From a virus: a DNA stretch of 34,896 nucleotides. Positions 1 through 34,896 of this stretch are shown in pieces. Location: IMG/VR virus record IMGVR_UViG_3300030101_001004, positions 1-34,896 of that record, one strand, 5' to 3'. The notes under the pieces were generated by a model that saw nothing but the letters and a program-made list of their open reading frames with translations, was not told the origin of the DNA and ran no database searches. Both the position numbers and the translations under genes were made by a program. Positions within the stretch are counted from its first letter, which is position 1; every line of letters starts with the position of its first letter.

Positions 1-99
1 ATCACACTTAAATCAACATCCTTAAGTTCCATTAATTTTAAATGATCCGCTTTAAATGGTTCTATGCGTAACTCATGTCCATCTAAACCGAACAAAGTA
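1..99. repeat. Terminal direct repeat, left copy (99 bp)
   Basis: Bases 1-99 are identical to 34798-34896. The repeat lies wholly inside the coding sequence of the gp13-like gene, and joining the two copies restores one uninterrupted reading frame. This is what a circular contig with a k-mer-sized overlap looks like. A physical terminal repeat of a T7-like virion would normally lie between genes and be longer. Confidence 0.95.
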
Positions 100-131
100 T
101 TCATGTCATCGTAATCGTAAATATCAAGCAT
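1..131 (-). CDS. T7 gp13-like GNAT-fold protein, N-terminal part (split by the contig ends)
   Basis: This is the 5' end of the gene that continues at 34428-34896. The start codon is the ATG at 131-129, sharing its A with the TAA stop of the large terminase (TAATG), so translation is probably coupled to terminase. Reading into the repeat and then across the join at 34797 gives a 166-residue protein. The N-terminal residues seen here include MLDIYDYDDMNTLFGLDGHE. The function is discussed with the larger part. Confidence 0.8.
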   Translation of the reverse strand, partial: MLDIYDYDDMNTLFGLDGHELRIEPFKADHLKLMELKDVDLSV

Positions 132-1654
132 TAGGCAAATACATCAAAGTCTGAGTTAGCTGTGGCCATACCCTTCAGCATATTCTTATTGCGTGTTAAG
201 GCACGGTGTTCACCACCACCAAGTAAGCAATACATAAATGCATCACCAATATGGGAATGTTCATTTTTATTCGGTGAATCTTTGTACCGTTCTTCCCCCG
301 ATATTTGGACACGCTTAAAGTGATAGCCACCACTTAATGCTTTGCGTAGTCTGTTACATTTTTTATTCACCAGTATACCTGGCTTTCCTAGTATCATTCT
401 ATTCATTGGGGATGCACCAGCTTCCCGTCTAATTTTAAAATCATTGGATACGGTAGGTCTAGCATTGTAGCCTAGGGTTTTTAAATGATCAAAGGCTGTC
501 GTTTCGTATATAGCATCTCTCTGCATACCAGCGGGATCACCCCATATTAATATTTCATTCTTCGGAAAATGAATGTTTAATTCTGTTTGTAAAATATGAC
601 CAAAGCGTTCTAAACCCATATCAAAAGTAACGATCTCATGTAGTATACGCCATTGACCCTGTAATGTTTTCTGGGCAAAGATTGCCGCTGGAGTTAAACC
701 AAAGTCAATTCCAATATGAACAGAGAGTGAAGGATCAGTTTCTAAATCAGCGGACATTAAATGATCATCGTACTCGGGAATAACAGGCTTTCCTTCTTGG
801 ACATAAGTGTACTTACCTTCAGCGTAACATTGTATCCAATCTAAATTTTTTCCTAGCAACAATTGTTCATAGTATCCATCGGGTAAATTTTTTGTATTCT
901 CCGCCTTGGCGTTTTCTTTCCACCATCTACCAGCGGAAAAAACATATCCATTGGCTTCGGGGTTTTCTGGTAAGTCATCACCCGATACTTGATTGACTGC
1001 TGGTGTCTGCTTATAAAACTTCCAAGCAAACTTCCCTGTCATCTTTTCCTTCTCGGCTAGTGTAAACCACCAATGATCATCATCCATCGGGTTCGTATCC
1101 ATCCAGACACCACGCCATGTCGGACCACCATCACCTTTAGTTGGGTATCTTCCTACCCTATGTGTTAATCCATCTATAACTGCCTTGGGTAGCTCCCTAG
1201 CTTCATTCACCCATGCACCAGTCAGTTCCATTGATAATAATTTTCGTACATCCTTTGGCTGGTCCAGGGCTAAGAATATAACTTCACAATCAATACCATG
1301 AGCATTATCTCTACTCGGTAGTTTAATGTGATGTGTAATAGGCGGTGACCATCTCATATTGCCCCAAGTATGTTCGGGAAATAATTCTAGCCATGTCTTA
1401 ATCGTAGTGGTGCGTAGTTCTGGGTAAGAGTTTCTAACAATAACAAACCTAGAATATCTAATACCATCCTTCGGACTAGGCTTTTGCCTTACAGCTTTCA
1501 GCATAATCTCTGACGCACAGGCATACGACTTACCCGATCCTACAGGCCCCATTAATCCTCTAACAAAACTTTTATCTTGTAGAAACTTCCAGACAATAGG
1601 GGAGGTTGAATAGTCTAGTTTTAAATTTGTTATGGCATCACTCATCGTCAGCAT
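131..1654 (-). CDS. terL: Terminase large subunit
   Basis: This is the DNA-packaging motor: an ATPase that drives DNA into the prohead and a nuclease that cuts concatemers. The 507-residue length is normal for podovirus/siphovirus TerL. Walker A is GPVGSGKS at residues 36-43. The strand before Walker B is about 123-131, and the following acidic residue is in WVNEARE (E151). The C-terminal RNase H-like nuclease begins at HIGIDFGLTPAA (D317), with further acidic positions in WGDPAG (near 378) and HIGDAF near the end. The gene overlaps the small terminase gene by 17 bp. An alternative start is the ATG three codons downstream; neither start has a clear Shine-Dalgarno, which fits translational coupling. 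It is followed by the gp13-like gene with a TAATG overlap. Confidence 0.95.
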   Translation of the reverse strand: MLTMSDAITNLKLDYSTSPIVWKFLQDKSFVRGLMGPVGSGKSYACASEIMLKAVRQKPSPKDGIRYSRFVIVRNSYPELRTTTIKTWLELFPEHTWGNMRWSPPITHHIKLPSRDNAHGIDCEVIFLALDQPKDVRKLLSMELTGAWVNEARELPKAVIDGLTHRVGRYPTKGDGGPTWRGVWMDTNPMDDDHWWFTLAEKEKMTGKFAWKFYKQTPAVNQVSGDDLPENPEANGYVFSAGRWWKENAKAENTKNLPDGYYEQLLLGKNLDWIQCYAEGKYTYVQEGKPVIPEYDDHLMSADLETDPSLSVHIGIDFGLTPAAIFAQKTLQGQWRILHEIVTFDMGLERFGHILQTELNIHFPKNEILIWGDPAGMQRDAIYETTAFDHLKTLGYNARPTVSNDFKIRREAGASPMNRMILGKPGILVNKKCNRLRKALSGGYHFKRVQISGEERYKDSPNKNEHSHIGDAFMYCLLGGGEHRALTRNKNMLKGMATANSDFDVFA

Positions 1655-2060
1655 CTATGACTTCTGGGCCATGCATTGTAATACCGACAACACTTGGTGT
1701 ATTCACATTGTTCTCTGATTCTAATAATCCTTGAGCCTTCGCCAGTAGTCTTAAAATGGCCACCTTGTCATGCATCTCTACTTCCAAGCTGTCACCATTC
1801 TTACTAGGAACAACTTTAATTCTTTTAATGGCCTTAATAGCAAATTCATCAATATCCTTTGAGTCTTTAACTTTGACATTCCCGTTATTATCCCACTCCA
1901 TAATGTGGCCAATGTTGGCACGGGCAATATCTACTATCTCTTGGGCTACCGCATCCTTGCTATGATCTAGGACATCTGATTTATTAATCCTCCTCTCAAC
2001 AACTCGGACACCGCCAAATCTATTAAGGGGAGGTTTAGTAATAACTTTCTTTTTAGCCAT
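1638..2060 (-). CDS. terS: Terminase small subunit
   Basis: This 140-residue protein sits immediately upstream of TerL and overlaps it by 17 bp. Small terminases recognise phage DNA and regulate the TerL motor. The N-terminus is basic. The middle has a run resembling small terminases (AIKAIKRIKV at about residues 74-83, then a strand-turn-strand and DKVAILRLLAKAQGLL). The C-terminus is acidic (ending DADDE). No helix-turn-helix is obvious by eye, so the assignment rests on position, size and the C-terminal pattern. Its ATG overlaps the stop of the 55-aa gene upstream (TAATG). Confidence 0.75.
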   Translation of the reverse strand: MAKKKVITKPPLNRFGGVRVVERRINKSDVLDHSKDAVAQEIVDIARANIGHIMEWDNNGNVKVKDSKDIDEFAIKAIKRIKVVPSKNGDSLEVEMHDKVAILRLLAKAQGLLESENNVNTPSVVGITMHGPEVIDADDE

Positions 2061-2227
2061 TAAGACTTAGCTATTTTCTTTGACCTTGGCGATAAATCTT
2101 TAAAATGAACTAACACCTTGCTATTTTTTGTATGGTTCTTACCACTATGTAATGTACCATTTTTCATTTTGTGCGTTGATCCTTTAAATTCTTTACCGTC
2201 TTTTGTGTAATGTTTTACATTTTTCAT
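2060..2227 (-). CDS. Small basic protein, 55 aa
   Basis: The ATG at 2227-2225 follows a good Shine-Dalgarno (AGGAG, 7 nt upstream). The 55-residue product is rich in Lys and His (MKNVKHYTKDGKEFKGSTHK at the N-terminus). It ends with a TAA that overlaps the small-terminase ATG. Strong RBS, tight overlap and same-strand context make it a real gene. The function is unknown; small basic proteins of this kind are common beside podovirus terminase genes. It could bind nucleic acid, but no domain is recognised. Confidence 0.75.
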   Translation of the reverse strand: MKNVKHYTKDGKEFKGSTHKMKNGTLHSGKNHTKNSKVLVHFKDLSPRSKKIAKS

Positions 2228-2237
2228 ATTACGACTC

Positions 2238-2396
2238 CTATGTCTTAGCAGTTTTCTTTGATGCCTTTAAGGCCTTATCGGTAACTGTACCCTTGCCAGG
2301 TCTACTCGTACCAGCTTTCTTTCTTTGGTTCATGTTGTAGTATAATCCCTTCTTGGCAGTTCCACCGCTCTTTGTTTTATGATAACCTTTTTTCAT
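2238..2396 (-). CDS. Small basic phage protein, 52 aa (GLYYNMNQRKKAG type)
   Basis: The start at 2396 is preceded by GGAGG with ideal spacing. The 52-residue protein is very basic and Gly-rich. It carries the pattern KKGLYYNMNQRKKAGTSRPG, which resembles a widespread family of tiny phage proteins with a G-L-[WY]-x-N-[IM]-x-x-[KR]-[KR] motif followed by Gly/Pro-Gly and a Lys/Ala-rich tail. These are usually encoded near packaging or head genes and have no established role. It lies 10 bp upstream of the 55-aa gene and 9 bp downstream of the 76-aa gene. Confidence 0.75.
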   Translation of the reverse strand: MKKGYHKTKSGGTAKKGLYYNMNQRKKAGTSRPGKGTVTDKALKASKKTAKT

Positions 2397-2405
2397 TGTA
2401 TCCTC

Positions 2406-2636
2406 CTATAGTGGTATATCGTCTAGTTCTTCGTTATTAGATGGGGCAGTAGGCTTAAACTGGTCCTTAATCGTTATCTGCATCATCTTTGTATTCCCAT
2501 CTTTGGAGGTCTGCTCCCAGATAGAAACATCATAGGTTCCTGGAGGTAGAGCTTCTTTTAACTCACACTTCCCGTTCTTCCATAATGGGCCATTCCCATC
2601 GTTCTTGAAGGTATTTAAGTAGATTGGTTTTTCCAT
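2406..2636 (-). CDS. Possible small SSB-like protein, 76 aa
   Basis: The start is supported by AAAGGA upstream of the ATG at 2636. The 76-residue product looks beta-rich: segments such as PIYLNTFKNDGNGPLWKNGK and YDVSIWEQTSKDGNTKMMQI are followed by a short Pro-rich linker and an acidic tip, EELDDIPL. That tip resembles the DDDIPF tail by which single-stranded-DNA-binding proteins recruit host replication and repair enzymes. The strand-turn pattern around WEQTSKDG also recalls small DUF736-like beta proteins. It is the first gene after the structured leader at 2640-2790. The SSB role is an inference; a structural-module small protein is an alternative. Confidence 0.45.
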   Translation of the reverse strand: MEKPIYLNTFKNDGNGPLWKNGKCELKEALPPGTYDVSIWEQTSKDGNTKMMQITIKDQFKPTAPSNNEELDDIPL

Positions 2637-2647
2637 GATTTCCTTTC

Positions 2648-2672
2648 AAAAAAAAATTCCCAAAAATTGGAA
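2648..2672 (-). terminator. Weak hairpin followed by nine U (possible terminator or attenuator)
   Basis: In the minus-strand transcript a short A/U-rich hairpin (TTCC pairing with GGAA, with AATTTTTG between) is followed directly by nine U (A-run 2648-2656 on the plus strand). It lies 12 bp before the ATG of the 76-aa gene. The stem is weak, so it could be a leaky terminator, an attenuator or simply a U-rich ribosome stand-by site. Confidence 0.35.
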
Positions 2673-2689
2673 AATAGTTTTGTGGTCCA

Positions 2690-2746
2690 CCCCCTATATC
2701 GCAGTAGGGGGCGGGGGGGATAAGGTCCTTTTTTTCCAGACCCCCC
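2690..2746 (-). promoter_or_regulatory. Leader RNA with competing G/C stems
   Basis: A GC island stands out in an AT-rich genome. CCCCCTA (2690-2696) pairs with TAGGGGG (2705-2711) around an 8-nt loop. The adjacent run of seven G (2713-2719) pairs with six C (2741-2746). In the minus-strand transcript the middle C-rich block could pair either with the upstream G-run or with the downstream G-run, so the two stems are potentially mutually exclusive. With a promoter-like element upstream and a U-tract downstream, the layout resembles an attenuator. Regulation is inferred. Confidence 0.45.
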
Positions 2747-2756
2747 GTATTAAATA

Positions 2757-2777
2757 CAAACCATATACGTTGGTTTG
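2757..2777. promoter_or_regulatory. Palindromic operator candidate (7-bp arms)
   Basis: A perfect inverted repeat, CAAACCA-N7-TGGTTTG, overlaps the putative -10 of the minus-strand promoter at 2760-2788. This is a classic arrangement for a repressor or activator site. The phage encodes a LexA-type DNA-binding-domain protein (7442-7651) that could be the ligand, but nothing in the sequence links the two directly. Confidence 0.5.
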
Positions 2778-2788
2778 CAGTTTGTAAA
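2760..2788 (-). promoter_or_regulatory. Sigma-70-like promoter candidate for the late minus-strand operon
   Basis: On the minus strand TTTACA (2788-2783) and TATGGT (2765-2760) are separated by exactly 17 bp. The -35 matches the consensus at 5 of 6 positions and the -10 at 4 of 6. The element lies just before the stop of the initiator gene and would start a leader RNA of about 115 nt for the 76-aa gene and the packaging genes behind it. Confidence 0.4.
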
Positions 2789-2794
2789 CAATAG

Positions 2795-3652
2795 TCATGG
2801 CCTGGTACTCCGTGCCACAGCTTTTACAAATCTCTCTAGTTCATCATCACTATTATTCTTAGGTTTATTCATCATCATTCTATTGAAATACTTAATACTC
2901 CTAGGCATTTCCTGTCTTGGGAAGAACTTATCTTTGTACCATTGCAGTAATCTATGTAGCTTCCTAACTATCTGTTCGTACTCCATACCAGATTGTAACC
3001 AAGAGATAGCAATATTGATGTGATTATCATTGAATGTGAAATACTGGCCAGAGAGTTCCTCAGTCTTACGTTGCCATTGTATTAGTACCTCTTTACCCTT
3101 AATATATATATCATTGTTAATTGAGGTGTTATGTATTCCTTCTGAGTGCATACTATGTATTCCTTCTGAGGGAATATCTGCATGATTACTACCTCTACGA
3201 TTATTCCTTGAGGGAATACTTTTCTTCTTCTTATCAACAGGCTTATCGGTCATCTTAGGACCTTCTGGGAACTCTAATGGTTCTTCATCAGACCTCTCAC
3301 TTGCAGTCGCTATGGCCTTGGCATCCTCTTCACTAATCGCATTATCAAACACCATGAAGTACTTATTGCCCTTGAGTCCAGGATGCTTCTTGGCGTACTT
3401 TAGATACCCAAACTCCATGAGTTTCTTGATGTGCTTACTCACGGATGGTTGACCTATGCCCATGATCTTACCAATGGTAATCTGATTGGGCCAACAGACA
3501 CCTTGACGATTGGTATAATTACCCAGCATCGCTAAGACTCTGAACGTCTGAGGGAACCTTTTAAATCTCTGATCTACGACAGCAGACTGTGCCAACACAC
3601 AGAAGTACCCAGGAGTCTTTCCCTTACCGTAGTCCTTCTTTTCATTTGACAT
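2795..3652 (-). CDS. Winged-helix replication initiator (lambda O-like role)
   Basis: The 285-residue protein (ATG at 3652; an in-frame TTG at 3661 is less likely) has an N-terminal winged-helix/helix-turn-helix domain at about residues 10-105. It includes TIGKIMGIGQPSVSKHIKKL as the HTH and a FGYLKYAKK wing. A Lys/Arg/Ser-rich linker follows at about 115-175, then an alpha-helical C-terminal domain (WQRKTEEL to the end). This is the usual build of phage initiators that bind an origin through the N-terminus and load host helicase through the C-terminus. The linker is encoded by repeated DNA that looks like origin iterons (3130-3219). The gene overlaps the DnaA-like gene upstream by about 11 bp. 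The initiator role is inferred from domain layout and context. Confidence 0.65.
   Translation of the reverse strand: MSNEKKDYGKGKTPGYFCVLAQSAVVDQRFKRFPQTFRVLAMLGNYTNRQGVCWPNQITIGKIMGIGQPSVSKHIKKLMEFGYLKYAKKHPGLKGNKYFMVFDNAISEEDAKAIATASERSDEEPLEFPEGPKMTDKPVDKKKKSIPSRNNRRGSNHADIPSEGIHSMHSEGIHNTSINNDIYIKGKEVLIQWQRKTEELSGQYFTFNDNHINIAISWLQSGMEYEQIVRKLHRLLQWYKDKFFPRQEMPRSIKYFNRMMMNKPKNNSDDELERFVKAVARSTRP
3099..3122. other. AT-rich tract next to iterons (possible DNA-unwinding element)
   Basis: This tract, TTAATATATATATCATTGTTAATT by position, is almost pure A/T. It lies directly beside the iterons, on the 3' side with respect to the initiator gene. In phage lambda the origin inside gene O has the same order: iterons, then an AT-rich unwinding region. 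The function is inferred. Confidence 0.45.
3130..3219. repeat. Iteron-like repeats inside the initiator gene (candidate origin)
   Basis: Two exact 17-bp direct repeats, TATGTATTCCTTCTGAG, lie at 3130-3146 and 3154-3170, 24 bp apart. A third related copy at 3202-3218 (TATTCCTT..GAGGGAATA) lacks two bases. Copies two and three are also inverted repeats (ATTCC/GGAAT). They encode the initiator's linker, residues about 145-174, so the protein repeats SEGIH twice. Origin function is an inference by analogy with lambda O. Confidence 0.6.
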
Positions 3653-4097
3653 CAACTTCAATCATCATTGTCTTTGGTGTATCTTTGTAAATTGTTTCAA
3701 TCTCATTATAAAAATCAGACTTAGGTAAAGATAAAAGATTGATAGCACTAGAATGAGAACCTAGCTTTGTTCTTCCTAAAAATATTCCAATGTGTTTTTT
3801 CATTACATGAATATAATTGTAAGCAATTTTAGCAAAGTCAGCTCTAGCTTTAACTAAATGTTGTTTACGATTATAAGAAAAGAAATCCTTTTCATGTATC
3901 ATATGACAATGACAAACTATTCTTGATAAAAACTTCATACGATTGTGTTTTTCTGTTTTATTTAAACCCATCACTTTATTTTTTCGTACATGAGGTCTGT
4001 TAATTAAATCTAACAATTGACGAAGGCGTTTAATTTCATTTGGAGTCAAATCGTAAGGTGAATTATTAATATGATTTGTATTATTAAAACTACTCAC
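3642..4097 (-). CDS. Protein resembling DnaA domain IV (DNA-binding), 151 aa
   Basis: The first 50 residues are a polar, basic region. Residues about 55-140 resemble the C-terminal DNA-binding domain of the initiator DnaA. A helix begins at FLSRIVCHCHMIHEKDFFS, followed by R77 and a basic helix (HLVKARADFAKIAYNYIHVM). Then comes HIGIFLGRTKLGSHSSAIN at 102-120, which parallels the DnaA signature IG..FGGRDHTTV..A. No AAA+ ATPase domain is present. It sits between a DUF3310 gene (4-bp overlap) and the initiator gene. The likely role is recognising DnaA-box-type sites to help recruit host replication proteins, or blocking or titrating host DnaA. It was recognised by eye; another small HTH family is the main alternative. 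Confidence 0.5.
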   Translation of the reverse strand: MSSFNNTNHINNSPYDLTPNEIKRLRQLLDLINRPHVRKNKVMGLNKTEKHNRMKFLSRIVCHCHMIHEKDFFSYNRKQHLVKARADFAKIAYNYIHVMKKHIGIFLGRTKLGSHSSAINLLSLPKSDFYNEIETIYKDTPKTMMIEVDVK

Positions 4098-4342
4098 TTC
4101 TCACCGTGCCTGTCAGTCATTAACCGCATTAATCTCTCTGTAAACCAATGAGCCTTACTTACTGCTACGGAACCTGGTTCACCGTCTTTAACACCCATCC
4201 TTGATAGATATTTCATGGCTGATCCTTTGAGATAGCCTACAGCTTCGGGATATGTCATTTGTGATAGTATGGCTTCTATAGTCTCAATTCTCTGGCCATT
4301 TCCTTGTCTTTTGTAGTGATTTGGGTTGATTTGATCAGTCAT
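4094..4342 (-). CDS. DUF3310 protein, 82 aa
   Basis: This is the first gene of the leftward unit. The 82-residue sequence shows the DUF3310 pattern: NPNHYK at residues 6-11, IETIEAI at 19-25, then YLKGSAMKYLSRMGVKDG (38-55) and a helix ending in KAHWFTERLMRLM. DUF3310 proteins are common in phages, sometimes fused to nucleotide kinases, and are thought to relate to nucleotide metabolism, but their activity is not settled. The gene overlaps the next by 4 bp. Its promoter should lie in the divergent region 4343-4449; the start is preceded by AGAGGTAAT. Confidence 0.8.
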   Translation of the reverse strand: MTDQINPNHYKRQGNGQRIETIEAILSQMTYPEAVGYLKGSAMKYLSRMGVKDGEPGSVAVSKAHWFTERLMRLMTDRHGEK

Positions 4343-4449
4343 ATTACCTCTTTGTTAATATATTTTGTAAAATGTGAATAATATACATTGCAATTACTGT
4401 TTTGATGTTTATATGTATATAGAACATAACAAGAAAAGGAATAGAACAG
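4343..4449. promoter_or_regulatory. Divergent intergenic region (two-way promoter, possible origin)
   Basis: This 107-bp AT-rich stretch separates the leftward and rightward units, so it must hold promoters in both directions. For the plus strand the best candidate is TTGCAA (4388-4393), 16 bp, TATATG (4410-4415). An 8-bp inverted repeat (ATATACAT 4381-4388 with ATGTATAT 4413-4420) brackets it. For the minus strand no clear -35/-10 pair was found. AGAACA occurs twice (4421 and 4443). Confidence 0.5.
4373..4381 (-). promoter_or_regulatory. DnaA box (TTATTCACA)
   Basis: The minus strand reads TTATTCACA, a perfect match to the DnaA box TTATNCACA. It lies 31 bp upstream of the DUF3310 start and about 280 bp upstream of the DnaA-like gene. 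A 9-mer with one free position is not rare by chance in 35 kb. Its place in the only divergent promoter region, beside a DnaA-like gene, makes it noteworthy. Confidence 0.45.
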
Positions 4450-4665
4450 ATGAAAATAAAATTTACTAAATTTAAAATTGTTTATGAAACTGAAAATGGA
4501 AGTACATTAACTTATACAAATGATGATTATGGTTGGACAATGAGATGTTTACCAGAAATTTATCATGCTTGTAATGATGAAATGGAATTATTAAATAAAA
4601 ATGCAAGTTATGAAACTTTAAAAAAGAGTAGTCATGGATTTTCAGAATTTGTAGATAAGGAGTAG
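4450..4665 (+). CDS. Hypothetical early protein, 71 aa
   Basis: This is the first rightward gene, with AAGGA about 13 nt before its ATG. The 71-residue product is acidic with a beta-rich N-terminus (KFTKFKIVYETENGSTLTY) and a helical C-terminal half; it has two Cys and no membrane segment. No family is recognised. As the first gene from the early promoter it is a plausible host-takeover or regulatory protein, but that is inferred from position only. The recombinase gene follows after 3 bp. Confidence 0.7.
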   Translation: MKIKFTKFKIVYETENGSTLTYTNDDYGWTMRCLPEIYHACNDEMELLNKNASYETLKKSSHGFSEFVDKE

Positions 4666-4668
4666 AAC

Positions 4669-5376
4669 ATGAACCAATCGTTTATACAGAACAACAATGC
4701 TGGTAAGCCACACTACGGAAACTTTGTGGCTTACTACCGTGTATCGACACAACGACAAGGTGATACTGGTTATGGTTTAGATGCTCAGAAAAGAAAAGTA
4801 CAAGAGCATTTAGATGGTGGTAAATGGCAATTACTACAAGAGTTTACTGAAATAGAAAGTGGTCGTAACAACAGAAGAGTTCAATTCAAGGAAGCATTAA
4901 AACTATGTAAGAAAACAGGTGCTAAACTTGTTGTTGCAAAGCTAGATCGTTTGTCCAGGAATTTATTATTCCTTGCTACATTGATGGAGTCTGGCGTTGA
5001 ATTTGAATGTTGTGATATGCCCGATGCTAATAAATTAACTCTTCATGTATTAGGTGCTGTTGCTGAGAATGAAAGCACTAGAGTAAGAGAGAGAACAAGA
5101 TTAGCATTAGCAGAAGCAAAGATTAGAGGTGTTAAACTAGGCAATCCTCATACTGACAGCAGATTAAAAGCTGGTAGAAAAGGTAATAAAGTCCAGCGTA
5201 GTGAAGCCAATGATTTTGCACAAGAAATACTACCTTTAATTGATGGTATCAAAGCATCGGGATTAGCATCACTAAAAGATATTGCTCAAGCACTTAATGC
5301 TAGAGGAGTTACTACACAAAGAGGGGGCGTGTGGCATCCTTCTACAGTTTCTAACATTTTAAAAAGGAGAAAATAA
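4669..5376 (+). CDS. Small serine recombinase (resolvase/invertase type)
   Basis: The 235-residue protein has the resolvase catalytic domain at about residues 17-160. The nucleophile is S26 in YYRVST, with R24, then AKLDRLSRN carrying the active-site R94 and R97. The long E-helix is AVAENESTRVRERTRLAL. After a basic linker (LGNPHTDSRLKAGRKGNK) a helix-turn-helix lies at about 200-233 (LKDIAQALNARGV..HPSTVSNILKR). Such enzymes cut and rejoin DNA through a 5'-phosphoserine bond, resolving, inverting or integrating DNA. The size fits a resolvase/invertase better than a large serine integrase (about 450 aa or more). No attachment or crossover site is certain; the repeat-rich region at 5511-5645 is a candidate. 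Confidence 0.85.
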   Translation: MNQSFIQNNNAGKPHYGNFVAYYRVSTQRQGDTGYGLDAQKRKVQEHLDGGKWQLLQEFTEIESGRNNRRVQFKEALKLCKKTGAKLVVAKLDRLSRNLLFLATLMESGVEFECCDMPDANKLTLHVLGAVAENESTRVRERTRLALAEAKIRGVKLGNPHTDSRLKAGRKGNKVQRSEANDFAQEILPLIDGIKASGLASLKDIAQALNARGVTTQRGGVWHPSTVSNILKRRK

Positions 5377-5510
5377 TGTGGTTATATTCAATATACGATT
5401 TAAAACAAATGATTAAACTTAATTGTATTGTTAATGGTCATAATACAAAATATTGGAAAGACCATTTAAAATACAGACTAAAATTATTGAAAGGAGAAAA
5501 TAAAGGCTGA
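5376..5510 (+). CDS. Hypothetical protein, 44 aa
   Basis: The ATG at 5376 shares its A with the recombinase TAA (TAATG) and has GGAG at ideal distance inside the recombinase 3' end. The 44-residue product is basic (pI high by inspection), with N-terminus MWLYSIYDLKQMIKLNC and a C-terminal Lys-rich helix. No domain is recognised. Translational coupling suggests a partner of the recombinase, for example a directionality or accessory factor, but this is a guess. Confidence 0.6.
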   Translation: MWLYSIYDLKQMIKLNCIVNGHNTKYWKDHLKYRLKLLKGENKG

Positions 5511-5645
5511 TATACATAATTGACGCTTAATTAATATTGAATATTAACAGAACAATATAAATACTTGATATTAAACAAAAGAACATTTAATTAACATTTA
5601 AACAATATATATACACCAAAGCATATTTGGAAATTGTGAGGAACT
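5511..5645 (+). promoter_or_regulatory. AT-rich intergenic region with promoter and direct repeats
   Basis: This 135-bp gap separates the recombinase pair from the exonuclease/annealase module. TTGACG (5520-5525), 16 bp, TATTAA (5542-5547) is a promoter candidate. TTGATA (5565-5570), 17 bp, TAATTA (5588-5593) is weaker. Two imperfect direct repeats both begin TTAATTAA (5527 and 5587) and both end with ACAATATAWATAC. AGAACA occurs at 5549 and 5580. It could be a promoter region, a recombinase site or an accessory origin. Confidence 0.45.
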
Positions 5646-5849
5646 ATGACTGGCGGAAAACTACCCTTTAAACTTTTGAATATTATAAGATACGATAATT
5701 ACAGTTATCCAAGAATTTTATTGACTGTAAAAATCATACAAGCACTATACCGTTTTACGGTAACATTAATAACTTTTATTTTAACTATGAGTCTTGGGAT
5801 TATGATCCCGATATTTTTATTTGTCCTTCTTAACATAGGAGGTCAATGA
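5646..5849 (+). CDS. Small membrane protein, 67 aa
   Basis: GAGG lies 5 nt before the ATG. The N-terminal 22 residues are polar. The rest is strongly hydrophobic, forming one long or two short membrane segments at about residues 24-64 (ILLTVKIIQALYRFTVTLIT, then LGIMIPIFLFVLLNI). The gene overlaps the exonuclease gene by 4 bp. Unknown function: an early membrane protein could be a superinfection-exclusion factor, an inner-membrane anchor for replication, or an antiholin. The lysis genes are elsewhere, so holin is less likely. Confidence 0.65.
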   Translation: MTGGKLPFKLLNIIRYDNYSYPRILLTVKIIQALYRFTVTLITFILTMSLGIMIPIFLFVLLNIGGQ

Positions 5850-6787
5850 TGCCTAAACTTACGATAACGGGAAAAGAATTAGGCTGTTCGGAATTACCTA
5901 GTATTGTTGAAACCCATGATGGTTTTACTGGGTATAATAGCAGAAACGATGTCTTAAAAAGGCATATTGATGCTAGAGTTAGTGGTCATGTCGATAATCG
6001 CTTGGGTGATGTGAACGCTAAAGTTAGGGCTGGAAATTATATGGAAGGCACTATAGGGCAGATGGTCCTAGATAAACTGAACCAAATAGGAAAAGTCACT
6101 ACTTCATTACCTACTGAAGCAGATAGAAATCCTCTTGTTCCAGGTCTAGGATCATCACCCGATTACTATGTAACAATACAAGACAGCATTGAGTTTAAAG
6201 ATAACTTTCAAGTATCACACACATTAACAGGTAAAGGATTATTAGAGATTAAAAACTCTACGATACCTGGATTACCAACTAATGTGCGTATTCAATCTCA
6301 AGGGCAAATGCTTTGCGGTAACTACTCCTGGTGCATTATTGCAAGGTTAGTTAGTGGATGGGATTTACAATTGTATGTTGAGTATTCCAACAGAGATGTC
6401 CAAGATAAAATAACAGAAGCTGTTACAGATTTTTGGCATCGTGTTGAAACAGAGGATTACTACGATCCAGACAGTTCTTCAGAAGCTAGTCGTTTAATTA
6501 AAGGTAACGGTATTACAGAGTCAGTAGATTTATCTGGCAATAATGAATTACCTACCTTGATCCATGAATGGAAAGCTAATGAAAAGATTATGAAACATTC
6601 TAAGCAAATTAAAGATGACTTAGAGATTCATATGAAGTCTATACTAGGTCAGAACGAAGTAGCCAAGTGTCAAAACTATGAAATACGACACACTACTGTC
6701 ACATATAAACCACAGCCAGAGAAGGTAGTACCAGCTAAAGAAGGTTACAGCACTAGACGTTTTGGCATTAAGGAGTTGAATGAGTAA
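5846..6787 (+). CDS. YqaJ-like viral recombinase exonuclease
   Basis: The 313-residue protein has PD-(D/E)XK nuclease features. E67 sits in NYMEGTIGQ, D106 in GSSPDYYV, and E134/K136 in GLLEIKNS, followed by the Q motif QSQGQMLCG (about 150-158). This order is typical of YqaJ/lambda-exo-family 5'-3' exonucleases. They resect double-stranded ends and hand single strands to an annealase, here the next gene (8-bp overlap). The start has AGGAGGTCA just upstream. Two consecutive ATG codons are present; the first overlaps the membrane-protein stop. The pair should act in recombination-dependent replication and concatemer formation. Confidence 0.85.
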   Translation: MMPKLTITGKELGCSELPSIVETHDGFTGYNSRNDVLKRHIDARVSGHVDNRLGDVNAKVRAGNYMEGTIGQMVLDKLNQIGKVTTSLPTEADRNPLVPGLGSSPDYYVTIQDSIEFKDNFQVSHTLTGKGLLEIKNSTIPGLPTNVRIQSQGQMLCGNYSWCIIARLVSGWDLQLYVEYSNRDVQDKITEAVTDFWHRVETEDYYDPDSSSEASRLIKGNGITESVDLSGNNELPTLIHEWKANEKIMKHSKQIKDDLEIHMKSILGQNEVAKCQNYEIRHTTVTYKPQPEKVVPAKEGYSTRRFGIKELNE

Positions 6788-7445
6788 TATATATTTAAAG
6801 ATGAACAATGTTATGGCTGGATGTAAGCCCATTGTTAAAGATAAAGCCAAAGGTATTCCATATCCTGTACTGCCTTGGAATAAAGTGTCAGACATGGTGA
6901 AGGATCTATTAGTTAAAGAAAAGATAACTTTTATACCACAAATCAGAGAAACAATTGCCAATGGTAATATGACTATCACAACAGTTGATGGTGAGTTTAT
7001 TAATGCAGAAAATCCAGAAGAGAAGATTACGATTAATGGTTTTACTGGATACGGTATTGATAGTTCAGATAAAGGACCAGGTAAGGCTTACTCTTATGCC
7101 ATCAAATATTTATTTATTAAAACATTTTGTATGCAGATTGGTGATGATGAGGATAGTGAAAAATCTAATCCTCAAGCACAGCCAATTGATAAGCTAGTGA
7201 AAGTAGCTGATAAAAAAGTTGTTAATCTTAATTCGAAGAAGCAAGATGATATTATTGTTGCAATGCAACGTATAGTTAAAAATGCTGAAGCTACTTTAGA
7301 AACAAGACAAGCAGATTTAGAAAATTATTTTTTTAATCAAGACTCGGTTATTAAAACACTTTCACCAGCACAGCAAAAACAACTGACAGAAATATTTGAT
7401 AGTTATCATCGTCAAATACGAGCAAAGATTAAGGGTACAAAATGA
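6780..7445 (+). CDS. erf: ERF-family single-strand annealing protein
   Basis: The 221-residue protein has the ERF core at about residues 1-125. YPVLPWNKVSDMV is followed by a beta-rich stretch and the signature DKGPGKAYSYAIKYLFIKTF (97-116), then GDDEDSE. A linker rich in Gln/Pro/Lys leads to a helical C-terminal domain (about 150-221). ERF proteins anneal complementary single strands during phage recombination and circularisation. The overlap with the exonuclease gene and the 4-bp overlap with the next gene indicate one operon. Confidence 0.9.
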   Translation: MSNIYLKMNNVMAGCKPIVKDKAKGIPYPVLPWNKVSDMVKDLLVKEKITFIPQIRETIANGNMTITTVDGEFINAENPEEKITINGFTGYGIDSSDKGPGKAYSYAIKYLFIKTFCMQIGDDEDSEKSNPQAQPIDKLVKVADKKVVNLNSKKQDDIIVAMQRIVKNAEATLETRQADLENYFFNQDSVIKTLSPAQQKQLTEIFDSYHRQIRAKIKGTK

Positions 7446-7651
7446 TAGGTCCTACTGAGAAGCAACAGAGGTGTCTAAACTTTATTAAAGATTTTTTAGA
7501 TAAAGAAAAGAGATCACCTACACTTAGACAGATTAAAGATCATCTTGAATTAAAATCACATACTTCTGTTTGGCATATGCTTAGACGTATGGAAGAGAGA
7601 AATTTAATTAAAGTTCATATTGGTAAAGCAAATGGGATTGAGGTCCTATGA
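7442..7651 (+). CDS. LexA-type DNA-binding domain protein, 69 aa
   Basis: All 69 residues correspond to the LexA N-terminal winged-helix domain. EKQQRCLNFIKDFL is the first helix, SPTLRQIKDHL enters the helix-turn-helix, and SHTSVWHMLRRMEERNLIKV is the recognition helix and wing. The LexA peptidase domain (Ser-Lys dyad) is absent, so it cannot be inactivated by RecA-stimulated self-cleavage. It probably represses or times transcription of phage, or possibly host SOS, genes. The palindrome at 2757-2777 is a candidate site. The gene overlaps its neighbours on both sides by 4 bp. Confidence 0.75.
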   Translation: MIGPTEKQQRCLNFIKDFLDKEKRSPTLRQIKDHLELKSHTSVWHMLRRMEERNLIKVHIGKANGIEVL

Positions 7652-7773
7652 CGGAACAAGAAATAAATTTTGATACTGCAAAAATAGAGAAGTGGATGGA
7701 AGATAACAAGGACAATCCGTATGTTATAATACTTGGCAACATTTGGCTTCGTAAATTGTGGAATTTAATATAG
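7648..7773 (+). CDS. Hypothetical protein, 41 aa
   Basis: The ATGA overlap with the LexA-like gene and the GAGGTCCT just upstream support a coupled start at 7648. The 41-residue product is amphipathic: an acidic N-terminal half (EKWMEDNKDNP) and a hydrophobic C-terminal half (YVIILGNIWLRKLWNLI) that could sit at a membrane. It is the last gene of the rightward unit and has no recognised family. Confidence 0.6.
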   Translation: MTEQEINFDTAKIEKWMEDNKDNPYVIILGNIWLRKLWNLI

Positions 7774-7774
7774 T

Positions 7775-7811
7775 TTCTAAAGAGGTTTTTGTTTTTTTTC
7801 CTACTTTAGAA
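7775..7811 (+). terminator. Hairpin with U-rich loop at the end of the rightward unit
   Basis: TTCTAAAG (7775-7782) pairs perfectly with CTTTAGAA (7804-7811), extended by AGG/CCT with one bulged A. The 14-nt loop is all T except one G. It begins 2 bp after the stop of the last plus-strand gene. It is not a classic terminator because the U-tract is inside the loop, but the position argues for a role in ending or protecting the transcript. Confidence 0.4.
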
Positions 7812-7813
7812 TA

Positions 7814-7847
7814 GGGGCTGGTTCCTCCTGAGTTAAAAACTAGCCCC
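7814..7847. terminator. GC-rich hairpin in the convergent region
   Basis: GGGGCTGGTT (7814-7823) pairs with AACTAGCCCC (7838-7847), 10 bp with one G:T, around a 14-nt loop. No U-run follows on either strand, so intrinsic termination is unproven. It lies between the ends of the two converging units and could stall either polymerase or stabilise a 3' end. Confidence 0.35.
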
Positions 7848-7905
7848 ACCCTCTAATTAGCCATATAAAGACCATACAAGAGGTTTAGTGTTTTTAAGGC
7901 ACAAT

Positions 7906-7920
7906 CACCCTAGAAGGGTG
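7906..7920. terminator. Small perfect hairpin after the last leftward gene
   Basis: CACCCT (7906-7911) and AGGGTG (7915-7920) form a perfect 6-bp stem with a 3-nt loop. It lies 12 bp beyond the stop of the last minus-strand gene. It lacks a U-tract on either strand. It could still mark a transcript end; the evidence is position and symmetry only. Confidence 0.3.
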
Positions 7921-7932
7921 CTACAAACGTAT

Positions 7933-8217
7933 TTATAGGGGTATTCTGAGGACCTTTTTGACGATACCTACAGGAAAAACATTGCGATCACCGTAAGATT
8001 CATCATTATCTACTTGATAGGTAGCAAATGTATAAATGTAGTCTTTTGTTCGCTTGTATAAATAACATTTACTAATTAAGTTTGCTGGTTTCATTTTTCC
8101 AAACTCTTCTGCTGTAGCAATACTGCTGTCACCTAAAATATCTTGCCAATGTATTTCTACTTCGGGATACTTCTTACCGTGTACTGTTATAAATTTATAT
8201 TTTCGTGAGTTCGCCAT
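7933..8217 (-). CDS. Hypothetical protein, 94 aa
   Basis: The ATG at 8217 follows a purine-rich GGTGGAAGGTGG stretch; a GTG four codons upstream is possible but less likely. The 94-residue soluble protein is beta-rich with many aromatic residues (MANSRKYKFITVHGKKYPEV, then CYLYKRTKDYIYTFATYQV). It is the last gene of the leftward unit and overlaps the phosphoesterase gene by 23 bp. No domain is recognised. The overlap suggests co-expression with the phosphoesterase. Confidence 0.7.
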   Translation of the reverse strand: MANSRKYKFITVHGKKYPEVEIHWQDILGDSSIATAEEFGKMKPANLISKCYLYKRTKDYIYTFATYQVDNDESYGDRNVFPVGIVKKVLRIPL

Positions 8218-8914
8218 CCCACCTTCCACCTTTTAATAATCGCATTGGTATTAAATGTGGTATGCCTTTGTTGATTAACAGACACCCAAGTACAGGCCTA
8301 GCTAGTGATCCATTTCTGGAATATGCAAAAGCCATACTATCTTTATCTATCATGCTTCCAATTGTACACGCCCACTTTAAACTTTCTGGTGTAGAAAAAT
8401 AGGTAGATGTATAAACAGAATGAAAATGTGATTGCACATACCCATCGTAACCAAGAGCCTGGGCTGACTTCACACAATCTTTATTAAGGTTATGTATAAA
8501 ATAAAAAGAACCCCATTTAGATTTGATTAATATATGTGGATGCCAGGTCCATCTTCTTTTATCTACCTCTAATACATCTGCATAATCTTTTATCATTTGC
8601 TCTGGTAGCATATGTTGTTTTCTTCTACGGTAAAGAAGGGAACCATGATTAGAATGTAAGAACATCATATCGGGAACAATCTCTTGTAACTTATGTAAAA
8701 AATTTTTAGCTAAGTCTAATTCTTTAGTAGGTGCATCTAAGTCTGGATCGGGTGAATGAAAAGAAAAACTACTACCATCTATCTCATCACCCATACAAAC
8801 CCATCTAGTAGGCTTATACTTTTTCTTACACGCTTTAATAAAAGCTAATGCATCTCTATGCTGGTAGGGAGAATGAAGGTCAGAGATACAAAATATTCTT
8901 TTGTTTATGTCCAT
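8195..8914 (-). CDS. Calcineurin-like metallophosphoesterase
   Basis: The 239-residue protein carries the ordered metal-binding motifs of this family. SDLHS (D12, H14) is the D-x-H motif and GDEID (D43) the GD-x-x-D. HSNHG (N89, H90) replaces the usual GNHD/E, FIHN carries H141, and QSHFHS (H163, H165) replaces the usual GHTH. These enzymes hydrolyse phosphodiesters or phosphomonoesters with two metal ions. Phage members vary and the substrate cannot be told from sequence; nucleic acid ends or nucleotides are likely. It follows the holin directly and precedes the last gene of the unit. Confidence 0.8.
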   Translation of the reverse strand: MDINKRIFCISDLHSPYQHRDALAFIKACKKKYKPTRWVCMGDEIDGSSFSFHSPDPDLDAPTKELDLAKNFLHKLQEIVPDMMFLHSNHGSLLYRRRKQHMLPEQMIKDYADVLEVDKRRWTWHPHILIKSKWGSFYFIHNLNKDCVKSAQALGYDGYVQSHFHSVYTSTYFSTPESLKWACTIGSMIDKDSMAFAYSRNGSLARPVLGCLLINKGIPHLIPMRLLKGGRWDGELTKI

Positions 8915-9295
8915 CTATTTTTTAAGAAACTTAGTCATGGATCTCAGTCCAAAACTACTTCCAATCGCACCGTACATGGCAAATTGAAACCATTGGGGCG
9001 TGGCACTTAAAGCAACAAAGCCTTTTTCTACATAAGGAGTAAAGGGAGGTATAAAACATCCACCAATTATTAAAATAAATAATATAGTCCACGCTTCATC
9101 AGCCCATGTTGCGTTTTGATTTTTTAATGCAGTTAAATCATAATCAATTTCACCAGATATTTGTTTCTTCATAATATCTGTTTTACTTTTTATCTCAGTA
9201 ATTTTTTGTTCTGCCTTTGCTTTCTTAGTTTCTGTGTAACCTTTGACAGCACTACCAACAATATTTGCAACAGGTCCAAGTAACATATTTAACAT
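8915..9295 (-). CDS. Holin, 3-TM GTA-holin-like
   Basis: The 126-residue protein resembles the 3-TM holin family described from gene transfer agents. A hydrophobic N-terminus is at residues 3-18, followed by a charged coiled-coil stretch (about 20-60). Two membrane segments come next (about 70-88 WTILFILIIGGCFIPP, and 100-118 FQFAMYGAIGSSFGL), and the end is basic (RSMTKFLKK). Its TAATG overlap with the lysozyme stop makes a lysozyme-holin cassette. It would form inner-membrane lesions that let lysozyme reach peptidoglycan at the end of infection. Confidence 0.75.
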   Translation of the reverse strand: MLNMLLGPVANIVGSAVKGYTETKKAKAEQKITEIKSKTDIMKKQISGEIDYDLTALKNQNATWADEAWTILFILIIGGCFIPPFTPYVEKGFVALSATPQWFQFAMYGAIGSSFGLRSMTKFLKK

Positions 9296-9744
9296 TATAT
9301 TTCCCTCAACTTTCTTGATATTTCTTCTACTCTATGTGGTACTTGACGATTCCATTTCGAGTCTTTTATTTCTTCGGATGCTTCTTGGTGTTTTCCTTCT
9401 TTAATAAATTTTATTGTCTTGCCAAATTTACTAAACCCATTTTTTCCAAGGACAAAAACACATTCTATCCCAGCTTCCTTCGCCATTGGATGACAGTCAC
9501 CTAACAATTCATCTGCCCCAGCTTTGGCTATAGCGAAGTCTACCTCAAATAATTTCTGAACGAAGTCATAGGTGTACTCTTTATTGACATCTATCTTATC
9601 ACTTGCTTTAACACGGTGGCCTATACCTATAGTATAAAATGGTTCTTTGACTGGACCATCGGCTGTGTTGTATTCTAATTGATAGGCTTTTAATCGTAAG
9701 CCTTCACTATTTGTAATCTCTTCTTTTAATCTGTCGTAGTCCAT
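9295..9744 (-). CDS. Phage lysozyme (T4-lysozyme-like, GH24)
   Basis: The 149-residue protein resembles T4-type lysozyme. The catalytic glutamate is E14 in NSEGLRLKAY, followed by FYTIGIGH (36-43). The C-terminal half follows the family pattern (FVLGKNGFSKFGKTIKFI, KDSKWNRQVPHRVEEISRKL). These enzymes cleave the beta-1,4 bond between MurNAc and GlcNAc. No signal peptide is present, so export depends on the holin encoded next (TAATG overlap). The start at 9744 overlaps the previous gene by 19 bp. Confidence 0.85.
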   Translation of the reverse strand: MDYDRLKEEITNSEGLRLKAYQLEYNTADGPVKEPFYTIGIGHRVKASDKIDVNKEYTYDFVQKLFEVDFAIAKAGADELLGDCHPMAKEAGIECVFVLGKNGFSKFGKTIKFIKEGKHQEASEEIKDSKWNRQVPHRVEEISRKLREI

Positions 9745-9965
9745 ATAGTATTCTTTCCATTCATATTTGTTTCTTCAAAACACTTAGTTCGCATATACAA
9801 ACCTCGTTCTGTAAACTCTGGATGGAGTACGCTTATCAACTCATTCATCTTGAAATTGCACTCTGCCAAGGTTTCAAATTTCACAGGTATCCTAACATCA
9901 AAACACAGATTTGTCGATTGTATGTTTGAAACGCACAAAATACCAGCAATAATATAGTTAATCAT
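9726..9965 (-). CDS. Small exported protein, 79 aa (possible spanin-related)
   Basis: The ATG at 9965 has a strong GGAGG 5 nt upstream, so this start is preferred over one 11 codons upstream. The first 18 residues (MINYIIAGILCVSNIQST) look like a signal peptide; a lipobox would need a Cys after it and C11 lies inside the segment, so a lipoprotein is uncertain. Three more Cys (C21, C37, C62 approximately) could form disulfides in the periplasm. It lies directly upstream of lysozyme, where spanin subunits are often found, but no spanin family is recognised. Confidence 0.6.
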   Translation of the reverse strand: MINYIIAGILCVSNIQSTNLCFDVRIPVKFETLAECNFKMNELISVLHPEFTERGLYMRTKCFEETNMNGKNTIWTTTD

Positions 9966-9966
9966 A

Positions 9967-10542
9967 CTACCTCCAAGGCTGTCCACATACCCAGCCAACT
10001 AAAGAATAGCGTGTACCTTTTGTGACAGGTTGAACACGATGATATAAGTAACTAGGAAATATAATAGCACCACCTTGCGTAGTTTTATCTAATGTTTTAA
10101 TTCTATCTTTGTCATTAGGATTACCTATTTCAAATTGAAAATTACCACCGTCATATTCTGCTGGATCATTTAATAAAATACTAAAACTAATCTTGCGTAC
10201 TAATCCTTGTAAGTATCCTTCTTCAAAAGGTTTATCTAAATCATTATCCCTATGCCAATCATAGAAATCACCTTCACCGTAGCTAGTGAATTGTATGCAC
10301 TCTATAACCGTAGTTTGTAAGTTCCACCGCAATTGGTCGTTTGCCTGTTGTAATTGTGTATATAATATTTGACCTAAATGAAAGTCGTTCATCCAACTTA
10401 TTTTGGATTTGCGTTGGTCCTGTTGATCCTTCCCCCAGGTCTTGCCCTCCAATAAGTTCTTCTTCCCATTCTGAATTATCGTCTGGCAATCTGTTACTTT
10501 CAAGAAGTTGTTGAAGTAACCATAATTTATAGGTGTTATCAT
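9967..10542 (-). CDS. 2-oxoglutarate/Fe(II) dioxygenase (prolyl-hydroxylase-like)
   Basis: The 191-residue protein has the full iron-binding triad of this superfamily. H97 and D99 are in DWHRDND and H168 in YLYHRVQPV, with R178 (TRYSLVGW) to bind 2-oxoglutarate. The ending, RYSLVGWVCGQPW, is typical of phage PKHD-type hydroxylases common in cyanophages and pelagiphages. These enzymes hydroxylate a protein or small substrate with O2 and 2-oxoglutarate; the phage target is unknown. It ends 1 bp before the small exported protein gene. An overlapping ORF in another frame (10283-10549) is a shadow. Confidence 0.85.
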   Translation of the reverse strand: MITPINYGYFNNFLKVTDCQTIIQNGKKNLLEGKTWGKDQQDQRKSKISWMNDFHLGQILYTQLQQANDQLRWNLQTTVIECIQFTSYGEGDFYDWHRDNDLDKPFEEGYLQGLVRKISFSILLNDPAEYDGGNFQFEIGNPNDKDRIKTLDKTTQGGAIIFPSYLYHRVQPVTKGTRYSLVGWVCGQPWR

Positions 10543-10567
10543 CTGTCATCCATTTCTTCGCTTGTTC

Positions 10568-10762
10568 TTAATCAAAAAATCCCATCCACTTACCAAAGAT
10601 ACCAAGCACCACTCCTATTGCAACTAATGCTTTTAAACCTCCAGAACCCATAGCTGAAAATTTTTGTAAGTTTTTAATTTCTTGTTGCATTGTTTCTTGG
10701 CTTTGCAACATATGCTTTACATCAGTTCGTAGTTCAGCAATTTCTTTTTCCCAATCAGCCAT
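10568..10762 (-). CDS. Membrane-anchored coiled-coil protein, 64 aa
   Basis: Residues 1-38 are a charged amphipathic helix with heptad character (EKEIAELRTDVKHMLQSQET), and residues about 43-61 are a membrane segment (GGLKALVAIGVVLGIFGKWM). This is the build of XhlA-like proteins and small spanin or holin helpers. It shares a TAATG overlap with the next, also coiled-coil and membrane-anchored, protein upstream, so the two probably act as a pair at the inner membrane. A lysis or superinfection role is plausible but not shown. Confidence 0.65.
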   Translation of the reverse strand: MADWEKEIAELRTDVKHMLQSQETMQQEIKNLQKFSAMGSGGLKALVAIGVVLGIFGKWMGFFD

Positions 10763-11280
10763 TACTTCATCTGACTCAAAGGATTATCTAATGATAGCTT
10801 AATTCTTTTATCAATAGTTTCTTCTAGCTTTGTCATTGCTTCATTAATATCTTTATCCAACTCATCCATGTCATCCTCAATTGATGTTAATGTTTCTTTT
10901 AAATCTTTACTATTATCTCTAGCATCTTGTTTTACTTGTTGTTCTACATCTTCAACAATAGACTCTATTCGTCTAACATCAGTTCTAAGATCATTTTTTA
11001 ATTCATTAGCAACATCAGACACCAAAGATACTTCTTGTATAATCATAGATAATTCACCCTGGATCATGTCTACTTCTGATTGTACTAACTCTAATCGTTT
11101 ATCAAAGTCACTTAAATCTGGTGCAACATATTCTTGTATCTGTTCTTTCATATCCAGGTAGTCTTTATAAAATTCAAAACCTCCCCACATAGCACCACCC
11201 AAAGTAGTTAGGGCAGTAATTACTACAAAAATTTTTCCGCCTTTAAATTTTAATCCGCCAGGTAATTCTAGTTCCGCCAT
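10762..11280 (-). CDS. Membrane-anchored long coiled-coil protein, 172 aa
   Basis: A short soluble N-terminus with GGLKFKGGK precedes one membrane segment at about residues 16-35 (IFVVITALTTLGGAMWGGFE). Then comes about 130 residues of almost continuous acidic coiled coil (e.g. LELVQSEVDMIQGELSMIIQ and DNSKDLKETLTSIEDDMDEL). The topology suggests an inner-membrane anchor with a long rod in the periplasm or cytoplasm. It overlaps the secreted acidic-repeat gene by 13 bp and is TAATG-coupled to the 64-aa membrane coiled-coil protein. No family is recognised; an i-spanin-like function would fit the shape. Confidence 0.65.
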   Translation of the reverse strand: MAELELPGGLKFKGGKIFVVITALTTLGGAMWGGFEFYKDYLDMKEQIQEYVAPDLSDFDKRLELVQSEVDMIQGELSMIIQEVSLVSDVANELKNDLRTDVRRIESIVEDVEQQVKQDARDNSKDLKETLTSIEDDMDELDKDINEAMTKLEETIDKRIKLSLDNPLSQMK

Positions 11281-12713
11281 TGACTTTCCACCATTTCGTT
11301 ATGTAACCCATCACTACCAACAAACAAAAGATATTGGCCCATAAGGTTATAATTAATTTCACCATCAGCTAGTACAGCATCATTAAAGAAACCTTGACGG
11401 TCCTCTAATAGTTTTTGACTTTGAAAAAATGATTTGCTGTCACCTAATACTTGCATAACAATTAATGTTTTTAATTGATTAGTAGCATCGTATCTTTTCT
11501 TATCATCCATTGACTTAACAATTTTCTTACCAGCCTTTTCTTTAGCTGACTCTTCCTTCTTTGGTTCTTCCTTTGGTTCCTCTTTAGGCTCTTCCTTTAC
11601 CTCTGCTTTTTCTACTTCTTTTGTTTCTACCTCTGGCTCTGTCATCTCTTCTTCAATAGTTTCTTCTACTGTTGTTTCTATCTCAGCTTCAATCTCTGCT
11701 TCTATTTCTATTTCTATTTCGGTTACCTCTATTTCTATTTCTGGCATTTCCATCTCTATCATTTCAGCCATCTCTGTTTCTACAGTTTCATAAGTTACTT
11801 CTTCCATTTCTATAGGTTCCATAGTCATACCCTCATCAGTATCCACCATGTCATTACTGTCAAAAATATCTTCAACAATATTTATAATTTCTTCTGGTGC
11901 ATCTATGTTAAGAGCAACAAACATTTCTACGGTAGTTATTTCTTGGCTGATAATGGTGTTGATAGTGTTATACAAAATCTCAAGGGAAACGTTTGAGAAC
12001 ATGGGGCCGATTGCCAGATTAATATCTCTACCTCCAATCTCAATAATGACTGTTGTTAAACTACCAGCAAAGTCAAAACTGCTTTCATATGTTTGATAGC
12101 CCGAAGCTGTGCCACTTGCTGAAAGAACATCAGTACCAGAAAAGACATTGGTGTTTCCATCCTTACCTGTAATGTGCATATAGATAGAGTCACTAGCATC
12201 TTGCTTGTCTACTCTAATTTCATAATTAGCTTGACCACCATGTTTAATATTAAGATCAAAAATATTTACTGTCTGAATAAAAGTAGTACCCATACCTTCA
12301 ACACCCATTGTAGATGTAGAGTTACCCGAACCAGTAATCATAGCACACTTAGTAACATTCAATTGACCACAAGCATTTCCAGTAGGCATAGAAGCGGGGC
12401 CTTGACCCCCCCAGTCTGTTTGCATTGAACCGTCTTTAGATTTTACAACGTAGTTGTTATCACTATCTAAAATATCACCAGAGTTTTCATTGGTAACTGT
12501 TGTAGTTGTAATGTCTTTAATTGTTTCTGTTGTAGTAAGAACACCATCTGGTTTATGTTCTACTGTTTCTGTTACTGTTTCAATAATAGTTTCTGTAACA
12601 CTAGGAGTACATAATCCAATAGTATCTGTTGTGCAGTCTACAGCTTTACTAGAAGAGGATAGGCATACCAATATACATAGCCATAGCCATAAATAAAAAC
12701 TTTTCAAGGTCAT
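11268..12713 (-). CDS. Secreted protein with Thr/Val- and Glu-rich repeats, 481 aa
   Basis: A very strong RBS (AGGAGG, 6 nt before the ATG at 12713) fixes the start. Residues 1-24 are a signal peptide (MTLKSFYLWLWLCILVCLSS, cleavage after SKA). A Thr/Val/Glu-rich stretch follows, then a folded region (about 95-250) with several Cys and beta-sandwich-like sequence. The long acidic low-complexity region at about 300-400 has repeats of IEIE, EAEIEAE and KEEPKEEP, and a helical domain ends the protein (about 405-481). It should be exported from the infected cell or sit in the periplasm. It overlaps the previous gene by 65 bp. Function unknown. Confidence 0.7.
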   Translation of the reverse strand: MTLKSFYLWLWLCILVCLSSSSKAVDCTTDTIGLCTPSVTETIIETVTETVEHKPDGVLTTTETIKDITTTTVTNENSGDILDSDNNYVVKSKDGSMQTDWGGQGPASMPTGNACGQLNVTKCAMITGSGNSTSTMGVEGMGTTFIQTVNIFDLNIKHGGQANYEIRVDKQDASDSIYMHITGKDGNTNVFSGTDVLSASGTASGYQTYESSFDFAGSLTTVIIEIGGRDINLAIGPMFSNVSLEILYNTINTIISQEITTVEMFVALNIDAPEEIINIVEDIFDSNDMVDTDEGMTMEPIEMEEVTYETVETEMAEMIEMEMPEIEIEVTEIEIEIEAEIEAEIETTVEETIEEEMTEPEVETKEVEKAEVKEEPKEEPKEEPKKEESAKEKAGKKIVKSMDDKKRYDATNQLKTLIVMQVLGDSKSFFQSQKLLEDRQGFFNDAVLADGEINYNLMGQYLLFVGSDGLHNEMVESQWRN

Positions 12714-13221
12714 GATTATCCTCCTTCCTTTTTACAATTTCATTTTCTTTTTCTTTTAGTAATCTAGCTTTGACTAAGCTACCCTCTGGCATAAGATGTA
12801 CATTGTCTAACCATGCATCTCTTGCATCATTTCCTATTTTACTTTCACCATTAATGTTTACAGGGGCGTAAGTACCAGCGTTCCAAAGGGCATCGAACAC
12901 CCTTGGTTCACTAGCGAGGAGGGTAACTGCACCCACTTTCATCTGAAATTGGTATAATTTTGAGGAGAGAAGGAGCAACTGGCATACCTCATCTGTGACC
13001 GTGATACCTTGACTAATTCCAAATATCTGGGTTTGAACCGCACCCACTACAGCAGTCTTACAAATATTAGAATTGTTTACAACAACGGAAGGGGAGTTAG
13101 CAGTACCAGGCGTTGAGGTCACTACCGTACTAGACACAGTAGAGTTGGTATCCGCACCTTTAGTATCAGTTGCAACAGCTATTAAAGTTATTGTAGCAAG
13201 TAAAATAAATAATGTTTTCAT
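12649..13221 (-). CDS. Exported protein with C-terminal membrane segment, 190 aa
   Basis: The start TAATG overlaps the stop of the 30-aa Cys-rich gene. Residues 1-22 are a signal peptide (MKTLFILLATITLIAVATDT). A Ser/Thr/Val-rich stretch follows, then a region with paired Cys (about 53 and 82), a helical middle (LWNAGTYAPVNINGESKIGN) and a charged helix. The C-terminus is hydrophobic (LEKFLFMAMAMYIGMPILF). The protein probably spans the periplasm, anchored at its end. The last 65 bp are also the signal-peptide region of the next gene in another frame. No family is recognised. Confidence 0.7.
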   Translation of the reverse strand: MKTLFILLATITLIAVATDTKGADTNSTVSSTVVTSTPGTANSPSVVVNNSNICKTAVVGAVQTQIFGISQGITVTDEVCQLLLLSSKLYQFQMKVGAVTLLASEPRVFDALWNAGTYAPVNINGESKIGNDARDAWLDNVHLMPEGSLVKARLLKEKENEIVKRKEDNHDLEKFLFMAMAMYIGMPILF

Positions 13222-13313
13222 TAAGCACCACAGCTTTCACATTCGTCACCACAAAAACATTGATCTTCATCACCACCACATACTGGGCATTTAGGATTTA
13301 TCTCGCTGTGCAT
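13221..13313 (-). CDS. Cys-rich mini-protein, 30 aa (possible zinc ribbon)
   Basis: The ATG at 13313 has a strong AAGGAG 6 nt upstream, and the TAA at 13221 overlaps the next ATG (TAATG). The 30 residues include six Cys in CPVCGGDEDQCFCGDECESC, two to three C-x(1-2)-C pairs typical of zinc-binding knuckles. It lies between a fibre protein gene (16-bp overlap) and the exported 190-aa protein. It has no signal peptide, so zinc binding in the cytoplasm fits better than disulfide bonding outside. Confidence 0.65.
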   Translation of the reverse strand: MHSEINPKCPVCGGDEDQCFCGDECESCGA

Positions 13314-14398
13314 GGAACTCCTTCACTACTAACAAAAGGGTGTTCTGCAAATGCCATGTAAACATATGTACCTCCACTTGCATTGTAAGCAGCACCACTT
13401 GTTCTTATTTTATAGCCATTAGATAAAATATCTAATCTAACGTTACTGGTAGCTTCAACACCAGTAGTATTTGCTTCTAATTCTGCTGATACAGGATTAG
13501 TAGAACCCCTAGTGCTATCAAGTATATACCATGAATTAGCTGAATCACTTCTTTTAATCATTAACCAAGCTGGTTTAAATCCTGTGTAAACAAATGTACC
13601 ATCTGTATTACCATTACCTGTGTAGCTACCAAATTTACTATAGCCTTGTATTTCTGTAAAAGCATAGCAAACATACTTTGTATTCGCTTTACTAACTCCA
13701 TCATTATCCCCTAATGTAATAACAGTTGATGTCGGTGCTGTGTCATTCCATCTAGTGGCAACATCAGTAGTGGCAGTGGTGTCTTGCAAATTCAAATATT
13801 CTGTTTCTGGGCTAGAAGTGTTTTTATGATGATAAACAGTCCACCTATTAGTTTCATCTCTATTTTTAACAATTATCCAGTGTGGAACTGCACCTAATCC
13901 ATGACCTATTGAATCATTATTTGTTCCTGTTCCAGTATAAGTCATTATAGAAAATCCTGCGGTTGTGTTAGCTTGAACTGTTGTATCTATATTTGTTCCT
14001 GCTGTATTTGTTGATGTTGTTCCACCATTAGCTTTCCATTGCCATGCTACATAGGTTGATGAACTTTTATTTGTATAATTGTCGTTAGTAGCACCAGCTC
14101 CTAAAACAAAACTATCTGTTGACGCTGACGCAATATATCCATGATTATTAGTTAAATGGCTATCACTATTTTCGCTAGTATTAGAATTGGGTACTAATTC
14201 ATGATGAGCACCAAAACCTCTTGAACTATCGTGTATGTAATGTGACCTACCAGAGTCACTTCTGTTTTTATGCCAAATCCAATCTGGTTGTAAATTCGAG
14301 TTACCATCATTCGTTATAGTTCTAGGAGAGGAGCCATCGCCTGTCCAAGTTGCTGTTTGAAAATATGCTGATGGGTCGTCTATTGTTGTATAAGCCAT
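13298..14398 (-). CDS. DUF7483-like fibre/tip protein, 366 aa
   Basis: The 366-residue protein is Thr/Ser/Asn/Gly-rich with two related halves. Each has a buried-strand pattern such as PDWIWHKNRSDSGRSHYIHD (38-57), PHWIIVKNRDETNRWTVYHH and PAWLMIKRSDSANSWYILDS. This matches the repeated domain (DUF7483-type) seen next to LamG/SPRY domains in phage fibre proteins. It is likely an adhesin part of the tail-fibre tip. Its ATG shares a TAATG overlap with the stop of the LamG/SPRY gene; in other phages these domains are often one polypeptide. Confidence 0.6.
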   Translation of the reverse strand: MAYTTIDDPSAYFQTATWTGDGSSPRTITNDGNSNLQPDWIWHKNRSDSGRSHYIHDSSRGFGAHHELVPNSNTSENSDSHLTNNHGYIASASTDSFVLGAGATNDNYTNKSSSTYVAWQWKANGGTTSTNTAGTNIDTTVQANTTAGFSIMTYTGTGTNNDSIGHGLGAVPHWIIVKNRDETNRWTVYHHKNTSSPETEYLNLQDTTATTDVATRWNDTAPTSTVITLGDNDGVSKANTKYVCYAFTEIQGYSKFGSYTGNGNTDGTFVYTGFKPAWLMIKRSDSANSWYILDSTRGSTNPVSAELEANTTGVEATSNVRLDILSNGYKIRTSGAAYNASGGTYVYMAFAEHPFVSSEGVPCTAR

Positions 14399-15831
14399 TA
14401 TCCATACTCCGCTAAGTTTTTAGTGCATAGTGAATAGTATCCACTAGGTACTGCGTATTCAAAGTTACCATATCCGTTTGCGTCTGAATTACCGCTTGAT
14501 ATAGAAAAAGGTGGATTACCAAAATTAGTAAGCCAAGTAAATCCTACTCCAGATGTATTATCCGCTACCCAAGGAGCATAACTTCCACCTGTTGTAAAAG
14601 TAAAAGCCGCATTTGTTTTAGAAGCACCACTTGTTGGGTCACCACTAGCTTGAAACGTACCATTTTTAGCAAAATAAACTGCACCATTATCTAAATCCAT
14701 AGCAACACTAAGTTTATCATTAGAAGTATAGCTGTCACCATAAGATGAATTATTTCCGTTATTTTGTTTATTACCTGTACTAGCCATGTAACCATATCCC
14801 CATGTTTTTTTACTAGGCATATTTGATTTATCATCTTCATCTAAATTTGTAATACCAAGACCACTAGGATTAGAGCCATCAGTATTGTCTAGCATTATTT
14901 CCCAGTACCATTTTCCACTGGTAGGTGCTATCGTTCCAACTGCTGTATGTAATTGTGAAGCTGTAACTGTAAGTTTACAATTTCCCTCAGATAAAGTTCC
15001 TGTTTTTGAAGCATAGACATCTAAAGGATTTAAGGTACAGAAATTGTTTGTAGGGCTGTCAGTACAATTATCATTTGCTGTTAGGTTAGTAACTGCAAAG
15101 TGATTATCATTACCACTTGTATCTGCACCTATACCACTTGCATCTGTGCCTGTGCCACTTTGTTTATACTCATGTTTAAAGCCATTAGTTCCAAATGAAC
15201 CAGAATATTTTTTAGGTATCCACACTCCATTATCATTAGTTTCACCAAAAGAACTAGCATCTAATTGTGTACCATCTATAAAATGTACTTCTGAAATATA
15301 TCCGTCATAGTGATTACCACCATCATTTTGTCGGTGTCCGATTGCCATGGTGCTACCACTTTTATTGAATGAAGTGCTTATATTTTGATTGTAAGAATTA
15401 AAACTTATGGTTTCTTGAACACCATTAACATACATTTTAAACCCATTTGTATTTGTTGCTTGTGTTGTATCTAAAGCTACTACTATATGATACCAAGCAG
15501 AAGAATCACGAAATAATCTAGTTGAACTACCTTTTACTCCATTGTCTGTATCTCCACTTACTTTTGTTAATAGTGTTAATTTTCCATTTGCGTCAAATCT
15601 TAAATTATCATTAAAATTATTTGTACTATTAGCACTAAAAATATCAAAATCTTGAGATTTATCCCACGGTATATTTCCAAGTTTAACCCATGCAGAAAAA
15701 GTAAATGTTTTTCTATTACCATCTGAACTTGGAGCTCTTGAAAGGTCTGCACCATCTCCACGATTAAACCTTAATGAATTACTTATCTCATAACCACTAT
15801 CTAATGTTCTTGCGGGAAGGATTAATGGCAT
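14398..15831 (-). CDS. LamG/concanavalin-like plus SPRY-like fibre protein, 477 aa
   Basis: Residues about 15-200 resemble a LamG-like jelly roll (FTFSAWVKLGNI, WYHIVVALDT, FKMYVNGVQ, YDGYISEVHFIDG). Residues about 290-470 resemble a SPRY domain (SGKWYWEIMLDN, WGYGYMAS, LSVAMDLDNGAVYFAKNGTF). Both are beta-sandwich folds that bind glycans or proteins, so this is a candidate receptor-binding protein. It is translationally coupled (TAATG) to the DUF7483-like gene and lies 1 bp after the 204-aa fibre-associated gene. Confidence 0.75.
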   Translation of the reverse strand: MPLILPARTLDSGYEISNSLRFNRGDGADLSRAPSSDGNRKTFTFSAWVKLGNIPWDKSQDFDIFSANSTNNFNDNLRFDANGKLTLLTKVSGDTDNGVKGSSTRLFRDSSAWYHIVVALDTTQATNTNGFKMYVNGVQETISFNSYNQNISTSFNKSGSTMAIGHRQNDGGNHYDGYISEVHFIDGTQLDASSFGETNDNGVWIPKKYSGSFGTNGFKHEYKQSGTGTDASGIGADTSGNDNHFAVTNLTANDNCTDSPTNNFCTLNPLDVYASKTGTLSEGNCKLTVTASQLHTAVGTIAPTSGKWYWEIMLDNTDGSNPSGLGITNLDEDDKSNMPSKKTWGYGYMASTGNKQNNGNNSSYGDSYTSNDKLSVAMDLDNGAVYFAKNGTFQASGDPTSGASKTNAAFTFTTGGSYAPWVADNTSGVGFTWLTNFGNPPFSISSGNSDANGYGNFEYAVPSGYYSLCTKNLAEYG

Positions 15832-15832
15832 A

Positions 15833-16447
15833 TTATTCCTTTATAGGAAATTCGCCTAGTGGTCTTGTAACTGAACCATCCTCTTGTTCGGTGTAAGTAA
15901 ATAAAGCCGCTAGTGCATCTACATTTGCCGCACCATCTATTTGAGTTTGCATAGAATTACATTTTGTTCTTACTGCCGCTCTCCATGTTTTCCATGCACT
16001 ATTCATTGTTGTTGATGTTTCTTTAGCTTTGATAACTCGCCAATCACTTGGCTGTAAAATACCAGCACATTGATTATCTATCATTTCTTTTTTTACAGTT
16101 TTTAAACCTTTAGTAACTATTTGATCTCCGTTACTATCTAATAATGGATCGCCATTATCATCTACTTCATTAACATCTGCAATAGCTCTAGCTGTTGCCG
16201 TGCCATAACTTGCAACAACTTTATCACCACTAGAATCATAAGTTAATGTTTGATTTGTGTTGATGTACCATGCTTCATCTTTTTTATTAGTGTTGTCATA
16301 TTCTACTTCATATAAACCAATGGCTTTCTTTTCGGCAACAGTCCATAAAGAAAAAATCTTTGAAGAGTATTGAACATTATTGATTGTTAATTTTTTAGGA
16401 TGATTAAATTGTTTGGTAATGCTACCACTTTCTACTATTGCATACAT
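15833..16447 (-). CDS. Tail-fibre-associated protein, 204 aa
   Basis: The N-terminal half is beta-rich (MYAIVESGSITKQFNHPKKL, IGLYEVEYDN). The C-terminal half is helical with tryptophans (WRVIKAKETSTTMNSAWKTW) and ends with a short acidic tail. The layout recalls phage tail-fibre assembly or DUF4376-type proteins that accompany fibres, but no firm match can be made. It lies 3 bp after the main fibre gene and 1 bp before the LamG/SPRY gene. It is either a fibre chaperone or a minor fibre part. Confidence 0.6.
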   Translation of the reverse strand: MYAIVESGSITKQFNHPKKLTINNVQYSSKIFSLWTVAEKKAIGLYEVEYDNTNKKDEAWYINTNQTLTYDSSGDKVVASYGTATARAIADVNEVDDNGDPLLDSNGDQIVTKGLKTVKKEMIDNQCAGILQPSDWRVIKAKETSTTMNSAWKTWRAAVRTKCNSMQTQIDGAANVDALAALFTYTEQEDGSVTRPLGEFPIKE

Positions 16448-16450
16448 ATT

Positions 16451-18172
<1,722 letters not shown>

Positions 18173-18244
18173 CTAATTTGTAAACCTATGTTTTGCCATT
18201 TGTAAAGCATAAACCAAATATTTTGAATAGAAACATATCATAAC
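18173..18244 (-). promoter_or_regulatory. Intergenic gap with repeated ATTTGTAAA motif
   Basis: This 72-bp gap between the last internal virion gene and the tail fibre holds two copies of ATTTGTAAA (18176-18184 and 18198-18206), 22 bp apart (two helical turns). The core TTTACAAA on the coding strand also occurs in the gaps at 2781 and 4364. It may hold a promoter or regulator site; no convincing -35/-10 pair was found. Confidence 0.3.
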
Positions 18245-21200
18245 CTAAAACATACCTTTAGGGGCTGATTGACCGTTTTCATCCATAAAGATTTTACGAT
18301 CTTCTATACGGGAAGCTAAATCTGGGTGTAGTCCTGTTTGCCCAGGTGTTCCTAACATCTGTTCTTTAGCTAATTTAAAATAATCTTCTTTAATTGCGTT
18401 CATATGTCTTTCTTGTTCTCCTAAACTTAAATTTAAAAACGGGCTATAGTTCATTAAATCATCTTGCATTTTTTCTTGCATATTCATTTCTTTTCTAACA
18501 TTATTTTTATCAATAAAAGTTTTTGTTAAAGTATTCGCTAATGAAATGTAATCATTGTACTGAATAGCAGTCATTGGAATACCATCCATTGTTTTAGGGG
18601 GCATAGTAAAACCAATACCGTTCTCACGAAGATAAGTATCTAAGAAATTAAATTTACTATTTTGTAATTTAAACGGTGTCCAATAAGACCAATGAAATTC
18701 ACCTACACCTGGAGTTACTACTTCACCCCAAAAGTTTAATGCTGGAGGAACGTCTTTGTTAAAATAAGGTGTTCTTGATTTCCATCGTTGAACAGCTTCA
18801 GACCAGCCAATAAACCATGCACTACCTTCTGTATTTGTTGGCATGACATTAGATGACTCTGGGTCCATAAATCTTTCATAGTTAGCAATCAATGCACCAA
18901 ATGGTCCTGGTGTAGCTACAGATAAACCAGCAGTTGTTACTTGTTTAGCTAGTAACTGTTTTAATCTTTCAAATCGTGTTGTTGGGCTTTCATATTGTCC
19001 ACCAATTAATTCTGAAAACTCTGCAACAGATTGCAAGAAAGGCATATCCGATAAATAACTAAATATTGCACCACCACCAGATATCATCATGTTTTCTAAA
19101 TCACTTTGATTATTACCTGTGGAATGATTAGACATCCACGCCATATCAGCAGACACCGCTAATAAAGCTGATAAAGGTTCAAACCTTGCATATGATATCC
19201 ATTGCATCTCACCATTTTCCATTCGTATACCAATACTATAAGGAGGAATGTTTTCTGATTTCCAAGAATTTTTAACTGCTTGGTCATATGGTAAACCACC
19301 TGTAATAACAACATCATCATCCATTGTACCAGAAGCCATAGCTGTAAATGTTGCAACTAAACCTGTACCAAAAACCATTTTACCCATTGCTTTATCACCT
19401 CTAGCACCACCAGCTAATATATCAGCACGGACACTTGGTTGTAATAATCCTGTCGGTAAACGTTTATTAACTTCCAACATAATGTTGGTTGGTGTTTTAT
19501 AAAAAGGTATCCATATCTTAGCCACAGGATGTGACATTGTTCCTTGTATCTTTCCTAAAAATCCATCTAGGTCTTGTTGGAATGTAGCAACTTGTGCAGA
19601 CTTTGTTGCTTGTTGTGTTACTTCATTAGAAGGATTAATTAATATTTGTCTGTAGGCATCTTCTGCTAATTCTTTGCTACCTGTTTTTTCAAATGTTTGC
19701 ATAGCATGAGCATACGCAATTCTATGCATTTCACCACGGTAAGCTATTGTTTTAAAAAACTCATCTTCTGCTACAAGAAATCTTCCAGGGCCACGGTAAA
19801 TCATTCCAATAACATCTATCATTTTCCCTATAGAAGAATTTTCATCTAATCCAAAATTTTCTTTAGTAATAGCTTTTTGAACACGCTGATCCATTTTAGA
19901 CGTAAAGTCTGTTGGCATTTCTGTTTTAAAAGCAGTATACATATTTTGTAAGGCTTCAAACATGGCAGTTTTATATCCATAATTTATAGCCATCATTTCA
20001 CCTATGTAAGCACGATCACCTTCACCTTTACCCATAAATCTAAAATCACCAAAACCAATTCCTTTTTCTGGTATAACACCCATTTTAATTAACTTAGTAC
20101 GAACAGCACCAATAGTACCTTCCACACCAGCTTCGGGTATTTTGTACATCATAAAAGAAGTGTTACCAAAAATATTAACCATGTGTGTAACAGGGGAGGA
20201 TAGTAAAGAATTAATCCATACTTCTGAAAATATATCACCACCTTTATTCATCCAATTTTGATCTTTTAAAAACATTGTTTGTTTATGCTTATCTGTAAAC
20301 AACATAAAATTATTGGCGTGTTTAACAATGTTCTCAAGACTTAAATCCATGTCTTGACTCATTTCATCTAAGCCTTTAACATTTTCTGGTGAGTCTAATC
20401 CCTTTGTATTAGTATGTTTTTTAATATTACCTAATACCATTAGTGATCTTGCTACTTCAGCATTATTACCACCAACATGAGCCAATATAACTTTAAAAAA
20501 TCCAGCTTGTTTTGCATACTCAATAGCTGTTTCTTCTACTGTCTTACCTGGTAAAGCACCACCAGAACGAACTAAATCAGCTAAATTTCTTGTTTGATGT
20601 AATTGTTGTATCATTACAAGATTTGCTCTTAATACTTCTGGTGCATTTTTAAGCATTTCTCTTGGTTTTAAATTTATAATTTTAGATAGTATTTCATCAT
20701 TACCAATTGCTGATGCTTCTTTAATTAATTGATCCATGTCTACTTTACCAGCTTTGGCTTGTTCAACAAAAGGAGCAAAGGCTTTAGTTACAGCTTCCGC
20801 ATACATTTTAACATCATCTGGTCCAGCAATTTGATCGAGGTTAATTAAAACTTGATTATATTTACCAGTAATCTTTCCTTCTAAGACACCAGACTTTTGA
20901 AATGTTTCTTCTAATAAAGTAATCATTTCTGGTTCAGCGTCTTTGATATAAATTTTACCATCAACAACAGTAACTAGATCATCACTTAATACAGGTTCAC
21001 CTCTTGGTTTAAGATCACCTGGATCAACTTTAGGAATTTTAAATGGACCAGCTACATCAACAGCTTGATCATCTAAAAATATATTTTCTTGTTCGGGTAT
21101 AACATTTTCTGGAACAGCATTTTCTACTTGGTCTATAGGAATATTATCTGTTGGAACTAATTCTGGATTGTTATTAATTGACTCAACAATTTGATCTGGC

Positions 21201-21271
21201 TCTGGTGTATTAATAGACTCTGCAATCTTTTCTACACTATCTGGTTGTACATCTAATATATCTTCTCTCAT
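18245..21271 (-). CDS. Large internal virion protein (T7 gp16-like role), 1008 aa
   Basis: The N-terminal 90 residues are acidic and Pro/Asn-rich. A long helical region follows, and residues about 330-620 hold conserved-looking helices (WINSLLSSPVTHMVNIFGN, YRGPGRFLVAEDEFFKTIAY). The motif HPVAKIWIPFYKTPTNI (about 580-596) is characteristic of large phage internal-core/polyvalent proteins. Hydrophobic stretches at about 630-650 and 690-710 may insert in membranes. Such proteins are carried in the capsid and ejected to form a channel for DNA. It is TAATG-coupled to the previous gene and precedes the fibre. Transglycosylase motifs were not seen. Confidence 0.7.
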   Translation of the reverse strand: MREDILDVQPDSVEKIAESINTPEPDQIVESINNNPELVPTDNIPIDQVENAVPENVIPEQENIFLDDQAVDVAGPFKIPKVDPGDLKPRGEPVLSDDLVTVVDGKIYIKDAEPEMITLLEETFQKSGVLEGKITGKYNQVLINLDQIAGPDDVKMYAEAVTKAFAPFVEQAKAGKVDMDQLIKEASAIGNDEILSKIINLKPREMLKNAPEVLRANLVMIQQLHQTRNLADLVRSGGALPGKTVEETAIEYAKQAGFFKVILAHVGGNNAEVARSLMVLGNIKKHTNTKGLDSPENVKGLDEMSQDMDLSLENIVKHANNFMLFTDKHKQTMFLKDQNWMNKGGDIFSEVWINSLLSSPVTHMVNIFGNTSFMMYKIPEAGVEGTIGAVRTKLIKMGVIPEKGIGFGDFRFMGKGEGDRAYIGEMMAINYGYKTAMFEALQNMYTAFKTEMPTDFTSKMDQRVQKAITKENFGLDENSSIGKMIDVIGMIYRGPGRFLVAEDEFFKTIAYRGEMHRIAYAHAMQTFEKTGSKELAEDAYRQILINPSNEVTQQATKSAQVATFQQDLDGFLGKIQGTMSHPVAKIWIPFYKTPTNIMLEVNKRLPTGLLQPSVRADILAGGARGDKAMGKMVFGTGLVATFTAMASGTMDDDVVITGGLPYDQAVKNSWKSENIPPYSIGIRMENGEMQWISYARFEPLSALLAVSADMAWMSNHSTGNNQSDLENMMISGGGAIFSYLSDMPFLQSVAEFSELIGGQYESPTTRFERLKQLLAKQVTTAGLSVATPGPFGALIANYERFMDPESSNVMPTNTEGSAWFIGWSEAVQRWKSRTPYFNKDVPPALNFWGEVVTPGVGEFHWSYWTPFKLQNSKFNFLDTYLRENGIGFTMPPKTMDGIPMTAIQYNDYISLANTLTKTFIDKNNVRKEMNMQEKMQDDLMNYSPFLNLSLGEQERHMNAIKEDYFKLAKEQMLGTPGQTGLHPDLASRIEDRKIFMDENGQSAPKGMF

Positions 21272-24246
21272 TATGCCATCCTCGTTGATTGTTGATTAAC
21301 TTTTTTCTTTTTAACTTTTGCAATAGGTACACCTTTTTCGTAAATATCCATTTTCATCTCTGGTGTAATTTCTAGGAATGGTGCATTTATTAAATCAATA
21401 TTTTCAGTATCCCACAATTGATCTGGATTAAGACCATAATCATCTTCTAAAAATTCATTTATATATCCTTTAATTTCATCTTGATTTGCATTTTTAATTA
21501 AGCTGTCTGGATCAAGTTCATTAAGTTCATCTCTTAAATACAACATAAATTCTTTGTTTAAATAATCATCATTAATAACTAAATCATGCATTTCATTTAG
21601 ATTTTTTGCATCTTTTAATTTTGTATTTCTATAATTGTATTTTCCACCTTCAAAAACTGGAACATCTGTAAGTTTAGCATTTGTTAATTTAGTTTTATAT
21701 TTTTTAACAAACTTGTTTATAAAAGAAGGAAGCATCTTATCATAAAAACCAATCATGCCTTCACCACCAACTTTTAAGTCTAGTCCAGTTAATCTTTTAC
21801 CAATTATATTTTCTGCCCCTATCTGTGTTGCTTTTTCGACAGGTGCATTTATTAATCTTTCAGCAATTTCTTTTCCAACATAATCAGCTAAATTATCTTT
21901 TGTTACATCTTGTTGAAATAAAACTGTCTCACCATTTTTATATCCATGAATTGATCCAGTTTTTTCATTATAAAATAATTGATCAATATGTTTACTTAGA
22001 TCATATCGTTCTATTTGAACACTACTAGGAGTAAAAGAGATAGCTTCAAAGTCATTATCAATTGCATATTTTATTATGCGTTTCATTGCCAACTCATGCC
22101 AGTTTTTTTTGAATGGTGCGTTAGGTACTTTTTTTACAGTATTTCTATTTTCTATATCTAATGATTTTGCTACTTCTTGAAATTCATCATATAATTTCAT
22201 ATATTCTGTATTTGTCGGACTTTTATTAACATCATCAAATTTATCCATTTTTTCAATAAGTTCTTGATGTTTTTTTTGTAAATCTGTTTGACCTCCTACA
22301 TAACCTTCTTTCCTACCAGCCTGGTGTAAGTCTGATTGTAGTTCTTCTATAAATAAAGTTTTCTTACCATTAATAGTTCTAGTGTTAAATCGTACATGAG
22401 CCAATAAGTTTTCACCACTAGGAATTGAACCAGTTTTGCTAAAGTGACTATCACCTCTATAAACTTGAGCAGTACCATTAGATGAGATTAATAATTCTGT
22501 GTAATCCTTACCACCAGGTAAAGTATGTTTACCAAAAAATGTTTTTGATGTTGGATTAAATGTATTTATGTTATATTCTACTCTTAAAAATTCTCTTATT
22601 AATGAGTCAGTTTCTACTTCAGATAACTCATCATTATTTCTTCTTGTAATAAAATCTTGTTCAAAAGTATCATCTACCCAATCATTAAATCTGGTAAATA
22701 AACCTTCATCATTATCAAGAATTATTTTTGCATCATCTATATCTTCTAAACCTTTTAATGGTTCTGGAATATCCATTTGATCATCTGGGTAAGCTAATCT
22801 ATTATTTTCATCTGTTTTTTCACCAAGTATTTTTGTATTAACTTTATTAGTTAAGGCTTTCTTTTCTACAAACTCATCTATCTGTGTTTTTGTTACTATA
22901 GGATTTTCTGCTAAGAATGTTTCTAATCCCATGTCATCTATTTCTGATTGTTTAACACCAGGTTGATTTTTAATTGTATTTAATAATTGTTCTGAGTTTA
23001 TTCCTTTTTCTGGAATATCTATTTTTTGAATAGCATTAACTACATTAGAATAAAATGCTTGTTCTGATTTGTTTAATTTGTCTAAAGGTACTTTATTAAT
23101 ATTATCGGGAACAACAACACTAGCACCACCAGATTTAAAATTTTGTACTACATATTCTTCCCCTAAACTTTCAACAAGACTGTTAGCTAAATCTTCTCTG
23201 TCAAAGGAAGCTATAACATCACCTTCTTTATTGGTAACTTTAAAGACTCCGTCTAATCCATCATCTTTAGTAACTGTTAATCCAATGCTTTCAGCAAATT
23301 CTTGTCTACCTTTTTTATCATGTTTTAATGCTTTGGACATACGAAAGAAACCCATTAGTCCTTCCATTGCAAAACTAACTGGAATACCTATAGTAATTGC
23401 ATTAGCAATAGCATTTTTTGCTTTTCTTTCAAAAACTTCATCATCATCATTTGCTTTTAAACTTTCAACAAAAACTACTCTAAGAGCATTGCTTGTTTCT
23501 TCATTATATCCAAAAGAACCAATAAGATTAGCAAGGTTTACATCTTCTTCTCTTGTTGTCGAAGCAACAAATTCCATACCCAGTTCAGCTAATATTATTT
23601 TACCCCATGTTGCTAATTGTGGTATTTTACCAAGTTGTGTATACATTCCAACTCCAAGTGTTCCGTATTGAACAAGCGGTGCAGTCATAAAAGGTAATCC
23701 TTCTACATCTCTTCTATTATCTAAAGTATAATCAAGATTAGATATTGGATCGAATTGTTTTGTTTCTTTATTGTATTTAAAACTTTCGCCTTCTTGTCCA
23801 AATTTATCTCTACCTGTGTATTGTTGAATAAAGTTTTGCCAATTATCCATTCCACCACCTGTAATAAGGTTAAGTGTCTGCCAAGCCCCTTCAGTCATCA
23901 TTGCCATACCAGCACCTATTTCTTGCCAGTAATCGGCTGGTGGTTGTTTTAATTTATCAAAGGTCCATGCCCCAGCATTAAGAATATCTTCTGACATCTG
24001 TGCTGTAGATTTAGATTTATTCATTTGGGCTTTACCCATCATTTCTAAAAAATTATAAGATTGGTTGCCTGGTTCTTTTATGCCAAAACCATTTTCATCA
24101 TATCCATAAGTAACGGTTTCACCTTGAATAGTTTTTACAGTAAATTCATGCTCATACATTTTGTCTAAGTCATAATTATTGACATCAGACATAAAACTAA
24201 AAAGTTTATCTACTATATTAAATTGTTTTTCTGTTTTTTCTTCCAT
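21271..24246 (-). CDS. Internal virion protein with LPD-like domain, 991 aa
   Basis: The N-terminal 330 residues are helical with hydrophobic patches (about 190-220, 280-300) like other ejected internal proteins. Residues about 565-870 form a separate domain recognised from phage polyvalent proteins (large polyvalent protein-associated domain). It runs through TFFGKHTLPGGKDYTELL, FIEELQSDLHQAGRKEGY (632-649), APFKKNWHELAMKR (710-723), an ERYDLSK motif (746-752) and GGEGMIGFYDKMLP (827-840). The biochemical activity of this domain is not established. The placement among ejected core proteins implies it enters the host at infection. The C-terminal 120 residues are acidic then basic. Confidence 0.7.
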   Translation of the reverse strand: MEEKTEKQFNIVDKLFSFMSDVNNYDLDKMYEHEFTVKTIQGETVTYGYDENGFGIKEPGNQSYNFLEMMGKAQMNKSKSTAQMSEDILNAGAWTFDKLKQPPADYWQEIGAGMAMMTEGAWQTLNLITGGGMDNWQNFIQQYTGRDKFGQEGESFKYNKETKQFDPISNLDYTLDNRRDVEGLPFMTAPLVQYGTLGVGMYTQLGKIPQLATWGKIILAELGMEFVASTTREEDVNLANLIGSFGYNEETSNALRVVFVESLKANDDDEVFERKAKNAIANAITIGIPVSFAMEGLMGFFRMSKALKHDKKGRQEFAESIGLTVTKDDGLDGVFKVTNKEGDVIASFDREDLANSLVESLGEEYVVQNFKSGGASVVVPDNINKVPLDKLNKSEQAFYSNVVNAIQKIDIPEKGINSEQLLNTIKNQPGVKQSEIDDMGLETFLAENPIVTKTQIDEFVEKKALTNKVNTKILGEKTDENNRLAYPDDQMDIPEPLKGLEDIDDAKIILDNDEGLFTRFNDWVDDTFEQDFITRRNNDELSEVETDSLIREFLRVEYNINTFNPTSKTFFGKHTLPGGKDYTELLISSNGTAQVYRGDSHFSKTGSIPSGENLLAHVRFNTRTINGKKTLFIEELQSDLHQAGRKEGYVGGQTDLQKKHQELIEKMDKFDDVNKSPTNTEYMKLYDEFQEVAKSLDIENRNTVKKVPNAPFKKNWHELAMKRIIKYAIDNDFEAISFTPSSVQIERYDLSKHIDQLFYNEKTGSIHGYKNGETVLFQQDVTKDNLADYVGKEIAERLINAPVEKATQIGAENIIGKRLTGLDLKVGGEGMIGFYDKMLPSFINKFVKKYKTKLTNAKLTDVPVFEGGKYNYRNTKLKDAKNLNEMHDLVINDDYLNKEFMLYLRDELNELDPDSLIKNANQDEIKGYINEFLEDDYGLNPDQLWDTENIDLINAPFLEITPEMKMDIYEKGVPIAKVKKKKVNQQSTRMA

Positions 24247-24247
24247 A

Positions 24248-26209
24248 TTATAATTGTGCTAGTTGTGCCTTTAAAGTTTTTAAATTATTTATAGTAATTC
24301 TTACTTTTGCTTTTTGAATAGACCATCCAGTATAACCATTATCTTCTGTTATAAGAACACGGGTATTATCTTTTCTCTGATCAAGATCATGTTGTAATAC
24401 TGTTATCCATTGATCTATTTGTGCTGGTTGTATATCTTTTGTTATAGGCTGTAAGTTGTAAACAGTATCACCAATACTAAGATCAAATTCTTTATTAGCA
24501 AAAACAGGGAAGCTAGTAGTTATTGAGGTAACAGTATTATTTATTCCTGTTTTAGATAATGCATCTAATTCATTTGTAATTATATTATTAACAAATTCTG
24601 TAGCGTTAAATGGATTGTCCATTTCTTCAAGTGTTTGAGTTATATCTTCATATTTCATTTGTTCTTCTAGTAATGCAATATTAACTCTTTCATACAATTG
24701 CATTGCTATTTTATTTTCTTGTGACCAGGTATCAGAGTTAGCAATATCTTGTGGCATATTTTTAATTTTACCTTTTACAATTTTCATTGCTTTTGTTACA
24801 TTTGCTGAGTTCTGTGCTTTAGCTTCTTTTATTAATGTATTAATTGTTTCAAGTTTTAATGTGCCAGAACCAAAGAAACCGTTATCATTGTTTTCTATTA
24901 ATTGATAAATGTCATACACATTAACACTACCAGTTAATATTTGAGTTCTAACTTTATCTTCTAGGTTTGGTGTATTAAATCCAATAGAGTCACTTGATTG
25001 TAATACTTTTAACAAAGCGTCTACTTGATCAGCATAAACAGGATTAGTAGCTAGAAATTCTACAGCAGTTCTTGCACTTTCTAAATTACCGTTAGCCATA
25101 GCAATAGTAAATTCTAATGTTTTTTTGTTTAATAAATCTGCTTCTGCTTTATCTATTTGACTATTTAAAATACCCATTCTTGTTTGATGCTGATTAACTT
25201 GATTCATAGCATTGGTATAAATAGCTTCTTTATCTTCTAATGAGTTAAAAATACTTTCTGCTTGTATTAATTTTTCTTTAGCTGGACCATCTTCTAATTC
25301 ATTTATTCCTTCCCATTGATACACATTATCTGGATCATTAAATGCATTTTGCATTAAATAAATAAAATCCATTCCATTTTCATCGGGATATAAATCACGC
25401 TGTATTTCTTGTAAGAAATTTTTCTTTCCTTCTATAACAGCAGTATTCCAAGTGTTTTGAAAAGTTTGTACTTGTGACTCACTAAAATTATTTGCAATCA
25501 TATTATTAGTAATACTTAATTTTCTTGCTTCTAATTGCGTATCAATATCAAAACTAACACCTTCTATTTCTAATGCACCAGAACGAATAATTTCTGGAAT
25601 ATCATTTATTTCTGCATGACTATCTTGAACTATTAAAGATTGAGTTTGTACTAAACCGTCATTTAATAATTTAGTTGCATAATTACGATGGTAAGTATTT
25701 GCTTTAATACCAAGTTGAGATTTTATTTTTAAACCAGCTTCGGGGCTTACACCTACAATAGATTGATAGTAACCATCAATAGCCCCGTTTAATTTATTTT
25801 CTAATTCTTCTAAAGATAATTTATTTACAACAGCGTTATCATATATTTCCCCTATATGACTATTCGCTTCTATAATAACATTTGTAGATAATACTTCTAG
25901 TAAAGTTGCTTTAATAGCCCTACCTTTTACTGTTGAGTCATTACCACCTTTTGCTTCTATTTGTTTTGCTATTTCTGTTGGGTTAGCATCATAATATTGT
26001 TGTAATGTAATAGGATTACCAACAGCATACTCTTGACCTTCCAATTGCATTTCAGCAGATACTTGATCATTAGCGTAATTAACAAGAGAACCAATCTTTT
26101 GATTAAGACTATTGAACATATTAGCTTGTTCTTTCAAACCAGCAAAACTTGTACCTGGTACTGAAAAACCTTGTATGCCTAATTTTCTATATGCGGGTAT
26201 CTGTACCAT
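24248..26209 (-). CDS. Internal virion protein (T7 gp15-like role), 653 aa
   Basis: After a short N-terminus with Gly/Pro/Phe (YRKLGIQGFSVPGTSFAGLK), the protein is almost wholly alpha-helical, with many Asn/Gln-rich helices and no membrane segment. This matches the profile of T7 gp15, the middle internal core protein that forms a hub in the ejection channel. The order gp14-like, gp15-like, gp16-like is kept in this window. There is a 1-bp gap to the 991-aa gene, and the ATG overlaps the previous stop (TAATG). Confidence 0.65.
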   Translation of the reverse strand: MVQIPAYRKLGIQGFSVPGTSFAGLKEQANMFNSLNQKIGSLVNYANDQVSAEMQLEGQEYAVGNPITLQQYYDANPTEIAKQIEAKGGNDSTVKGRAIKATLLEVLSTNVIIEANSHIGEIYDNAVVNKLSLEELENKLNGAIDGYYQSIVGVSPEAGLKIKSQLGIKANTYHRNYATKLLNDGLVQTQSLIVQDSHAEINDIPEIIRSGALEIEGVSFDIDTQLEARKLSITNNMIANNFSESQVQTFQNTWNTAVIEGKKNFLQEIQRDLYPDENGMDFIYLMQNAFNDPDNVYQWEGINELEDGPAKEKLIQAESIFNSLEDKEAIYTNAMNQVNQHQTRMGILNSQIDKAEADLLNKKTLEFTIAMANGNLESARTAVEFLATNPVYADQVDALLKVLQSSDSIGFNTPNLEDKVRTQILTGSVNVYDIYQLIENNDNGFFGSGTLKLETINTLIKEAKAQNSANVTKAMKIVKGKIKNMPQDIANSDTWSQENKIAMQLYERVNIALLEEQMKYEDITQTLEEMDNPFNATEFVNNIITNELDALSKTGINNTVTSITTSFPVFANKEFDLSIGDTVYNLQPITKDIQPAQIDQWITVLQHDLDQRKDNTRVLITEDNGYTGWSIQKAKVRITINNLKTLKAQLAQL

Positions 26210-26661
26210 TAATCAAACATCCCTTGTTGTTTCATAGTAGTTCCTTGCATAGCCATCGTAGCAAAAGCATTTATGTATCCAGTTTTCTTCGCTACTTTTC
26301 CAGCTTGTCTAAGTTGCGATGCTTCAAAGACAGTCATGCCTTTAATAAATTTTTCATTCAGTTGTGTTAGTTTTAATTCTTCCCCACCAGCCCTACGCAT
26401 TGCTGTTGTTAATGTCGTTAAGTATCCTTCAAACCCAGCACCACCAGAACCAGCCCTTGCGACTGCTGTTGCTAAAGTTGCATTAAGATTAGCTAATGCT
26501 ACATTGCCTTGTTCTTTTGCTTTTGTTCCTTCTACTTTACCTTCAAATTCTTTCATCATCGCTTGTGCATCGTAATACGCTTTCATGGCTTCACCTTGAT
26601 AAATTTGACCATAGGCTTGTACTGCTGTTCCCGCTACTGCTACTACTGTCCAAAAACTCAT
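26209..26661 (-). CDS. Internal virion protein (T7 gp14-like role), 150 aa
   Basis: The N-terminus is a hydrophobic helix (SFWTVVAVAGTAVQAYGQIY), followed by Ala/Gly-rich and amphipathic helices (VALANLNATLATAVARAGSG) and a C-terminal hydrophobic helix. This is the usual look of gp14-like proteins, which insert in the outer membrane during ejection. Its position directly after the tail nozzle gene (4-bp overlap) and before gp15-like supports the call. Confidence 0.75.
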   Translation of the reverse strand: MSFWTVVAVAGTAVQAYGQIYQGEAMKAYYDAQAMMKEFEGKVEGTKAKEQGNVALANLNATLATAVARAGSGGAGFEGYLTTLTTAMRRAGGEELKLTQLNEKFIKGMTVFEASQLRQAGKVAKKTGYINAFATMAMQGTTMKQQGMFD

Positions 26662-28649
26662 TGTCCTGTACTCACTTTGTATTCCAAACCAAGCAACGTA
26701 AAAAATAATGGTGCTGATTGTGAAATGGTTATTTGCCCTTGGTTATCATAACCCATTAAAGGCATAATTCTTTTCTTCCCTGTAAAAATATTATTACTAC
26801 CAAGAGTAACAGGAAATGTTTCTACAGATACATCACTACCGTTAAGGGTAATGTTTTCTGTTAAGTATAAAATTAATGTTGCTTCTAGTATTCTTTTTTT
26901 CATGCCAATAATTGTGCCACTTGGTAATTGTGTTTCAACAGGCATGGTTGTAATTGTTGGTGTGTAATCTAATCCTACTTCAATGTAAATAGCTGGAGTT
27001 TCATCAGACGTTATAGCACCAGAGGATACAGTTTCATCCGCTAGTGTTCTTCCGTTATTAATTACTTTAACTGACTTCGCTTCTAAATGTGTTAATCCCG
27101 ATATTGATGTACTACCAGGTAAGTTTCCCGCCACCGTAGAATATTGAACAGCACTATCTAAAGTAAAATCATCATTCCATTTTTCTACATTGTAAACAGT
27201 TGAACCATTAATAGATCGTTTGATAACAAAGTATGTTGTATCTACATCAACACCTACATTAATAAAATCACCATCGGTTGTTTGAGAAGAGGGGGCTACT
27301 ACTTGTTGTCCTTTAAGAATAGAATATGTTGTTAGGTTTCCATCTGTTCCATTGACAATCAATAGTAAATCCCCTTCGTCTGTCGATGTTGCTCTTCGTA
27401 AAGCCATATCGCTGGGTGCTTTAAGTAAATGTGATGATAGTAAAGAAATATTATTTGAGATGTATGATAACTCTACATCAGAAAAGTTAAATTCTCGTAA
27501 TGACTTACCAGACCGTTGAATAAATAATGTACCACTCTCTGCTATAACAGGGCGTATACCATCTTTACTTCCTCTTCTTGTTGATGGCCTTACAACAACA
27601 TTAGAAGGTGTAATAGGATTTAGGTCTGATTGCGGTAAATAAAATTCACCACCCTTTGTAAATAATTGTAAATCTCTTCCACTAACAATACCGTTAATGG
27701 CGTTCATTTGATCTGTGTCTATACTAAAAAATATTCCATCATCATCTAAACCCTCACCAGGATTAAAATCAAAAAAATCATTTACCCTAGAAGCCCACAC
27801 ACCTGTTGGTAATGTTTTACTACCACCAAAATATAATCTTCCTTCATGGAATACACAAGACCGTGGATACCCGTAAGTAGCAGACCAAGCATCAACGTAA
27901 TCAGTTTCTAAAACCCAATCACCATTTGCTAAAGCATCCGTAGAAAAAAATGGTACTTCAACAATTGCTTTAACAGATGTTGCTGAAGCAAAATCAATTA
28001 TTCTTGCTCTACCTATTCCGTCTTTTGCTTCGACATAATCATTAATATTACCACTTGCAAAAACACTAGCGGAAGCTGTTAGTGTAACATTACCATCAAC
28101 AGCGGAAGGTGTTAGTGTTCCCGAAGGTTCAGAAGTTGATAAAGTAAAAGCATACTTAGGCGTAAAGTCAAAACTAATATCACTAATAGTCCAGGTGCTA
28201 TGTGATCCACCTCTAACTATTTTTTTAGGAGCCATGTCCTCTTGCACAATAATTAATGTGTCAGCCGACTGTGTCCAATTCATTGTACCAATATTTGCTG
28301 AACCAATGCTTGTTGTTAAATAATCATTGCCACCACCATTAATACCTGTTTGTAGTACACCGCCTTTATAAACATACATTCTATTATTAACAAATAACAA
28401 CATATACGATTGTGTTGTTGAAAATTCAAAAGGTACTAAACGACATCCACTTTGCGGATTAGAAGCAGAAGGTATGGTTCCTATATACTGAAGTCCTGGC
28501 CTTCTTGTAACACCACCTTGAGGTTGTACTAAAACATTTGTAGCGGAAGATAATCCGTTATAATATTGTTTAATATCGGTTCTACTTCTTAATAGGGGAT
28601 CAATCTCACCTGTTGTAAAGTTAGACTGAAAGCTCGTAACTCTACTCAT
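26658..28649 (-). CDS. Tail tubular protein B / nozzle (T7 gp12-like)
   Basis: The 663-residue protein opens with the family hallmark: FTTGEIDPLLRSRTDIKQYY (12-31), then NVLVQPQGGVTRRPGLQYIG (39-58). Beta-propeller-like repeats follow, including FHEGRLYFGGS, WASRVNDFFDF and RDLQLFTKGGEFYLP. Nozzle proteins form the tip of the short podovirus tail and gate DNA. It lies between tail tube A and the gp14-like gene, with 1-4-bp overlaps. Confidence 0.9.
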   Translation of the reverse strand: MSRVTSFQSNFTTGEIDPLLRSRTDIKQYYNGLSSATNVLVQPQGGVTRRPGLQYIGTIPSASNPQSGCRLVPFEFSTTQSYMLLFVNNRMYVYKGGVLQTGINGGGNDYLTTSIGSANIGTMNWTQSADTLIIVQEDMAPKKIVRGGSHSTWTISDISFDFTPKYAFTLSTSEPSGTLTPSAVDGNVTLTASASVFASGNINDYVEAKDGIGRARIIDFASATSVKAIVEVPFFSTDALANGDWVLETDYVDAWSATYGYPRSCVFHEGRLYFGGSKTLPTGVWASRVNDFFDFNPGEGLDDDGIFFSIDTDQMNAINGIVSGRDLQLFTKGGEFYLPQSDLNPITPSNVVVRPSTRRGSKDGIRPVIAESGTLFIQRSGKSLREFNFSDVELSYISNNISLLSSHLLKAPSDMALRRATSTDEGDLLLIVNGTDGNLTTYSILKGQQVVAPSSQTTDGDFINVGVDVDTTYFVIKRSINGSTVYNVEKWNDDFTLDSAVQYSTVAGNLPGSTSISGLTHLEAKSVKVINNGRTLADETVSSGAITSDETPAIYIEVGLDYTPTITTMPVETQLPSGTIIGMKKRILEATLILYLTENITLNGSDVSVETFPVTLGSNNIFTGKKRIMPLMGYDNQGQITISQSAPLFFTLLGLEYKVSTGQ

Positions 28650-29266
28650 TATTTTCTAATTTCTACTAATGGAAAATCTACTATTGCTTGAGGAGGATTT
28701 CCTCTGCCATCTATATTCATTGCTTGTCTAAAATAACCACCACGATTATTTTCTGAAGGACCACCTAATGCAATATTACGCCAGTAGTTTCCCTTTTCTG
28801 TTTGATCAGTAATTGGTTCTGCTAAATGCCACGCCATCATGTATTTCATTAATTGAACAAAATATGTTGGCATTAAATCTTCTGGAACTCGGTAAACGTA
28901 ATCTATGTAAATAGTTGTTTCATTCGTAAACAATTCATTACCGTATATTTCAAATGATTGTATGGGATGAGTAAAGGTATTTGATGTATTAAAAACAGCA
29001 ATAGGGTTTCCCGCTATAGCATCTGCTGGAAGAGGGTAAGCATACTTCCATTCATTAATTGGTGTTGTTGTTGATTGTGCTAAAACAACTTTCTTTGTAC
29101 CCCATGACCATTTATACATAGTCAATGTTGAGTCTCTAATGTCTGGATATAAAGCCTGGCATAATCCACTAGCTTCAGTTCCATCAGTAAAGGAGGTGAT
29201 AACATTAGCCCCAAGCATCCTTAGAGCATCAGCACATATTCCCACATCTGTATCACCACTAGCCAT
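28649..29266 (-). CDS. Tail tubular protein A / adaptor (T7 gp11-like)
   Basis: The 205-residue protein has the pattern of gp11-like adaptors. CADALRMLGANVITSFTDGT lies near the N-terminus, then LYPDIRDSTLTMYKWSWGTK, WKYAYPLPADA, IYIDYVYRVPEDLMPTYF and a C-terminal segment ending in PLVEIRK. Adaptors link the portal to the nozzle. It follows the terminator at 29281-29300, and its TAATG overlap starts the nozzle gene. Confidence 0.85.
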   Translation of the reverse strand: MASGDTDVGICADALRMLGANVITSFTDGTEASGLCQALYPDIRDSTLTMYKWSWGTKKVVLAQSTTTPINEWKYAYPLPADAIAGNPIAVFNTSNTFTHPIQSFEIYGNELFTNETTIYIDYVYRVPEDLMPTYFVQLMKYMMAWHLAEPITDQTEKGNYWRNIALGGPSENNRGGYFRQAMNIDGRGNPPQAIVDFPLVEIRK

Positions 29267-29277
29267 AATATCCTTTT

Positions 29278-29300
29278 GTAAAAGGGGGCCGAAGCCCCCT
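29278..29300 (-). terminator. Rho-independent terminator with UUCG tetraloop
   Basis: In the minus-strand transcript AGGGGGC-UUCG-GCCCCCU is followed by UUU. It is a 7-bp nearly all-GC stem (29283-29289 with 29294-29300) capped by the extra-stable UUCG loop. It lies between the capsid/decoration pair and the tail genes, the same place as the T7 gene 10/11 terminator. The U-tract is short, so read-through into the tail genes is expected. Confidence 0.75.
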
Positions 29301-29312
29301 CGTTAATTAAGT

Positions 29313-29588
29313 TTAGTCTGAGTCAGTAACAGCAATAGTTGTACCGTCACTCACATCTACAACGCCACTTGCGTTAGATAAGACAATAGAAATTACCATT
29401 GTTGGTGCATCGCTATCATATAAAAACATGATATCGCCCACTTTCAATAGATCACTTGCAGTATTGAAATATCCAGAAGTATTCATATCCGCTGTACTAT
29501 CTGTAGTAGTATAGGTCCACATTGCTGGTGCAGTACCAGCTCGGCTATTACCACCAATCGGATTTAATCCGTCAATTGAAAAGGCCAT
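29313..29588 (-). CDS. Probable capsid decoration or head-associated protein, 91 aa
   Basis: This beta-rich 91-residue protein directly follows the major capsid gene with a 1-bp gap. It carries the pattern NPIGGNSRAGTAPAMWTYTT, NTSGYFNTASDLLKVGDIMF and a C-terminal VDVSDGTTIAVTDSD. Similar small proteins often sit beside podovirus capsid genes. It lies between the capsid promoter and the terminator, so it should be made in amounts close to the capsid protein, which suits a decoration or head-stabilising protein. Confidence 0.65.
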   Translation of the reverse strand: MAFSIDGLNPIGGNSRAGTAPAMWTYTTTDSTADMNTSGYFNTASDLLKVGDIMFLYDSDAPTMVISIVLSNASGVVDVSDGTTIAVTDSD

Positions 29589-29589
29589 A

Positions 29590-30432
29590 TTAAGACTCCC
29601 TACAAGTTATTTCAACAATACCGTCAGCATCAATGCCAACAGCACCAGCAGAGAACATAGAATTCACTAAGAATGATGCCTTTTCTGGTATGTAGTTGAT
29701 TTCAGTTTTTTGTGCCATATTTTCGGCTAAACCTACACTAGATTTATGCCATGCTAATACAGTTCTGTCAGAAGAACCATCAACAGTCAGACCGCCTTCA
29801 TCTCTATCACCAATAGTAATAAATTTGAAACCAAGGAATGAATCAATGGACCCTGTTGCAAGAACACGCACAGTATTTGTGTCAATAGACTTTACATCAG
29901 CTTCATCTAATAGACCTTGCATACTCTTAGCGTGACATAGAATAAATCTATCTTCCGCTGGTACGTTTTTAGTATCCATTAGTTGCTTCGCTTTTAAAAG
30001 TTTATCAACGTTTAAATTAGTGTTAGCACCACCAATTGAATTAGCTACAGTTAAAGAAGTTCCCGCACCATCAATCGCATCAATGATCATTTGATCAAGT
30101 CTACGTCCAATAGCTTTTGAAACTACTTCTACTAATTCTCTTCTTTCGTCAAAGTTTACCTTTGATTGCATAAAAATATCACTATATTCACCAGCAGAGA
30201 AATCTGTCATAGATACAGATACTTGACTGTGAGCAACACCCAATGGAGTAATGTCCGCTTGAGGTACTCTTAATGTAGCACTACCTTTACCAATCTTAGG
30301 AAACTTATAAGTATTGCCCTCTACTCCCGATCTTAATCGAACAGTATCACGAAGCACACTTGATGCTTGGTAAGCCTGTTTAACTTCAGAATCAAAAAGA
30401 GTAACATAAGCAGTAGATAATGTTAAAGACAT
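29590..30432 (-). CDS. Major capsid protein
   Basis: The 280-residue protein has the look of an HK97-fold capsid protein. The N-arm is SLTLSTAYVTLFDSEVKQAY. Strands and a spine helix follow (FMQSKVNFDERRELVEVVSK, AIGRRLDQMIIDAI), then an A-domain with KLLKAKQLMDTKNVPAEDRF and a final FITIGDRDEGG/VLAWHKSSVGLA section. The position after scaffold and the strong RBS (AAAAGGAAAAGATATT before the ATG) support it. A TATAAT promoter lies about 115 bp upstream. Confidence 0.85.
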   Translation of the reverse strand: MSLTLSTAYVTLFDSEVKQAYQASSVLRDTVRLRSGVEGNTYKFPKIGKGSATLRVPQADITPLGVAHSQVSVSMTDFSAGEYSDIFMQSKVNFDERRELVEVVSKAIGRRLDQMIIDAIDGAGTSLTVANSIGGANTNLNVDKLLKAKQLMDTKNVPAEDRFILCHAKSMQGLLDEADVKSIDTNTVRVLATGSIDSFLGFKFITIGDRDEGGLTVDGSSDRTVLAWHKSSVGLAENMAQKTEINYIPEKASFLVNSMFSAGAVGIDADGIVEITCRES

Positions 30433-30575
30433 AATATCTTTTCCTTTTAATTAATAAGTTTGATTTCAGTTGTTCGATTAACTCGGCTGAATATATAAAT
30501 GTTCGGCCATAAAAAATATGGTTGTCGATCTTAGAAATCTATTTCATATTATAAAAAATTTGTGAAGGTAAACAA
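30433..30575 (-). promoter_or_regulatory. Capsid gene leader with promoter
   Basis: This is the only gap of more than 100 bp inside the virion gene block (143 bp). A promoter with a perfect -10 TATAAT (30553-30548) and a weak -35 TTGTTT (30575-30570) at 16-bp spacing starts right after the scaffold stop. A small hairpin, CCATA/TATGG (30507-30511, 30517-30521), lies in the leader. A dedicated promoter would raise capsid output. Confidence 0.55.
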
Positions 30576-31400
30576 TTATGCAACAGGTACTTTCACCGAT
30601 CCACCGTAGGCTTTCTCAAATGCTTTTTCTACTCTACTTCTATACGCTGGGTCCGTTAAATATCGTGGATCAGCAATCATAGAATTAAGTTCATCACCAG
30701 AAGGTTGTCCTTCTATATCAACAGATTGAGTAGGAATAGTTTGTTCCCCGTAATATCGTCTAATTTTATTTAAGACTTTTATACCATCAGCAGTTCCCGC
30801 CATTGCTTGAAACTCATTCATGTCATCCGCACCCAATACACCTTTGCGTACTAAGCCTTTAGCAAAATCACGAATACCAGAAACTAATTGATCAGCATTA
30901 GGTCCTAATTTTTTTAACTCTTGTTCTCTTGCAAACTTTGTATCTTCTGTATTAGCTTCTGTAATAGATAACACGCTCTGGGCTAATTCATCATACGCAC
31001 CTTGGGTAATACCGTGTTTTAAAGACCAATCATGGAATGTTTTTACAGTAGGATCATCCATTGAAAGATTTTTATCAGAAAATACTTCAGTATTATATTC
31101 TTTAGGAGCTTTGTGTTTACCTTGTTTAAATTGTGTTTCTAATTCCGTATACGACTTAGCCAACTTTTCTAACTCTGGTCCATCATCACCCCAAAATTTT
31201 TCTGGTATAAAATCTGGTCTTTCGTATTCTACATCATCTGGTTCTTGACCATCTTCTGCAATAGTAGCTGGTTCATTTGATTTATCTATGTGTGATAATT
31301 CTTCATTTTCTTTAGGTGCATTATCTTCTACTACCTCATTAGCTAATCCATCTAGTAATCCTGTTTCTTGTTGTGTTTCTTGTACTGCTTCTTCAGCCAT
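30576..31400 (-). CDS. Scaffolding protein (T7 gp9-like)
   Basis: The 274-residue protein is very acidic at the N-terminus, then has the scaffold pattern YERPDFIPEKFWGDDGPELEKLAKSYTELE (cut here by position, residues 59-88) and a helical body. It ends with DPRYLTDPAYRSRVEKAFEK and a short basic tail. Scaffold proteins guide capsid assembly and leave before packaging. The position between the Bbp19-like gene and the capsid gene is canonical. Confidence 0.85.
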   Translation of the reverse strand: MAEEAVQETQQETGLLDGLANEVVEDNAPKENEELSHIDKSNEPATIAEDGQEPDDVEYERPDFIPEKFWGDDGPELEKLAKSYTELETQFKQGKHKAPKEYNTEVFSDKNLSMDDPTVKTFHDWSLKHGITQGAYDELAQSVLSITEANTEDTKFAREQELKKLGPNADQLVSGIRDFAKGLVRKGVLGADDMNEFQAMAGTADGIKVLNKIRRYYGEQTIPTQSVDIEGQPSGDELNSMIADPRYLTDPAYRSRVEKAFEKAYGGSVKVPVA

Positions 31401-31698
31401 TTTTAACCCTTTCTATTCTTGATTTTATTTCTCTGACTATTGAGTTCTGTCCTTCTCTTGCATAACCAAATGAAGGTTCAGCCCCAGGTATCCACGCTGG
31501 TTGATCAATAGTTTTACTTTGTAAATGCTTGAGTAATTTTTCACCATCTTTCGTAGTAAAAACTCGTAAGTATAAACGATCTAATTCATCTTGATCTTGG
31601 TGTTGATTTTTTGTTAGCTTGACAGCATTAGCATTAACACCTTGCCATCCAGGATCATTTATTGATTGTATATGTTCTGATTGTGTATTTCGTTTCAT
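31393..31698 (-). CDS. Bbp19-like small phage protein, 101 aa
   Basis: The 101-residue sequence shows the pattern DELDRLYLRVFTTKDGEKLL (37-56), then a Trp/Pro/Gly stretch (PAWIPGAEPSFGYAREGQNS) and IVREIKSRIERV. This resembles Bbp19-type proteins found beside podovirus portal and scaffold genes. Their role is not well defined; a head-assembly function is likely from context. It overlaps the scaffold gene by 8 bp and the DUF6321-like gene by 4 bp. Confidence 0.65.
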   Translation of the reverse strand: MKRNTQSEHIQSINDPGWQGVNANAVKLTKNQHQDQDELDRLYLRVFTTKDGEKLLKHLQSKTIDQPAWIPGAEPSFGYAREGQNSIVREIKSRIERVKNG

Positions 31699-31949
31699 GT
31701 TTTTTTATTTTTGTTTGCAAAGTTACGGGCGGCCGCTACACTTGAAAAACCCCATTTCTTTAATGCTAAATTTTTTCTAGTTGGCGAACCATCTGGTTTT
31801 TTCATAGGTCCTTTCATACCAGCAAATCTTGCGGCAAAAGAAACTCTTCGTGGATTTGTACCAGATGAAACTGGTTTTTTTACACCGTAGTGTTTTCTTC
31901 CAGCATCATTTAATCCGCCTGTAGGGTTTTGGTATTTCTTTTTCGTCAA
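31695..31949 (-). CDS. DUF6321-like small basic protein, 84 aa
   Basis: The sequence NPTGGLNDAGRKHYGVKKPV (8-27) followed by NPRRVSFAARFAGMKGPMKK and a basic C-terminus matches the DUF6321 pattern. This is a phage protein of unknown role, usually encoded beside the portal gene. It is strongly basic, so it may bind DNA or RNA or act as an internal head protein. It overlaps the portal gene by 4 bp. Confidence 0.7.
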   Translation of the reverse strand: MTKKKYQNPTGGLNDAGRKHYGVKKPVSSGTNPRRVSFAARFAGMKGPMKKPDGSPTRKNLALKKWGFSSVAAARNFANKNKKT

Positions 31950-33544
31950 GCACCCACCTCATTTGCTACTGCCGATGCGGGTTCTTCCAAAGGAGGGGAA
32001 CCAGGAGGACCACCTTGTCCACCTTGCATTTGCATAGCTTGAGCTTGGGCCATTTGCATTGCTTGTTGTTGTATCATTTCTCTTTCTTCGTTTGTTGTAC
32101 GAAGAGTTGAGCTGACACCTAATTTGTCTGCGATGAAATCTGCAATCGCATCTGGCTTAATTGTTGCAATACCACCAGGTCCTAATGCTTGACACATTTG
32201 GAATAATTGCATGGCTTCATTTACTTCTTCCATGTTCTGTGCTTTGGCTAATGGGGATACAGGAATAACTTTTACTTCTAAACCATTAACTTTTAAAGGC
32301 ATTTCAATTAAACCTTTTTCATCCATAATCATTAATGTTCTTTTAATAATCGGAACCATTGTTTCTGTAATTAATCTACCAAAAGACGCACCAAGATTTT
32401 GTGCTAGTTCTTTCATTCTTTCTACAACTTCGGTAGCTGATCTTGCACTCATGTTGTCGGGAGGAAGGCTTTCATCCATGAGCATCTTTTTAATACTTAT
32501 AACTAAATCATTAATAACTAATTGCGTAACATTAAAATCACCAGCACGGGGAAGAGGGGCTAATGAAGCACCTTGTGGTCCACCGTTTCTTGCAACAGGA
32601 ATAACTGCTCCAGGTACAATTTTAATTGTTTGCGGATTTAACACACCATCATCACTTGCTGTATAGACACCAGAGATAGCAATGGATGCGTTCTTTAATA
32701 ATAATTCTTTTGTTTTATTTAATGTTTTAATATCGGGTAATGCAGATACAAGAGGACCTCTACCGTACACTTCACCAGCCACTTTAGTAAAACGACTAAC
32801 AATCCACGGGCTGTTATCCATATCTCTGTACACTAATTCTGATTTTGATTTTTCATGGATGACATGATAGCAGTATGTACCCATTTCCATATCGTAAATA
32901 GTTGCTTCTAATAACTCTACATCTTCCCCTGGTTTATTTTTCATTAACTCTAAAACAGGATCGGGTATACTTGCGTCTGGCCATTGACGAAGAATAGCTT
33001 CACCTCTTACTTTCATTCTACGATAAACATTATCAATAGAACCGTAAGGACCTTCTTCTAAGGCAACAAGATACTGAGGAACGGGAGTAAAAACAATAGG
33101 ATTAACGTCATCACCAGGTTGTACTAACATTACAGCAGTACCAACAGCTAGGTCTAAAATAAATTCACCCATTGCTAAATCAAAGTTTGATTGTCGTAAA
33201 ACAGAAAATAATTTATCTAAGTACATATCCAATGCCATCTGTACTTCTTGTTTGTTTGCTTCTGGTATTTCGTTTCCTGGTTCTAGTCTGCACCATTTTT
33301 TATATGGTGGAAATAATCCCGATTGTATTTTATTTGCAAAGCGTTGCGTTGAGTCTATGGCTGTAGAGTCAAAGACTACATTCATTTTGTTTTGACCAGG
33401 AACACCGCCTTCATAAAAACCATCGTATAAATTACGTTGTGGTAAAGCATAACGATAGCAATCTTCATAAATAGATCGCCAATTATCTTTACGGGATAGG
33501 GCTTTTTGATGCCTACCAATAATGTCTTTAATAGATAATGGCAT
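31946..33544 (-). CDS. Portal protein / head-tail connector (T7 gp8-like)
   Basis: The 532-residue protein has the T7-type portal pattern. N-terminal WRSIYEDCYRYALPQRN is followed by FDSTAIDSTQRFANKIQSGL and FPPYKKWCRLEPG. In the middle are FTPVPQYLVALEEGPYGSID and VSRFTKVAGEVYGRGPLVSA, then the stem helix region DESLPPDNMSARSATEVVER. A Met/Gln-rich tail ends the protein. Portals form the dodecameric gate at one capsid vertex. The gene order after terminase and before scaffold agrees. Confidence 0.9.
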   Translation of the reverse strand: MPLSIKDIIGRHQKALSRKDNWRSIYEDCYRYALPQRNLYDGFYEGGVPGQNKMNVVFDSTAIDSTQRFANKIQSGLFPPYKKWCRLEPGNEIPEANKQEVQMALDMYLDKLFSVLRQSNFDLAMGEFILDLAVGTAVMLVQPGDDVNPIVFTPVPQYLVALEEGPYGSIDNVYRRMKVRGEAILRQWPDASIPDPVLELMKNKPGEDVELLEATIYDMEMGTYCYHVIHEKSKSELVYRDMDNSPWIVSRFTKVAGEVYGRGPLVSALPDIKTLNKTKELLLKNASIAISGVYTASDDGVLNPQTIKIVPGAVIPVARNGGPQGASLAPLPRAGDFNVTQLVINDLVISIKKMLMDESLPPDNMSARSATEVVERMKELAQNLGASFGRLITETMVPIIKRTLMIMDEKGLIEMPLKVNGLEVKVIPVSPLAKAQNMEEVNEAMQLFQMCQALGPGGIATIKPDAIADFIADKLGVSSTLRTTNEEREMIQQQAMQMAQAQAMQMQGGQGGPPGSPPLEEPASAVANEVGA

Positions 33545-33547
33545 TAA

Positions 33548-33661
33548 TTAAAATAAACCAACAATAATAATAACAACTATAACTGAACCAGCTACAACTG
33601 TAATTTGACTTTTTTTATTTAATGAGACAAACCAATCTTTAATATTTTTTAGCTTTTCCAT
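33548..33661 (-). CDS. Small single-span membrane protein, 37 aa
   Basis: The ATG at 33661 has AAGGAAAT just upstream. Residues 1-19 are basic and polar (MEKLKNIKDWFVSLNKKSQ), and residues 20-37 are a membrane segment (ITVVAGSVIVVIIIVGLF). It overlaps the 53-aa gene by 23 bp and ends 4 bp before the portal gene. The function is unknown. Confidence 0.6.
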   Translation of the reverse strand: MEKLKNIKDWFVSLNKKSQITVVAGSVIVVIIIVGLF

Positions 33662-33800
33662 ATTTCCTTTTCATATCACCTTTAGGTGTATTTTTAATTT
33701 TACCGCCAGTAGAAGAAGCAAACGCTTTTGCACTAGCCATACCTTTCTTTGAATAACTAAAATTTTTAGTCTTTCCGTCTTTAGTCACCACTTTCGGCAT
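33639..33800 (-). CDS. Small basic protein, 53 aa
   Basis: AAGGAG lies at good distance before the ATG at 33800. The 53-residue protein is basic (MPKVVTKDGKTKNFSYSKKG at the N-terminus) and resembles the general class of small Lys/Gly-rich phage proteins near head genes. No family is recognised. Its 3' end overlaps the membrane-protein gene by 23 bp, and its 5' end overlaps the 42-aa gene by 20 bp. Confidence 0.65.
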   Translation of the reverse strand: MPKVVTKDGKTKNFSYSKKGMASAKAFASSTGGKIKNTPKGDMKRKYGKAKKY

Positions 33801-33909
33801 CTTCGTTCTCCTTTATTTTTTCAGCAATCTTCTCTTGATTAGAAGGCTCATCCTTAAATCGTGGATTGCGTATGTAAATTTCTTCAGCCAAGTTTTGATC
33901 CTGTGTCAC
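33781..33909 (-). CDS. Small acidic protein, 42 aa (GTG start) or 36 aa (TTG start)
   Basis: The frame is open from a GTG at 33909 or a TTG at 33891 to the TAA at 33781. There is no in-frame ATG. The product is charged and helical (AEEIYIRNPRFKDEPSNQEK, then KIAEKIKENEDAESGD). It overlaps the 97-aa gene upstream and the 53-aa gene downstream, as expected for a real gene in this packed block. The start is uncertain. Confidence 0.5.
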   Translation of the reverse strand: MTQDQNLAEEIYIRNPRFKDEPSNQEKIAEKIKENEDAESGD

Positions 33910-34177
33910 CTAATAATATTTTTCTTCTATTTCTAACCGAAGCTACTTCCGTCATTTGATCGCTTGTATCTAAATTTTTTTTTCTAGTAGAGCGAACCAT
34001 TTTTGTTCTTGATACTGTTGTTTTATCTGGTGCAGTCTTTTTAACTTTAACAGCTTTCTTTTCAACTTCTGGCCTTCTTTCCGTAGCACGGGATGTTGGC
34101 TTAATAGTTTCAACTATTGGCTTTGTTACTTTTCGTATAACCTTTGTAATTGGTTTTACTATTGGACTACCACCCAT
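33884..34177 (-). CDS. Lys/Arg-rich protein, 97 aa
   Basis: The 97-residue protein is highly basic and Thr/Val-rich in the first half (PIVKPITKVIRKVTKPIVET, then TERRPEVEKKAVKVKKTAPD), with an Arg/Ser-rich second half. It is probably disordered and likely binds nucleic acid. Such basic proteins beside the portal can be internal head proteins. It shares a 1-bp overlap with the 83-aa gene. No family is recognised. Confidence 0.65.
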   Translation of the reverse strand: MGGSPIVKPITKVIRKVTKPIVETIKPTSRATERRPEVEKKAVKVKKTAPDKTTVSRTKMVRSTRKKNLDTSDQMTEVASVRNRRKILLGDTGSKLG

Positions 34178-34428
34178 TAGACCCTCCTTATTGTTTCATA
34201 CGGATCTCTTACCGATACGGTGTCCGTAAGTGTTGGGCCTACGCCTGTAGGGTCGTTATCTGGGTTTAGTAACATTCGTCTATTTGAACGAAGTGATCTT
34301 GTACGGGAAGCAACTTTTTTTAATTCCGTTTTTCTTTTGGCATCCGCCATTGCATCTCTTTCTGCCTGGGCATCCGTCACCGATTGTGGCATCTCTGGTG
34401 CTTTTGGCATCTTCATTAAACTTCCCAT
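34177..34428 (-). CDS. Small head-region protein, 83 aa
   Basis: The 83-residue product begins MGSLMKMPKAPEMPQSVTDA, continues with a charged helix (AERDAMADAKRKTELKK) and an Arg-rich segment (RTRSLRSNRRMLLNPDN), then a polar tail. Small proteins with a PKAPEMP-type start occur in podovirus head modules. Its function is unknown. Its ATG overlaps the gp13-like stop (TAATG). Confidence 0.7.
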   Translation of the reverse strand: MGSLMKMPKAPEMPQSVTDAQAERDAMADAKRKTELKKVASRTRSLRSNRRMLLNPDNDPTGVGPTLTDTVSVRDPYETIRRV

Positions 34429-34896
34429 TAATATATCCTTGCGTACATTTCCCAGTCTGATTGATCAGTACCAAACTTTCGCAATACGCCTTCGCTGGTA
34501 AAATACATTGCTTTGATCCATTTGTGAGCCACAACATTTGACGAACAAACTGTGCATTGCAAACGGTGTAATTTTAATTGACTAGCAACTAAATCAAAAA
34601 ATTTTAATGAGCCTTTATGAAATTTCATTTTATGTTTTGTTAAATCTTTATCGGGTATCATCCAAAATTCTACAACATGGTTCCAGTAGGGAAGTATGCC
34701 CCAACAATTTATTGGCTGTTCCTTATCAAAAAAAGTATAAGCAGTTCCCACATCATTGGCTTGATCAATATACGAAAAGTAATCTTCGTGATGACTCATC
34801 ACACTTAAATCAACATCCTTAAGTTCCATTAATTTTAAATGATCCGCTTTAAATGGTTCTATGCGTAACTCATGTCCATCTAAACCGAACAAAGTA
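34428..34896 (-). CDS. T7 gp13-like GNAT-fold protein, C-terminal part (split by the contig ends)
   Basis: This holds residues 13-166 of a 166-residue protein whose start is at 131 across the circle join. LRIEPFKADHLKLM is the first strand and helix, and WGILPYWNHVVEFWMIPDKD follows. A helix with HKGSLKFFDLVASQLKLHRL precedes CSSNVVAHKWIKAMYFTSEG and the last strand. The layout parallels T7 gp13 (DUF2833), which has a GNAT-like fold but no shown acetyltransferase activity and aids virion assembly. In T7 gp13 lies among the internal protein genes; here it lies between terminase and the head genes. A genuine acetyltransferase is the alternative. Confidence 0.7.
   Translation of the reverse strand, partial: TLFGLDGHELRIEPFKADHLKLMELKDVDLSVMSHHEDYFSYIDQANDVGTAYTFFDKEQPINCWGILPYWNHVVEFWMIPDKDLTKHKMKFHKGSLKFFDLVASQLKLHRLQCTVCSSNVVAHKWIKAMYFTSEGVLRKFGTDQSDWEMYARIY
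34798..34896. repeat. Terminal direct repeat, right copy (99 bp)
   Basis: This is identical to bases 1-99. Removing one copy gives a circle of about 34,797 bp with an intact gp13-like gene. Confidence 0.95.

Follow-up and report, generated by a model that had tools for sequence, protein, structure and literature searches.

The replication origin of bacteriophage lambda is located inside the gene of its own initiator, the O protein. Its iterons, imperfect inverted repeats of 19 bp, serve as binding sites for O dimers, which open the adjacent A+T-rich stretch in negatively supercoiled DNA; two iterons and the A+T-rich tract suffice for this unwinding (PMC7466680, PMC5043065). The plasmid pSK41 carries an origin with four Rep boxes in the central part of rep, where the DNA encodes a linker, and Rep of the pPR9 chimera uses a pfam13730 (HTH_36) N-terminal domain that is related to a phage replication protein (PMC5703833). 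Iteron plasmid origins also carry DnaA sites (PMC5043065). Recruitment of the host polymerase III at the viral origin is one of three hypotheses for the cyanopodoviruses of clade MPP-C (PMC9860041), and the authors who described the OM43 phage MEP301 found no DNA polymerase and could note only a dependence on the host (PMC8024684).

The window analysed here is the whole 34,896-nt stretch of the virus record IMGVR_UViG_3300030101_001004, and positions are counted from its first nucleotide. The region 3089–3235 of the window, inside the coding sequence of an O-like initiator, is probably the replication origin of the phage (probability of roughly 0.87), as judged from conservation of the DNA among relatives and from analogy to characterized origins. 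Searches of the open-access literature turned up no description of an origin of this kind in these phages. The locus bears on the initiation of replication in marine podoviruses that lack a DNA polymerase, and it offers a concrete candidate origin of about 150 bp, a putative initiator–iteron code and natural variants of both. The initiator gene and its product are divided as follows.

2795–3661, minus strand: gene of the O-like replication initiator (288 aa; PHROG 391, Pfam HTH_36)
3305–3589, minus strand: predicted N-terminal winged-helix DNA-binding domain (AlphaFold model residues 21–115; HTH_36)
3434–3436, minus strand: codon 76, encoding a Lys of the predicted recognition helix; a Lys/Arg switch at this codon tracks the iteron half-site base
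3113–3304, minus strand: disordered linker that encodes the putative origin (model residues 116–179; AlphaFold pLDDT below 50)
2807–3112, minus strand: C-terminal helical domain (model residues 180–281; AlphaFold pLDDT of 83 as an isolated domain)

The reading frame begins with a TTG codon at 3661, and an ATG codon at 3652 is the likelier start, judged from relatives. The N-terminal domain matches Pfam HTH_36 with an E value of 2.7e-8 and, together with the start of the linker, matches PHROG 391 (‘replication initiation O-like’) with an E value of 1.4e-9; the same profile is matched by all 33 aligned homologues. Structural comparison of the N-terminal domain with winged-helix proteins in VIA-align gives Z values of about 7. 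The linker comprises 64 residues of very low AlphaFold confidence, and all three DNA repeats described below lie inside it. Matches to PHROG 186 and PHROG 7882 cover the winged helix and the linker, not the C-terminal domain. For the C-terminal domain, sequence and fold searches of the PDB yielded no confident match, which is not proof of a new fold. When the full initiator model was submitted to Foldseek, the top match (4pt7) was an initiator, with an E value of only 0.1.

The DNA of the linker and its C-terminal flank contains the following elements.

3202–3218, minus strand: iteron 1, TATTCCCTCAAGGAATA, 17 bp; imperfect dyad with 7 of 8 half-positions self-complementary
3158–3176, minus strand: iteron 2, TATTCCCTCAGAAGGAATA, 19 bp; imperfect dyad with 7 of 8 half-positions self-complementary
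3134–3152, minus strand: iteron 3, TATGCACTCAGAAGGAATA, 19 bp; imperfect dyad with 5 of 8 half-positions self-complementary, starting 24 bp from iteron 2
3093–3122, minus strand: putative A/T-rich unwinding tract; no other 30 bp of the gene is less stable in a nearest-neighbour stability profile
3231–3239, plus strand: near-DnaA box TTATCAACA, one mismatch from TTATCCACA; a weak, possible site for host DnaA
3089–3235, minus strand: block of 49 codons (143–191) without synonymous differences among eight sequences, those of the window and of its seven nearest relatives

The candidate origin resembles ori-lambda in layout. Both lie between the DNA-binding domain and the C-terminus of the initiator, both contain dyad iterons of 18–19 bp whose starts are 20–24 bp apart and which fall in several reading frames (three for the annotated lambda iterons), both have an A/T-rich tract on the C-terminal side, and the genes are of similar size (288 aa in the window and 299 aa for lambda O). 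The two differ in that the window contains three iterons, whereas lambda contains four of a different sequence, and in that the DNA-binding domain of the window initiator belongs to HTH_36, not to Phage_rep_O, and is not accompanied by a P gene. The window protein has no match to PF04492 (Phage_rep_O) up to an E value of 1, whereas lambda O matches at 5.7e-36, and an hhalign comparison of the window initiator with lambda O returned a probability of 0.2%, detecting no homology. Membership in the lambda O sequence family was ruled out by the missing PF04492 match and the hhalign result. The description ‘lambda-style’, given to the locus in the sequence-only reading, is thus apt for the design (the order of winged helix, iteron-bearing linker, A/T tract and C-terminal domain) and fails for the sequence family and the P-type loader. 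PHROG 391 bridges the two proteins: the window initiator matches it with its N-terminal domain, and lambda O, through its C-terminal domain, matches the profile's C-terminal half.

Likeness to plasmid initiators is also observed. As in pSK41, the candidate origin is central in the initiator gene and occupies linker-encoding DNA, and as in the pPR9 chimera, the N-terminal domain is of the HTH_36 type. The RepA_N initiators differ in being encoded by plasmids, not by a phage, and the window protein has no Pfam match to the RepA_N domain (PF06970) up to an E value of 1. A DnaD-type C-terminal domain (PF07261) was not matched in 13 long records of the lineage. The nearest cultured relative by large terminase (70%) is the 34.8-kb phage MEP301, which likewise encodes a resolvase-domain protein and a YqaJ exonuclease and lacks a polymerase. 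The O-like gene of this more distant isolate has only 201 aa, can be aligned just over the N-terminal domain and contains no comparable repeats or iteron array, which speaks against the origin reading. With the window and its relatives, origins placed in the disordered initiator linker would extend to a further phage lineage, one whose DNA-binding family differs.

Two exact 17-mers 24 bp apart and a copy two bases shorter had been described from the letters of the window, and they are found at 3130–3146, 3154–3170 and 3202–3218, respectively. When codons were shuffled synonymously with the peptide kept, a 17-nt repeat was reached in 1 of 2000 shuffles. This result alone is modest evidence because the peptide itself is repetitive, and relatives were therefore examined. 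Elsewhere in the window, a short-distance 17-nt repeat occurs only at 17391, within a collagen-like (GPTGPT) coding repeat, and a degenerate-pattern search for further iterons across the window revealed no excess over shuffled sequences and no second array. The A/T tract directly adjoins the iterons on the C-terminal side. The tract had also been described as 24 bp of almost pure A/T; at 3099–3122, 22 of its 24 bases are A or T and the pure run spans just 13 (3099–3111). The coordinates of the sequence-only reading are right, and the constrained block is wider than stated there, at 3089–3235. The genome as a whole is A+T-rich, and the tract is not exceptional in it, as 253 of the 34,867 30-mers of the window are less stable. 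In lambda O, and in 13 of 24 representatives of the lineage, the 30-mer of lowest stability in the gene also adjoins the iterons.

An IMG/VR scan retrieved 80 homologous loci with 41 to 96% identity over most of the initiator protein; relatives were also sought in genome contigs, where none was confirmed. The homologue linkers contain one to three recognizable dyads of 17–19 bp, mostly two or three, and some clades show two iterons instead of three. The starts of iterons 2 and 3 are separated by 24 bp in almost every homologue (25 bp in L131 and L178), despite iteron lengths that range from 17 to 19 bp. Among the eight closest sequences, the block 3089–3235 shows no synonymous difference, with each 40-codon window covering about 980 codon comparisons. 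It is the lowest of 898 windows in five neighbouring genes; in four neighbouring genes, the lowest 40-codon window reaches 9%, and synonymous difference in neighbouring genes averages 13–19% in this closest group. When seven clades are pooled, the normalized synonymous rate is about 0.22–0.44 over the linker versus about 1.1 elsewhere. Synonymous positions are conserved in the A/T tract to the same degree as in the iterons, and the difference within the tract is 0–6% in every clade. Conservation of the iteron DNA at synonymous sites in relatives, which the sequence-only reading had proposed as a check, is thus strongly borne out across the 80 homologues.

The iterons also recur in different reading frames. 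In L008, iteron 1 (TATTCACTCAGAAGGAATACA) and iteron 3 (TATTCACTCAGAAGGACTACA) match over 21 nt with one mismatch at an offset of 89 bp; this places them in different frames, and the encoded peptides are KYSLRRNT and DIHSEGLH. Iterons 1 and 3 match out of frame over 13 nt exactly in L036 and over 21 nt with two mismatches at an offset of 68 in L043. The out-of-frame matches of these three loci were reached by none of 400 same-peptide codon resamplings (p = 0.0025), and L017, L036, L043 and L045 behave like L008 in codon resampling. Two 19-mers of L131, which differ by two mismatches, start 25 bp apart and are thus out of frame. Dozens of related ocean viruses keep these DNA repeats, even when read in another frame, and the comparison indicates that the iterons are selected as DNA, beyond what the peptide implies.

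Depending on the clade, the iteron half-sites read TATTC or else TATGC or TATGT. A scan of the protein columns for association with the fourth base of the half-site identified residue 76 as the best column outside the linker. With loci found later included, residue and base agree in 86 of 87 sequences, with 56 Lys/T pairs, 30 Arg/G pairs and one Lys/G pair; the Arg loci found later (L131, L178 and L179) mostly have G at the half-site. One iteron bears the other half-site type in clade E and in clade L118. The association spans about four changes on the tree (two to four independent events), a number with which a sign test cannot reach significance. The association is suggestive of an initiator that reads its own gene, and phylogenetic confounding is possible.

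Of 69 distinct linkers, 8 contain an exact DnaA box (consensus TTATCCACA, which reads TGTGGATAA on the other strand) a short way upstream of the iterons. The window itself contains no exact box, and L001, L006 and L007 carry one at the position of the window's 3231–3239. Ten exact boxes were counted, compared with a mean of 1.0 and a maximum of 6 in 300 resamplings under a synonymous null. The box-bearing linkers come from at least four lineages, namely the three close relatives of the window, L030 with L034, L052, and L131 with L178 (boxes at L001:6417, L007:1853, L030:551, L034:4384, L052:764, L131:3432–3452 and L178:496–516). L131 and L178 each have two DnaA boxes 12 bp apart, and both are among the several box-bearing clades without iteron 1. 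Within 12 long records, four of the six exact boxes fall inside the linker and two outside. Of 1679 letter-permuted 9-mers, 12 are found in as many linkers, and several of these are pieces of iterons or of other conserved linker DNA. The boxes hint that host DnaA may help initiation in some clades, a role that is not secure for the window.

The constraint and the covariation of the iterons with the recognition helix demonstrate that a binding site is under selection, which is not the same as initiation, and would also suit an intragenic operator by which the initiator limits its own transcription (roadblock autoregulation) while replication starts elsewhere. We consider this operator improbable. 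The constrained block extends beyond the iterons through the A/T-rich flank, lambda O and pSK41 rep each contain an intragenic array of the same layout that is a known origin (PMC7466680, PMC5043065, PMC5703833), and exact DnaA boxes stand beside the iterons in some relatives.

The chance that the repeats constitute a packaging (pac) or recombination site appears smaller still. The operon is ordered as DUF3310, a variable small gene, the initiator, a small gene, TerS and TerL; a pac site would be in keeping with the small terminase gene downstream in the same operon and with the conserved synteny of the last four genes. However, the repeats track the DNA-binding residue of the initiator itself and sit in the initiator linker in every clade. 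RNA structure or an overlapping gene is very unlikely to be the source of the synonymous constraint: the dyad iterons can form short hairpins, but the fold z-scores of seven linkers range from −1.9 to +0.2 with no Rfam match, and no alternative frame is open across clades. That the repeats are a by-product of protein-level selection on the repeated peptide IPSEGIHSMHSEGIH is hardly credible, given that iterons 2 and 3 of the window do share a frame and encode similar peptides but lie in a segment that is predicted to be disordered and frozen at synonymous positions, and that the same DNA encodes different peptides in relatives, such as the two of L008.

The repeats, the selection on them at the DNA level, the order of the domains and the instability of the flank are observed in this analysis, and the analogy to lambda serves as a working analogy for the way in which the putative origin would operate. 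From it we infer binding, melting, helicase recruitment and initiation at 3089–3235. Dimers of the N-terminal winged-helix domain of the initiator would bind the three dyad iterons, and the clustering and bending of the iterons would strain the adjoining A/T-rich tract. The tract (3093–3122) would then melt, and the C-terminal helical domain would bring in the host helicase and polymerase.

Recruitment of the host enzymes is proposed because neither a phage helicase nor a phage polymerase was found. A family A polymerase, a DnaB-type helicase and a DnaC-type ATPase were not found in the 13 long records of the lineage, with positive controls, although the records may be incomplete. The phage of the window encodes no recognizable polymerase. 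The lambda P-type loader (PF06992) was likewise detected in none of the 13 records, which may be incomplete, with a positive E. coli control. A broader and doubtful scenario, which we offer tentatively, is that polymerase-less marine phages of one widespread lineage capture host replication by means of a single protein. The initiator, with a C-terminal domain of unrecognized fold, would bind its intragenic origin and load the host helicase directly, without a phage loader, and host DnaA at the boxes might help in some clades. The Lys/Arg change would then re-address the initiator to new iterons, giving rise to replication compatibility types.

The GC skew of the window tracks gene orientation and says nothing about the origin because it follows the gene strand. 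At four-fold sites, the skew of the two arms is −0.129 versus −0.021, in the expected direction, with a difference of 0.11 that is within noise (standard error near 0.09, estimated from counts).

Other genes of the window were also annotated. The small gene on the 3′ side of the initiator (2406–2636, minus strand) takes the place of the annotated SSB of MEP301, and its sequence was matched only in the closest relatives. The start of the initiator is overlapped by a 151-aa gene (3642–4097, minus strand) with a weak Pfam match to the DnaA C-terminal HTH (E value of 0.025). This gene had no tblastn match in the fetched relatives, in which different genes of 119–188 aa occupy its place. The serine recombinase encoded at 4669–5376 (plus strand) carries a resolvase domain together with part of a Recombinase domain (PF07508, E value of 4e-6), the latter reported absent in MEP301, and may be an integrase or an invertase. 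Just after the exonuclease and ERF genes, 7442–7651 (plus strand) encodes a 69-aa protein that consists only of a LexA-type DNA-binding domain and is a possible regulator.
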